Source: Mycosarcoma maydis (lineage: Eukaryota > Basidiomycota > Ustilaginomycetes > Ustilaginales). Taken from it: a stretch of DNA of 64,000 nt. The stretch's first letter is position 1. Every line of letters starts with the position of its first letter. The position numbers and the translations under genes were made by a program. Shown piece after piece: positions 1-64,000 of the stretch. A model generated the notes under the pieces. That model did no database searches. It worked only from the letters and a program-made list of their open reading frames with translations, and had not been told where the DNA came from. Location of the stretch: NCBI RefSeq assembly GCF_000328475.2, contig NC_026479.1, forward strand, positions 124,001 through 188,000, read 5' to 3'.

Positions 1-618
1 TCGAGCACAGACGCAACCATGATTACGCCTCGGTACTTTGGATTGGCAGTTGAGCTGGATGTGCGACAACTGCTCGATTCCATGCTGCTCACCACCGATG
101 CGGTAGACGAGGGCATCTTGCGCTTCTACACAAGCATGCGCGATAGTAACCGTCTCAACCGACGTCCGCACATCACGCTCGTTCACCACTCGAGTCGATC
201 CGCCCCCTCCACCAGCTCGCCCAACAACGCCGATGAAAAATGGTCCTTCTACACCACGCTCCTCTCACAACCGCTAGACCACGCCTCATCCACATCGTCG
301 CCCACCGGCGCACATCTAGTATTCAACGTATCCATCAGTAATCTGCTCTACGAACCCGACACATTATTCACGCTCCCCGTAGACCAGATCACTCCGCCCG
401 ACATAATCCACTCGCGCTTTCACCACCTCCACTATCCCCCCCCTCCATCCCCACCCTGGACACCACATATCACCCTAGCTACCCATCCCAACATCCCACC
501 CTACGAGGCTAACCGACTCGTCTCCCAATGGATCTCAAACACCCACCACGCAAACGTCCAAGTCCTCAACCTACCTACCCAACTTACCGTCCAAGCTAGG
601 GTTTTCGCCATGTCCTGA
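1..618 (+). CDS. TRL1: tRNA ligase, C-terminal cyclic phosphodiesterase domain (partial)
   Basis: The frame is open from the first base of the window, so this is the 3' end of a longer gene; the ATG at 19 is probably an internal Met. The translation carries two H-x-T motifs, RPHITLVH near residue 50 and TPHITLAT near residue 150, about 100 residues apart. This is the signature of 2H phosphoesterases. The opening RYFGLAVEL is typical of the phosphodiesterase domain that ends fungal tRNA ligase (Trl1), which opens the 2',3'-cyclic phosphate during tRNA and HAC1-type mRNA splicing. A low-complexity Ser/Thr/Pro stretch lies between the motifs. The ligase and kinase domains would lie upstream, outside the window. 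A stand-alone 2H phosphoesterase is the alternative. The intron-bearing tRNA genes in this window are the type of substrate such an enzyme needs. Confidence 0.72.
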   Translation, partial: SSTDATMITPRYFGLAVELDVRQLLDSMLLTTDAVDEGILRFYTSMRDSNRLNRRPHITLVHHSSRSAPSTSSPNNADEKWSFYTTLLSQPLDHASSTSSPTGAHLVFNVSISNLLYEPDTLFTLPVDQITPPDIIHSRFHHLHYPPPPSPPWTPHITLATHPNIPPYEANRLVSQWISNTHHANVQVLNLPTQLTVQARVFAMS

Positions 619-858
619 CACATTCCCCGCCCCAACCCCCTACCACTGTCGCCTCTACATTCACCAATCACACCTACACACCGTCACCAAGAACCCGCCA
701 AAAAAGCTGGATTCAACGCTCATCTTAATCTAGCAAAGACAGAACACGAGCGTCGCGATCAAGAGACCGACGTGCAGAACTCAAACCTTAACGTATATCA
801 AAAGTCTGAGCCAACCCACCATCCTTCCTAGCATTGTACAATCGATAGTCAACCAAAT

Positions 859-3490
859 CTACGCATCAAAGTAGAACAGCTTCTTTCGGTGTGGTTGGAA
901 TCCCATCTGGAGCCTCTTGCCATCGCCATCAGTATTCACATCGTTGGTCGAAACGTTGGTTCGATCCTGACCTAAATGCTTTGCGAGGCCGCCTGCATCC
1001 AGGCCCCAGGCGGGATCGTACACGTCGTGAGTCTCGCGATCGGGCAGCTGCAAGATGGGGTAGGTCTTGAGACCCGACAACTGATCGTAGCTCCACGTGC
1101 GCGCGGGCTCATGCGGACGCGCGGGCTCATGTTGCTCCGCATGCTGAGACGCCAGCGTGCCGTCTTCAGACGCACGCACCAATCCTGCATCGGTCGATGT
1201 GAGCGGCTGCACACCACCTCTGCTAGCATGCATGCCCAGCGAAGATCGCGACCGCGGTGGTGGCATCAACGACGTCCGGTGATGTCGTCGACTGTTCGGC
1301 GCGCCCATTGCCGATGTAGGCCTGGAAACAAAGTCGCCCGAGGTGAGATCTTGCGATGTCATTTCACCTCCATCCTCAGGAACACTTGGCGTTGGGCTTC
1401 GATGCAGTGTCACAGGCATCGTCGAGTGTCGACCGTACACGGGCTGACCCGCGCTGGTGGGCATCGTACCTAGGCTCATGACGTGTCCTAGAGTCACCTG
1501 CTCATCTGCTTGACCAGCTGCGATTTGGACATCCGATCCCGATGAGCCACCGCGATGGTTGTGTCCGTGACTGTGGCGACCGTGGTGGTGATGGTGGGAG
1601 TGAGGGTTCTGATGCTGATGCTGATGCGCGTACTGGTGCTGGTGCTGGTGTCCAGAATGGTGATGATGATGATGATGATGATGTTGCTGTCCCTTCTGGC
1701 CCGGATTGATGCACTGTCGAGTGGCAATAGCAGCAGCGTGACCATAACTCATGCTCTGACGGTGGCCACCCTGATGCGCGTGAGCAGCGGCCGACATGTC
1801 GGATGAAGAAGGCGGCGAAGCAATTGACGTCATGGCACCCCATCCGAGGCCCTTGGCTCGCGGCGAAGTGCCAGCGCTGTAGGGTAGAGAATGGTAACCC
1901 GCCGCGCTGTTAGGTCGCGATGAACTCAAAGCAGCGCGAGCTGCGTCCTGCGTCAGAGCCAAACTGCTGTGGTAAGGGCTGCGCATCAGCGTCGGCGAAT
2001 GGGGCGGCTGACCGTTGAGGATGGCCTGTTGATGCGACGAGCCAGCACTGCCAACATACATCTGAGGCGTGTTGCCAGCTGTCCAGGCACGACCGGTAGA
2101 GTAAGCTCGACCACTTCTTGGCACCTGTCCGTACAAGTTGGTGCTGCTGCCGGATCGACTGATGGGGGCGAGCAGCGGAGGCAACACGGAAATGTCACGG
2201 CTTCTGCGTCTGCTGGCTTTCTTCTGAGCAGCGTCAGCGTCGGTGAGCCGCGTGAAGCTGTCGACGCGGGCGCGCGCGAGTCGCTGTGCTGGATCCGCTG
2301 CTGCTGCTGCTGCTGCCCCATCTTCGGTCTTGGTCTCGGCAGGTGAAGAATCGCCAGGGATGCCGCCTTGGCCAATCTCGCTTACATAGGCGGGAACGCG
2401 ACCACGTCGGATGGTGGGCTTAGCAACGAGGCTTTGCGTCGGAGTGATAGCAGACTTGCGATCGTCTGTTGACTGGTGTGAGATGTCGGTAGGGTAAAGC
2501 ATGTTGCTCTGCTCCATGCTGACGTTCCTCAGCGACGAGGCGCGATTCTGCGCATAGGAGGGCCGTGCACTGGTGCTGCTGTTGTGCGAGGCGTTGCTCT
2601 CGCGCCAGGGCATGCTGCTAGAATTGCGAGACGGCCACTCGTCGCTGTCGTCGGTGGAGTGCAACACGTCCGAGTCGGTCTGCAGGGGTGCTGGTGAGGT
2701 GGTGGTGCGCCAGTTGAGCCAGGCCGAAGAGAGCGAGCGAAGCCAGCCACTAGCGTTAGAACCCGAGTTGGAACTCGAAATGGAAGCGGTGTTCGAGTTG
2801 CGGCGACGTTGGGAAGCGCCCGCGACACCGAAGAGGGATAGTCGTCGCATGTCGGCGGGTCTGGACTCGGATGCGTCGGTGTTGCGCCGCGGAGCAGATG
2901 CTAGTGGAGCGGAAGCACGGGATTGGGCCAGTCGGAGGCTGCCGACAGCCAGGCTGAGACTGTCGTCGGTGTCGGTGCGCTGCATGGCGGCATCCCAGTG
3001 TGATGGCTCGGTCGTCCTGTGCGACGACAAGCTCTGGGACAAAGCGGACGAGCGCCGAGTAGAAAGACCATCTTGGGATGGTTGAAGCTGCGGCTGTGCG
3101 GTGTGATGAGAAGAAGCCAAAGTAGGCTGGTTCATCAAGGTGATGCCGCTGGTGCCCATGAGTGTGTGCTCGCTGGCGAGACTGCGTGAGAGCAGCGAAG
3201 CTCGTGCAGTGGGACTGCCGACATGCTCGCTGAAGAGATCCACTGAGGGGGGTGCATGGTGTTGGCTGGCCCTGTCGAGCAGATTGAGCGGGCTGGTGGC
3301 AAGCAGCAGCGAAGAAGGTTTGGAGCGAGAGGAGGCAGGTCTGTGAGGCAGTGTGTATGCCGGCGAGGCAGTGCGGTTAAGATCGGATGCGTGCTGTGCC
3401 TCCTCGTCGACCTCGTGGGTGGGAGCAAAGCTGGGCACAGAGAGGCGGCGTGCAGCTCTGACGACGTGTGGGAGGCAGATGAAGAGGAAT
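859..3490 (-). CDS. His/Ser-rich protein of unknown function, 5' end lost in gap
   Basis: This long frame ends with FYFDA and a TAG stop at 859-861. It has no ATG at its 5' end: the codon at 3436-3438 is GTG, and the frame runs open to the N run at 3490. The true start is therefore in or beyond the gap, or a 3' splice site near 3434 (pyrimidine-rich tract ending in cccag) begins this exon. The protein is more than 850 residues, almost wholly low complexity: Ser-rich in the first two thirds, then a His-rich block near 1570-1690 containing nine consecutive His followed by HQ and HSHH repeats, then a better-structured tail (TWSYDQLSGLKTYPILQLPD). I recognise no domain. The conserved-looking C-terminal 60 residues are the best handle for a homology search. 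His-rich tracts can bind metal or target nuclear speckles, but nothing here decides that. Confidence 0.7.
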
Positions 3491-3590
3491 NNNNNNNNNN
3501 NNNNNNNNNNNNNNNNNNNNNNNNNNNNNNNNNNNNNNNNNNNNNNNNNNNNNNNNNNNNNNNNNNNNNNNNNNNNNNNNNNNNNNNNNN
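3491..3590. other. Assembly gap (100 N)
   Basis: Exactly 100 N, the usual placeholder for a gap of unknown length. It interrupts the 5' part of the His/Ser-rich gene, so frames on either side cannot be joined. Confidence 0.99.
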
Positions 3591-5644
3591 ATCAACATCG
3601 GGATTTCCTACTGACCACAATCGTGAATCATGAAAGCTAACGTCAAGTTATTCAGGGAATGCTGGCTGCCATTCAGGAATCACGAATTCAAATTTCCAAA
3701 AGCGGGATCCACAAGCCGACACAGTCACTTGAGTCACGCAGAACAGTGAGTCACGAGTGGACACGAGGAAAGTTAGCACAATCGTGAATCTCTTTCCAAC
3801 GTGCTTGGGCCGATTCGGGATAATTATCAGGAACCACGTCCAAAAACGGGAGACCCCAGCGATCCCGAGCAAGTGTAAGCTCATCTCGACTCTCGATCTG
3901 AATGGCGGCATGTGGCTCCGTTGGTCGATCGCCCAGGATAGCCCACCATTACAGTAGCTTGGTCGCTAGCTTGTGCCAGCGCCGCGTCGCCAGCAAGTGC
4001 ATCTCGGTTGCTTAGAAGCGCTTGCATGACTACGTGTCTCGATGGGCGCAATCACCCCCAGCTTGCTGCATACACGGCGCATCATGGTGCACCATGGCCT
4101 TACCACTCACGGCTCTCGTCTGTCGATCGGCGCAATGAGGCTCGATTACCGTCACAAATGGAATCACGAATGTAACGTGTGCTGATGGACGTGAGATGCA
4201 GCGCCCACCGGAGCATCCTCGGCAAGCTTGCAACGTGTCTGCACGCTCGTCCCCACGACACTGCATAGACCGTGAATGTTGGTCACCAAGGTAACTAAGC
4301 TAACTTAACTGTATTTCCCACAAACGCATGCCGGCCGATGCAAGTGGAATCCCTGCCGACGCGTCACATTCACATCTCCATCGACAAGCAAATCACGATT
4401 GACACTCGTGACTGACTGACAGACACACTCACGACTCACGACTTACGACTTGGGTCATTACAGACTCAACGTAGTTAACTCAAGTTATCAGCGATTGGCG
4501 TCCATGTATAATATTATAATAGGATACACAAATTTAACGCTGAATACGCCTTGCTTGAACGCCGCTGGACGCTTAACTGCAGTAGCTTGGCTAGCTGGCC
4601 TCGCTCAACGCCTCGTATGCGACCGAGCCACAGTTGAAAACGCCGCCAGATCCACGCTGGAACAGAAACCGCCGTCTCCCGTCTTGGCTTGGCTGTACTT
4701 GGCTTGGCTGTACTCGGCTTGGCTGTACACGTTAGAAAGCCTGCTTACCATGACAATCGTGAATCGCGAATTCACCTCGTGTCTCTACGCCTCGTTGCGT
4801 GATTCGCTTAGATACCGCCAACGGCGTTCTCAATTCTTTTAGAGGCCGGGCCTCGCGCTTCTTCCACCAATCGTGAATAGTTATCCTGATATTCGTGATT
4901 CATGCTTTGTGATCTTCCGTCCCTCCTCATCTGTACTTGTAAATCGCTCCGATGGCCGCAACCGACCGAGACGCTTGCCCCTTGTCCTTAACCGGCTGTA
5001 CCAAAAGGAGGTCTAGACTTGGGTTGTTAGGGTAAGGTCCACGATCGTGGATCACTCGTTACTCACATCGTGAGCTGCATCTCCCTCGTCGTGCGTGTCT
5101 GGATAGATTCATGCCAGAACCAACTTAACATGTAACTATCCTAGTAACGAGCTTGGCTGCGCTAGCATATCAAAGTCGTGCGTGAGTCACGAGTGAGTGG
5201 ATCGATTCACACTCGTGACTCGTGACTGCCTTGGCCCCTTTTCGCTTTTTCGTTTCGTAGAGGCGATTCACGATTCGGCGATTCGTTAGCTGGGTGGCCG
5301 ATATTTTCGCGATAACTCTGCGTTTCACGATTGGTCACAGATGGTAGCCGATCAAATCGTGAAGAGTACGATTTTAGAATATTATCCGTGATATAGTTAT
5401 TCGTGAATCTTCAAATGACGCCTTGTTTAAGTTAGCACCCACGCCCCGTCACGTGCAGCAGCAACGAGTCACAAATCACGAACCATTCAAAGCCGCACGC
5501 TGTTCTTCCAGAATCGCGATTTCTTCACCTCGTCGCCGATCGTCATCACCGCCATTCGTACCCCTCCGCCTCTGCACCCTCCCTTCCCCAACATTGTCTA
5601 CACCATCACCACTTTCCAACCATCCAACGTGCTCGTCATTAGTT
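3591..5644. repeat. Intergenic spacer rich in CACGAAT/ATTCGTG heptamers
   Basis: I see no gene in this 2 kb spacer. It holds many scattered copies of the heptamer family, for example at 3613-3622, 3675-3685, 3780-3790, 4155-4165, 4757-4767, 4880-4895, 5266-5285 and 5399-5409, and the TGAGTCA variant at 3730-3736, 3747-3753 and 5183-5189. A second simple repeat, CTTGGCTTGGCTGTA, occurs about three times at 4684-4730. The spacer is more AT-rich than the flanking genes. Confidence 0.7.
5183..5189 (+). promoter_or_regulatory. TGAGTCA (Gcn4/AP-1-type site) upstream of aspartate kinase
   Basis: A perfect TGASTCA core lies about 460 bases before the HOM3 start codon. In yeast HOM3 is a Gcn4 target, so a general-amino-acid-control site here is reasonable. 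The same heptad recurs in many unrelated spacers of this window, so this copy may simply belong to the dispersed repeat family. Confidence 0.3.
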
Positions 5645-7564
5645 ATGCCTCCCACTACACATCTTCGAGGACCTCCCGATGATCCCAGCGCCGAGTGGAT
5701 CATACAAAAGTACGGCGGTACCAGTGTTGGCAAGTTCCTCCACACCATCGCACAGCAGATTGTACCCTCCTACCTTGCAGGCAACAAGGTCGCCATCGTC
5801 TGTTCCGCTCGTTCCGGCCAGACCAAAGCGCTCGGCACCACCAACCTCCTTCTTCAAGCCGCTGGTGAGGCGCTCGACGAGGCGCTTACGCCCGCTGCCT
5901 CCTTGTCCAATTCGGTCACATCCATCGCAAACGGCGCCCAAACACCGGTTCACCGTCCTGGCTCCGCCTTCTCTCGCAAGTCCAGCTCACGTGGAACTCC
6001 GCTCGGTCGTGTCGAGTCTCTGAGTAGCACTACGCTCGACAACAAGCTCCAACAGCTCACGCTCAACACCACCACCACTGCCGCCGCCAATACCGAACAG
6101 TCCACCGCCGCAAAGAGCGACGCTGGTTCCGACTCGGATACCGACATTGCCATCGGCTTCAACGCTACCGTCGATCGCATCCTCTCCGATCACCTCGCTT
6201 CCGCACGCAAGGCAGTCATCAACGACAGGCTCCTTCTCGAACAGCTCGAGAGGGACATCACGGAAGACTGCGATCGCTTGCGCGACTTTCTCCTTGCCGC
6301 CAAAATCATCGAAGAGATTTCACCCAAGTCCAAAGATATCATCATCGGCGTAGGCGAACGTCTCTCGTGTCGCATCGCCGTTGGCGCCCTCCGCGATGCT
6401 GGCGTCGATGCAGAGCTCGTCACCCTCGAGAGTATCGTCGATCCCTCCTTTTCAGCACATGCAGTTCAAGACTCCCAAGGCGAGTTTACCCTCGATCAGA
6501 CTTTCTACGACTCGCTCAGTCAAGCGTTAGGCCAGCGTCTCAATGCTTGCTCCGGTGTTCCCGTCGTCACCGGCTACTTTGGCAACGTCCCCGGTTCCTT
6601 GCTTTCGCAGATCGGTCGTGGCTACACGGACCTTTGCGCCGCCTTGTGCGCCGTCGGCGTCAATGCAAAGGAGCTGCAGATCTGGAAGGAAGTCGACGGT
6701 GTCTTCACTGCAGACCCGCGCAAGGTGCCTACCGCTCGACTCATCCCCGCCATCACCCCCGAAGAAGCCGCCGAGCTAACTTACTACGGAAGCGAAGTCA
6801 TCCATCCATTCACCATGGAACAGGCCATCAAGAAAGCCATCCCTATCCGCATCAAGAACGTCGAGAACCCCACCGGAATGGGTACCGTCATCTTTCCCGA
6901 TGTTCCAGAGGGTCACGATGGATCCGAAGACAAACTCGTCGATGGCCACGTCGACCAGCCTCGACCACCCATGACGCCTTCAGCGAGTAAATCTAACTTT
7001 TCCGCCTGGGGCTCTTCGGCCAACGCCCAAGCGACGCGTCCTGTCATGGGCGAGCGTAAGCTTCCCACAGCCGTCACCATCAAGGACAACGTGCTCGTGC
7101 TCAACGTCCACTCGAACCGCAAGACCGTCTCTCACGGCTTCTTTGCCAAGATCTTTGGCACGCTCGACAAGTACGGCGTCGTTGTCGACCTCATCTCCAC
7201 GTCCGAGGTACACGTCTCCATGGCCATGGCTGCCGCTTTAAGGCCGAGGACGTTGGAAAAAGTCAAGGCCGACCTCCAAAAGGTCGGCACGGTCAGCGTG
7301 TTGACCGACATGGCGATCCTCAGTTTGGTCGGCAAGCATATGAGAAACATGGTCGGTGTTGCCGGAAGGATGTTCACCGTGCTGGCAGACGGAAACGTCA
7401 ACATCGAGATGATCAGCCAGGGCGCCAGCGAGATCAACATCTCGTGTGTGTTGCATGAAAAGCTGGCGGTCAAGGCGTTGAACTTGATCCATTATAGCGT
7501 TTTGGAGGTCAGTCCAAAGCCGAGTAACTCGGAAGCCGGCGCTTTCGGAAGGTCCTTCTTCTAA
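5645..7564 (+). CDS. HOM3: Aspartate kinase
   Basis: This enzyme phosphorylates L-aspartate, the first step to threonine, methionine and isoleucine in fungi. The product is 639 residues from the first in-frame ATG at 5645; the open frame extends upstream only through non-ATG codons. The N-terminal kinase motif KYGGTSVGK is at residues 22-30. The amino-acid kinase core continues with GRGYTDLCAAL, the EVDGVFTADPRKV loop and YYGSEVIHPFTMEQA. Two ACT-type regulatory repeats fill the last ~180 residues (LNVHSNRKTVSHGFFAKIFG; GVAGRMFTVLADGNVNIEMI), consistent with threonine feedback. Yeast Hom3 is 527 residues. The extra length is mostly a Ser/Thr-rich insertion at about residues 82-168, inside the N-terminal kinase lobe, plus a shorter linker before the ACT repeats. 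No intron is evident. Confidence 0.95.
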   Translation: MPPTTHLRGPPDDPSAEWIIQKYGGTSVGKFLHTIAQQIVPSYLAGNKVAIVCSARSGQTKALGTTNLLLQAAGEALDEALTPAASLSNSVTSIANGAQTPVHRPGSAFSRKSSSRGTPLGRVESLSSTTLDNKLQQLTLNTTTTAAANTEQSTAAKSDAGSDSDTDIAIGFNATVDRILSDHLASARKAVINDRLLLEQLERDITEDCDRLRDFLLAAKIIEEISPKSKDIIIGVGERLSCRIAVGALRDAGVDAELVTLESIVDPSFSAHAVQDSQGEFTLDQTFYDSLSQALGQRLNACSGVPVVTGYFGNVPGSLLSQIGRGYTDLCAALCAVGVNAKELQIWKEVDGVFTADPRKVPTARLIPAITPEEAAELTYYGSEVIHPFTMEQAIKKAIPIRIKNVENPTGMGTVIFPDVPEGHDGSEDKLVDGHVDQPRPPMTPSASKSNFSAWGSSANAQATRPVMGERKLPTAVTIKDNVLVLNVHSNRKTVSHGFFAKIFGTLDKYGVVVDLISTSEVHVSMAMAAALRPRTLEKVKADLQKVGTVSVLTDMAILSLVGKHMRNMVGVAGRMFTVLADGNVNIEMISQGASEINISCVLHEKLAVKALNLIHYSVLEVSPKPSNSEAGAFGRSFF

Positions 7565-8811
7565 ACCATTGCAACACTGCCCAATCCAACGAGTAAAGAG
7601 GACGCTCCAACAGCGTTCCTGGGTTCCTCCTTGGCACCTCCTGATCCATTGCATATCAAGGTATCCACGAGATCGGATTGTCGTATCCCATTCGCACCTG
7701 CTGGTCCAACCCAAACACCCTCAAAAGCATCTCCCTTGTTTCCTGCATTCGTTCTTACCTTCCATTCTTGTACTTGTATCCAGTCGTGAGTCTCGTTAGA
7801 TAACGTCATTGCACCACAGTCCCAAGTCGTTTGACCGTCTGATGTGCGTCTCGCTCTGTAGATGTGTGTGCGGTTGGCCGGCATTTGCTGTAGGCTCTCT
7901 TTGAGATGCACTTGTGCTTTCGGATGTTTTTTCTGTAAATGCAGATCCAGATGCTGGATCATGGTCGGCGACAGTGTGTTTGGCTAACGCCGCTGCTAAT
8001 CACGAATGCCTGTGGTTAGCTCTAGCTCTCGTGTGGCGAGCTCAAAAATGAGAGGTGCAACGTTGCACGACCTTGTTGTTGTCCTCGTCACGAGTTGGAA
8101 AAAAAAAGTAGATCCAGATTAGTGAGTAATTTAATTCCAAACAAACCCTTGACTAATAACACTCGCGACTCGTGAGTGTCTGTGGTCGAGTCTCGACATG
8201 GTTGACGAGACATGTCAATTACTGCATGATGAACGTTTTGAATCGACATGGGCGTACCGGGCTTGATTGTGGCATCGCATTGCTTGCGGTCAGGGATCTT
8301 TTGGCCATACAGAACAGTGCAGCTGAAGGGCGACAGAGTCGGATGTGCCTGGCTCGCTCTCCAAGTTCAAGTAGAATCGCGAATGGGTTGGCATGCGCTC
8401 AGTCGAGCAGCGCTCGCGTTTTCTCAGCCATCGCTCAACGAAAGTCTACTCGAGAAACCGCGTTGATCCACTCTTGCTCACCAAGCTGCCCGCTTCGCTT
8501 GCCTTCTCTCCTCCATCTGCAACTCCAACACCATCGTCTTCAACGTTCGTTCGAGATCGGATCACTTGTCTTCACTCCCTTGGGGCAGGTTCCCCGCTTG
8601 TTTTCTTTTTACTTCTTTCGTTCCTCTTGTTTTCGCTCTGGCTGCTTCATTTGTTCAGCAGGTTCTGGACTCCACCAGCCAAGCAATACCTCGGGACCAG
8701 CTTTGATAGATGCAAAGCTACCCCTTTTAAGTCACTGCAAGACTGTTTGTATCACTTTGGATCAGCGCAGGACAAGCCGGATTCTTGTTTCGCCCGGACC
8801 AAACATCGAAA
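7565..8811. other. Intergenic region
   Basis: This is 1.2 kb between two plus-strand genes. It contains a few heptamer copies (around 8000 and 8163-8178), an A-rich tract near 8100 and a pyrimidine-rich run from about 8500 to 8660 that looks like a promoter or leader of the next gene. Longer open frames here start at non-ATG codons or lack coding character, and I see no gene. Confidence 0.6.
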
Positions 8812-10833
8812 ATGTTGGCAAAGTGGATCGTAGCGTTTCTGGCCGTAGTGTCGGTGGGTAGTGAGGTCGGCTATGCAAGCAAGGTGGGGGGAAGGACAGT
8901 GGAGGGTAATGGGAAGCAGCGCGATCTGTTTGATCAGATGATCCACTCGTTAGCGGGTAAGTACATGCCGGGATTGAACGGGGGGGAGACGACAGGTTGG
9001 CAGTGGACGGTTCATCCGTTGCCGAGGAAGAGGCAGTTGAGCTTGAGTCCGAGTCTGTTTGGCGGTAATGGCGGAGATGGTGAGGATACGGGGAGTGGAA
9101 ATGCGCTTCCTGCTTCGATTCTCGCTGCAGTGGCCAGTCCGTCAGCCGCTGCGAGTAGTGGCGGATCGGCAAGCGCTAGTGTGACTGGAAGCTCGGATCG
9201 TTCCACTTCAGCCTCTCCCTCTGCCACCAATTCGCCTACTTCGTCTGTGGTCGCCTCAACAGCAACCACCCCGACGAGCTCAGCCATCCCATTGTCGAGG
9301 CTCATCACGAGCAACATACCAGCATCTTCCACCGTATCCACCAACACCGGAACTAGCACATCCAGCTCTTCCACCACCGCGACGCCGACCAACAAGGACA
9401 ACGTCACTTCGGCGTCGCTGATGTCACCCAAGAACAAATTGTTCCCGCTCGTGGTTGCGGGTCTCGCTGCAGCCGGGTTGGTGGCGCTCATGCTGCTCAT
9501 TGCCATCGCACGTTGCGTAGCACACGACCAGCTGCGTCGTGACAATCTTCGTAAAACCTACTCGTTCGATGGCGATTGCGAGCCAAAAAAGCCGGATCGT
9601 TTCACAACGGCGCCAGCGCTCGGAGCGGCTCGATCGGTTCGTCGAGCTCTCACCAAGAAGAAGCTCGGCAGCTTCGCGCGTCGAACGCAGGACGGCTCAG
9701 TACTGATCGAGGTGGGCGACGAGGTGTTTGCGGTTCCACCGCATTTAGCGGATAGCTATCGCGAGAGGATTTTAAGCGAGAAGCGATCCAGATCGGATCT
9801 GACATCGGTCAGCGACGAAAGTATGGGCCTGTTCGGTGTCAAGCCCAAGTACCTTAACGATGGCGGACCGGATGGAGATGAGCAAGAGGCGAGAGCAAAG
9901 TACGATAGAATGCTCGAGGAAGGCGTGGAGAATGGCGGGGTGAAGAGGGGATTGAGTCAGAGATTGGGAGATCGATTGCGATCGCTCAGGAGGGCGGCTA
10001 CAGCGCAGGTGGAAGAGGCGAGCGGCGGCGTAATGGAGAGGGATGCGTATTCGTTTGCGACTGGCGACCAGCAGAGAGGTGCTGTTCGACAGACGGATCT
10101 GGCGTCGCGCAATCCTGTGGTTACGAGTGGTAGCACGGGATGGCATATCTCGCAACGACAGTCTTCTGCAGGTATCGCCGGTATAGGAATGGCCAACGGA
10201 GCTGCTGAAGAGTCGGCGTTCGGCACTGTCCAGGTGTACTCGCGTGGACCTGCACCGCCTCGTCCACCTGTACTTACGCGCGCGCCACCCAAGACCACCT
10301 CAACATCGGCTCTCAAGAACCCTGCTCGTCGAGGTGCGCCCAAACTGGAGCTCTCTGTGCTCACCGAAAAGCTCGCCGATCTGGAAAAGCAGACACTCGC
10401 ATCCTCGCGCTTACCAGCCGAAGCATCACTCACGCACTCATCCGGCGCATCCGCAGGCACCGCAGGCACGTTCGGCAGCACCGCCTCCTCCACCACCTCT
10501 GGCCACGCCTCCGAATCGCTACCCGGCGCGTTTCCACAACGCACCAAGTCACTCCACCGCGCCAAAAGCGTCAAACCGCCCATCCTCGATTCGCGCCTCG
10601 GATCGTATCGCCACCGCAGCCCCGACGCGCACCCGCGCAGCAAATCCACCCACAACCGCGCCCAGCGCCACACCAACTCTGTCCCCCTCGCCTCACCCAC
10701 ACGCTTCACCCACGAGAAACAACCGCGCTTGGTCGTGCATCCGCAAAAACCGCAACCCGCCCAATCCCCATCGTCGTCCTCCTCGTCCTTCCGACCTCTC
10801 CCCGTCCCCCCGCCCTTCACGCTCCCCAAGTAG
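8812..10833 (+). CDS. Single-pass membrane protein with Ser/Thr-rich ectodomain, function unknown
   Basis: The product is 673 residues from the ATG at 8812. Residues 1-22 (MLAKWIVAFLAVVSVGSEVGYA) look like a signal peptide. A dibasic KR near residue 73 (RKRQLSLS) could be a Kex2 site. A Ser/Thr/Ala-rich segment of about 110 residues, probably O-mannosylated, precedes one strong transmembrane segment near residues 206-228 (LFPLVVAGLAAAGLVALMLL). A basic, Ser-rich cytoplasmic tail of about 440 residues follows. The layout resembles fungal wall-stress sensors (Mid2/Wsc type), but I see no WSC cysteine domain and do not recognise the tail. A cytoplasmic segment SVLIEVGDEVFAVPPHLAD looks folded and may be conserved. 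Surface sensing is a guess from topology only. Confidence 0.75.
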   Translation: MLAKWIVAFLAVVSVGSEVGYASKVGGRTVEGNGKQRDLFDQMIHSLAGKYMPGLNGGETTGWQWTVHPLPRKRQLSLSPSLFGGNGGDGEDTGSGNALPASILAAVASPSAAASSGGSASASVTGSSDRSTSASPSATNSPTSSVVASTATTPTSSAIPLSRLITSNIPASSTVSTNTGTSTSSSSTTATPTNKDNVTSASLMSPKNKLFPLVVAGLAAAGLVALMLLIAIARCVAHDQLRRDNLRKTYSFDGDCEPKKPDRFTTAPALGAARSVRRALTKKKLGSFARRTQDGSVLIEVGDEVFAVPPHLADSYRERILSEKRSRSDLTSVSDESMGLFGVKPKYLNDGGPDGDEQEARAKYDRMLEEGVENGGVKRGLSQRLGDRLRSLRRAATAQVEEASGGVMERDAYSFATGDQQRGAVRQTDLASRNPVVTSGSTGWHISQRQSSAGIAGIGMANGAAEESAFGTVQVYSRGPAPPRPPVLTRAPPKTTSTSALKNPARRGAPKLELSVLTEKLADLEKQTLASSRLPAEASLTHSSGASAGTAGTFGSTASSTTSGHASESLPGAFPQRTKSLHRAKSVKPPILDSRLGSYRHRSPDAHPRSKSTHNRAQRHTNSVPLASPTRFTHEKQPRLVVHPQKPQPAQSPSSSSSSFRPLPVPPPFTLPK

Positions 10834-10967
10834 ACCCCCCGACCCTGTCCCCCATCACGCATGTACCTAGATACACGAGCTTCAGAATACAAAGCCACAT
10901 GCTCACAGCGCGCCGGACACTGACTACTCTAGTTGCACATGTGGATTACAAGCCTACGTACAAAGAT

Positions 10968-12425
10968 CTACGCAGCCATGGAGCGGAAGTCAAAAGAGGA
11001 CCCTTTCGAGCTGCCACTCGGGTAGCTATGCTGCGACGCTGCGGATGCATTGAACGCCCTTGGTGGCGGGAATTGGGTGCTCGGAGTGAACGTCAATGAG
11101 CCGCAAGTAAGTGGTGGGCTTGGGATGCGGCTCGGCTGAGCTGACGACGACGTTGTGGCTGTGTTCGGACGGGCTAGGCTGGAGCTAGCCGACCGAACCG
11201 GTGGGGCTGCTGCGGACCGCGGTGGAGCAGCGCGAGGCATGGAGGCTCGAATCGGCGGTGCTCCCCGACCAGCTGACGCAGCCGCAAGCGGAGCGCCTCC
11301 AGAGTTGGTACGTGAGTGAGCCGAGGGAGGTGGAGGTGGCGGCGGCGGCGGCGCTGCCGATCGGCGCGGTGGTGTGGGAGCTCCAGAGGATGGTGCAGGT
11401 GGAGGCACGCGCACGGTGCGCGATGGTGGCGCCCCAAATCCCGCAGCAGAAGCAATAGCAGGCGGTGTCGGTCGAGGTACAGCCGACGGTCCAGTTGGCG
11501 TTTGCGCAGCTGCTACTGTAGATGCTGCTGCGCTCGGTCTCGCTGTAGCAGGTGGAGGAGGTGGTGGCGGTGGCGGCGCAGTAGCATTCAGACGACCAGC
11601 AGGTGGCGCGGGCGGCGGAGGAGGTGCATCCGGCGCACCGCTCGTTGGTCTTCCAGCAGGCGGCGCAGGAGGCGCAGGCGGCGGAGGTGGCGCTGGAGGT
11701 GCAAGCGTACTTGGTCTACTGGGAGGCGGCGGTGCAGGCGGTGCAGCCCAAGATGTGGTGCTTGGTCGACCAGGCGGAGGTGGCGGCGGAGGCGCGATGG
11801 GTACACTACTCGCAGGTTTAACAGCTGGAGGCGGGGGCGGAGGTGGAGGTGGAGCTCCACTGGGTGCTGCTGCTGCTGGTCTGCTGGGCGGAGGTGGAAC
11901 GCCTCTAGATGGCAAAGAAGGTGCGGCTGCAGATGGCGGAGGAGGCGGTCCTCGGGGCGGCGCAGGTCGCCCCGTAGCCGGCGGAGGAGGCGGTGGCGGA
12001 GCAGCTGGAGATGATGCGGCTGGACGAGAAGGTGGAGCGCCGCCTCCAGGTCGAACAGGCGGTTTGCCGAGACTCGTGTTGACGCTGGAGCCAGCACCGC
12101 TGGGTTTGAGCTTGGGCATGCCGCCCGCAAACAAACCTCCTAGGCCCGGCGGCCCTCCAAGCGCTGGACCACCTCCGCCTGACGATGCATCACCAGAGCG
12201 GATGATGCCGGATGCTCCCCCACCACCACCACCACCACCGCCACTTTTCGGCTCGATCGACGGTGCGGATCGATCATTTGTGACGGCCTCTGTGGATAGG
12301 AAAGAGACGACCACAAGTTCAGGTCTCAGTCAGCCACGCAAGTCTTGAGTCGGTGAATCATACCAATGCAGCTTACTTTTTAGTCCCTTGCCCTTCTGGA
12401 TCGACGCCAGAAGATCGGCGTTCAT
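10968..12425 (-). CDS. VRP1: Verprolin/WIP-like actin regulator, two exons
   Basis: Exon 2 (12289-10968) encodes a Pro-rich protein with many poly-Pro runs and ends at FDFRSMAA. Exon 1 (12425-12377, 49 bases) supplies MNADLLASIQKGKGLK. The intron 12376-12290 (87 bases, GTAAGC donor, CCACAG acceptor) is inferred from the join, which produces a complete WH2 actin-binding motif, LLASIQKGKGLKKAVTNDRS, matching the LLxxIxxGxxLKK-TNDRSAP pattern of verprolin/WIP. Without the intron the frame would lack its WH2 helix. An in-frame TAG lies 18 bases before the ATG, so the protein starts at the WH2 domain, without the poly-Pro leader found in many homologues. Verprolin binds G-actin and WASP at endocytic patches. 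The reverse strand shows a long Gly-rich open frame that is a shadow of the Pro codons. Confidence 0.88.
12290..12376 (-). other. Intron within the verprolin WH2 domain
   Basis: The donor GTAAGC reads from 12376 and the acceptor CCACAG ends at 12290; the intron is 87 bases, phase 1. Splicing joins AAA-A to AG-GCC, giving Lys-Lys-Ala-Val in the WH2 consensus. Confidence 0.85.
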
Positions 12426-14441
12426 CGTGTCACGGTGCTCCTGCTACTCGTCTGCAATCGAAGAAGCGGGGCGAGGCGGCGGTAAGAAGTGGTGAAGGGA
12501 GCGGCTGCTGCGTCTGTGAAAGATCTTAGACAATCCCAAATGCTGTACGTGTTGCGTCTTGATGTGCTGGTGCTTGATCAGCTTGATTTACGGATGGATG
12601 ATGGCGAGAAGCAAGAGATCCGAGGACGGCAACAAGAGCATCTCTGATTTGTGCAGTGTGTTAGGACGAACGCAGGGGCTGTGTTGGCGTGAAGTGGTCA
12701 GTAGAATCACGAATGAAGGCTGCGCGGGTCTTGTGGCCCGTGACACGCCAAACGCCAGGCTCGAGCTCGGTTCCGGACTTGCAAGTGCTGACTGTGGATC
12801 GGGGGCTGTCTCGCGCCGATCGATGAAGGCTCCAAACGTGAAACATCAAACTCCACAGCTGCTTTTTTTTTGAGCTCCGTCGATGTGGGACTAACGCTGT
12901 AACATATAGGAAAATTATTCACGGTTTCGTGTTTCGGGTCTATGGTCAACCTAACCTCAACAGGCGTCTGTTGTATCGTCAGGTCATGTGAGCTCAATCT
13001 CGTAGTCGAAGAGATGAAATCATCAGATCAGTTGTCGAGAATCCCGAATTCAAGAGGCAGCAAGAGGCAGCAAGGGGAACCTAGCGCAGAAAGGCACGAG
13101 GAGGTCAATGTGGGGCAGCAAACGGCACTAGTGGGAGGACGCCGTTCAAACTAGGGTCGCGTGGGGCTTGAGCGTGTTGCAATCGAACCGAGGACCCTGC
13201 GCAAGAAGCGGTTCCAGCTTCAAGCCAGGGCTTGGCTTCGGCAGGCAGGGGTAGAAAACAGCATTCGTAGGGAGCTCGAGAACCGACCATGTCAGCTAAA
13301 CAAACAACGGATTGGTGAAAGGAACAAACCGTCTGCCGAGCTCTAAATTAGCTCGAGACTCGAGCGCGGTTACAGCGCTATGGTTGTGTGTCAAGCAAAG
13401 GGATCATACAAGGTCAAGTGCGATTGTGTTGTCTGACCAGTGGAGTCGTAAGACAACATCAAGAACTGACTGAGACCGCTCGATGGCAGTGAACAGAATA
13501 GAAACTCACTCACGACGACTGTGACAATGTCAGTTGGGAGCCGCACAAGGTCGGTCGAGGCTGACCAGCCTCAGCCTCGTTCCTGCAACAGTCAGATCCG
13601 ATCGATGCACAAGAGCATCTTGTAATGCGACGATCAGACGACGATCTCTGCAATCTCTTGATCGATCGATCGAGCCGACGGGAGCGAGATCGGTGCCAAG
13701 AAACGCGGTCGTAAAGACTATCGCGAGGGCTCTTACGACAAAGGATTGCGGCGACTGAGCGTCAAGTGGGGAGGTCAGTTGCGAAGAGGCAACCCACACG
13801 TCCAAGACAGGGGCTAAATCGAAATCATGGATTGCGGCTGTAAAATGTCGGAAGGCAACCATGTTTCCGATGGAGCAAGTTCAAGATGCATTCAAAAAAA
13901 GTAGCCTGACATCGATCGCTTGCCTCGGCATTTCGCAGAGGATAAGCTTCTCTCGGCTGTTCTAGCTAGGCGAGAGTTTATCGGCATGCAACTGAGATTG
14001 ACGGTAGCCGCAATGAGGATTGGAATCCCGTTGTTGCATAAAGTCGTGATGGTGCGCATGGGGTAGCACCAACATCTACGATAAGTTCACTTAGGGCGAG
14101 CATTGGGTAGGAACGGAGGGGATAGCGGATGTTGCAGACGTCGTAGCGCGTTGAAAATGGGAGCGGAAGTTGAATGTGTAGGACAGGCTGCGGAGCTTGA
14201 CACATCCAGCAGCGTGTAAGGGCTAGGATAGACACTCTCTGAACCAAGTGAATGCAATGCATCCAGAAGTAGCACAGCACACAGCTTGCCAAGTTCGATG
14301 GTCGATCGCGGACATTTACGTGCCGTTGTTGGGCTGAAAAAATCAAAATCTTTGGAGAAGCGCTCTGCTTTGACGAGGTTGACACTCAAGACTTGCGAGC
14401 GTGTTCCAGAGTTGGACAAGAGAACATGTACAGTATGATAC

Positions 14442-14460
14442 CATCGTGAATCACGAATCG
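14442..14460. repeat. Head-to-head heptamer pair
   Basis: ATCGTGAATCACGAATCG is a near-perfect inverted repeat made of one ATTCGTG-type and two CACGAAT-type units. Confidence 0.6.
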
Positions 14461-14526
14461 ATTCTTGTGTTTGCAGCAGCATCCTTCATTCGTGACTCAC
14501 GAGCACCACTCGCAACTGACGTTCAT

Positions 14527-14573
14527 GCTTTACGCTTTACGCTTTACGCTTTACGCTTTGCGCTTTGCGCTTC
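14527..14573 (+). repeat. Seven-base tandem array (CTTTACG / CTTTGCG)
   Basis: About six and a half units of period 7, the first four reading CTTTACG and the last two CTTTGCG. It shares the period, but not the sequence, of the dispersed CACGAAT family and lies about 65 bases from copies of that family. Confidence 0.85.
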
Positions 14574-16170
14574 ACAAGTCACGAGTTGGTTGTTGCCAGA
14601 AAAGGAAAGGCGGCAAGGCAAAATACAAAAGCTGCAGGGCGGCGGATAAAGCGTGAAGGCGACTTTGACTGACTTGCAGTAAGTTATGACTCTCTTGTCG
14701 TGATTTATTTATTTGTAATACTCGTGACTCGTGACTGCTTCACACTAACTTATTGTATAATAAATATTAATACTTTCCAACGCTCTTCGCTCGGCTTTGC
14801 CTAAGCTATATTGATAAGAAATAACTCGTTTTTCACTTTCCTACCTGCCTGTTTGGAAAACAGAAATTGATTGGAATCAAGTTGAGTGACGAGACGAGGG
14901 ATGACATGCAAGTATTCTAGGCGAGACCAACACCTGCCATAATTCGCAAACGCACACGCACACGCACACGCTCCGCTCCTGCCTTGTTTGGCTGCTCAGC
15001 AAGGGACGAAGGGACAAAGAGCTGCGGCGTAGATTCACCATCCAACGTTTCCACGCATACTCGCAACAGAACAGTAACTTCACATGCTAAGCTCGAATCA
15101 GACACTCTACCGCCCACACACATTGTATGCGCAGGCGCCATCAGCGGTTGCTATAAACCAGAGAGCAAGTGACAACCTCTCACGGGTCAGCAACTCAAAT
15201 GTGTTTGCTTGCTTGTGTGTCTTGCGGATGTATGTCGAGTGTACTTGGCTTGTTAGAAGCGCTTCTACACTGACGCTGATGGAGGGCTCGCCCGAGTCGA
15301 GTTGCGCTGTGTAGATGGAACAACGCAAGAGCATCAGGCAAAGAGCGACGTCCATGCACGTCGTCAAGGTTCTGTGATTATCCACCGCCACTTTAAGACG
15401 CCGTGGCAAGCTCGCCCTATTCTTTTCTTCAATGCACTAACCAACTGTGAGAGCTTCGGTGCGGCCTCAAGCAAGCACCGACCTTCGCATCCATCTCTAT
15501 GTTAACTAGCGATCGCAAGGTGCCATGCAACGATTGCAGATCATCGCACAAGGAGGCCACCACCAAGCTCACGCACAAGCGCTCTGTGGCTGCTCTTCCA
15601 ACCTTTTGAGTATGCATCGCGTGCCCTCTTCTTGGCTACTTACCCGCGCTTGATGCACGACATTCGCTTTGTCCCCTCTGACTCTGTCGTCGGCTTGCAT
15701 GCCAAGCAGGCTGCTTTCAACCTCTATCGCCGCCATCCCACACGGTACAGCAAAGTGTTGCGTCCTGAGAGTCTGATCCCAAGTGACCTCGTCTTTGAGC
15801 AAGCTCCTCCTCTTGAGCACAATGCCTGCCAGATCAGCAACCGATAAACTAGGCATGCATAAGCGTTCAGGGACCAACTTCTGCTCCGCTTGTCATGCTT
15901 TCCCTGTCCGACTCGTACTGCCATTCTTGGCAACAACTTCTCCAGTACAATCTCAGCTTGGTTTGTCAGCGCTAGCCTCTTACCTACCTTGTCTCTGCCC
16001 CTGAATAGGACACCTTTTTTTTACCCAGATCCCCGGTTAGGAGAAGTTCGTTCGCCTGTCTTACCTCCTCGTCCGTCATGCGGAGTCTGTTCGGCAATCC
16101 TATCAACTCCGCTTGGTGTGTCTGTACTGACTTTAGCATACAGTTTGCGTGTTCAACCAGTCCCTCAATC

Positions 16171-16178
16171 TTATAAAA
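16171..16178 (+). promoter_or_regulatory. TATA box of the exo-beta-1,3-glucanase gene
   Basis: TTATAAAA lies about 325 bases before the ATG and is followed by a pyrimidine-rich, ATG-poor leader. This is a plausible core promoter for a strongly expressed secreted enzyme; the exact transcription start is not visible. Confidence 0.4.
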
Positions 16179-16500
16179 ACTGCCCCTAGTTTCCACACAT
16201 TCCCCAACCTCGTTCTTCCCTTCCTTTCCTCATCACCTACAGCTTTCAGCTAACCACTATCCTCTCCTCTGCTATCAGACGTATACGCTTCCTCATTCCC
16301 TTCTTATACCCCGATCCCAACTGTTACCCCATTGCAACTGTGCTCTCCTTACATCATCGAGACTTGGTGACACCACATCACACCAAATCGCATCCGGTCG
16401 CTGCTCTCATTAGACTGGGACCACAGCAGTAGCTTGTTCACTCACACAATCACCAAGCCACACGCCCTCACAGTCGCGACAGCAGCATATCCATTCCAAG

Positions 16501-18360
16501 ATGAAGATCACTTCGTTCGGTCTGGCAGCCATTGCGCTCGCCTTGATGGCTGACAACACCGAAGCGCTTCCTGCGATTCGCAACTACAAGGGTGTCTCGC
16601 CATACAAGGCTCGCAACACGGTCAATCCGCGCATGCCAGCTATGAAGGATCCTCGTCAGCTCTCAGGTGCGCGTCGCTTGCGACTCAGCTCCAACGAGCA
16701 GCTCGAAGAGACGTACCTTGATGAACTTCACTATATCCCCGTCAATGGTCCTGAGTCTTCCAGCCAGCAGTTCTGGAACAATGTCCAGCATCGTCTCGAG
16801 TCGGCCATTGACAGACTCGACAAAGCTACCTCGATGCTCGGTGTAGGCAATGCCATCTCACCCTACAAGGCTGCCAACGCCGTCAAGAGCGCTGCCAAGT
16901 CGCTCGGCTTCTCGTTCAGCGTCAACAGCCACGCCAACCAACACAGCTCGTCGCCCGACTTTACCTTTAACTTGAACGTCACCGAGCCCATGTCGTGGGG
17001 TGAAGAGGCGGATCTGTCCGAGGCTACACGCGAGGATGCCGTCATCAACGCACCGAAGGTGCTTCCCAACTTGCCCAAAGACTCGGGTTTCGACTATACC
17101 AACGACAAGGTTCGGGGTGTCAACCTTGGCAACTGGCTCCTCTTTGAGGGCTGGATGGACAGCTCGCTCATGCAAGCGCTCAACGATCACGCCATCAACG
17201 CGCCTTATCCCAACCCTATCATCGATGAATGGACTGCCGGTCTTTACTCGGACCCCGGCTGGGCTGCCTATGTCCTGCAGAAGCACTTCGACGAGTGGAT
17301 GACAGAGGATGACTGGAAGGCGATCAAGGATGCCGGTCTCAACCACGTGCGTATTCCCGTGCCTTACTTCATGTTCAAGGAGGCCGTCGGTCCCAACGCT
17401 CCCTATCTCACCTTGAACCGATTCGCCAAGCTCAAAGAGGGTGTACAGATGGCCAAGAAGTACGGTCTCAAAGTGTGGATCGACCTTCACAGTGTACCCG
17501 GCTCGCAGAACGGCTTTGACAACTCGGGACGCAGCGGTCCCATCAACTGGGCCAACAACCCTGCGTACTACACACAGACCCAGTACGCTTTCAACCGTCT
17601 CGTCACCGAGTTCACTCACTCGGATTACGATGGTGTCGTCACTGCCATTCAAGCGGTCAACGAGCCCAAGGGCAATGTGGTACCTGCTGTGCAAAAGCTG
17701 CTCAACAAGTACTACCCGTGGGCGCGCAACAAGGTTGCCATCCCCGATGGTTGGAACAAGTACTCGAACATGCTGCTAGCGATCCATGATGCCTTCCAGG
17801 GTCTGCAGTACTGGCAGAACTTTTGGACGGGGCGTGCTCGCCATCGTGTTCTGCTTGACACACACCCTTACTTTGTCTACAGCGACTGGGAGCACCAGGC
17901 TACCGATACGCAACGACTTCAGGAGGCGTGCAACCTGGTTTCAAGCTTCGAGACTTCGCAAAAGTACTACCCTTCGATCGCTGGTGAGTGGGGCGTCAAC
18001 GGACCCAACGGTGACCGTGCTGCGGACCGCGACCTGCCGGTTGGACCTGTCAAGTTCCCTCCGGGACCCGACTACCCATACTCGGTCAAATACATGGCGT
18101 TTATGGCGAGGAACTTTAGGACGCAGCAATTTGTCTACGAGCAGGGTGGTGGATGGATCCTGTGGTCGTGGCGCAACGACAACAACCCAGACTGGTCTTA
18201 CAAGACGGGTCTTCAGTACGGCTGGATTCCCAAGGATCTCGACGACCAACCCTACGGCGCCAACCCTTGCTCTTGCATCCCTAGCTTGATCCAGGCTGCT
18301 CAGAACGGTACTGCTCGACAGAGCTGGGCTCAGTACGAGCTGACTGGTGAGATCTACTAA
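16501..18360 (+). CDS. EXG1: Secreted exo-beta-1,3-glucanase, glycoside hydrolase family 5
   Basis: The product is 619 residues with a signal peptide at about 1-22 (MKITSFGLAAIALALMADNTEA). A ~200-residue extension, not found in yeast Exg1 (448 residues), precedes the GH5 barrel. The barrel starts at VRGVNLGNWLLFEGWMDSSL and continues with HVRIPVPYFMF, WIDLHSVPGSQNGFDNSGR, the acid/base motif AVNEPKGN (Glu near residue 387) and the nucleophile motif AGEWGVNG (Glu near residue 495). It ends with the conserved GGWILWSWRNDN. The enzyme removes glucose from beta-1,3-glucan ends during wall remodelling. The extension contains two related segments, VSPYKARNTV and ISPYKAANAV, about 85 residues apart, suggesting an internal duplication. 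No transmembrane anchor is seen. Confidence 0.95.
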   Translation: MKITSFGLAAIALALMADNTEALPAIRNYKGVSPYKARNTVNPRMPAMKDPRQLSGARRLRLSSNEQLEETYLDELHYIPVNGPESSSQQFWNNVQHRLESAIDRLDKATSMLGVGNAISPYKAANAVKSAAKSLGFSFSVNSHANQHSSSPDFTFNLNVTEPMSWGEEADLSEATREDAVINAPKVLPNLPKDSGFDYTNDKVRGVNLGNWLLFEGWMDSSLMQALNDHAINAPYPNPIIDEWTAGLYSDPGWAAYVLQKHFDEWMTEDDWKAIKDAGLNHVRIPVPYFMFKEAVGPNAPYLTLNRFAKLKEGVQMAKKYGLKVWIDLHSVPGSQNGFDNSGRSGPINWANNPAYYTQTQYAFNRLVTEFTHSDYDGVVTAIQAVNEPKGNVVPAVQKLLNKYYPWARNKVAIPDGWNKYSNMLLAIHDAFQGLQYWQNFWTGRARHRVLLDTHPYFVYSDWEHQATDTQRLQEACNLVSSFETSQKYYPSIAGEWGVNGPNGDRAADRDLPVGPVKFPPGPDYPYSVKYMAFMARNFRTQQFVYEQGGGWILWSWRNDNNPDWSYKTGLQYGWIPKDLDDQPYGANPCSCIPSLIQAAQNGTARQSWAQYELTGEIY

Positions 18361-19562
18361 GCAGCCCATCCTTGGCGGATCGGCCGGTGATGCAAGCTTG
18401 CTCGCGGCGGACAGCCAAATCGCTGACGCTTTTCATCGTCGTGGAGAAGGCAGATACCCGAGCTCCCAGCTCCTGCCCTGAGCGCCCACATTGCCGTCCG
18501 ATCCATCCTCGCGCTCTGCCTGCTTCTACGCTTCATGATCGATGGCCGTATCTACAAACTACTTGTGTCCGCCTCTCATGTCCCTTCCCATGTCGCACTG
18601 TGTCTATGCACGACTCTGGAACTTGACCTGTCCTCGCCCGCCAAATTCATATCCCGTTCTGATCGACATCAGCAGCAATGACGTTATCGATGCCTTCCGA
18701 CACGCTCCGCTTGCCATTCTCTGTTCCGTTTTGTTTTTCTCGCATCGCTTTGCACGACCCGTCTCTCTGACCTGTACGCTGGATGGTTGGCTCGAATCAA
18801 TTCTACATATACATAATCTTGGATATCTCGTGTCTCGTGTCTCTGTGTCTCTGTGTCTGTGTCTCTTGCCCTAGGCTGAACATTCACGATGGTGGTTTGT
18901 GCGCCATGTTCCAGTTCGACGTCTGCGCACTTTGCCTGCGCGCTGATCCACTGACAAACTTGACTCCATTGATTGGCTATCCTTGGTTGGCGAAAGATCT
19001 CACTAGCAACTGTGGCAAACCGCATCGACGTGTCACTATGGTTGCAAGCGAGGTAATGACAGATTTGGCGTAAGTTAGCATCCGAGACCGTATCTGACAC
19101 TTGTCGGATTTAGCGAAGGCGCGAAGGCGCGAAGGCACTCAGACTGAGACTAAATTTGGATGGAGTATTTCGGGGAGCGTTGCTCGCTCGGAGCGTTTGC
19201 GTTTGAAAAAGTGAAATTCGCAATCACGAATCACGAATCACAAATCGTGGATCACAGCTGTGGTAGCGCCGCCTTCGTGCATAGCCGCGAATTCACTTGA
19301 ACCCTTTTTTCTGCTGTTCTCCTCTGTCTCGTCTCTCGTCTCATCTCACAATCACAGATATTGCCGCTTACCCTCGACGCCTCCGTCTCGCGTCGCATCC
19401 CGTTCCATCGTGATTTCGTTATAAGCAGGGGTTAGGTCGAGAATTCCCACTCTCTAACGGCCCCTATCTCACGCTTCTACCATCCTCAGTGAAGAGCATC
19501 CCCAAGTGAACATCTGCACAGCGGTACGCATCAACTTTCCCGGTCCAAGAACGCTCATCAAG
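18361..19562. other. Intergenic region with heptamer array
   Basis: This is 1.2 kb without a recognisable gene. It contains a (GTGTCTCT)n-like tract at 18830-18860, a GCGAAGGC tandem at 19110-19135, the heptamer array at 19221-19256 and a TATAAGC box near 19421 that may serve the small peptide frame downstream. Confidence 0.55.
19221..19256. repeat. Tandem CACGAAT heptamer array
   Basis: Units AATCACG, AATCACG, AATCACA, then AATCGTGGATCAC: period-7 copies followed by an inverted unit. Confidence 0.8.
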
Positions 19563-19652
19563 ATGGCCTGCCCCGTCAACCACCCCGCTTTCCACGCTTT
19601 TGTGTTCCTCATCGGCGTCCTGATCATGTTTGGAAAGTACGTCAAGGCGTAA
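19563..19652 (+). CDS. Possible 29-residue membrane microprotein
   Basis: The ATG has a good context (atcaagATGGCC). The peptide begins MACPVNHPAFHAFVFLIGVL and ends FGKYVKA before TAA. It has one hydrophobic segment of about 16 residues followed by a short basic tail, like very small subunits of ER or mitochondrial membrane complexes. A TATAAGC box lies about 140 bases upstream. GTACGT at 19636 could be a splice donor leading to a slightly different C-terminus. I do not recognise the family. Coding status rests on start context, composition and position in an otherwise empty 1.7 kb stretch. Confidence 0.38.
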   Translation: MACPVNHPAFHAFVFLIGVLIMFGKYVKA

Positions 19653-20126
19653 GAGGTTCCTCTGCACCGCATCTATAGCCCACGTCTACCATCAACCATG
19701 AATCACCCTGCGCAAGGTGCGTAGGCCGCCGGCTCGAGCCGCCTAGAACGTCTACACTGGCATCTTGCGCACCCGCGGCACTCTGTGACTGCTGCCTCGT
19801 CATTCGTCCAAAAGGTCGGATACATCCACAGTCCAGTGATCAATGCGCATGGATCTCTCAAGCAAAGGCCTTGGGCCAGCGGCTGAATTCACCGCATATC
19901 TTTCCGTCCCAATCAGGCACCATGGGCACATCCACCATCTTAACCACAACCTAGGTCCACACCTTTCGTCAAAACCGAAGCACGTCACTGCCACCTCCGG
20001 TCACACTCACGAGTCTTGCTGCATTCCATGTCACTCTTTCATACCACTGCATTTTTTATAACATGTACTTTTAATTTTCCCTGTTTATGCACATTCGGTC
20101 ACCATGTTCCTTCCTGTGTGCTTGAT
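19653..20126. other. Intergenic region
   Basis: This 470-base convergent spacer before the methyltransferase stop shows no gene-like or repetitive structure. Confidence 0.6.
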
Positions 20127-21575
20127 TTATGACCAAGAGTACGTCTGCCTGTCCAACCTCCAAACTGCCTTTCTTGTGGTGGCACGACTATCGACCGCGG
20201 TTCCATCCGAGTTTTGGATCCTCAACAGAGCGGTCATGGTGTACGAGCGTTGGTCGTTGACTTTGCAGTGAACACTTCCACAAATTTTCTGACCGCGGTT
20301 GACGGCGAGCGGTTCGGGGAGGAGGAAACGCACTTGTTGCCAATGCGTGGGTTCGGCGTACGGGGAAGTGGTCATGAAGTTGGTATTGGCAGAAATCGTG
20401 GTGGGGTCGATGGTGGGGAGCGCGGTTAGCACTGCGTCCATCGAGGATGGGTTGGATCCGGTTGCTGAAGCTGACGCAGACGCAGATGCAGATTTGATCG
20501 TATTGAGGGCAGCGGCGAGCGACATTGTGTTGGAGTTCGCATCGCCCATAAGGGTATCCGAGTCGTTGGGTGGCGTAGCCGATTGGGAATTGAAATGCAA
20601 ATCGAACCATCCACCCAAGCCATGAACGATTGCGGCGTTGGTGAAAGACCATTCGACAGGCACGGTAAATTCCTGCAACTCGTGCTTGCTGATTGTGGCG
20701 AAATCGATCACGTAGTCACTCGAGACGCTGAGCAAACACTGGGCAGGAAAAACGCCGACGACGGGGCTCGAGAAATTCTCCTCAAACGCCAATGCTGCAA
20801 AGGGGGAGACATCAACACCGTAAAAGTTGGTGTTGAGCCACCATTTGGCTTTGTTGGCCGTGTCGTTCCACAGTTGCTTGTCCTCGAACGGCGCTAAGCA
20901 GATAGTGCCAGCAGAAGGGAACACGGATCCGCCAGGAGCAAGGTATCTGTCGCGAGCATCCAGAAAGCTCTCGCACATGCGTTCGTGCACCAATAACACA
21001 CCCAAACATTCCGAGACAATCGTATCCACTTGACTATGACCCTGCAAGTGCTCCGGTGTCACATCTTCCACCTTGCAATGTACCGGCACCAACCTACCAG
21101 CCAACCAGGCATTCCTGGTCTCTTTCGGATTCGTCGTCCCAAAACTCACGCCTCCCAAGCCGGCATCGCCCGCACCCATCAACTCCAACATCTCCTCTTC
21201 CTTACTCACCTCTTCCGACGGCCTCTGCGTCTTGGAAGCATCCACCACCTTCTGCAGACACTCGACCATATTCGACGCCTCCACAGCAAACACCTTCTTG
21301 GCTCCCGCCTGAGCTGAAAAGAAGCTCAAGATGCCGTTGCCTGCTCCAACGTCCATGACCACCTTGTCTTGGAAATCGCGCGCGTTGTTCAGGATCGCAC
21401 GTTGATACGCCGTGGTTCGCACCGTATCTTGCAACATTTGAGCTTGATGCGAAAGCATGCTGTAATATCCAAAATACGCTTCATCTTTTTGCTCGTAGAT
21501 TTCGGCACGAAGCGCAGAGCTCGATGCACACTCGGATGCGCATGTGGATGTGGATGGGTCCGGTGTCGCCGTCAT
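20127..21575 (-). CDS. Type I protein arginine methyltransferase, CARM1/PRMT4-like
   Basis: The product is 482 residues from the ATG at 21575; the longer open frame begins at GTG and is not used. Seen: YFGYYSMLSHQAQMLQDTVR (residues 34-53), equivalent to the YFxxYx helix; SAM motif I VVMDVGAGNGILS (72-84); the acidic post-I motif VFAVEAS (95-101); the double-E loop SECLGVLLVHERM with Glu189 and Glu198; and the THW loop PTHWQQVRF near the C-terminus. The enzyme would transfer methyl groups from SAM to arginine in histones or RNA-binding proteins. The first active-site helix and THW loop favour the CARM1 branch over PRMT1. Two insertions stand out: about 45 acidic/Gly residues after post-I, and a Ser/Ala-rich loop before THW. 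It is transcribed divergently from the bromodomain gene. Confidence 0.88.
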   Translation of the reverse strand: MTATPDPSTSTCASECASSSALRAEIYEQKDEAYFGYYSMLSHQAQMLQDTVRTTAYQRAILNNARDFQDKVVMDVGAGNGILSFFSAQAGAKKVFAVEASNMVECLQKVVDASKTQRPSEEVSKEEEMLELMGAGDAGLGGVSFGTTNPKETRNAWLAGRLVPVHCKVEDVTPEHLQGHSQVDTIVSECLGVLLVHERMCESFLDARDRYLAPGGSVFPSAGTICLAPFEDKQLWNDTANKAKWWLNTNFYGVDVSPFAALAFEENFSSPVVGVFPAQCLLSVSSDYVIDFATISKHELQEFTVPVEWSFTNAAIVHGLGGWFDLHFNSQSATPPNDSDTLMGDANSNTMSLAAALNTIKSASASASASATGSNPSSMDAVLTALPTIDPTTISANTNFMTTSPYAEPTHWQQVRFLLPEPLAVNRGQKICGSVHCKVNDQRSYTMTALLRIQNSDGTAVDSRATTRKAVWRLDRQTYSWS

Positions 21576-22330
21576 GATCGGCAACGTTGAGCGACGGGGT
21601 ACGCACACAGTGCATGTGCTGGATCAACCCTTTGTACCAAGTTGTGTGGATCGGACTATCTGTCTCGTGGCGACCGATAACAGCAGCGTTGGGTAGCGGT
21701 TGGAAGACCATCAAGCACTTACGACTGGTCGGTGCATTTCCGAAGAATCGTTTCACAGTCGGTCGGATTTGGGCTGCTTCGCCGATTCATGATTCCTACT
21801 ACCAGGCGTGAGTCGTCTACAATCAGGATAAAAGAATAATTACGAAACCAAATCAAGAATCACGAATAACAACGCAGCACCCGTTGCAATTCACGACTGT
21901 AGATCCACACGACTGAAACTGTTTCGCTGTCGAGACACTCAGTATCGATCGAATCGGCGATGTTCAATCCCGATTTCTACGTGTTGCTTGGATCACATCC
22001 AAAGTGTGAGTGTCGCTCGCATCTTTAGAATCGCCGCATCTTGGTTGTGCTCCACCATCGTCGTTTGCAACCGTTTCAATCAGCGCAAGCTCCCAGAGGC
22101 ACGTCAGCCACTCGAATCACCAACGTGCAGTTACGCTGAAACACGTGCCGATCAAGATCGCACACTCACAGTTCCATCGCTCACGACAGCATCAGAGCAT
22201 CAACGAAGCCTCTGTCTAGGCTGTGCGGGCTGCACTGTCCGTCATTGGTGTCCAAGGAGAGTGGTGCACTGCCCGTCACCAGTCAGCCCATTCGCTTCAT
22301 TCCAACCAACTATTGGAACTTTGTCGCCGG
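21576..22330. other. Divergent promoter region between methyltransferase and bromodomain genes
   Basis: This 755-base spacer drives genes in both directions. A heptamer copy (AATCACGAATA) is at 21871-21881. I see no third gene; open frames here run into the coding regions at non-ATG codons. Confidence 0.55.
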
Positions 22331-24832
22331 ATGGGCATGCCTTCGTCCAACATGAATCCCATGATCCCCTCTCCACATGCGCTACAGCCATCTGCGCTCG
22401 CCAAACTCTCGCTGCGCGACAAGCTCCTGCTCGCACAAGCCGTACACGAGATCGGCACCTCTCCACCAGACTGGGGCCGCGTCTCGGCACTCCTACTTGC
22501 GCATCCTCTCATCCGACAACAGTCGCGCCTCGAACAAGCCGCCAATGCAGGTCTCACACTAGGCCGCATCTTCGGTACGCGCGAATGCGAAAGGGCCTGG
22601 ATCGCACTCATGCGTCAACGTGGTCTGGTTCTCGGGAAAGATGAGATCCCTCCAGAATCCACCGCTTCTGGCACTCCAAAACCCAAAGAACCACGTGGTC
22701 TGCAGCCGAGAACCGATCGTAAATCGCAACTGGCACTCGCACAACTGCTCTATGCGGAACGAATGGAGGAGTTGAAGGAGCAGATCAAGGAGAAGGAGGA
22801 ACAGTTCAAGAGCTTGGTCAAGGAAATCGATGAGATCAGATCGGGCAAAGCCGATGCGCGCTTGGAGATGGAGTTGAGGATCGAGATGGAGAATTTGGCT
22901 AACGGTCCACCGCTTCCACCATCCACCCCGGGGAGCACCGCGGCGTCTGTAGTAGGACCGACGACACCTGCTTCCACTGCCTCCACCACGCCCAAGAGTG
23001 CCAAGGCGAAAGGAAGACCGCGAGGCGAGAGCTGCTCAGATCTGTCCAAACCTTCGCCCGTGCGATCTGACATTGCCGGAATTGGATCTGCGCCTAACAG
23101 CGCAAGCAACAAAGCAAAGAAGCTTGGCGACAGGAGAGCGAGCATCGACGATTCTCCCTCCAAACAAAAGCCAGGTCTTACTACGCTTCCTGTACTTCCG
23201 GCAGTAACGCTTCCCAGACCGCCTTCAGACACAGCACCAGCTCCGACAGCGGCGGCCTCTGCTACTTCAGCTACGAGTGCTCTCAATGGCGAGACAAGCA
23301 GCACCACCGGTGCAGTGAGCAAGGTGGCAGATGCAATGACCACCGAAGAAGCGGAGCAAGCTGTCGCTACTGCGGCAACGGAAGCGGCGATCAAGGTGCT
23401 GCAAGATCCGGCGGCAGCAAGCAAGGCGCTCGGTGCAGAAGTGGAGAAAGCAGCGGAACAGCTGGTCGAGACACAGACCAACATGGAGCTCTCGGCGCAG
23501 GCAGAGGGAGGGTCGATGGCGGTTGCTGCAACGCCAGCGGTAGAAATACCAGCAGATTCAGCCAAGAATTCCTCCACACAGCCATCAGCACGACCCACCG
23601 AAGCACCGCCAGCAGAGGTGGTGGTCAAGGAGAAACAGCCTGGAGAAGCGGCTTCATCAACTGCGCAGAAGAATGTACCCACTCCAGACGCTGCTACGGC
23701 AGCTGCCGAGTCAACGGCCAGTACAGCTACGACTTCCCCAGCTGCGGCTGCCGCTACTGTGAGCAACAAGCGCAAACGCGACGACCAAAACGAAGAGTTA
23801 CAAGAACACGCTACCGCAGCTCCAGACGCGATGGACAAAGCAACGCACGTCGAATCCGAATCGCCAGTCAAAAAGGCCCGCACAGCACAAGCTGAGAAGG
23901 TCTCATCGTCGGATGCAGAAATAGATAGCGAGGACGAAGCCGAAGCAGCGGTTGGGGCGGACGATGCCATGGGCACGACGGCGGAGAGCGAGAAGGGCAA
24001 GGCGATTGCTGACGAAGCGAGTCAGAAAGCGGAGGAGGACAAGGCCGATGCTGTGGATGTGGAGAAGGAAGCAGAGGAGCAGAAATCGAAGGCGACATCG
24101 ATCGAAGAGGACGACAGCGACAGCGACAGTGATAGTGACAGCGATGATAGCGACAGTGATAGTGACAGCTCGGATGAGGATGAGGGCGAAGCGGAAGAGG
24201 TCAAGTCGGTCGAATCTCCTAGCAAGCAGCTGCCCTTGAAGGAGCAAGACGAATCTAAGCATGCTGCTGATGACATTAAGCCAGAAGCTGGAGCTGAAGC
24301 TGGAGCTGCGGTCGAGACAGCGGCCAAAGAAGAAGCAGACGCTGAAAAGCACGATGATGACGACGACGGAGCCGATTCAGACGCCGAGTCGTCGTCGTCA
24401 CGCAAACCGTCTTCGCGACGTACACCTGTGCGTCGACGGGCGTCTTGCACGCGACGGGCGAAACGCACGCCTCCTCCACCGACTCGCGAAGCTGCGGCAG
24501 CCAAGCGCAAAACCGCACACCTGCTATCCATGCTGCTCACAGAGGTATCCAACCATACACACGGAAACCTCTTCCATGCCCCCATCAAGGAACAGGACGC
24601 GCCTGACTACTACACGCTCATCAAGAACCCGCTCGACATCAAGACCATCAAAGCTCGTATCAAGGAAGGCTCGATCGCCAGCGCCAAGGAGCTGCAAAAG
24701 GCGTTGGCGGGCATGTTTGCCAACAGCCTCATCTACAATCGACCAGGCACAGAGGTTCACAGGATGGCGAGTGAGATGTTTGCGGCGAGCGAGGATATTT
24801 TCCGGCGGTATGAGGGCACACAGCGGTTCTAA
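22331..24832 (+). CDS. Bromodomain protein, BRD8/Bdc1-like NuA4 subunit candidate
   Basis: The product is 833 residues from the ATG at 22331; the open frame continues upstream only through a GTG. The N-terminus (SLRDKLLLAQAVHEIG ... DWGRVSALLL, then a coiled coil ELKEQIKEKEEQFKSLVKEI) matches the SANT-like/coiled-coil start of BRD8 and S. pombe Bdc1. The middle ~450 residues are Ala/Glu/Ser-rich and disordered, with an acidic (DS)n run near residue 595-620. The C-terminal 110 residues form a bromodomain: LLSMLLTEVSNH, FHAPIKEQDAPDYYTLIKNP, and the acetyl-lysine Asn in ANSLIYNRPGTEV. Such proteins help anchor the NuA4/Tip60 acetyltransferase to chromatin. The family-level call is an inference from the N-terminal plus C-terminal combination; the bromodomain itself is certain. 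Confidence 0.85.
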   Translation: MGMPSSNMNPMIPSPHALQPSALAKLSLRDKLLLAQAVHEIGTSPPDWGRVSALLLAHPLIRQQSRLEQAANAGLTLGRIFGTRECERAWIALMRQRGLVLGKDEIPPESTASGTPKPKEPRGLQPRTDRKSQLALAQLLYAERMEELKEQIKEKEEQFKSLVKEIDEIRSGKADARLEMELRIEMENLANGPPLPPSTPGSTAASVVGPTTPASTASTTPKSAKAKGRPRGESCSDLSKPSPVRSDIAGIGSAPNSASNKAKKLGDRRASIDDSPSKQKPGLTTLPVLPAVTLPRPPSDTAPAPTAAASATSATSALNGETSSTTGAVSKVADAMTTEEAEQAVATAATEAAIKVLQDPAAASKALGAEVEKAAEQLVETQTNMELSAQAEGGSMAVAATPAVEIPADSAKNSSTQPSARPTEAPPAEVVVKEKQPGEAASSTAQKNVPTPDAATAAAESTASTATTSPAAAAATVSNKRKRDDQNEELQEHATAAPDAMDKATHVESESPVKKARTAQAEKVSSSDAEIDSEDEAEAAVGADDAMGTTAESEKGKAIADEASQKAEEDKADAVDVEKEAEEQKSKATSIEEDDSDSDSDSDSDDSDSDSDSSDEDEGEAEEVKSVESPSKQLPLKEQDESKHAADDIKPEAGAEAGAAVETAAKEEADAEKHDDDDDGADSDAESSSSRKPSSRRTPVRRRASCTRRAKRTPPPPTREAAAAKRKTAHLLSMLLTEVSNHTHGNLFHAPIKEQDAPDYYTLIKNPLDIKTIKARIKEGSIASAKELQKALAGMFANSLIYNRPGTEVHRMASEMFAASEDIFRRYEGTQRF

Positions 24833-25668
24833 AGCGATCGATCGAAAGCTGTTGACTTGGTCGGAGAAATGGCATGGTTGATAGCAGCAGATGGGGTGAT
24901 TAGCATGGAAGCCGGTGTCGTTGGAGAATGCGGCATCGCTTCGAATGTCGCCAAACAGTCGTGACTCACAGACACTCTGACTGTGACTGAGACAGACACG
25001 AGCACCGAGAGTCACGAGTTTGAATTCACGATTGTCGTCACCTGTCACGCGTCACGGTGTGGACATGCGTGATGAGCTGCTCGGCTCTGCATAGGCGATC
25101 TGAGGGGCCATCACCAATAATCGTGAATCTGACACGAATTCAATTTTTGCCAACGCATCACGAATCGTGAATCTGTGAATCGTGAATGATTCACGGGCTT
25201 TCCGCTGCTACTGTATTTTTCTGTTTTCATTTTTCTTTTTTTCGTTTTGCAAAAGCCGGAGCGGTGTTTTGGAGAAGCTGCAGTCAGCGAATTGCGGCAC
25301 AGTCACCAGTGTAACATTTGCAACGCGCCTGAAAGTGGGCTGATGAAGTAACTCACCGCACAGCACCGCGAACGCATGATTTGTTATTCACGCACGATTC
25401 ACGACTCACCTAACACATTCGTGACTGTGAGAGACAAGTGGAGAGAGTGGCTTCGTGCTTTTTCCGACTTCAGGGTCTCGTAACTACATTTGGCTGACAC
25501 GGTCGGCGGTGTACACATTCATGATTGAGTTGGTGCTTGGCTTGTCAGTGGATCGATTCGACTGCATCTTGAATCACCATCACGAACGAGCACAGGGAAC
25601 CGGCGGTGTCAAGGCGCAATCATAGACAGCAAGACGAGGGATCGACGAGACCTGGTTGACAGCCGCAG
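24833..25668. repeat. Intergenic spacer with many heptamers
   Basis: This is an AT-richer spacer with the array at 25156-25196, further copies at 24960-25035, 25121-25142 and 25384-25410, and T-rich tracts near 25215-25245. No gene is seen until the possible first exon of the dehydrogenase. Confidence 0.6.
25156..25196. repeat. Heptamer array with inversions
   Basis: ATCACGAATCGTGAATC followed by TGTGAATCGTGAATGATTCACGG: five units of the CACGAAT family in alternating orientation, able to form short hairpins. Confidence 0.75.
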
Positions 25669-25781
25669 GCGCGCACTCGGGCGCTGGTATTTGCGCTGAT
25701 CCAAGCCACGACGCAAGTGACACGTACGATCGACCAGCTTGCTCTGACTGGCAAGAACAACGCGTTGCTCGAGATCACGGG
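25669..25781 (+). other. Putative upstream coding exon of the dehydrogenase gene
   Basis: This 113-base open stretch reads ALVFALIQATTQV ... RTIDQLALTGKNNALLEITG. It is followed by GTGAGT at 25782 and an acceptor ACATGCAG ending at 25824. Joining the two gives an in-frame run into the ATG at 25832. A candidate acceptor (CCGCAG) ends at 25668. No upstream ATG exon could be fixed, and a 43-base intron is very short, so this may instead be 5' leader. Confidence 0.4.
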
Positions 25782-25831
25782 GTGAGTCGACTGGTCGTCT
25801 GTCCTGCTGGGCTGACACATGCAGCGAAAGC

Positions 25832-26878
25832 ATGGCGTCTTACACGTCGATCGTTCGCGACATGCTTCGGCCATCCACGTCGTCGTCCTCATCCACAGCT
25901 TGGTGGGATCCCAACACATCGATGCCAGTGCTCGATGACCGGATTGTGATCATCACGGGACCTACGTCGGGAATTGGCTACGAAACACTGCGCCAACTCG
26001 TGCTGTCTTCGGCACATGTCTATCTCTTCGGACGCTCTCTGGGGCGTCTCGAGCAAACTCGCGCGACGCTTTGCGTCGAATGCTCGGCAGCACTCGACGC
26101 GCTCGAACCGCGCTCCTTGCGCTACGGTGCCAAGGTGGGCAGCATGCATTTGATACAGTGCGATCTGTCAGATCTGCACAGTATTCAACGCGCCGTGACT
26201 GAGTTTCTGCAAAGCGAGACGCACGTCGATCTGGTCTTCGCCAACGCAGGCGTCATGCTTAGCGGCAAGACGGCGCAGGGTTACGAACAGATGTTCGGCA
26301 CCAATGTACTCGGACACCACGCGCTCGTCCGTCTGCTGCTACCCGCACTGCGTCGATCTGCGACGCTTAGAAACTCCGCGTCGACCGGCGAGACGCGCAT
26401 CGTCCTCACAGCCTCCGACACACATCGATGGGTGAACCATCGAGACCACGTCACGCTCTCTGACGATGCGACGAATGCCAAGCTCGGCCACATGCACCTG
26501 TACGGCCGCAGTAAGCTCGGCAACATATACACCGCTGCGCATCTCGCGCATCTCTCGCACAAGCACGCATGGGGTCTGACCGTCTGCAGCGTTCACCCCG
26601 GAGGCGTCAAGAGTCAGCTGGGTTCAACCAACCGCATACTGACCGCAATCAAGAACATGTTTCTCGTCCCAGCGACGCTCGGTGCTGTCACACAGCTTTG
26701 GGCTGGCGCTGGTGCACAAGCAGCCCAAGTCAACGCCAGGTATCTCGTTCCCTATGCAACCGTCGGAACCGAAAGCGAGCTCGCCAGCAACAAGCTCGTC
26801 AGAGACAACGTCTGGACCTGGTGCGAACAACAGTGTCTCAAACACGGCCTGACCCAGCCGCAAGACCTGATCCTCTGA
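25832..26878 (+). CDS. Short-chain dehydrogenase/reductase, WWOX/retinol-dehydrogenase-like
   Basis: The product is 348 residues from the ATG at 25832, possibly longer if the upstream exon is real. The Rossmann motif TGPTSGIGYE is at residues 42-51, the arginine FGRS that often selects NADP lies about 20 residues later, and a structural NAG (VFANAGVM), a catalytic serine region (IVLTASDTHRW) and the catalytic YGRSK are also seen. It ends without a peroxisomal or ER-retention signal. The arrangement fits the extended-loop retinol dehydrogenase/WWOX group, which reduces or oxidises carbonyl groups on lipids and xenobiotics; the substrate cannot be deduced. It converges on DUS1 with a 260-base spacer. 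Confidence 0.85.
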   Translation: MASYTSIVRDMLRPSTSSSSSTAWWDPNTSMPVLDDRIVIITGPTSGIGYETLRQLVLSSAHVYLFGRSLGRLEQTRATLCVECSAALDALEPRSLRYGAKVGSMHLIQCDLSDLHSIQRAVTEFLQSETHVDLVFANAGVMLSGKTAQGYEQMFGTNVLGHHALVRLLLPALRRSATLRNSASTGETRIVLTASDTHRWVNHRDHVTLSDDATNAKLGHMHLYGRSKLGNIYTAAHLAHLSHKHAWGLTVCSVHPGGVKSQLGSTNRILTAIKNMFLVPATLGAVTQLWAGAGAQAAQVNARYLVPYATVGTESELASNKLVRDNVWTWCEQQCLKHGLTQPQDLIL

Positions 26879-27138
26879 ACCGACCAACGAGTCGAATCAA
26901 AATCGGCGCTCCCCACAACCCCCGTGTTGCCATTGCTATCCCCAACCGCGTCCGTTCAACCATCCATTCTCCGCCTGACGTCTTCACACCGGAACACATG
27001 TCCAGACTGAACGAAACTGAGCCAACACATCCCGGTCACACTTGTCGAGACAGCTCTAGTCGATTACACATTCGAGGTCTGCGAGAGCTTTGATCCGAAC
27101 ACTACAACCGCCAGAGGAGCGTGTGAGCCATTCACGAT

Positions 27139-28722
27139 TTACTCTAACTTGGCGCGCTTCTTCTCAGCGGCGCTCTCTTGGTCGAGTGCGTGCGCGGAGC
27201 TGTCCGATTCTGACCTTGCGTGTGTATGCTTCTCGTCAGCGTGCTTGTTGATGACGTTGAGCTCGTCACTGTTCTGCAGATCATCGATATCGACCGGCGG
27301 TGTTCGCTGCTTTTGCTTGGCCGATTCCTCGACTCTCTTCTGCCGCGCGAGCTTATCTTCTGCGTTTTGGTCCTCCTCGTGCACCAGCGGTGGTCGGAAG
27401 TACGGCTGAGCAAGCCAGTGTGGCACGTATGCTGGACGACCTTCTCCCGGCTGTGTCAAATGCGATACCGACCCGGGCAGCGGAGGTTCCGGTTGTGTGA
27501 GCCACTTGACATCGTGCATGTCCACTTGCAACCTGCGCTCTAGCTCGTCGACAAACGCTCGGTACGTAACGATCTTGTCTGCACCACTGGCTGTGTGGTC
27601 AAAATGCGACTTTCCGAGCTGTTCGCGTAGATCGCGATGCACTTCCAGAGCGGGTCGGCAGAGACGGAAGAGGTGCGCTTTGATCGCGCTGCTCTGCGTG
27701 GGCGTGCGTAGTGAACATACGATATCCAGGTACTCGTGTGCCATCTTGACAATCGACGGCAACGGCAATTCGGGTGCGTTGGGAAACATAGCGCTCGGCT
27801 GTTTGGGCGGGTTTGGCAGCATGATCGCCGGGTTGTACAGGTTGCCTTCGGCACTCATGACTCCATCTGCCCCAGTAGCTGCCAGTGCATCGTAAAAGTC
27901 TTGCGGATACAACACGTTGCCGTTGGCAAACACGGGCACGTTCACCGCCTCTTTCACCGCTCGGATCTTGGCCCAATCCGCCAGACCGGTCAAGTGACCC
28001 TTCATGTTGCGTGTTCGACCGTGCACTGTGATGATCTGCGCACCTGCTCGTTCGAGCAACCTAGCGTACGTGATGGTTTTCTCCACGGATTCGTACACCC
28101 TCATCTTGGCCGTCACGGGAACCTTGAGGTTCACATGCAGAATGTTGATTAATGAGAAAATCAACGACCAGTCCTCCATGAGATAGCTTCCATAATGTCC
28201 TCTGCGTGCGATATGCTGTGGGCAGCCCAAATTCAGATCCACCGCGTCGCACCTATCCTCTACCACTTTCGCCGCCTTCAACAGCGTCTCTGGATCGTTG
28301 CTGCAGAACTGAACGAACAGTGGTCGGTCGGTATCTTTTGAACTACCTTCACCTTCGTTCGAGAGCAGGGAGGCGATCGGAGACGACGCACCTTCTTCCG
28401 CGTGCTCGCGGTTGAAGTTGACCTCTTGATATTTGACCTTTTTCTTCTTGCTGTTTTCGTCGGCGAACAGTTTGGCATTGATCATGGGTGTGTACACCAG
28501 GTCTGAGCCGTAGCGACGAGAGAGAATGCGCCATGCAAGCTCGGATTGGTCCACCATGGGAGCGACTACGCGGCGCGGCGATCCGATGGATCGGTAGAAC
28601 TCCCACGAGCCCATCTTGGCATGCTTGGGTGTGCCGGTGGGTGGAAACGAGTCCAACTGCGGAATCACCACCGGACCCACCTCCATCGACCCGCATGCTG
28701 TAGTAGCTACGGCCTCCGGCAT
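27139..28722 (-). CDS. DUS1: tRNA-dihydrouridine synthase, Dus1 type
   Basis: The product is 527 residues from the ATG at 28722; the longest frame starts at TTG and would add 74 unlikely residues. FMN-barrel motifs are seen in order: VVAPMVDQSELAWR (residues 52-65), FVQFCSNDPETLL, DLNLGCPQHIARRGHYGS with the catalytic cysteine, VTAKMRVY, ITVHGRTR and FANGNV, then GADGVMSAEGNLYNP. The enzyme reduces uridines 16/17 in the tRNA D-loop using NADPH. The helical C-terminal domain is followed by a ~90-residue charged tail (EEDQNAEDKLARQKRVEESA...) ending KKRAKLE, possibly a nuclear localisation signal. Yeast Dus1 is 423 residues; the excess is this tail and a short acidic insertion after VNFN. Confidence 0.93.
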   Translation of the reverse strand: MPEAVATTACGSMEVGPVVIPQLDSFPPTGTPKHAKMGSWEFYRSIGSPRRVVAPMVDQSELAWRILSRRYGSDLVYTPMINAKLFADENSKKKKVKYQEVNFNREHAEEGASSPIASLLSNEGEGSSKDTDRPLFVQFCSNDPETLLKAAKVVEDRCDAVDLNLGCPQHIARRGHYGSYLMEDWSLIFSLINILHVNLKVPVTAKMRVYESVEKTITYARLLERAGAQIITVHGRTRNMKGHLTGLADWAKIRAVKEAVNVPVFANGNVLYPQDFYDALAATGADGVMSAEGNLYNPAIMLPNPPKQPSAMFPNAPELPLPSIVKMAHEYLDIVCSLRTPTQSSAIKAHLFRLCRPALEVHRDLREQLGKSHFDHTASGADKIVTYRAFVDELERRLQVDMHDVKWLTQPEPPLPGSVSHLTQPGEGRPAYVPHWLAQPYFRPPLVHEEDQNAEDKLARQKRVEESAKQKQRTPPVDIDDLQNSDELNVINKHADEKHTHARSESDSSAHALDQESAAEKKRAKLE

Positions 28723-29416
28723 GTTTTCGACACTTGTCCAGACCCTTCGTTGACACGATGCTGAAAATTGTAGCAGCTGGGAGACAGGAGCCAAAGTAGT
28801 ACGTAATTGCAGAGCGCAGGGCAGAGTCCCACAACGGGCACCGACGAAGCGCCAAGTGGAGAAAACTATGTTGATTGACGATCGTATCTCACCCGTCGAT
28901 AACCAACGATGGCGAGTAGATCCCGTGCAGTGCCGTATGTACAAGTAGAGAAGAGCGTCGAAAGCGACTCATGGGAACTCGAAGCATACTCCTTTTTTGG
29001 TGACCTTTGCTGTCTCTCGAACAAATTTCAATTCAGCTTTCGGCTATCGCCGTTCTCAGCAGCCGATCTAACGTTGATCGGGCATGCACGCGTAGATCGG
29101 GCCTGCCCCTTGTTCTTGCCCTTTGCTTGTCTCCTCGAGCTCTGTTCAAGGACTACCCCATCGGCTGTGAGCTCAATGTCGTACTAACTTACCCTGAGCA
29201 CCGTCATACTATCGATATCCTTTAACGATGTAAGGTCGTTCACCTCCATTCACACCAGTACCCACAACTATCTGTGCAAGCAACGACAGATGAAAAGTGC
29301 AACAAAACATAAAACACCATTCGTGAGTAAAAAAAAATCGCGATCAGGAATGCCTCTCGTCAATCATGGATAGAAAAGGGGGCGGACAAAAAAGAAACAA
29401 AAAATGAAATCAGGAA
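28723..29416. other. Intergenic region
   Basis: This is the upstream side of DUS1 plus the 3' flank of the tRNA. An A-rich run at 29398-29403 is the pol III terminator (T6 on the minus strand). No gene is supported. Confidence 0.55.
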
Positions 29417-29521
29417 TGGAAACACAGGGGATCGAACCCCGGACCTTCGCTTTACGGAACCACGAACTCTGATGGGTCGTTGGTATGCGGAAGCGACGTC
29501 ATACCACTAGACCATATTCCC
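29417..29521 (-). tRNA. Intron-containing tRNA, probably tRNA-Ala(CGC)
   Basis: Read on the minus strand, the acceptor GGGAATA pairs with TGTTTCC through a G3-U70 pair. The D arm is TGGTCTAGTGGTATGAC, the anticodon stem TCGCT/AGCGA is perfect, the variable loop is AGGTC, the T arm is CGGGG-TTCGATC-CCCTG (a B box), and the discriminator is A73. Loop plus intron total 40 bases, giving a 33-base intron after position 37. Strict counting gives anticodon CGC (alanine), and G3-U70 with A73 and A37 also argue for alanine. It forces C rather than the invariant U at position 33. Shifting the stem by one base restores U33 but gives CCG (arginine) and breaks the 27-43 pair. A T6 terminator follows. Confidence 0.85.
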
Positions 29522-30178
29522 TTGTTGTGATAGGCTTTGTTCAAGATAGATATATGTACTGAAACATATTGGGAGGTCACAGTTGCCCAAATGATTACAG
29601 TAAATTCGCACACTTTTACGAACTCATCTACTATACGTTCAGCCGGGTATAGACATATGCTGCATCAAAAGCCACAGACAGGACAGGGAGATAGATATCG
29701 TAGCTGATCTTCAGCGAGTATGTGACAGATGACGAATACAGAACAGAAAGATAAGTCGCGGTGAAGGGACGAAAGCGCGCGCGTAAGAGAGAGAGAGAGA
29801 GAAAATCCCAAAAATGCCTTGACAAAGATGCGTGTTGCGTATAGATGCAGTTGTGTGTGCTCCGAGAACCGAGTATAAGAGTACAAGTAGAGAGAGAGAG
29901 AGAGAAAGAGAGAAAGAGAGTAACTATGTGACGGGAGAAAACAAGACATTTTGAAGATACAGCGAGAAAGGGAAAAAAAGAGGTTACGGGCCGGTGTAGG
30001 GAGGGGAAGGAAGGGGGAGATCGTCTCGTCTGCGCTTTATCCGAAGTGAGAGAGGAAGGGAGATACCAACGGCATACGAATATCTTGACCGTCTGAGGCA
30101 TCCATAAATACACTGGCAAAATGCATGCGTGACTCCTGTGCGAAGCGAGGATCATGGCTTGATGCGATTGCCAGTCCA
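29522..30178. other. Intergenic region with GA microsatellites
   Basis: (GA)n tracts occur at 29788-29802 and, as a longer interrupted run, at 29890-29920. No coding sequence is supported. It probably includes the YTH gene 3' UTR. Confidence 0.6.
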
Positions 30179-32588
30179 TTACTCGTCTTCGTCGCTGGGT
30201 GTACGTACAGACGACGAATGAGGACCGGCATTCTTGCTGCTCGCCTTGGTGCTGTCTGTGGGGACCGGGGCATTAAGATGGTTCCATTCGTCCAACAGCT
30301 GCTGTCCAACGCCGGGTTCCAACTCGGTACCATCGCGAGAGACCTTGACCTGACGATTGTCTCGCCATGGATTTCGCAGCTTCTTGACCCTTTGGAAGGG
30401 AAGTGGATCGGTGCGGATCCACTCGACGCGGAAAGGCTTGCCCCACGAATCGGACGAAGACTGGCGAGGAGGTGAGCGTTGCATCTCACCTTCCTCCAAA
30501 ATGTGGCAGGACGAAGCGGTCTTGGCGAAGACGGTCGCATCGGTCACATCGTTCGCATCGGTTGCATCGGTTGCATCGGTCGCATCGGTCGCATCGGTCG
30601 CATCGGTAGCGTCGGTAGCATCGGTACGTGTGGAGGCGGAGCGAAGCTTGTTTTCGAGCACTTCGGCATGGCCGCGCGACTCCATCTCGTCGAGACGCAA
30701 ATTGTGGATGACGGCCCGCAGCGCAATCTGCTCGGCCACACGAGGATCAGCCGATGACCACGAGGCGGAGTCGCTCGGCGCCAACGACGGCTGCTCGCTT
30801 TGACTCGAAATAGTGTGTGCGGATTCCGCCTCCATATCCACGCGACGTACACCGTACTCATCTGGCTCGGCAGTGACACGGGAAGAGGGACTGCCCGTTG
30901 AAAGAGTGGTGGCAAGCTTCGGTCGCTCGCTCGCATCCGCTCCAGCGCTGTGATCAAGAATACCGCCTTTCTTGAGCGATGTGTAGGGCCAAGTGCTCGA
31001 GTGGGCAGAAGCACCGGCGTTTTGAGGGGTGACGGTGTCTTTGCGTTCTGGCGGAACAAAGCCTTTTACCAGTCCGGCCTCTTCAACGGTGGGTGAGATC
31101 GGCAAAGGAGACGTCATGGGCTGAGAACGAGATGGGTCACCGTCCACCGTCAGCGTACCAAAGAGGTTCCTGGCGGCCTCGATTTCGCGCTTGTCCAAGG
31201 TCGGGTGCCATTTACGCGACACTGACTTCGGGGAAGTGCCAGCGACCGACCTAGGTGCGTCGTTTTCGATGGCGCTTTCATCGGCCGATTCTGGGGTGAT
31301 GGCCGCGGGCAGGCTGCCGGAGGCGGTAGACAGCACCGAAGACAAGCTCGCTCGACGTCTGTCTCTGTTCTCATTGGTAGGTGTAAAGATGGGCCCGGCC
31401 ATCTTGGCGTAGCCATGGAATTGGCCCGTCGAGTTGACACCAAAGATAAGGTAAACGGTCTCGCTGTTGCGATACGCTTGGTCCAACACGTTTTCGTTGT
31501 GTGGCTGAGTCGCCCAATAGCCCGTTTCGATGGACCTGTCGAGGTCATCGGTGCGAAGACTCTTGAGGATGAAAAAGCGATGGCGGAAAGCAGGGTGGCG
31601 GAACAGGGAAGAGTTGGTTGACGTGTACGATGCCGACCCGCTCGAGCTGTAAGAGGCCGCTGATGTGAGTCCGCCGGCGACCTGAAGCGGAGCGTCCTTT
31701 ATTGGTGGTGGGGACATTGGCTCGGTTGAAGACTCCAATTCTTGTGATGTATGTGCGACTGTTTCTCGGTCGGGTGTTCGCTCCAGCTCTCGTTGCTGCT
31801 TGAGCCAGGCGACATGAATGCCACGACCACGCTGACCAGCGACGCCAGCCTGTGCTTCGTCGTCCTTCTTGCGGACACGGCACACCAGCTTGGGGCACTT
31901 GGCGTCGCCAGATCGCAACTGCTTGCCATGGAAATACTTGACAGCTCGGTCAAGATGGACGTGACTAGCATAGTTGACGAAGGCGCAATTGCTTCGCGAG
32001 ATGATGAAGATGGACATGACACCGTGGTCGTCGGCCTCTTCATCGTCCGTCACAGGGGTGTCGCCGGCGTGTTCCTGACATTCGGGTGTCGCGAGCCATT
32101 GGCGATATTCGTCCGAGGTGAGACGGGAGAATACCTCCCAGAGCTCTTCGACAGTGGCGTCCTGCGGTACGTTGCCGCACCACAGGACCCATTCAGACCG
32201 AGGACCTTGTTGGGGATGATAGTGTGGTCGCAGACCACTGCCTGGAATGCGGTCGGCTGCTTTCGAGTTGGTGGACGCGTCCAGCTCTGAATCGAGATCT
32301 GCTTCGGATGGTACTCCTGAGGCGCCGACGACTGCGGTTTCGAAGTGAAACTCAGCTTCGTTCAAGCCGGAGGGATTTGACGAACTAGCTCGTGCCTCTT
32401 GCACGTCCGCGGGAAGGTCGAGTATGGAGGACGCGGGGCGATGGGGTAGGCCCGTAGACACTGGAAGAGGCGAAGAGGTATTGCCGGAGGAGTTGGAGCT
32501 CGTTCGGCGTTGAGCGCTATTGGATCGACCTGACTGGTTCGGCTGTCGACGGCTGACACCTCCTGGTTGGAATCCCGGAGCCGTGGAT
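30179..32588 (-). CDS. RRM-YTH domain RNA-binding protein, 5' end lost in gap
   Basis: The frame is open from the gap edge to TAA at 30179 (about 800 residues). An RRM-like fold lies near 31800-32220: EWVLWCGNVPQDATVEELWEV and later CAFVNYASHVHLDRAVKYFHG. The YTH domain, which reads m6A in RNA, follows: FFILKSLRTDDLDRSIETGYW with the first cage Trp, NSETVYLIFGVNSTGQFHGYAKM, and, far downstream, FRVEWIRTDPLPFQRVKKLRNPW with the second cage Trp and SRDGTELEPGVGQQLL. Between GYAKM and FRVEWI lies an insertion of roughly 310 residues, Ser-rich, with a TDA tandem repeat. In known YTH proteins this loop is short. No intron signal is obvious at its borders. The start codon is missing; the frame upstream of the gap lacks an ATG. 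Confidence 0.88.
30536..30625 (-). repeat. Nine-base minisatellite in the YTH coding sequence
   Basis: About ten units of GCATCGGTC on the plus strand, encoding Thr-Asp-Ala repeats with three degenerate units (AND, DVT, TVF). Being a multiple of three, length changes keep the frame. Confidence 0.92.
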
Positions 32589-32688
32589 NNNNNNNNNNNN
32601 NNNNNNNNNNNNNNNNNNNNNNNNNNNNNNNNNNNNNNNNNNNNNNNNNNNNNNNNNNNNNNNNNNNNNNNNNNNNNNNNNNNNNNNN
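32589..32688. other. Assembly gap (100 N)
   Basis: Exactly 100 N. It truncates the 5' end of the RRM-YTH gene, and the sizes and frames across it are not meaningful. Confidence 0.99.
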
Positions 32689-34708
32689 CTTCCGGATATA
32701 CGATGGAGAGAGGGATGCATGTACGTGCTTGAATGCTGAGAAGCTGGCTCTCAGACGGTGGAAGAGTGGAGGCTTGTCGATATAAGAAACGATAGGTTGC
32801 ACACCAGGTACAAGGCCAGATCAAGGGAGCTGTAGCGATTAGAAGGCTGTGACTGATAACGAGATGTCGTGGGTTGGAAAGAATGAGATGTCGAACGGCT
32901 TGAGATGGGAGGGCAAAGGTAAACGCAACAGATCAGCTTCGAGAATCTTTTGGAACGTGGAGAAGAAGGAAGTGCCAGAACACTGAGACATGCACGCTAG
33001 AACAACTGTGGCAAATGAGAGGCCAAGTATGGTGCTGATAGCGCCTCCCGAAGACCGGACTTGAACCGGCACGAATCGGTTAGGATCCGACTGTTTGCTA
33101 TGACTGACGTAGATCGTGTCCATTGCCAGATTGAGATCTGGCTGCCGTCGCATCGCAAGGCAGCTTGTACAGAGTTGCACAAAAGCGAAAGTCGCCGGCG
33201 CTTTGAGACAAGCTAGTGCATGAAGTTTCGAAAGTGGGCTCAACGAGAAGCGGCGGCTCTGCATCCTGCAACAAGGTTATTCTGGTGCAAGAAGGTGGAG
33301 GTGGATTGCCGCTGAGATTGCCGTTCAATCGACACATGGCCATTACGCAGCTACACATCATGGTCCAGACAGTGCAATACGGCACCGCCAAGCATAAATC
33401 GCATGGTGTGCTGAGAAAGGTGGACTGAGCCGCATGCATGTGATCGGAAGCGCCTGAAATCCAGCCTTTCAGCAGGGCCTGGACCGCGGCGTTGCAAACA
33501 GCCCACAGCAGCTAGAAGAAAGGTCGGATGACGGACATGGACATAGCCAGATTGGATGATTGAAAGCCCAAATTTGACTATGACAGCATTGCGCAGCACG
33601 ATATGCTGTTTAGGTTGAGCTTAAAACTCCGACACTGGAGCCGAACATAAGATCGAACCGATTTGAGGAACAAACATAATCGGACCGATTCTGCGGACTG
33701 ACGAGCCGATCCGATTTACGCGTCGGCGGATCTTCCACAAAATCGTGAAATAATCAATCAGTCGCAAGTGAATCGTGAATCTCAAATAATCTTGAGATCA
33801 CGGAAGGCGACACTCGTGACTGAATCAGGCAAACTTCTTGTTGATAGCCAGGGACTCTAGGCAATCTTGCAAGCTTGGGCCGGCAATTTGGTCCACCGAA
33901 GCTTTGAACAGAGACTGTTCGCAGAAGAATGCTCTCGAATCCACGTGAGACTCGCCGGATGTTGGCAATGGTGGAAAGGAAGCAAGATGCCACGTACCTT
34001 TTGCAATGCGTGTGAGTACGCGGAGAAGCGGATTATATGGTGTATGCGAGGTGAGGGCGTATCTCAGAGGGTCAGGCGATGCGACCAGAAGATGGCGATT
34101 CGTGAGGCGGAGACAAAGGATCAAGATGAAAGATCAGGATTCAACCTGACTCGAGTCGGTTCGATAGGTGGACTTGACAGGTTGATACGGCAGGGGTGGA
34201 TCGAAGCTGGCAGCTGTTTGGCGTATACAGCGGAAGGTGGAATGGTTTGAAGAGACTTTACCGAGGCAGCCGAGGCGACAACAGGTCGAGACAAAGAATG
34301 GTTTGCTAATGGTGGCCGCCTAGCAGATGTTATATGTGTGCGTGTGCGGTATGCAGCGCGAAACGTCTGTTGTTGTGTCGGAAAGGGAGTTGAGATCGAA
34401 TGACGACAAGACAGTATGCCTTGACGCCAGGACGTCAGCAAGGAGAAAGAGAAGGGGGGAAGGGTAGGGGTTTATGGGCGTGGGGAGTCGAGGTGCGCTG
34501 GGACAAGGTCAGGAAATGACTGAGTGGATGAGTGGATGAGAGGATGAGAAGGTGAGAGAGAAGAGTAAAGCCGTGAGTGCAACTGCGGAGCGAGGCTCTG
34601 GCTGATTTTGGCGAAAGCGACCAAGCGTCAAGCGTTGCTGCGGCTCAAACCTTGGCAGCAAGAATGCAGTGGAAGGAAGGGATGGAAGACGGATCGAGTC
34701 GAGCACAA

Positions 34709-34853
34709 AGAACAGAAGTTCAAGGATTGGCACACACAAGCAGGGCGAAGCGGCTTGGCGCCCGTCGACGAATCTTAAATAAGAACAGAAGTTCAAGGAT
34801 TGGCACACACAAGCAGGGCGAAGCGGCTTGGCGCCCGTCGACGAATCTTAAAT
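34709..34853. repeat. 73-base direct tandem duplication
   Basis: Two copies (34709-34781 and 34782-34853) starting AGAACAGAAGTTCAAGG and ending CGACGAATCTTAAAT. They appear identical apart from the last few bases, so the duplication is probably recent. Confidence 0.93.
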
Positions 34854-35194
34854 GAGAACTTGTGACAGTCCATAGTAAAGTGCGGGTGTGTGGCAAACAA
34901 AGACTCAGCAGCCGCACTTTTTTTGTGAAAATGAAGAAAAACCGCTGCACACCCATCTCAACAACCGTAAAAAACCAGTTATCTCATTCAGGGAGAAACG
35001 AGCATCACAGAGACAAGCGTTCACGAAGGAGAGCGTAAGAGCAGTTACTTGCCGCCACCTGACGACACAGTTCTTGAACCATACGATTGAACGATCAAGG
35101 AGAACAACATTGTGGAGCATACAAGAACAAATGTGACGGAGGGCACAAGTAAGGGAAAGCAACAAGCAACCCCGAGGCACACACTCATCTTAGG

Positions 35195-35274
35195 GTCACG
35201 AATCGTAAATTCACGATTAGTGGCAAGCCTGGTGAGCATCCACGATTCACGATTTAATAGTCACGAATCGTGAG
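35195..35274. repeat. Heptamer cluster
   Basis: GTCACGAATCGTAAATTCACGATTAG, then ATCCACGATTCACGATTTAATAGTCACGAATCGTGAG: seven or more units in mixed orientation within 80 bases. Confidence 0.75.
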
Positions 35275-36638
35275 AGTCGGTGTTGGTATCTGCAAGTTCG
35301 TTCACCATCCCGAACCCACGGGACGCGCGAAAAAAAAATCAAATCGAGAAAATACTCAGTGACTGTGAGTAGTGGAAAAGGAGGCCTTTTTTTTTTTTTT
35401 TTGCTTCGACCATTTGCCGTATGCTTTCGTTTCATGGTACGGTAAACGCACAGCAAACAGATGCTTCTGTTTGCAGAAAGAAGCTCAATCGACAAGACTT
35501 CGACTCTGCAAAGTGCATGTTCGACAGTGTACCCAGTCTGTTCGGTAGTCTGAAGTCTGAACGAGCACTAGCGAACTCAGCAGCGCTCGTTTTCTGTCTT
35601 GGCGAGTGGCGCCGCAAGGGTGAGTTGAAAATCCGGATACAGGATACATGGAGTCAGCTGAGCAAAGACGTTGCTCCCTAGGTTGACTCACTTTCAATTG
35701 GACACCGCTTTGGAACCACTCTGATGGACCAATCGGCACAGTCCGACCGAGCTCGGTTCTGTACCGCTCGACGGTCGTGCGTGTCACAGGCGCTTTGGTC
35801 AATGTGTTCTCCGCTGCCGAGACAGAGGAGAGGTGAGTTTCATCTGCCGGACAACCTTCTTTTTTGGAAGAATTTTCCGTCCACAGGCAAGTCGGTACTC
35901 TTTAGCCCGCTTAGCAGCGAGAAGTCCGGGTTGACGAGAGGCTTTCTTCTGATTGGCGCGCTCCACCCGCCTCGCTTGTACCTCAGAGTAAACTCAACTT
36001 AAGTTTTTTTTTTTGATCTTTTCAGGTTGACCTAGAATCACGAATGAGAATCTGGGCCGCTCGCATCCTGTTACATATCAAGCCGTCATGCCATTGCTCG
36101 AGTCACGAGTCTCTTTCGAGCATCGAAATTCGTTCGTGATCACTCGGTACGTTCCTGATCAGCCTCGGAAGCAGTATCAGCAGCAGCAGCGATTCCATGC
36201 TTCGATTTAGCAGATAAGACACGGTGACCGCGCGAAATTGCAGTCCAGTGACACTCGCCTTCCAGCGGCCATGCACACATGTACTCGAATCATGGTAAAC
36301 AGTGCTGCTCGAACGAAGAGGGCATGTTCAGGTTGAACATCGTACGAACATCCATATTGTCGCTATTTCCAAATCAATTGACTAGAGCAGGGATCGAAGC
36401 ACACCGCGAGGAAGCCAAAAGAATGATTCGAGATTCAAATAGAGCAAGTTTGAAGGACAAACTAAACGTAAATGAGCGTGGTGTGACAGCGTCATCAAGA
36501 CGCTGTCTGGGTACAAACAAATTAGACATGGCACGAAAGGCGACGTTGGTTGGCAGCGACTCGGATGCACACCGAACGGGGAAGATAGCAGAGTCGAATG
36601 GGAACCGAGAAAGGTAACACTCCTTATGAAACAGATTT

Positions 36639-38456
36639 CTACTCCTTGCGGCGAACCTTGTCCATGCGCTTCAGACCAGGAACGGGCAAGTCCAAAAACT
36701 CGATCAATTCCTTCGCTGCCGCCTTCGTATCAGGTCCCTTACCGGGAAGCAGGCTGAATGGGGGCAGGGAGAGATCACGTTTCGTCTCGACCTCTGCAGG
36801 CTTGGAGTACATGTTCTTCACAAATCCTCCAGCCGCATTGTCAGCTGCATCTTTGACGCCCAAGAGTGCATCACGTGCCTTGTCACTCGTGTCAAGAATG
36901 GTCGAGACCACAGGGTCTTCAGAAGCACGCTTGACCGGGATTCCCGAAACCTGACCATTGTTGTGGAGTAGTCCGTCGGCGAAAAGGTTCTTCTCTCCAA
37001 GAGACCGGACTGGTAGTCGGATAGGTTGGAATTCAGGAAGACCAAGATTCTTGGTAGCGCCGTCAATGGCACCTTTGACGATCTGAGCGCAGCCGAAGGA
37101 AGTGCAGACCTGGTTCACGGTGGAAATTCCTTGAACAGCGGGGCTCGCGGCTTGCTTGACCGGGCTGAGCGCAAGAGGAATACCATTCTTCATTGCTTCT
37201 TGGCCGAGAGTGCTGCCAAGGTCCTTGACACTGCCGAGGTTGACACCGTCAGGTGAGATAGAGTCGCGCTTGCTGCCTCCCAAAAGACCACCGATCAAGC
37301 TCTTGGCGCGTTCCAGGTCTTGCTCGTTGCCAGTCTTCAGACCGAGGTCGAAGGGCTGGACGGAATCTTCTTCTCGCTTGATCGGGAGAAGGCCCTTGAG
37401 AAGAGCCTCAGCCGAGTCGAGATCCCCCTTGTTACCCGTCTTGAGGCCAAGGTCAACTGGCTGTACATCGCGCTTGGAAGCACCGGGCAAGGGAAGCGAG
37501 TCGAGTGGGAGTGAGTTGAGGGGGATCTTGGTACCGAAAAGGTCAAGGCCGCTGCTCTCGTCTCGCTTGGTGGGGGGTTTGGGCAAGGGGAGCGAGTCGA
37601 TGGGGAGCGAGTTGAGGGGAATCTTGGTACCCAGAAGGTCAAGACCGCTGCTCTCGTCTCGCTTGGTGGGGGGTTTGGGCAAGGGGAGCGAGTCGATGGG
37701 GAGCGAGTTGAGGGGAATCTTGGTACCCAGAAGGTCAAGACCGCTGCTCTCGTCTCGCTTGGTGGGGGGTTTGGGCAAGGGGAGCGAGTCGATGGGGAGC
37801 GAGTTGAGGGGAATCTTGGTACCCAGAAGGTCAAGACCGCTGCTCTCGTCTCGCCTAGCGGGGACTTTGGGCATGGCAGGCCTAGACAATTTCTTGCCAA
37901 GAATGCTGACGTCAATAGGTTCTTCAACAGAACGACGATTGAGCGGGTGCACAGTGCGCTGGCCGAGCGTCTGATGGTTCTCGGGCAAGAACTGGGTTCC
38001 CTCACCTGGCTTAAGCGAATTGAGGGCGTCAAGCAGACGCTTTTCACCAGCAACGGAAGAATCGGTGGCAGGTGACACCTGGTTGCTATGGTCGCCCTCA
38101 TTGTCGAGCGCGCCCAAGATGGGCAGAGAGGGCACCAGGCTGCCACCAAGCTCCCTCTTGATCGTGATACCTTTGCTAGAGAATTGCTCAACAACAGGCT
38201 CCAGATGGTCCGAGGGAAGTAGGCGCCTCTGCTCTTCGATCATAGGTGGAGGGGTTGTGACCATTTTGGCGGCATCGGCGAGCTCCTTGGAGGCGGGCGC
38301 GAGGTTGAGGTAGGTGAGCGGGGTGATAGGTTTGCCCTTGTCGTCCACACGCGTGAGTCCCAATGGCGTAGTGACCGAGTCAGCATGAGTCTGACCAACG
38401 CAGAGCGCAATAACAACGACGCTAGCGAGCGTCGCAAACGACGAGGTGAGCTTCAT
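36639..38456 (-). CDS. Secreted KEX2-type repeat precursor protein, function unknown
   Basis: The product is 605 residues from the ATG at 38456, with a signal peptide at about 1-25 (MKLTSSFATLASVVVIALCV...). At least twelve KR or RR pairs punctuate the chain: residues 100-101, 139-140, 174-175, 201-202, 233-234, 265-266, 297-298, 328-329, 360-361, 396-397, 509-510, 559-560 and 596-597. Between 203 and 329 lie four tandem 31-32 residue units beginning DESSGLDLLGTKIPLNSLP; the first three are identical. Two related units (VQPVDLGLKTGN, VQPFDLGLKTGN) follow. The spacing predicts Kex2 release of near-identical Pro/Leu-rich peptides of about 30 residues, like U. maydis Rep1 and other KEX2-processed repeat proteins. 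A lone Cys pair (VCTSFGCAQ) lies near 449-456. No tyrosine-containing core of the ustiloxin type is seen. Confidence 0.85.
   Translation of the reverse strand: MKLTSSFATLASVVVIALCVGQTHADSVTTPLGLTRVDDKGKPITPLTYLNLAPASKELADAAKMVTTPPPMIEEQRRLLPSDHLEPVVEQFSSKGITIKRELGGSLVPSLPILGALDNEGDHSNQVSPATDSSVAGEKRLLDALNSLKPGEGTQFLPENHQTLGQRTVHPLNRRSVEEPIDVSILGKKLSRPAMPKVPARRDESSGLDLLGTKIPLNSLPIDSLPLPKPPTKRDESSGLDLLGTKIPLNSLPIDSLPLPKPPTKRDESSGLDLLGTKIPLNSLPIDSLPLPKPPTKRDESSGLDLFGTKIPLNSLPLDSLPLPGASKRDVQPVDLGLKTGNKGDLDSAEALLKGLLPIKREEDSVQPFDLGLKTGNEQDLERAKSLIGGLLGGSKRDSISPDGVNLGSVKDLGSTLGQEAMKNGIPLALSPVKQAASPAVQGISTVNQVCTSFGCAQIVKGAIDGATKNLGLPEFQPIRLPVRSLGEKNLFADGLLHNNGQVSGIPVKRASEDPVVSTILDTSDKARDALLGVKDAADNAAGGFVKNMYSKPAEVETKRDLSLPPFSLLPGKGPDTKAAAKELIEFLDLPVPGLKRMDKVRRKE
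37470..37850 (-). repeat. 96-base coding tandem array (four units)
   Basis: Three 96-base units identical or nearly so at the nucleotide level, plus one diverged 93-base unit, each ending in an AAG-CGA/CGC Lys-Arg pair. Silent-site identity suggests recent expansion or homogenisation by unequal exchange. Confidence 0.95.
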
Positions 38457-39616
38457 GGTGAAGACAAGATGCTGTGAGACTGTAAAGAGCGTGGCCAATA
38501 GGAGGAAGGGGGAGAAGTCAAGAGAAGAAAGGGAAAGAGATAAAGAGGGGAAGGATGATGGTCAAGAGGAAAGAAGCCACGAAGCGGACAAGGAGTAAGG
38601 ATAGACTTCAAGTACCATACACATGACCTGATCTCTTGATCTCTGTTAGTGGGTCGACTCAACTCAGCATACCATAGCCGCATCCAAGCCGCGCAAATCT
38701 GCTCGGTACTTCCGTACTCTGCCATAATCTGGTCACTTCAAAACATAGTGTCGCGACACGACCCTCGAGACGAGCAGTCATGCGAAAGATGGCCAATGTA
38801 GACATACGTAACAGGGAAATTGCAGTAAAGTCCTCGACATGTCCACAGGCAAAAGCATTCTGTGGGGAGGACTTTGAAAAGAATTAGGACCATGTGTGAG
38901 CAAACAACACTAGATCTAGACGCACATCTAACATTTCGAGTGGCATCTGGTGTCCCTAGTGGCTGCATCTTTAGGAATGGAACAGACGTCACAATGGATG
39001 GGGTCCATCACGCTGCGCGCTTGTCGGAGAAATCACGAATACAGTAGATCCGACTGCTTCTGAAGGCGATACTTCTAAAGGCGATACAGTAGTTGTCACG
39101 AGTAGCACAGCGTTTCGCAGTTTGACACCTGTCGTCGAGAAATGACTGCGCGTGCTGCGCTCCAAAGTGACACCTCCTGAAATTTCACTGCAGCTTTGAG
39201 GAATGCCACTCGCGCCTCGCTTGTTTCACCAAAGAAGCATCAATCCATTCCGCAGTGCAAGAGCGTGATGCATGGAGAGGAGCACTAACTTACTGTAGCT
39301 TCGGGACCATTTGAATCTCGTTTGGCTCGCCTCGGATTTGCGGTACGATAGCTGTGATCCCGATCCTCGTGGCATAACTGCAGACCGATCTGAGTTCTTC
39401 AAAGATGTATTGGATTCCGATGTCCCGATGTCCCGATATGCAATGTGAATCGATCGGGATGGGGTCTCTGAATCGTAAGCCTCGGCCAAATTCATGATTT
39501 GGTCAAAACCTCCACTCGGGGTGTAAAAGTCGTGATCTTCTCGAATCGGCTCATATTGTCATCTCTGAACTTGACCTTTCACTACGTCGTCGGGGCTAGC
39601 AAAGGCGCTGGCTACT
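38457..39616. other. Divergent intergenic region
   Basis: This is 1.2 kb between the precursor and SHY1. The first 200 bases on the minus side are C/T-rich, a typical leader. A GGCGATAC(A/T)-type short duplication lies at 39064-39090. No gene is seen. Confidence 0.55.
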
Positions 39617-40771
39617 ATGAAGGCAACGCTTCAGCTTAAGCGAGTGATGAGCTTGGTAATCAGCTCGTGCTGTGGTGGTGTTGCAGGCTCATCTTGTTCG
39701 CTGGCCCGCTCTCTACCCGTCACCACGTCGTTGCATCGTCTATCGTCTCCAGCATGGCAGCAACCGTTGACGGCAGCATCCCCAAAGCTTCGGCTTCCAC
39801 CGCTATCTCAATCTTTTTCGTCCTCCTCACATCAACGACAAGATCGATCGGAAGAATACACCGACGCACCTGAAGGCTATAGCAAACCTGGCTCGTCCAA
39901 ATCGTCCAAGCCTTGGTATCGCTCTCCTACCACGCTCGTACTCGGGTTCATCCCCATCTTCACCTTTGGCCTTGGATACTGGCAGATCAAGCGGCTCAAA
40001 TGGAAAGTATCGCTGATTGAGGAGCTTGAAGACAAACTCTCGCGCGATCCGCTCCGTCTACCACGAAACATCAATATCGATGTTCTGCCTCAATTCGATT
40101 TCCGGCTGGTATCCGTCAAAGGTTCATTCGATCACTCGCGAACCATGTTTGTCGGACCAAGAGTGAGGGATGGCGTGATGGGGTACCATGTGGTGGTGCC
40201 TTTTCGTAGGAGCGAAGGTGGCGGTATGATTCTGATCAATCGGGGATTCGTCAGCGAGAAGCAGATTGTGGGAACAGGTGAAAAGAGGAGCTTGAAAGAT
40301 GAAGCCATGCCCAATGGCGAGACGGAGTTCGTTGCGCTGCTTCCAAGAATCTATCCGGCGAACACGTTCACGCCGAACAACGTGCCTGAAAAGGGAAGCT
40401 GGTTCCACGTCAATCCGTCGCAGATGGCCGAGTGGGCGTCGAGTCAGGCTGGCGTCGAAGCACTTTCCCTCTCACCACCCGAAGCAACCCCATCGACAGA
40501 TAGCTACACTCCGAGCGCCGGTGTAGCAGAGAGCGTCCGGAACATGCTTGGGTCTCGCGAGACGGATCGTGTTCTGCCAGTCTATCTCGAACAAGTGTTT
40601 GATGGGAATGTAGGAGAAGCAGCAGCTAGGGTGGCCAACGGCGTTCCTGTAGGTCGAGCGGCAACGATCGAACTGAGAAACCAGCATGCTGTCTATGCTG
40701 CCACATGGTTTTCTTTGAGCGCATGCACAGCTGTCATGTTCGGACTCTTGGTTCGCCGTGGACGATCCTAG
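39617..40771 (+). CDS. SHY1: SURF1 family cytochrome c oxidase assembly factor
   Basis: The product is 384 residues, starting at the ATG at 39617. The first ~75 residues are Ser/Arg-rich and lack acidic residues, a mitochondrial presequence. A first transmembrane segment at about 105-121 (TTLVLGFIPIFTFGLGYW) is followed by the family hallmark WQIKRLKWK, then PRNINIDVLPQFDFRLVSVKGSFDH, VGPRVRDGVMGYHVVVPF and ILINRGFVSEKQ. The C-terminal membrane segment is ATWFSLSACTAVMFGLLVRRG with the preceding RNQHAVYA. SURF1/Shy1 assists haem insertion and assembly of Cox1 in the inner membrane. About 50 residues (SLSPPEATPSTDSYTPS...) are inserted before the last helix compared with a minimal Surf1. It converges on the transporter gene with only 110 bases between stops. 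Confidence 0.95.
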   Translation: MKATLQLKRVMSLVISSCCGGVAGSSCSLARSLPVTTSLHRLSSPAWQQPLTAASPKLRLPPLSQSFSSSSHQRQDRSEEYTDAPEGYSKPGSSKSSKPWYRSPTTLVLGFIPIFTFGLGYWQIKRLKWKVSLIEELEDKLSRDPLRLPRNINIDVLPQFDFRLVSVKGSFDHSRTMFVGPRVRDGVMGYHVVVPFRRSEGGGMILINRGFVSEKQIVGTGEKRSLKDEAMPNGETEFVALLPRIYPANTFTPNNVPEKGSWFHVNPSQMAEWASSQAGVEALSLSPPEATPSTDSYTPSAGVAESVRNMLGSRETDRVLPVYLEQVFDGNVGEAAARVANGVPVGRAATIELRNQHAVYAATWFSLSACTAVMFGLLVRRGRS

Positions 40772-40881
40772 ACCCAGGCTTGACACACAATCTCTGTAAC
40801 TCGCATCACACCACTCCCTTTCGCTGTTCGTCCACAAGGCAATTTTGGCGTTTCATTACATCTAGCTACATATACACGTCT

Positions 40882-42204
40882 CTATTGTGTCTTGTTCTTG
40901 TTTTGTGCTCTTTCCGACGCAAGCTTGGCCGGTTTGGAAACGGAATAGCCGATCGTACCGGCCAGCACTGCAGCAGCACCGCACCAGAGCCCTAAGGAGC
41001 CGGTCGACCTTTCAACGAGCATGACGCTGACCAGGAGGCTAACCGCCTTTCTGAGCACGAGCACGAGCGTAACTGAGAGACTGCTGACTTTTGAGGTGAG
41101 CCGATTGACGCCGTTGATGCAAAGCAGTTGGGTGGCGACATTGAGAAGCAGAGGTGGGTAGAAGCTGGGTATCCACAGCCCTGTGTTTGATGGTAGGTAC
41201 GGTTGGAGGTGTGAGAAGGGGGGGATGTGGGAGAGGTTGAAGATTCGTTCTCGGGTTGAATCGTGACGATGGGCGGTGGAGAGAGTGGATGGAGCGATGA
41301 GGGCGATGAATCGGTTCATGAGGTTGGAAGTTGGCATCTTGGTCGAGGGGAGATGTGTAGGTGGGCCGAAACCAAACCACCAAGGCGTAGTAGCGTTGGC
41401 GTGTTTTATGTCTCTAATCAAGCTCTCTGGCCTGAGTGCGAACATGGGCAGCGAAAGTAGGTGAGAGTAAAACATGGATTCCCTCCAATTCTGATTCCCG
41501 TACAGCTTGAAAGTTTGTTCCTGCCACAGCCCCATTAGTCCTGTCAGCACGAGCGCGGAGAAGAGCAACAAGACACCGGTCAGGTACTCGCCTGCATCCG
41601 GTGTCGCCGCGCCAACGTCTGCAACGGCTTTGGTGCTGGTGGAATAGAGTGTACTGCTCACTACTCCCAGCGTGACCAACACGACAGAAGCCACCTGCAA
41701 TTTTGTGTACTCTCTCTTCTGTACCAACCATCCCAGGATCATGTTGATCACCAATCCACCGGATCGAAAGACGATATGGACCGGCATAGGTACGTCGTAC
41801 GCAAACGCCATGTTGTTCAACAAGCTCGTGCTCAAGTAAAAAGCGACTTGAACGATCCACCTGTATAGCGGCACTGCTCGTGGTTTAAAGCCGACGAATG
41901 GGAAATGCCGAGAGAAGCGAACAAAGTAGGGTAAAGAGGAAAGAGTGGTTACGAGGAATTGGGCGAACGTTATGAGTGTTCCAGCCGAGGGGAGTTGGCG
42001 AGTAGCGAGTTCGAGTGTGTAGGCGTTGGAGCAGCAGCCACCGAAGATGAGGCTGAGGATGAGCAGCCATTCTGGCGCCGTAGTGGAGAGGATGGCGGAT
42101 GCGGTAGAGGTGGTGGAAGAGATGGTGGGACCGTTGGATTCGGTCTTTCTCATCGTGGAGCGACGGCGTATGTCGACGCGCGTGGGCTGCGGAGATATCG
42201 GCAT
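40882..42204 (-). CDS. YEA4: Nucleotide-sugar transporter, Yea4/SLC35B4-like
   Basis: The product is 440 residues from the ATG at 42204; the longer frame starts at TTG and would translate a microsatellite. The protein is highly hydrophobic with about ten helices. Family motifs are ILSLIFGGCCSNAYTLE in helix 1, LITFAQFLVTTL, the AFYLSTSLLNNMAFAYDVPMPVHIVFRSGGLV region typical of the UAA family, and KREYTKLQVASVVLVTLGV. Yeast Yea4 moves UDP-GlcNAc into the ER for chitin synthesis; SLC35B4 also carries UDP-xylose. A loop of about 60 residues after LSLPMFALRPESLI is longer than usual and contains LPSTKMPTSNLMNRF. It ends KPAKLASERAQNKNKTQ; no dilysine retention signal is visible. Confidence 0.88.
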   Translation of the reverse strand: MPISPQPTRVDIRRRSTMRKTESNGPTISSTTSTASAILSTTAPEWLLILSLIFGGCCSNAYTLELATRQLPSAGTLITFAQFLVTTLSSLPYFVRFSRHFPFVGFKPRAVPLYRWIVQVAFYLSTSLLNNMAFAYDVPMPVHIVFRSGGLVINMILGWLVQKREYTKLQVASVVLVTLGVVSSTLYSTSTKAVADVGAATPDAGEYLTGVLLLFSALVLTGLMGLWQEQTFKLYGNQNWRESMFYSHLLSLPMFALRPESLIRDIKHANATTPWWFGFGPPTHLPSTKMPTSNLMNRFIALIAPSTLSTAHRHDSTRERIFNLSHIPPFSHLQPYLPSNTGLWIPSFYPPLLLNVATQLLCINGVNRLTSKVSSLSVTLVLVLRKAVSLLVSVMLVERSTGSLGLWCGAAAVLAGTIGYSVSKPAKLASERAQNKNKTQ

Positions 42205-42227
42205 GATGAGAGCGCAATGTAGTCGCT

Positions 42228-42257
42228 CTATGCCTATGCCTATGCCTATGCCTATGC
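42228..42257. repeat. TATGCC hexanucleotide microsatellite
   Basis: Five tandem TATGCC units in the 5' leader of the transporter gene, 24 bases upstream of its ATG. Confidence 0.9.
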
Positions 42258-42845
42258 TTCGCCGAGCTGTGATGGTGGGGTGGGTGATGAGTGAGCAACA
42301 GTCAAGTTGTGAGTGTTGAGTGTTGCTTTGTGTTATCAATCATGGATCGTGAATCGTGCATGTGCCAGAAAACCAAACTGAACCACCAACATGCACGATG
42401 GACAAGAAAAATCCATCGTCCATGTTACACTATTCACGAGTATGGAAAAGATCAACACCTTTTGCCGTTAGCCCAAGCCTGAATCACGAAACACGAATCA
42501 CGAACCACGAACCACGAACCACGAACCACGGAATCGTGAATTAGCGCGCGCTCTCAAAATCGCACTCACCGGACGCATAACGTGTAAACGAGAGCGTCAC
42601 GCGTGGGACATGGGTGCAAATCTGAGAATCACGAATGTTAGTGCGATTCCACCAACTCGTGACTCGTGACTTGACGGTTGTTCTTCTGTGTTTGTGTTGA
42701 TACACTCAGCTCGTGATGCATCTGAATGGAGGGCCTTTTTCATTACGACAGCCATCATGACGATCACATAGCGACTTGTCGCGGTACGCTCGAATCCTAG
42801 CGCTCTGACTCGCACGCGCTGCGTGATCTGGCTCCTCTCTGATCC
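42258..42845. repeat. Divergent spacer with heptamer array
   Basis: The spacer between the transporter and the TEN1-like gene holds heptamer copies at 42343-42358, the dense array at 42479-42542, and copies at 42626-42636 and 42656-42672. Confidence 0.65.
42479..42542. repeat. Longest CACGAAY heptamer array of the window
   Basis: Seven or eight consecutive period-7 units (CACGAAA, CACGAAT, then four CACGAAC, then CACGGAAT) closed by an inverted ATCGTGAATT. Confidence 0.88.
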
Positions 42846-43517
42846 ATGGGCTCTGTCCGCACCGACACAGCGCTGATCCTGCCCATCAGCGACCTCTCGC
42901 TCTCCCGCGATGTCGACCGTAAATTTCGATTAGCCGGCATCGTCACTGCCGTCTCCCCATCCGACTCGTCGCTCGTTGTACTCTCCGACCCCTATCCCGC
43001 CTCTGATGGCTGCGCCGGCTCCATCCTGGTCGACCTTTCTTTGTGCATTGATCAGTCCCAAGACGGTAGCAAAGGAGGATGGGGCAGAACCACGCCCCAA
43101 GTCGTGCCTCCAGAACTCAAGTGTAAATGCATGGTCATCGGACACCTCACCAGACTCCCGCTTCCAATGGACATCACATTTGCGTTACGCCAGAGTCACA
43201 TTGATTTGGGCCAAGTACAGCTCCATCATGCGGTGCATTTGATGCGCCAAAAGTGGGCGTCCTCGTTAAATAGGTACTTTGTGCTGGAAGCGACGCTGGT
43301 CAAACCGTTGGACGACGAGTTTGACTTGCAGCTGTGGAATCGTACGGCGCGCGTGAGGTCGCACCATTTGTGGAGCATGCATCACCAGCAACAGCAGCAG
43401 ACGCTAGCATCGAGCAGCTCGACAAGTACGATCGGTTCTACGGCAACAGACGACGACACTGCTGCTGCTCCTGCTCAAGATAGCAAAGGCAAACGCAAAG
43501 CCATCTGCATCGACTGA
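42846..43517 (+). CDS. Small OB-fold protein, possibly TEN1-like
   Basis: The product is 223 residues with a good ATG at 42846. The first ~175 residues read as a single OB fold: KFRLAGIVTAVSPSDSSLVVLSD as strands 1-2, SILVDLSLCI as strand 3, LKCKCMVIGHLTRLP as strand 4, and FVLEATLVKPLDDEFDLQLW near the end. The order (IxGxV, LxD, hydrophobic VDxSL, CMVIGxL, then a late xxVxPLDDxDLxLW and a basic helix) resembles TEN1, the smallest subunit of the telomeric CST complex. A Gln/Ser tail ends KGKRKAICID. The TEN1 identity is an inference from pattern alone; RPA3-like or an unrelated OB protein are alternatives. It converges on PPN1 with 121 bases between stops. Confidence 0.5.
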   Translation: MGSVRTDTALILPISDLSLSRDVDRKFRLAGIVTAVSPSDSSLVVLSDPYPASDGCAGSILVDLSLCIDQSQDGSKGGWGRTTPQVVPPELKCKCMVIGHLTRLPLPMDITFALRQSHIDLGQVQLHHAVHLMRQKWASSLNRYFVLEATLVKPLDDEFDLQLWNRTARVRSHHLWSMHHQQQQQTLASSSSTSTIGSTATDDDTAAAPAQDSKGKRKAICID

Positions 43518-43638
43518 GCTCACGCTCGCCGCACCCACACACGCATCCCTGCGACTCAGCCGAATCTTGTATTTCTACTCTTTCTTGCATCTATACCCAT
43601 TCCCAGTGGCCATCATGACACCAATCTGTGCTGGTGAA

Positions 43639-45786
43639 TTATGGCAGGTAGCCGCTCTCAGAGTAAATCCTCTTCTTGAAGCGCTTCCACAGCTTTTTGT
43701 CGACCATCAAGCGTCGTGCCAGGTCCATCATGTTGGTGATCGTAACGGACGGTAACGAGTAGTCGGTAAACTTGCGGAGTGGTTTGGCGAGTTTGGCCGA
43801 ACGCTTCTTGCGCGTCAAGTGGTGCACTTGCTCGTCTTGGGTGTCGTCACTGACGTGCGATGTGAGGAAGGGACTTTGCAATCCAGCGCGGTGCAATTCT
43901 TGCTCGAGCAAGTGTTTGGGTACGGGACCCGGCGATGCAGTGGCAGTCGGATCGAATTCCGCCCACAAAACGTCGGGTGTGTACGTCACGTATTCCAGTC
44001 GATACGAGACCTGCACCTTGTCGGCTTGATCTTGTCGTTTCTTTCTCTCCTTCTCCTTGTCATTGTCACTGGTATGCTTGTTTTTGTGTTTCTTCTTGTC
44101 CTCTTGTCTCTCAGCGGATGCCGACGCTCGGTCAAGAACGTCGTCGATCCTAGGATCGAGGATGTGCTCGATAGCTTTGTTCTGCTCATCAATATCCATT
44201 ACCCATTGGCTGTAGCCCAACAGGCTCAGGTAGGTGTTGGTGCGCGAGGGTGAGTTGGGCGAAGCATGACGAGGCAGCGGTTTCCGTTTCTTCTTCTTGT
44301 GTTTTCTGCCTTTGCGCCTTTCGGGCGGTGTCGGCCGATGGTGGTGTCGTGAGAGACTTCCAAAAGGCGGACCTTGGACATCTGCTTGATCATGATCAAG
44401 ATCGTCGTCGGTGTCATCTTCATCTTGATCCACCTCTGACGTATCTTGTTGCTCTTGGTCCTCTGACGGCGTTGAATCGAGCAACTCTGTGACGGAGGCG
44501 TACCTGGCCTCCTCTGTGGTGTTGTATGTCCACAACCTGATCGAAGGATAGTACGTTGGAATAACACTCGGAGCGATGTAAAACACCGAGTACATGTCTT
44601 GGTTCGTCCTGCCTTTGCCAGGCAACGTCGAGTAATCCTGCTTCAAATCTGCGGGCAAGCCTTGCTCGTCCTCGACATGCACCGGTTCGAGTTGCACACG
44701 TTGCTGATACGCCTCCTCCTCGTCCTCCTGAATGAAGAACGCATCGGTATTCATGTGACCGAAATGTTGCCCAACCACGGTATCCTGGAAGCGCAACACG
44801 ATATCAGTATACCTCCTGTAGCACTTGTCAAAGTAGTTGCCTGCGGTCGGTGGCACATGCCCTAGCAAGTGAACCTGCATACCTCTCTGCCTGAACAAGT
44901 TCAACTGGACCTCCAACCAGTCCAACTGCGCTGTTCCCGGATCCACTTGCTTTGCCTTGCCTCGTTTTGTCCTGACGCATCCGTCTACAGCCTTGTTGCT
45001 ATCGTAGAAATAAAGCGTGTTGAGCGACATAGCTGCGAGTCGGTTTGGAAGGATCTCTTTGACGTAGTAGCCGCCTTGTTCGAATGTGTGGAATTCGTAC
45101 TCGGGGATGTGGTCTTGCCAGATTTGGACGTACTCCTTTGTGACGGCGTTGGGTCCTGGGAAGAGAATGTTGTGCGGGAATATGTCGTTGTTACCCACGG
45201 TCGGAACAAGCGGTACACCGGGGAACGCAGATTCGAGCTGCGAAAGAACCCATCTGTTGAGCTCGAAGATCTCTTTGCTGGAACGAGGGACGCGGTTGTC
45301 GTTGTCGTGGCGTGCCGAGTCGCCCGTCCAGATGATAAAGTCGAGCGCTGTCTCTACGCCGTTTGACGCTGACGAGGTGCTCCGAGTAGCAGTCTGTGAT
45401 TGGAGAGATGCACTCTGAGCAAGGTTGCGAGATGCCCAGGCGAGACTCGACTCTACCAAGCGAGGCGGTGAGTCGCAGTCGGTCAAAGCGGTACCCCACC
45501 ATCCAGCACGCAGTCTTCCCTCTGGCTGGCTCTTTTTGGGTTTCTTGTGGTGGCATGCGCCGCTCACTGCGGATCCATGTTTGTAGTGCGGATCCGGATG
45601 AAGATCGGTAATATGCAGAAACCGGCCGAAAGGTCTTCTCAGAGTATCGACGCGGTGAGCCGAGGTAACACGATGTGGCTGCAACTGATCCGCCTGGAAC
45701 ACTGCTTGCACTGGTGATGACGCGGATACCGCAGCAGCCTGCCAAAGAAGCACCAATACCGTAGCCGAAGCTATGAAGCACCGCAT
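43639..45786 (-). CDS. PPN1: Vacuolar endopolyphosphatase
   Basis: The product is 715 residues from the ATG at 45786, chosen because it begins a signal anchor, MRCFIASATVLVLLWQAAAV; the longer frame starts at TTG. The metallophosphoesterase motifs are clear: FLHITDLHPDPHY (residues 57-69, D-x-H), IWTGDSARHDNDNR, VPTVGNNDIFPHNI (GN-x-D type), HLLGHVPPTAG and VVGQHFGHMNTDAFF. In yeast, Ppn1 is delivered to the vacuole and cuts long polyphosphate chains. Two lysine-rich disordered insertions (GRKHKKKKRKPLPRH and KKHKNKHTSDNDKEKERKKR) and an acidic one (DQDEDDTDDDLDHDQ) make it longer than many relatives and could themselves contact polyphosphate. It lies downstream of KCS1 on the same strand. 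Confidence 0.94.
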   Translation of the reverse strand: MRCFIASATVLVLLWQAAAVSASSPVQAVFQADQLQPHRVTSAHRVDTLRRPFGRFLHITDLHPDPHYKHGSAVSGACHHKKPKKSQPEGRLRAGWWGTALTDCDSPPRLVESSLAWASRNLAQSASLQSQTATRSTSSASNGVETALDFIIWTGDSARHDNDNRVPRSSKEIFELNRWVLSQLESAFPGVPLVPTVGNNDIFPHNILFPGPNAVTKEYVQIWQDHIPEYEFHTFEQGGYYVKEILPNRLAAMSLNTLYFYDSNKAVDGCVRTKRGKAKQVDPGTAQLDWLEVQLNLFRQRGMQVHLLGHVPPTAGNYFDKCYRRYTDIVLRFQDTVVGQHFGHMNTDAFFIQEDEEEAYQQRVQLEPVHVEDEQGLPADLKQDYSTLPGKGRTNQDMYSVFYIAPSVIPTYYPSIRLWTYNTTEEARYASVTELLDSTPSEDQEQQDTSEVDQDEDDTDDDLDHDQADVQGPPFGSLSRHHHRPTPPERRKGRKHKKKKRKPLPRHASPNSPSRTNTYLSLLGYSQWVMDIDEQNKAIEHILDPRIDDVLDRASASAERQEDKKKHKNKHTSDNDKEKERKKRQDQADKVQVSYRLEYVTYTPDVLWAEFDPTATASPGPVPKHLLEQELHRAGLQSPFLTSHVSDDTQDEQVHHLTRKKRSAKLAKPLRKFTDYSLPSVTITNMMDLARRLMVDKKLWKRFKKRIYSESGYLP

Positions 45787-46426
45787 GTCGTTACGACGCA
45801 CCTTGTATCGAGCCGATGTGTGACAAACGAGATGGATGTGCGCGGTCAAGAGTGCAGCGCCAATATCCAGCCTCTGCCTCTTGTCTATGTGGACGCTTCT
45901 ACAAAGTAGCGTACTGTGTCTATGAGAGCATCTCCGAGTTGTATCTTTGCATGCTGGCCGGTCGACGCAAAGTTTTCGAAGTTGAGATATTGAGATCAAC
46001 GTCGTGGATGTCGACCAGCAAAAAGCATGAAGCGTCAAGGATTCGAGGCAACTTATTCGTGATTCGTGATTTGTCTTTGTGTCACACCACAGAAACAGCC
46101 ACGCTCTCGTGTGTTGAGCGAAGATCGACGTGCCCTGCCCAGCGACCCAAAAAACGTGAATCGTGAATCGTGAATCACGAATGGAGCTTCACCTGGCAAT
46201 CGCTTCGATCTGACATCCTTGATTTTTTCACGTTTGCATCGTGCATGTTTCATGTCACGTGCGTTGCGTGCATGCAAGTTCCCGTTTACCATCATACGTG
46301 ATAACCGTGTACTCTCACACCGCCACAGCGCCGAAACACACAGCCTTTCAGTGACGCCCACAGCAAGTAGCTGTACATACCATTGCTTGCACACCTTGAA
46401 AGAAGCTAGGGTTACAGTCCATCGAA
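45787..46426. repeat. Spacer between PPN1 and KCS1
   Basis: 640 bases with heptamer clusters at 46055-46071 and 46155-46183. No gene. Confidence 0.65.
46155..46183. repeat. Heptamer array
   Basis: CGTGAATCGTGAATCGTGAA followed by TCACGAATGG: three direct units and one inverted unit. Confidence 0.8.
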
Positions 46427-49400
46427 TCAAGTAGATACATAGCCGTCGAGCCCATTCGGCCCATTTCCAAAGATTTCATCAAACACCTCCCTGCCTGGCA
46501 CCTGCAACTCGCCCAGATCGCCAATAAACGTTCCATCCGCGTCCATCTTTGCTGCGTCTGTATCGTCTTTGCCCACCGCCTTGGCTCTCTGTGCGCGTAA
46601 CTTTCGCCGGCGCTGACGCTCCGTTTCCCAAATTTCTTCGAAGCTCGCTGCCAAATTCTTGAGGCCAAACAGGTATCCGCTATCCGGCCCATTGATGAGT
46701 TTTGGTGGGAAGCGTGCTACCGGTAGATCGAAGCCAGAGTCTTGCTCTCGATCGCGGTTGAAATCGTAGTCGTGACCCGTTGTGCAGTGAGCAAAGTCGA
46801 TGATGCGAATATTGATTTCGCCCTTCCTTCGTCGTCTACGTAACAGCGTCGCCCCAGCAGCATCACCACCGCCAACCGGCCCGAGCAACGGACTCGAGCC
46901 AATACTGTAGCTCGCTCCGCCTTCTGCCAGATCCGCATCCCTGTTCAACGACGATGAAATCGATGGCGGCAGCCCTCCAGCATCCAAGATCATCTGGCTT
47001 GGTGCCACAGTACCACCCGAACCCTGCGAACATCGTCGATCGAACTCATCCTCGAGCTTCCGCTGCGTCTCACAATCGCCGTCGTAGATGAAGAGTAAGC
47101 TGCTCGCGTAAAATCGATATCCTCGTAGACCCCAGATGATTCGTGCCAGATGATATATCTTCTGCAGGATCAGCGGCACATGATGCATGAGGATCTTATT
47201 ACCGTCGTAGAAGAATCGAGCAAGAGCATCCGAGAATTCGGCAGGCAAGACTTTGCGTCCAAAATACTTGTCTTGGAAGATAAAGGCGTCGTGTTCGCAG
47301 TCGTAGACCTGCATTCCACAGATGCGTACGCCATGGCTGCGTGAGGTTGTCTTATCGCATTTCTTGGTCTGGCTCTTTTTCTTCTCGTCCGTGGCATCCA
47401 GACCATACTGGCGCGTTCCCATCTTGAGATCAAGGACACAGGGTGACTTGAGCCGGCCTGTAAGATCTTCCATCAAAAGAAATTGTTCTTGACGCGTCTG
47501 GCAGGCGCCGTCCAACGATGTCTGAGCCTCTGTAGTCGCGCCCCCAGAGATTTCGGTCCCTGCGTTGACTGCACCCGAAGCACCGTCCTTGCTCGTGGCG
47601 GTGGCCGGCGCTTTGCCTGAAGCCTTGACCTCGAGTTTTGACTCTGCGAATTGCTCCAATGGCTCTGGCTCCGCTGACAGCCTGAGTGTCTCCATCTGTT
47701 CATCAGCGTCGATCGACTGCGCAGAAGCCTGCTCTGTGACAGCCTGAGCATCAGAATTCCTACATTCAGGATTTGAGCTCTTGGATTGGAGCGACAGCGT
47801 GACATCGCTGCGAACGCGTCGCGGCTGCTGTGTCGAACTTCTCGAGCTAGAGAAACCGGGAAGAACAACGCGCGAAGACGCTTGAGTAGAGCTCGCCACA
47901 ACCCTCTTGGATGACAAGGACGACGTAGATGCAGTCAAGCTGATTGGACCGAGCGGTGGAGTTCGAGGTGGCGTCGATGGATGGCGTGTCTGCCCACGAT
48001 GATGAACGGGGGAGGAGACAGCGGTCGGTATGAATTCGCTGGCAACGCTCATCCTCCCACTGCTTGTGGGATCAGGGGTACGTAGATTGTCTCGAAGCGT
48101 TTCCACAGCCAATGTCTCACGCGAGGAAGGCAGGTTGCGTGTAATGCGAAGCCTCTCACCCTCTTCACTCTCCTCCCAAGCCTTTGCAAGGCGTCTTCGG
48201 TTCTTGCGAGCGTTTCTCTTGGCACTCGATTCGTACCGAGCCCCGAGGCCATCCTTGAGCATGGGGCTGCTGAAAACTTCGCGTAAAACCTGCTCCTGCA
48301 ATCTGCGATTGACTGTGGTGATCCCGCGGCCGTGTATGCCATTCACGTTCTGAGCAAAGTGGGCGTTGCTTCCGGTTGGCTGCGAGACTTGCGAGACTTG
48401 TGAAGCAGTGCGACTGGTCATGTTGAGAGAGCCAATCGCTGGGCTGCGCGAACGTGATAGAAGACCGAGCCCAGAGTTGGCACGGCCTAGGCTCGACGAA
48501 TGCAAACGATCCGAGTCACGACCACCCCAGTCAGCTCCATGACCCATGGAGCGGGTGGATCTTGGTGACGCGTCGGGAGAGATGGCTGGAGTGAGTGGGC
48601 TTGAACTGAGATGCTTTCCCACGTCGTGTGATGAAGATTTCGAACGGGGAATGAATGGACGCGATGCTTTCTCGTATGAAGAGAGTGGAGAGAACGCGTC
48701 CCGGTTGGGGCTCGTGGCTGTCTGTGACTGTACGTCAGTGTTCTGGGGAGCGGGAGAGTTACTTTGCGCCTGTTCCAGCGACGAAGCGGGACGGCACGGT
48801 TGCAAAGGGCTTGAGGGTCGACATCGTGAACGGCTCCTGCTACGCGAACCTGGATGTGCGACATCATTAAAGTTGACTGGCGCGCTGGGTGCTAGATTGC
48901 ATCGACGGAGGATCCATTCGGGTACAATGTGCCGGTTGAGATCTATCGAGACCTCGGGGATCTCTTTGCCCCAGTCCTCTTGACCCTCAAAGACCTTGCG
49001 ACGAACACGCCCGCCGCCGTTCAAGTCGCTCCTTTGTCGCTCTAGGCGAACGTCGCTGGCTGCTGGAGGGCGGGCTTGACCTGCATCCGTATCTTGCGTT
49101 CTTGACGTCTGGTCTTGTCCATCCGTTTGAGTGAGCACGGGCTCTGAGTGGGATGCAAGCTCGGCATTGTTGATGGGCGTAAGTTGTGACTGCACCTCTG
49201 ATGGGGTCGTTTCAACGTGCCTGTAGGTCACGTTGAGGACGCCAAGATACTGAGGAATGAAAGATAGCAGAATCGGGTGTTCCCTTTCGACAGCCTCATA
49301 GAACTCGTTTTCTCTGCCAACGAGCGGCTTGCAAACGGCGCGCTTTGAAAATTGAAAGATGGAGTTGTGACCTCCGACTTGATTGTGATAGGGTTGCAGC

Positions 49401-51328
49401 TGCACAACAGCAGGAAGTTCGGTGAACGAGGTGGCTCGCGATCGGCTTGTCAATCGAGGCCGTCGAGGTGCTGCGTTAGACTCATGCTGTTTCGCCGCGT
49501 CAATGCGTCCAGAGCAAGTAGTGGCTGCTCTCGCCTCCCACTCGGAGCCGCTCATCTGTAGATCATCCTCGTCAGCTGCGTCGTGGTCAAATCCTGGCTC
49601 GCATCGTTCGTTTTCAGAGCCGGTGGTGTCGGCGTATGCATCAGTGCCCTCTTCGTCCATCAATTCGTCACCTGTCTCGACCATGTCGAAGGAGCCATCG
49701 AGCTGGTCGTCTGCATCTTCTTCGTAGTCGGAAGAGCTGTGCGCCATCTCGTTGAGGCTGCGTCTGCGCGTCATTGACAACCGGCCTGGCCATCCTGCGC
49801 CTGTCCATTCGGTCTCAGGCACAGAAGAGTGGCGCTGCAACTGAGTAGTTGTCGACTCTGGCGGTGCGTCGCCAATCTCGGCCTGTGCGTTACCAGAATC
49901 GGTTCTCTGGCTGGGTGCAGGGCGATGAGCACTGGGGGGAAGCTTGCCAGGGGATACCGGGGGTTTTGGCACGCCGCGGGGACGTGCGATAGGGATAGGG
50001 AGCGCATCAAGCGGCTCAAGTGAAGACGGGTCGAGCAGATGCCGTGAGTCGATGTCAGCAGCGACGTTTTCCGGAGACGCAATGGTCTGCGAGCGTCGAG
50101 GCATACGTTCACGCGACGCAAGATCGGATGGAAGGGCGGTGAGCAGGGGCGCGCTAGCATTGGACGCAGGTTCTGCATTTGTAGGCGAGAAGTAGTTATT
50201 GGAAGCCTCGTCGCCCTTGGCTAGGAGTAGCGATGGTGTGGCTGGACGAAGGGCAGCCAAGTCCGCATCTTTGAGAGATAGCAGTGTTGAGGAGGAGAAG
50301 GAAGAATGAGAATTTGTCGGATGTCGACTGGATGAAGCCACAGGCCTGGTCGAGCGCTGGGATGGCGGTAGCATAGTGCTCGAGCGAATAGCAGGAGGTT
50401 TGCGGCTACCGAACGGATCGCTACGCTCGTCGCGATGACGACTGGGAGCAGTCTCATCGATGACGGCGCTCTCTCGACTGGATGCAAGCGCGGCTGTGGC
50501 TCGGGACGCCTTGGAAGACGTCTCTTTGAACAAATGAAGGCTGACACTGGCTTTACGACCAGAGCTGAGCATGGCTGGAGGAAGGTCGAGTTCAAGGTCG
50601 TTGCGGGAAGCATCTGTAAACTCGCGAGCGAGAAGGTCATCGTGATGCAAAGTCAAGGACCGACCTGGCGTGCTTCTCGCGCTCTTTGTGCCCGGGCTCT
50701 CGCGCTTGACGGGTGGACGGATGTAGGTGTAGGTCTCTGGTGGAGAAAAGGGTGCGTTTGGGTTCAAGACTGTGGAGGATGACGAAAACGTGGCTGCTAC
50801 GGGCGAGCGAGAGGTGCGTTTGTTCGGAGAACCCCTGTTGCTACCAGACGCGGCAGCCGAGGTGTACGCGAAAGGACCAGTTGGGTTGTCTGCCGTTGAT
50901 GATGAAGGCGTTGCTGCTGAGGGGTTGAGGCTCGTACTGCTGCTGCGAGGTGGAAGCTGCGGGGAAAGCAATTGCGAGATCGAGGGGCTGGAGGTGAAAG
51001 GGTTTACGAAGGCGGCGTTCGAGACATTCCTGCTAGCAGGCGGCGAGAAGGAGGTTTGGACCGGATGCGGAAAGTTGGGCGGAAGCGAAACATGAAGCGA
51101 AGCGGTGCCAAGCTGCGCATGTATCGAGGGGGAGAGAGGTGCCGACTCGGGTGACACTGTGGGGTTGGGATGAGACTGAGACGAGGACGGTATCGACAGA
51201 GATGGGTCAGCCGACGACCTACGTGAAGCGGCACGTTCGGCGTGGCATGCTGTTGAAGCGTCTGTGAGGTTGCTGCTGGCCGCGCTTGGCGCCGCCTCTT
51301 CGGCGTCTGTGATGTGTTGACAAGACAT
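46427..51328 (-). CDS. KCS1: Inositol hexakisphosphate kinase
   Basis: The product is 1633 residues from the ATG at 51328, with no intron. The first ~620 residues are Ser/Pro-rich and disordered. The conserved N-lobe starts at [19 protein letters not shown] and [24 protein letters not shown]. After a long insertion the catalytic motifs follow: the IPK signature [14 protein letters not shown] (P-x-x-x-D-x-K-x-G), [32 protein letters not shown] (the S-L-L substrate motif) and IRIIDFAH with the metal-binding Asp. Kcs1 makes 5-InsP7 and related pyrophosphates that control phosphate homeostasis and polyphosphate levels through SPX domains. Yeast Kcs1 is 1050 residues; extra length is in disordered segments. 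The next gene downstream is the polyphosphatase PPN1. Confidence 0.95.
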
Positions 51329-53475
51329 GACGCTGGCGACTACAAGCCGATAAAGATCCTACCCAGCTGACAAGTGAGTGGACGCGACTGGGATCGTGAC
51401 CTGCACGCTACTAGAACCTACGTCGAACGCATAGTCATACAGCAAGAAAAAGAAGATCTGCAAAAGTATAGTTTCCGGCACTTGAATGCGACCCGAAGCC
51501 TGAAGATAAGATTTGATGTACTTCAACGGTGCTGGTGCTGGTGCTGTTGCTAGGATCAGATTTGTGACGTTGGTGTGATGATTTGAGAAGCAGCTTTTGC
51601 AAACTGTAGAGAAAAGCGTGCACTCAGTGATGTTCGAGTGATTGGTGGTACGGGATTGGGAAAAGGTGGGGTGGAAAGAGGTTGCAGTGGAGATGGTGGA
51701 GACGATGGTGGAGGTGAGACAGAGAGAGACAGAGAAGCGTTTAATTCGTAATTAGCTAGCAGAAGCACAAACTGACACTCACCAGTCACAGACGTCAAGT
51801 TTCAAGGCGGTTAGCCAGTCAAAGCGAGCAATCGCGGAAATTACAAAACAGTCACGAGTTGAGCCTCTCTCTCATGACTGTCTTGAAAGATATACGTGAT
51901 ACGTGATACGTGCTGCCACCCTGTCAAAGTCACGAGTACACCGACGTGCGACAACGGACCACACGATAACGTGTAACGTGGTTGTACATGTATTTATACC
52001 GTTCACTGTTGGACAGTGACAATCGTGAATCACGAATCACGAATCACGATCGCAGATGGCCTTTTCAATGTCACGGATCGCACTAGCTTGCGTGTTGAAT
52101 CGACGGCAAGACTCGTCCAGCTGCTAGCATACGGCAACTTTCCATTCCAGCACTCAAGAAAGGCAGCAGAGCCCTGATGCGCGCACACGGCAGTACCAGA
52201 CAGATTGTGTCACGAATGCACGATCCTGAATGCTGATCATCAGATTTGGGCAAATCGTGAAATGATCCAGGTTGGCTGCAGAGTTACTGAGACAGCGTAG
52301 CAAAGTCGGCTTTGCCAATTCATCAGATGTCAGCTGTCTTGCCATGTTCGCCTCGCTGTCTCTTTGAAGTGCAACACGTTGATATGGCTGCAATTGCGTG
52401 GATGTTTGAGCAGGCTTGGACCAGAGGCGAGTCCAACTGAAACAATGCCAAAGGGTGGCTTGGAGCATCATGTGTCATGTACGCCTTAGACACCAGTACG
52501 AACAGGGATAAGACCCACCGTTCTCGTCCAGCAGTCTTTCTCTCGCTGCTCTCTCTATCTCTTTGCAAGCTTGATAAAGTGTATCGCGGCGATGGACCTC
52601 AACCTCAACGTTGGCCTTGACATTCGTGATTGTGTTTCGTTCTCCTCCTCGGGCATGACAGCGTCGTAGCGCTCTTTCAATATGCAGCAGCACCGCAGTC
52701 CTCTTCTGCGACCGCGCTGAATTCCCGATGGGCTGCGAGCTACAGTGCTTACCAACCTGTTTGGAGCCACGCCGTATTCGAGGTCTGCAAGGTAAGTATT
52801 TTCACGCCGGATTGCGCATATGAACAGTGCTGTACCCTCTCAACGTCGGTGACTGTCAATGCAAATGCCGTTTTGCTCTACCTGATGCTTCGATTGCATC
52901 TCGGCGGCTGCCTGTGTATCTAGAGCCAGCAGCAAGCCAAGCCGAATGTGATTCAAGGTTCGGCATTCACGATTCGTGATTGTCTCACGTCGCGTTGCTT
53001 CTGAATGGTGGGCGAGCCACGTTCGCTCGATCCTCACGTGTCATATCGGCCATAATCACGAATATACGAGATTTCGGTTTCATATTCACGATTTTTAGTA
53101 CATGCTGTTGCTCTGGGAACGTGGACGTGTCAACCGTCACGTCTTGTCCTCTCTGCAGACCATCACGTTGCGCGGTCACCTTGATCTACGGTCTCGCTGC
53201 ATGCACGCCCCGCTTCGACACTCGGTCTCCTCTTGCACACTTGTCCTTGTTGGTCCGAGCGCCTGGATCACCTCCTTTTTCACCAACTGCCATCCCGCTG
53301 CTTCGACTCAGCTCGTCTCTCGAGATAGGTACTCACGGCTCAGTCTCATCCGAATCACAAATGTCAGGCGGAGCGAGCGCAGAAAGAGCGGTGTTTTTGA
53401 TTGACGCATGCTCTATCTCGATTCGCTATCTCGAATCTTCTGCTGGTTTAGACTGCTCTATTCTGCGCTGCGTTT
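51329..53475. repeat. 2.1 kb intergenic region with heptamers
   Basis: No gene is supported. Heptamer copies are at 52020-52052 (array), 52965-52981, 53055-53064 and 53085-53094. A GATACGTGATACGTG repeat lies at 51894-51911 and a (GCTGGT)n tract, reading GGTGCTGGTGCTGGTGCTG, at 51530-51548. Confidence 0.6.
52020..52052. repeat. Tandem CACGAAT heptamer array
   Basis: One inverted unit (AATCGTG) then four direct AATCACG units; the cleanest array of the family in the window. Confidence 0.85.
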
Positions 53476-56400
53476 TTACGAAGTTAGTCGGGTCTTGGGA
53501 GAGCTTTGGCCGCTCAGAGAAGCCGCGCTGCGATTGCCCTTGGGCATGCCCTTGAGACTGGGAGGAGCCATCATCGGTGGAGGTGCGCTGAACCACGGTC
53601 CTCCACTTGTCGCCGTCGCCACCGCCCACTCGCCGCGCTTGGGTGGCGCTGTCGGAGCCGGAGTGCGTGGACTGTATGCAGTCCTCAGACTGCTGCCTGT
53701 TCGCGGACTCGCGGTGCTTGTACTGGATCGCGAATCCGACGGCTCTGAAGATCGACGTGATGACTGTGCACCTGTGCCCTGTCTAGCTACTGCTTGTGCA
53801 CCCGATGTGTACATGGCAAAGTCGCTCGATGGCAGTGCTGGCGAAGGACCCGCGCTGCCTTTCGGTCCGAACACGGCTTCGGCTGCCAGTCGCTTGTACT
53901 CGGCCTTTTCCGCCTTCTTGCGCTCTTTTTCCTCCTTTTCGATCCGCTTGCGCTCCTTCTTATTCAGCATTGCGATCTCCTTGGACGAGAGATGCGTCAC
54001 GTCCCTCGAGATCTCGATCCCGTCCAATGGTGTCGACGATTGATGGTGACTGGCACCGGAATTGCTGCGATGCAAACTGGCCGCCAGACTCGTGTCCGTG
54101 GACAGACTGTGCACCGATGTAGATCGAGATACCTGCTCTTGCTCCGATCGAGGTCCATACGAATTCACGGGGAACTGCTCGCGGGCCGGTGAAGAAGCAG
54201 CCGAAGCTTGCATATATCTTCGGTTAGGGTCCATCGTCAATGCCGGCGAGTTGAGCGCCAACGACGTCACGCTCGCTCCCTTGCCGTCTCGCAATGGCAT
54301 CGAGTGCCGAGCGAGATGGAAGCCACTCGACCAGTCGTCGCCCGTCGTCGTCGTCGGCGAGACTGGTTTCGTGCTACAAGTCACGTGCGCACTTGCACTT
54401 GCACTAGCACTCGCGCTGGCGCGTCGGTCCGGCAGCGTGTTGCTGGGGTACGCATTCAAGTCTCCTAGTACCGTTCCGTCAGCCATGGTGCTGCTGTGAA
54501 AGCCGAGCGAACTGCCAGCGCGCACAGGCTCCATGGTTGGCACCTCTGGCAAGATTGGTGTGTTCGACGTCGTGTTACGTCCAAACAGGCTACGGCGCTT
54601 GCGAGCAAAGCTAGGCGCTTGCGCATCGCTGGCTTCCACTTCGCTCGAGACCAGTGTCAAGCCAGAGGGCATTGGGTCAGTGCTGCGATTGGCAACGTCA
54701 GGCGACGTAATCGCGATCGTGTACTTGTCCGTCTTGCCGCTCGAAAAGCTGTTTCCAAACGACATCTTGCGAAACGGCGTACTGGGCTGATCATCAAGCG
54801 ACTCGACTTCTCCACTCAGATAGACGAGCGCGCTGTCAGAGGCTGGAGCGTCGGACGATGACGAAAACGAATCGCCTCGACGGTCCGAGAAGCTTTGGTA
54901 GGTCGAATTTGGTGTCAATGGACCATGCGAGCTCGCCGCATCGGATCCCGCGCGTGACAAGGATGGCGACGGCGACGGCAACGGTAACGGCAGCAGAGGC
55001 GAAGGGCCGACACTGGAAAAACCACCAGTGGCTGCGCGAAAAGTGGAGCCGGACCCAGCTCGGAACTGGTTGGCAGACGAATGTGCGGATCCTACACCGT
55101 TGGAACCAGCGCCAGACTGAGAGGCAGAGCCGGAACGATCGTGCGTCGAACCTTCGCTGCGGCCCTGCGCCTGCTTCTCGAGTCCACTACCGCTGCCGCT
55201 CCCTGCATTGGGACCAGCGCCGTGCTTCTGGAGCCAGCGAGCAATGGCCATGACCACCCTTAGTGCGCGGATCTGCAGACCTTCGCAACCACAAAGCGAG
55301 GCAGCCTCGTAAAGGCAGACGGCGAGCCGATGTCTTTCCTCGGGATGCAGACCGAGCGACTCGGACGGGCGGAAGAGATCGAGACTGCTATGTTCGAAGC
55401 TGTCAAGGGCGTGCGTGATCGACGACGAGGGTGAGAGCATATCGCCGTGACGCGATAGTGTCGATGGTGCCTTGGGATGGAGATCGTCGGCGAGCGCCAC
55501 ATGAGCAGCGTGGCGGGCCCAAGACGCGAGACTGTCCATGTTGTAAGTTTTGGCCAGCACCATGAGAGCACACACAACAGCAGGATGTCGCTGCAGTGCG
55601 GTGCAGATGCGCAGCGTGTAAACAAATTGGAGCAATGCAAGCACCACCGGCAATGGCTCCGAGATCTGCAAGTGGCGGGGCTGAAAGCGCGGATCGCGGA
55701 CCTTTTGTTTGGCATCATGTGCGCCCACCTTGTTGGCTGAGGACACAAAGGGTGGATCTAGAGCCTCCTCTTCATCGTCCTCCTCGGCAAGGAACTCGGC
55801 AATGTCCTCAGGGATGATGCCCAAGCCGGATTGTTCCTGTGACGTCGGATAGGCGATTCGAAGGGTTCGCCTCGCTCTTCGGCGGTATTCGTCCATCTTA
55901 GATCTGAACCAGGGCCAACGCGCTTCGAGGATAGCACGATCGCAACCGATTCTGAGACCGTCCGAGCAGACGATTTCAAAGTCGCCGCGACCACCGAGGT
56001 TGAGAGCCTCGACCTCTTTTTCGAGGTTGCTCTGCATCTCAGCAGCCGATGCGCCAGGCACACGTTCCTCGGCCAAGGAGTGGGCTGCTTCGGCGCCGCG
56101 TGCAAGTGCTTGTGCTGAGGCCATGGCGGATGGTGCGGTCGCCGCAAGCTTGTCCAGGCCGAGTTGGACGGCGTCGTCGGAAAGGCCCGAGTAGGGAGGC
56201 TGGTAGATGCCCCAGGCCTCGAGCTCGAGCACCACGACGTGATCCCAATTGGTCTGGCGATGATTGTAGTCACTGACGAGGTCCCTTTCCTTGTGACCAA
56301 CAACGACGAGACGGTTCTTTGCAGGCCAAAGGAGCGCGCGATTCCAGCTTCCAGTCGAGAGAGCCGAACCAGACTCGATCCTAGACCAGACCATGGTAGG

Positions 56401-57696
56401 CAGATGCAGAGCCCAGACGGAGAAGCTCTGTGTTGCATTGGCGAGGTAGGTACCCGAGATGAGCAGATAGGGCCCGAGGAGCGCGCCTGTGGGGAAACGA
56501 AGGCCTGGAGGAAGCGTGACGCCGCCCATGTGGTTCGAACGGTCGTCTATCGAGACAAGCGCGCCAAGAGAAGATTGGGCAGCAGTAGCAGCATTGGCTT
56601 GAGATGGTGTGAGCGGTCCATCGATGTCGATGGCCGACTCTTGGGAAGCATTGGAGCCGCTGCGGCGACGTTGCTGTGTTCTGTGCGTGTCCTGGTTGGT
56701 GGCAGCGTCGGGTTGAACGGCGAGCACCTCGAGCTCTCGGCGAACATCGGTAAAGTTGTAATTCGAGTACAAATACACGGGTAGCGACTGATCTGGCGCG
56801 GGTGGACAGCTCATTGGCAGCGGATTTTGCTCGACCTTACCGGTCAACTTTTCTGCAGATTGATTACCCTGTGGTGTGGAAGTATTGGACATGGGAGTGG
56901 CATTGCCGGTGTCGGTGTTGTTCAATGGATCCTTGGCGCGAGGATAGCACTTTGCCTTTTGCCCATCCTTATGAAGGCATTTGGCGCCGACGGCGAGTGA
57001 GCGATAGCTGCCGCATTGCTTTTGGAAACGTTGTGCACCGATCCACCTGTTCTGCGAGAGACTAAAGAGATTGATTGACTCGACGTACTGGTTGGCAAGG
57101 TTCTGGCCTCCGATGATGGAGAGCGTGTCGCCCGACAGTGCAGAAAGATGGGCGTAACGAGGAGCGGGTCGTTGCGTGTCAGGCTGAGAGCTGGAGGATG
57201 GATCGTGTTGCACGATTGCACGAGGTGAAGCGACATCAAAAGTGTAATCCCATTGCTGGGTGGTGAGATCCAAGGCAAGCAATTCGTCAAGCACGCAGAG
57301 CTCTTCTGTGGGAGCGCTCCCAGGCACACCTGCGTCCTGGGAGCGGTGCGAATAGCCCATTCCGCCGAAAAAGATAATCTTGTTGTTCCAGAGATCGGCA
57401 GAGTGAAAGTAGCGCGGTTGCGGCTGTTGCAAAGACGGCTCAGCCGTGGCGAGTTTGGGTTTGGTGGTGGGAGTGAGTCTGGACCACCTCATCTCGTCGA
57501 GATCAAGCCGGTAGAGCGTGTTGACCATGCGACGGCTGCTAACCAGGCGTCCACCAAACAGATAGACCTGTGCACCCTTTGCTTGACCATGCTGAGATGG
57601 CTCGACTAGGGTAGCAGAAGCGCCAACGAGCGGTGGCGGCACATCACCGGAGCAAAGGTGAAGCCGCGAGGAAAGATTGGCGATGGAGGGATGCAT
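53476..57696 (-). CDS. Kelch-repeat and BTB domain protein, possibly Ral2-like
   Basis: The product is 1406 residues from the ATG at 57696. Kelch-type blades start at the N-terminus: AQVYLFGGRLVSSRRMVNTLYRLDL, ADLWNNKIIFFGGMGYS, LSIIGGQNLANQYVESINLF and, after a gap, LLISGTYLANATQSFSVWAL; most carry the diagnostic GG. A BTB-like segment follows near residues 590-760 (DFEIVCSDGLRIGCDRAILEARWPWFRSKM, then LLQFVYTLRICTAL). The last ~550 residues are Ser-rich and disordered, with a basic coiled segment (KKERKRIEKEEKERKKAEKA) near 1265. S. pombe Ral2, a Kelch protein needed for Ras1 activation, has a similar N-terminus, and LZTR1 is a more distant Kelch-BTB parallel. This assignment is tentative; the domains are not. 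Confidence 0.85.
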   Translation of the reverse strand: MHPSIANLSSRLHLCSGDVPPPLVGASATLVEPSQHGQAKGAQVYLFGGRLVSSRRMVNTLYRLDLDEMRWSRLTPTTKPKLATAEPSLQQPQPRYFHSADLWNNKIIFFGGMGYSHRSQDAGVPGSAPTEELCVLDELLALDLTTQQWDYTFDVASPRAIVQHDPSSSSQPDTQRPAPRYAHLSALSGDTLSIIGGQNLANQYVESINLFSLSQNRWIGAQRFQKQCGSYRSLAVGAKCLHKDGQKAKCYPRAKDPLNNTDTGNATPMSNTSTPQGNQSAEKLTGKVEQNPLPMSCPPAPDQSLPVYLYSNYNFTDVRRELEVLAVQPDAATNQDTHRTQQRRRSGSNASQESAIDIDGPLTPSQANAATAAQSSLGALVSIDDRSNHMGGVTLPPGLRFPTGALLGPYLLISGTYLANATQSFSVWALHLPTMVWSRIESGSALSTGSWNRALLWPAKNRLVVVGHKERDLVSDYNHRQTNWDHVVVLELEAWGIYQPPYSGLSDDAVQLGLDKLAATAPSAMASAQALARGAEAAHSLAEERVPGASAAEMQSNLEKEVEALNLGGRGDFEIVCSDGLRIGCDRAILEARWPWFRSKMDEYRRRARRTLRIAYPTSQEQSGLGIIPEDIAEFLAEEDDEEEALDPPFVSSANKVGAHDAKQKVRDPRFQPRHLQISEPLPVVLALLQFVYTLRICTALQRHPAVVCALMVLAKTYNMDSLASWARHAAHVALADDLHPKAPSTLSRHGDMLSPSSSITHALDSFEHSSLDLFRPSESLGLHPEERHRLAVCLYEAASLCGCEGLQIRALRVVMAIARWLQKHGAGPNAGSGSGSGLEKQAQGRSEGSTHDRSGSASQSGAGSNGVGSAHSSANQFRAGSGSTFRAATGGFSSVGPSPLLPLPLPSPSPSLSRAGSDAASSHGPLTPNSTYQSFSDRRGDSFSSSSDAPASDSALVYLSGEVESLDDQPSTPFRKMSFGNSFSSGKTDKYTIAITSPDVANRSTDPMPSGLTLVSSEVEASDAQAPSFARKRRSLFGRNTTSNTPILPEVPTMEPVRAGSSLGFHSSTMADGTVLGDLNAYPSNTLPDRRASASASASASAHVTCSTKPVSPTTTTGDDWSSGFHLARHSMPLRDGKGASVTSLALNSPALTMDPNRRYMQASAASSPAREQFPVNSYGPRSEQEQVSRSTSVHSLSTDTSLAASLHRSNSGASHHQSSTPLDGIEISRDVTHLSSKEIAMLNKKERKRIEKEEKERKKAEKAEYKRLAAEAVFGPKGSAGPSPALPSSDFAMYTSGAQAVARQGTGAQSSRRSSEPSDSRSSTSTASPRTGSSLRTAYSPRTPAPTAPPKRGEWAVATATSGGPWFSAPPPMMAPPSLKGMPKGNRSAASLSGQSSPKTRLTS

Positions 57697-60600
57697 TGTG
57701 GACGATGCTGAGGTGTTGAAGTATCTTGGAAGGATAGACTACCCCAGCGGGACGAGTAATGACGCTAGAAGCACAGAGTCGGAGACATGCAAGGGCTGCA
57801 AGATGAGGTGTTGGTGATGATGCCAGCGGTGCAAATGCTGATGATGGATGTGCACGTGTAGAAGAATGCTATAGAGGCTATGAGAGCATCGCAAGCGAGC
57901 GTGAGGTCAAAGTAGAATGATAGGATCGCTGCAAAGCTTGGTGCAACAGAGGCAGCGCGCCTGTGGACTTTGTTTCGGATTTGGGATGAATGGGCGTAGG
58001 GCCACGAGGTGTGCGAAAAGGGAATACAGTCACGGCCGTTTGACCAGAAATGAAGTCCTGTTGGGTGATACGAAACCGAACAAAAGGCGGCTGGGGACAG
58101 GAAACGAATGATTGAAAGCGTGCGAAAGAGAGAGATGGTGCAGGATGAAGAGCTGGACGTGGCTGAGTTGATACACAGCAGAAGGTGGTAGGATGATGTT
58201 AACAAAGAGTGGGTTGGAAAGATTCGGGATAAACTGAAGGTTGTCGCCGAGTTCGGATCGAGCTAGCGAGTCTGCGACTTGGACGGCGCTAAGATTTTGC
58301 GGCAAAGACGAACCAAAAAAAAAAAGCTAGAGATGAAGTAGCAAGGAGCAATACGGTGATTAAAAGACTCACGACTCGTCACTCTATTTCCATTCGTGAT
58401 TCAAGCGTGGAACATGGGTTCGAGTAAGTAGTTAGCACAAGCTTGTGCGTGCATACACAGACAGACACGAGAGTTGAATAAAGCGTGAAGCGCTGATTCA
58501 TGTCTGTCTCACCGTAGCTCGTGACGATTATGCGCGTGGCGACATGCGACGGTGCGACGTGCGAGTCACAGTTGCAGTAGAAAAGACATGTTAGGCTACT
58601 CGCTCAACCGCCACAACTCACGACTGTCACGTCGAAAGTCGGTTGCATTTACACGCTCGCGCTCTATTCGTGATTCAGAAAAATAAAATAAGGATAGCAA
58701 CGCGGTGCTCAGTATCTCATCTCGGTCCAGATCTGAGAACATCAGACCGACCACCGATTCGTGATTGGCCACTAACGAAAAAAAAGGGGCCAAAGAAGAG
58801 GGGAAAAACGAGGGTCCTCCTCGAGAATCACGAATCACGAATCACAAATCGTCGTGAGTCGTGAGTCGTGAGTATCATATCATCCGCCGAACCGAGCGAG
58901 AACAACGCGGTACGACTCACGACTCTCGGAACACACCAACAGATAAAAGTGAGACAGTGCAAGCTTTTTTGCCAGCTAATTTACAGCATATAGGGAACGG
59001 TTGCTTTTTTCATCTGTTGTAAACCACTTTCCTCGTTCAAATCCACGATTGTCACACGATGTTGTCTTTCTCGCGAGATTCGTGGGTGCATTCGTGATTC
59101 GTACTGTATCATGCTTCTTCTACTCACGCACATGCCGATCTTTGCGCTGTGACTCGCTCTTCGCAGGTGAGTGCACCAGTCAGGGCGTTTTTATGGGTCC
59201 TGTCACAGCGATGCTACCAGAACACGCAAGTGTTGCATCCGAGATCCTCTTTGTTACCCCTGAGTGTCATTGCAACCGACTGAATCGTCACATGCCACCG
59301 CAGCCGACCTTGAGCGCTGCACAGCTCTGCGTATACTGTAACTATTACTTTGTCGGTCTGTGCTCTTGTTTCAGAAACCGAACCAGAACGTTGTAAGCAC
59401 TGCCACTAGTTGCACGTGTGTGTGTGGAGACGGTAAAGCGCGTAGGCAAAAAGCTCTTCTGGCAATCAACTATTCGTGATCGTTACCCTCACTTTCAAAC
59501 CCAGCTGGCTGCCAATCACCACAGAGCTTCGGTGCCTCGCTTGAATCGTAGAGACGTGGTTCCAGATGGCACGCATCGGAAGCAAGCGTTGCGATTCGGA
59601 ATCGAGAATGTGAGAACTTGCGACCGTCAGTTTCTACTTCTCTCGGTCGATCCTTTCATGGCCATCCGACCAATCCGGTTGAGAACAGCGTCAGAACTTC
59701 GATTCGACTTGGTCTTCTTGTCGGTCATCGAGATCAAGACCGTGGGAACTTCCGTATCTCCCTCGAGGTTCCTCGTTCGTTCCATGCGAGGCGTGTCTCT
59801 CTGCTCGGCACGGCTGTCTAGGTGGTCGGTCGTCTTGTCTCTGTTCGCTTACACAGTGATTCCTGTTGCGGACCGCAGCTGGACCGTCCAAGCCTCAAGC
59901 TTTTGGCTCCGTCGGACGTCGGTGTCAGGATCGCGACCCGAAATTCGTGTCACGTCTCCTGTCACCATTTCTCGGTCCGCTGGTGGAAAACGATGGCAAC
60001 TTGGCCCGAGCAGCCGTCGCAATGGAGCCAAGCCCTAACTCAAGTATTCATCATCCGTCTCACAAAGGCAGTGCGAACAAGTACAGACAATGGACACAAG
60101 CTGATCTCATCGATTTCGCTTCAAAAGGTTCGATGGTTAGCCTCGCTTAGACGTTAGCTTGTCATTTCGAGCTGCAACACAGTATTTTGTGGTCTCGGCT
60201 AAGCATCGCTCGCATGGCACACAGAACTTTCTTCCAAACGCTTTCAGTGCCTGAGCTCGACGACGCTCAACGCTCGTGGCACATGTAGCCACCAAGATCA
60301 GTGAACCACGAATCAACTTGTCCCCCGGTTTTTCTTTCTTTTTCTTGGGTCTCGCGTGCGACCACACGCCGAAGATGTGTGCGGCAAAAATCGCCGCGCG
60401 ACCCAGGTGGATGGCCGACCGTGCAAGCAAGCTCACCTCTGTCTTCCCTGTTTCTCGGCGAGACTGCTTTTCACATTCACATTGCGATGAGGTGAGCCAG
60501 AGACGAAATCAGCACATCGACGATCTCAAAGGAACGACTCGGATGGGCGACGTTGGCGATTCCATACCGCGCGATCTGGCAAGCACGAGGAATCTTGGTT

Positions 60601-61796
60601 CATGCTTGTTGTCGCTGAATGCAAATCTTTGCTACGGTGTCATGCGGTCGCGAGCACAAGTGCCGTGGCTGACATTCTCGCACGGTCAGCCCGAATCACG
60701 ATTGCACAGCATGCATGCTGCAATCTGTGTCGCAATCTTCCTTGTCACTTTCAGCTGAGTCCAACTCGTGACTCTGCTTGGTTGCTTGTTTCTTCGAGAA
60801 ACCGGTTGACAGCAGCCATTTTTGATTCATTTCCTTTGTCATAATCACGAATCGTGAATTGTACATGATGAGGCACAGTTCGGATGGCACTCCACTGATA
60901 CCTTCAGGAAGCAAGCAGGCAATCTTCTGTGAGATTGACTCAAATGAGTCGAGACTTTGTTCGCAAGCTTCGCACTGGACTTGAGCCTCTCAAAGCTGTG
61001 GTTGGTTGCTACAACCGCTGCATGGCAAAGCCCGTGACGGCACGATGTGATACAACATGCAAACCTTTGCGCGCGTGACACAGCCAAACTTCCCCAGCAA
61101 CGCTGCCGTGTGCTGGTCAAATAATGTACCTAACTCACGCTGACTAGCCTACAGCCAATGAACCGTGGAACGCTTCTTCAAATCGTGAGCCCAAAATGGG
61201 GCTGTCCACATGAAGCGGATATGCACACTTGCTTTAATTGTGTTTGCCAGGCCAGGTCTCCTTGAGGCGTTCTCCTGCCGACAAACCCCTTTGTCAAGAT
61301 CGACCGAACAGGGCAACAGCAAACTCGTCGAGATGGCTGCTCGTCTTTTTTTTTTAGCTAAAGTTAGCGCTTGTCCTGAGCCACGCTCTCGACGATTCGC
61401 CCCCCTGCCTTCGATCTTGGTCGAGTTTTGGGAATGTTTGGCTAATTTGAACTCGATCCTAATGGCATCAAGTTGGCAGCCACGCATAGTCTCGCTAATT
61501 ACAACCATTGGCTTGGTCTCGCCTCCTGGTAACCAGGCAGAGCTTCCTGCATGACCATGCGCTTGACCTCTCTCGTCGGTCGTGTAACTAGCTACGAAAA
61601 TTGACCGAAGCGCCAGACCCGAGCAGATCCGCCTGCACCTTAAGACTCTGTCTGAAATCGCACCTCGTCTGGCGCCAGCGTCGCGTACAGCACGAGATGG
61701 CAGACACGATCCGTTCCAGAGTCAAACTTCTATATGCCAACGCTGTCAATCCTTGCATGCATTATAATTACACTCTTGAGACACACTATCATAAGC
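57697..61796. other. 4.1 kb intergenic region
   Basis: No gene with a credible start, length and composition could be identified. Heptamers recur at 58376-58402, 58616-58625, 58668-58676, 58824-58874, 58910-58925, 59043-59051, 59092-59104 and 60843-60860. Overlapping open frames at 59418-60157 on the plus strand exist in all three frames, which argues against any of them. Poly-T occurs at 61347-61356. Confidence 0.5.
58824..58874. repeat. Mixed heptamer array
   Basis: AATCACG units (three) run into the variant GTCGTGA (four units, CGTGAGTCGTGAGTCGTGAG). It shows the CACGAAT and CACGACT variants side by side. Confidence 0.85.
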
Positions 61797-61901
61797 GGGC
61801 CAATCGTATAGTGGCTTATTATGCTGTCTTAGGGCATTTCCTTCCTCCATAAGGTTGCACTAAGTTGACAGAGGTCCCCGGTTCGATTCCGGGTTGGCCC
61901 C
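61797..61901 (+). tRNA. tRNA-Pro(AGG) with a 31-base intron
   Basis: The acceptor GGGCCAA pairs perfectly with TTGGCCC. The D arm is GTAT-AGTGGCTTA-TTAT, the anticodon stem is CTGTC/GACAG, and the loop TTAGGG places anticodon AGG (wobble I) at 61831-61833. The intron is 61835-61865 after position 37, the variable loop is AGGTC, the T arm is CCCGG-TTCGATT-CCGGG (perfect B box) and the discriminator is C73. T6 at 61903-61908 is the pol III terminator. Splicing would need the tRNA endonuclease and a ligase like the one at the start of the window. Confidence 0.94.
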
Positions 61902-63071
61902 CTTTTTTCTCTCTTTTTTGTGACTTGATATTGCTTTTGATTCTGTCATATAAGTAGTTACTCTATATTCGTGATTCGTACTTGGCTCCATCATCTTAAT
62001 ACTGCCAACATTAAGTAGAATGACGAGTGAGTGACTAGAAAGCTTACGGCTGGATAATTGCGACAGCATACACTCGTCTCACGGAGCCAGGTCTGTTGGA
62101 ATGATCGGCCCCCGTAAGGTACAAGGCGAGCTTGCAAAGGAGGCCACGGCCGGCTGGATCGACCATCCGATATAGTGGATTAAGTTATCAGGCAAGCTAG
62201 AGTCGAGATGAAGCTGTCACACACGCGAGGTTGCATTGCAGAAATCGAGGAATGGTGACCGACGTGAGCGTGAAGAAATTCCGAGGAATGTCAAATTGCG
62301 CGTCTGTTTGAGAAACACAATCGTGAATGCGGTTGAGTGACATGTGCCACACTTCATGCGTTGCGCGCTGTGCGTCCTGCGGACAGATTGGCTCGTTCGT
62401 TAGCAAATCCTGCGGAGAGCTGGTGTATGTTGCTACAATCACATCCAAGAGTCAGTTCTGCTTTCGTCTTTAACATAGGGAGTCAAGAGCAGTTCGCTTA
62501 CCGAGCATTGCTTCGAGCGGAGGTTTGACTAGGCTCACAAGATGGTCTGTGGCCCCGAAGCGGACCTATAACAGAGGCTCGTTTGAAGCTTTGCCGATGA
62601 TGGACTCGAATGTGATCATCCAGGCTACAGGTATCCTGCTAGCCACACGTCTGCCAGTGCGTTTGAGAGCAACCATGCTACTGCTTCAGACGTACAGCCA
62701 TGTCAGGAACCATTTGCCGAAAATGCAAGGTGCGATACATATGCTGTTGACCGTGGTCTTCTGAAACAAGCCACTTGGACTTACTGCATGCTTGAGACAC
62801 TTTCCCAACGTGGGGAACTCTTCTACAAGGATGATCACTCCGAGGGCAGAGGACGCAAGAGTCGAATAAAAGAGGTAGAGGTATGGCAAAAGAGATTGCT
62901 GTGAGGCTTCCCCCGCATTTGTTTACTTTTCCCGCGCCCTAGCCCCATCTGCATCCTCTTTCCCCTTGGTATTGCTTTGGCCATTGCCAACAGTATCAAC
63001 CAGACTGTCCTCTTCACCACCAATCCGAACCTTGTCTGATCACATACTAGCACATCTACAGCAAACTAACA
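61902..63071. other. Intergenic region
   Basis: The region between the tRNA and the last gene contains heptamers at 61967-61978 and 62319-62329. Open frames here lack good starts. The last 150 bases are C-rich with short CAT/CCT motifs, a probable leader of the secreted-protein gene. Confidence 0.55.
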
Positions 63072-63920
63072 ATGAAGGCAGCTCTGCTCACAGGCTCGAC
63101 GACAGCGTTGGTAGCAGCGTTGGCGATCTCGTCGACATGGGCTGCACCTCTGGAAAAGCGTCTGGCCATGGTTTTGTCTCTTGAAGCATCACCAACGGTT
63201 CCTTTGATCAACCTCGACGATCTTGTTCCGTCACCTACTATTCCACCCATCGCAGGCGAGATTGTCAGCATCATCACCTCGGTCGTCGACGGTGTGACGA
63301 GCTTGATACCCACGACTATTCCGTCGCCCTCGTTGCCTGCGGCGCTGCAAGACTTGGTTCCGGACGCTACCATGTCTATCAACGTGAATGTACCTACACC
63401 TACAGTTCCTCCTGAGGCCGAGGTGCTAGCGCATCTGGCTCAGGGAGCTCTCAACGCGATCCCCACAATGCTGATGAAGAACCTGGCCCAAATCCAGAGC
63501 GACCTCAGCTCTGCGCTTGCTGTCGCTGCCACGGCCACTCCGACACCCGTGGTGTACGTGACGAAAGATGATGCAGGTCTCGATGTCACGAGGACGTCGA
63601 GCGCCACCATCGCAGCGTTTGCAACACAAGGTGTCATCAATCCCTGGTCGATTCTTGCCAACGCTCTGCCGCAACCCACTGATGTAGTGCAAGAGGTCAC
63701 CTCGGTGATCGGTGGCGTCACATCGATTCTCAAGGTGCCTGCTCTACCGAAGCCGACAGATCTGCTGCCGCTGCTCAACTCGGCACAGCTGCCTCAGATC
63801 GACATTCCGGGTCTGTTGGGTGACAAGCAACATCTCTGCATCAAGGACGACAATGGAAACCAGATCGGACTCTGCCCGAATGGTCCACTGATCAACGACA
63901 GCGAGACAATCGTTATCTGA
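63072..63920 (+). CDS. Small secreted protein of unknown function
   Basis: The product is 282 residues with an ATG in good context (AACAATGAAG). A signal peptide at about residues 1-25 (MKAALLTGSTTALVAALAIS...) is followed at 28-30 by EKR, a likely Kex2 propeptide site. The mature chain is Pro/Thr/Val/Leu-rich with repeated LPTPT-, VPTPTVP- and PKPTDLLP-like segments. Its only cysteines form a pair near the C-terminus (LCIKDDNGNQIGLCPNG) which could make one disulphide-bridged loop. No enzyme motif is visible. Size, secretion and lack of recognisable domain fit a smut effector or wall-associated protein, but that is inference. It shares with the KR-repeat precursor the style of short LP-rich segments. 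Confidence 0.8.
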   Translation: MKAALLTGSTTALVAALAISSTWAAPLEKRLAMVLSLEASPTVPLINLDDLVPSPTIPPIAGEIVSIITSVVDGVTSLIPTTIPSPSLPAALQDLVPDATMSINVNVPTPTVPPEAEVLAHLAQGALNAIPTMLMKNLAQIQSDLSSALAVAATATPTPVVYVTKDDAGLDVTRTSSATIAAFATQGVINPWSILANALPQPTDVVQEVTSVIGGVTSILKVPALPKPTDLLPLLNSAQLPQIDIPGLLGDKQHLCIKDDNGNQIGLCPNGPLINDSETIVI

Positions 63921-64000
63921 TCCTTTTTCATCAAGCAGGTGCACAAAACTAGATCTGTGTGGCGCAGTCGATTCCGCAACTTGCCAGAGCTCACGCAAAC

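What the first reader, a model, noticed from the sequence alone, without database searches (positions are those of the whole stretch)
36639..38456. New KEX2-processed repeat precursor predicted to release near-identical Pro/Leu-rich peptides
Signal peptide, thirteen dibasic KR/RR pairs, three identical 32-residue units plus a diverged fourth, and two units of a second repeat type are all seen directly. Such precursors in fungi yield pheromones, surface-active repellents (Rep1) or cyclic ribosomal peptides. The peptide sequence here (DESSGLDLLGTKIPLNSLP...) matches none I know. Near-identical DNA repeats imply recent homogenisation, so copy number may vary between strains.
Basis: partly seen in the sequence, partly recalled or inferred. 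Interest (0 to 1): 0.78.

Follow-up and report, generated by a model that had tools for sequence, protein, structure and literature searches.

The report
Smut-fungus precursor of many secreted peptides
A maize-smut gene encodes a protein that looks built to be secreted and cut at basic-residue pairs into about fourteen short peptides; smut fungi and related yeasts share it, and the repeat that drew attention is the part that has recently multiplied in this lineage.

Summary
It has three 32-aa A units identical in DNA, a diverged fourth, and two B units.

Twenty-five relatives were found; 14 are named, 13 of them from smut fungi or related yeasts. Cut sites are conserved: K/R in dibasic pairs stays basic in 96% of relatives, single K/R in 61%. 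One site is weak, dibasic in 14 of 24 proteins. One kexin gene was found in the genome. It meets the sequence criteria of a KEX2-processed repeat protein (KEP), a known class.

The emphasis changes. The A unit is single-copy in 20 of 24 proteins and less conserved (0.56) than the B units (0.68, 0.73). Most single-copy segments are conserved too. Two relatives lack exactly two A units: copy-number variation or assembly collapse. A Ste13-type pheromone or Tyr-cyclised peptide is disfavoured. Whether earlier KEP catalogues list this gene could not be checked. Function is inferred: linear, perhaps cell-surface peptides.

The parts
36639..38456 (-). ORF, 605 aa: the peptide precursor
38382..38456 (-). 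signal-peptide-like residues 1-25
   Evidence: hydropathy; alignment
38223..38381 (-). segment 26-78, best conserved mature segment (mean pairwise identity 0.75), ends in RR
38154..38222 (-). segment 79-101, ends in KR; this site is dibasic in 14 of 24 proteins, a single R in 10
38037..38153 (-). segment 102-140 (LDNEGD motif), ends in KR; site dibasic in 24 of 24
37932..38036 (-). segment 141-175, ends in RR; site dibasic in 24 of 24
37851..37931 (-). segment 176-202, least conserved single-copy segment (0.50), ends in RR
37755..37850 (-). A unit 1, DESSGLDLLGTKIPLNSLPIDSLPLPKPPTKR
37659..37754 (-). A unit 2, DNA-identical to unit 1
37563..37658 (-). A unit 3, DNA-identical to unit 1
37470..37562 (-). 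A unit 4, diverged; its LPGASKR end resembles the single A unit of several relatives (LPGxKR/RR), so probably the older copy (inference)
37374..37469 (-). B unit 1 (DLGLKTGN...GLLPIKR), has positional counterparts in relatives
37266..37373 (-). B unit 2 (DLGLKTGN...GLLGGSKR), a second positional counterpart
36927..37265 (-). segment 398-510 with a CX4C pair (C451, C456) invariant in the 24 aligned proteins; ends in KR, site dibasic in 24 of 24
36777..36926 (-). segment 511-560, ends in KR; site dibasic in 19 of 24
36666..36776 (-). segment 561-597, ends in KR; site dibasic in 24 of 24
36642..36665 (-). basic tail 598-605 (MDKVRRKE)

Best explanation
A KEX2-processed peptide precursor shared by smut fungi and related yeasts. 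A signal peptide would send the protein into the secretory pathway; kexin would cut after KR/RR; trimming of the basic ends would release about fourteen linear peptides, thirteen of 21-51 residues and one of 111. The sequence features and their conservation are shown; secretion, cutting and trimming are inferred. Most likely role, inference only: extracellular peptides that coat or modify the fungal cell surface, comparable in role to the Rep1 repellents but without detectable similarity to the Hum3 part compared. The A unit was recently multiplied in this lineage, which would raise the dose of one of several conserved products. Confidence is for the precursor mechanism; for the surface role alone I would say 0.4.
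For: 15 KR/RR against a shuffle mean of 3.1, 0 of 10,000 shuffles reaching 15. Signal-like start. Sites 139, 174, 396, 509 and 596 dibasic in 24 of 24 aligned proteins, scored within a few columns. K/R in dibasic pairs (20 positions) basic in 0.96 of up to 17 non-redundant relatives, single K/R (36 positions, 35 scorable) in 0.61, p = 2e-6. Residue after the pair is D/E in 109 of 272 sites, 0.118 overall. One kexin-type gene found on contig C7, E = 6e-159 to solved kexin. AlphaFold2 mean pLDDT 36.5, no confident fold. No other segment as hydrophobic as the start, none at the C-terminus. Named hits include Moesziomyces, Pseudozyma hubeiensis and Kalmanozyma, which I recall as anamorphic plant-surface yeasts; this favours a general role.
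Against: No expression, secretion or peptide data. Site 100 is a single R in 10 of 24 proteins and site 559 is not dibasic in 5 of 24. The test sets gapped columns aside and leaves out residues 200-329, which hides the loss at site 100. Hydrophobic moments of the predicted peptides do not exceed shuffles (lowest fraction 0.068), so surface activity gets no support there. The low pLDDT may reflect a shallow alignment of 24 sequences. Rep1 was not located in the genome and not compared.
Confidence: 0.75

Rival explanations
1. The peptides are effectors released into the plant apoplast, acting on the host rather than on the fungal surface.
For: U. maydis repeat proteins with Kex2-type sites are counted among its effectors (PMC5923269 passages); four of five U. 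maydis KEPs change expression in a time course with the host (PMC6339444 passages), although I could not check that this gene is one of them.
Against: Relatives occur in Moesziomyces, Pseudozyma hubeiensis and Kalmanozyma, recalled as anamorphic yeasts, and in smuts of different hosts (recalled), with nine of the mature segments at 0.60-0.75 mean pairwise identity. Of nine other window ORFs scanned by Pfam, five carry ordinary enzyme, transporter or RNA-binding domains, one has only sub-threshold matches and three none; this was no survey for effectors.
Confidence: 0.25
2. The peptides are extracellular signals between fungal cells, pheromone- or hormone-like.
For: The architecture resembles alpha-factor precursors, and such signals are proposed for some basidiomycete KEPs (PMC6339444 passages).
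Against: X[AP] follows 18 of 272 dibasic sites, against a fraction of 0.18 expected from composition. Many different products rather than one repeated core. Basidiomycete sexual pheromones are a-type only, as stated in PMC6339444.
Confidence: 0.15
3. The protein is an uncut secreted or wall protein whose basic pairs and repeats are incidental.
For: Site 100 is not dibasic in 10 of 24 proteins; processing was not observed.
Against: Dibasic positions are better kept than single basic ones; five sites are dibasic in 24 of 24; no confident fold and no hydrophobic C-terminal end.
Confidence: 0.1
4. The repeats feed a cyclised ribosomal peptide pathway of the ustiloxin type.
For: KEPs include such precursors (PMC7329392 abstract and passages).
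Against: No Tyr or Trp in the A and B units. No UstYa (PF11807) match in the genome, but none of the 14 control genomes rang either, so absence is not shown.
Confidence: 0.03

Closest known systems
KEX2-processed repeat proteins (KEPs; PMC6339444, PMC7329392)
   Same: signal-like start, repeated motif, KR/RR between the repeats
   Different: the repeats are 6 of about 14 predicted products; the single-copy segments other than 176-202 are conserved at 0.60-0.75, near the B units at 0.67-0.68
Rep1 of U. maydis (652 aa, 12 repeats; PMC4617103 table)
   Same: several kexin-bounded peptides of a few tens of residues from one precursor in the same species
   Different: 605 aa here, largest product 111 residues rather than 228, hydrophobic moments not above shuffles.
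Hum3 of U. maydis (828 aa)
   Same: tandem KR-bounded repeats of similar length
   Different: no hydrophobin or other Pfam match here; no significant similarity to the 579-residue part of Hum3 compared (E = 0.47)
Rsp1 (260 aa) and Rsp3 of U. maydis
   Same: secreted, repetitive, smut
   Different: by the papers' descriptions Rsp1 repeats are 18 or 21 residues, and Rsp3 is predicted not to be Kex2-processed and has a Cys-rich region; no sequence comparison made
Ece1 / candidalysin precursor of Candida albicans
   Same: one precursor, several different kexin-cut peptides (recalled)
   Different: no comparison made; named only

Membership tests
KEX2-processed repeat protein (KEP) | signal peptide | tested here: met
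   six most hydrophobic 12-residue windows all within residues 6-22, THA/DS follows; hydropathy only, no SignalP
KEX2-processed repeat protein (KEP) | at least three repeats of one motif (pipeline of PMC6339444) | tested here: met
   four A units, three of them DNA-identical
KEX2-processed repeat protein (KEP) | KR/RR/KK between the repeats | tested here: met
   a KR or RR bounds each of the six units; sites conserved in relatives
KEX2-processed repeat protein (KEP) | actual cleavage by kexin | not testable with these tools
   kexin gene found; no peptide data
alpha-pheromone-type precursor | Ste13 XA/XP dipeptides after the Kex2 site | tested here: not met
   18 of 272 sites, fraction 0.18 expected from composition
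dikaritin / ustiloxin-type RiPP precursor | Tyr-containing core in the repeats | tested here: not met
   0 Tyr and 0 Trp in the A and B units
dikaritin / ustiloxin-type RiPP precursor | UstYa (DUF3328) gene nearby | tested here: inconclusive
   no match in the genome, but no control genome rang
Hum3 / hydrophobin | hydrophobin domain | tested here: not met
   no Pfam match
Rep1 repellent | amphipathic peptides | tested here: inconclusive
   helical and strand moments not above shuffles at 0.05 for any segment, but no Rep1 peptide was at hand as a positive control
Rep1 repellent | amyloid-like fibrils on hyphae | not testable with these tools
   experiment needed

The most novel reading that the evidence does not exclude
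A multi-hormone-like polyprotein of smut fungi: one gene that delivers a fixed, ordered set of about nine different conserved peptides (segments 26-78, 79-101, 102-140, 141-175, B1, B2, 398-510, 511-560, 561-597; the second and third fused in species that lack site 100) in set proportions, with the dose of the A peptide tuned by rapid gain and loss of units between strains.
Probability: 0.25. Interest if true: 0.65.

Novelty: new member of a known kind. Interest (0 to 1): 0.36.

Why it matters
KEP-derived peptides are widespread in fungi and their functions are largely unknown (PMC9769878, abstract). This gene gives a conserved case in a genetically tractable model, with a defined list of predicted products, a contrast between a stable set of peptides and a fast-changing repeat, and a possible copy-number difference that can be scored in strains. 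If the single-copy segments are real products, searches centred on repeats overlook most of what such precursors make.

Tried and rejected
Pfam and NCBIfam gave no family for the window protein. Pfam on all 24 aligned members gave two weak single-member matches, best E 0.03 and 0.041, taken as chance. PDB sequence searches with the protein and with the profile found nothing. AlphaFold2 gave mean pLDDT 36.5, so no fold search was run and the second structure job was not used. Searches of the window's genome returned only this gene, plus one opposite-strand match (E 1.2e-7) at the same place. The Hum3 part did not lead to Rep1. A pheromone-response motif, ACAAAGGGA (recalled), is not enriched in the window: 15 matches with up to one mismatch, 11.95 expected, 22 of 100 shuffles as many. 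The phage and viral-contig searches found no relatives. Five papers were not held. Eight paper searches showed me no report naming this gene, but its locus tag is unknown to me and supplementary tables could not be opened, so this is weak. Amphipathicity was tried as support for the Rep1-like role and failed.

Dropped rows: P0025 and P0026 (a gene model with a stretch that does not read like its relatives, and a partial one) were left out of the alignment, so 24 of 26 hits were aligned. The homologue searches scored only the 7,996 candidates sharing most words. The script undercounts B units in P0016, whose sequence shows more B-like units. The column counts at residues 201-328, and the A-unit figures, suffer from misaligned repeats; the text uses instead.

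Full report
What is there. Window 36639-38456, minus strand, is an ORF of 605 codons. The six most hydrophobic 12-residue windows all lie in residues 6-22 and are followed by THA/DS, as expected of a signal peptide. Cutting after each KR or RR gives segments of 78, 23, 39, 35, 27, 32, 32, 32, 31, 32, 36, 113, 50, 37, 6 and 2 residues: fourteen predicted products once the signal peptide and the short tail are set aside. The pair count is 15 (11 KR, 4 RR), not 13; shuffles of the same composition average 3.1 and reach at most 11 in 10,000. A units 1-3 are identical in all 96 bases; A4 differs at 8 of 27 codons compared. The two B units differ at 22 of 27 codons compared, 13 silently, so that duplication is older. 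There are three Cys: one in the signal-like start and a pair, C451 and C456, in segment 398-510 that is invariant in the alignment. There is no N-glycosylation sequon and no strongly hydrophobic C-terminal end.

Which organism. The genome holding the window has 19,664,356 bases in 27 contigs, and the window lies on a contig of 1,879,391 bases. I recall this as the Ustilago maydis 521 assembly. One result supports it: a gene on contig C14 with a hydrophobin domain and an 837-codon open frame carries KR-bounded repeats, and a review describes U. maydis Hum3 as 828 residues with seventeen repeats of 31-36 residues and a hydrophobin domain (PMC4617103, passages).

Relatives. The homologue search found 26 proteins including the window's own, and a profile search found the same 26. 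Fourteen of the 25 relatives carry a source name: thirteen from Ustilago, Sporisorium, Pseudozyma, Moesziomyces, Melanopsichium and Kalmanozyma, and one filed under the plant Cichorium endivia, probably contamination. Eleven have none. Only candidates sharing five-residue words were scored (7,996), so more distant relatives may be missed. In the window's own genome only this gene was found, apart from one opposite-strand match at the same place.

Are the cut sites conserved? Scored within a few columns in 24 aligned proteins, sites 139, 174, 396, 509 and 596 are dibasic in 24, site 77 in 23 (one gap), site 602 in 22, site 360 in 20 (four lack the unit), site 559 in 19, and site 100 in 14, the other ten having a single R. 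Around the A units the columns misalign. By direct cutting, a dibasic pair stands just before the first A unit in 23 of 24 proteins, and A and B are separated by one in 21 of 24 (not in P0004, P0009 and P0021). As a control, in up to 17 relatives under 90% identity to one another, K/R in dibasic pairs (20 positions outside residues 200-329) is basic in 0.96, single K/R (36 positions, 35 scorable) in 0.61, and D/E stays acidic in 0.68; Mann-Whitney p = 2e-6 for the first two. Gapped columns are set aside there, which hides the loss at site 100. On balance the sites are under constraint, site 100 excepted.

Which peptides are conserved? Mean pairwise identity by segment in 18 non-redundant proteins is 0.75 for 26-78, 0.60-0.68 for 79-101, 102-140, 141-175, 398-510, 511-560 and 561-597, 0.67-0.68 for the B columns and 0.50 for 176-202. 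The A columns are unreliable there, so the units were compared directly: a 20-residue A core averages 0.56 in 18 proteins, the last B unit 0.68 and the penultimate B unit 0.73 in 15. The A unit is found in 24 of 24 aligned proteins, single-copy in 20; the window protein has four, and P0002, P0003 and P0012 have two. B units number one to three by that script, an undercount for P0016. The last and penultimate B units are positional counterparts: 0.68 and 0.73 between species, against 0.58 between the two within a protein, 15 proteins. In nine proteins with three B units, the extra one is a near-copy of its neighbour in three (0.93, 0.93 and 1.00 in P0005, P0007 and P0012) and quite different in others (0.41-0.48 in P0014, P0022 and P0023).

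Copy number. P0002 equals the window protein without exactly two A units and has no other difference; P0003 is the same with three substitutions. Both come from a source labelled lgn, on three contigs and one contig, which I take to be short-read assemblies (recalled). Collapse of identical repeats in assembly could produce the same result, so this suggests strain variation without proving it.

How it probably works. One gene with the kexin P domain was found in the genome, on contig C7; its product matches solved kexin at E = 6e-159. A paper names UMAG_02843 as the U. maydis KEX2 homologue (PMC9767968, passages); that it is this gene is my inference. The residue after the pair is acidic in 109 of 272 sites, against 0.118 overall, and XA/XP follows in 18 of 272, below the fraction of 0.18 expected, so there is no sign of Ste13 trimming (near-identical proteins are included in these counts). 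AlphaFold2 finds no confident structure (mean pLDDT 36.5), with low-confidence helices in the B units. These results fit linear peptides released from a disordered precursor. The role is open. I favour cell-surface peptides because the family spans smuts of different hosts and yeasts I recall as anamorphic, but the amphipathicity that would support a Rep1-like function is not above shuffles.

What is known. KEPs were named in 2019 (PMC6339444, search listing and passages) and surveyed again in 2020 (PMC7329392, outline, abstract and passages). U. maydis is reported to encode fifteen repeat-containing effectors, eight with shown or predicted Kex2-type sites (PMC5923269 passages; PMC8528282 passages), and five KEPs, four of them differentially expressed in a time course with the host (PMC6339444). 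The tables naming them could not be read here, so this gene may already be listed. In Coprinopsis, knockout of six KEP genes gave no apparent phenotype although KEP peptides were detected (PMC9769878, abstract and passages), a warning for functional expectations.

Verdict. A conserved KEP of smut fungi and related yeasts by every sequence criterion that could be tested: a new member of a known kind as far as could be checked, with an unusual balance between a conserved set of different peptides and one recently amplified unit.

Noticed in passing
window 29417-29521 (-): tRNA by Rfam (46.7 bits); ARAGORN with its bacterial setting reports none. The 105-base span suggests an intron.
   Followed up: no
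window 34708-34859: a 73-base unit in 2.1 tandem copies, 98% matching, with no listed ATG ORF of 150 aa or more over it.
   Followed up: no
window 63072-63920 (+): 282-aa ORF with a signal-like start and a KR shortly after it, no Pfam match.
   Followed up: no
proteins P0004 and P0009: Pseudozyma hubeiensis relatives are named Ser/Thr-protein kinase Sgk2; no Pfam domain is listed for them and the Pfam scan of the 24 members shows no kinase, so the name looks wrong.
   Followed up: partly
protein P0025: a relative filed under the plant Cichorium endivia; much of its sequence reads like the Moesziomyces proteins, probably contamination of a plant assembly.
   Followed up: no
L006 1489-3228 (-), genome contig C14: the Hum3 part held starts with four repeats that are identical at the protein level (the first cut by the locus end), so recent repeat amplification is not unique to the window gene; DNA not compared.
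   Followed up: no
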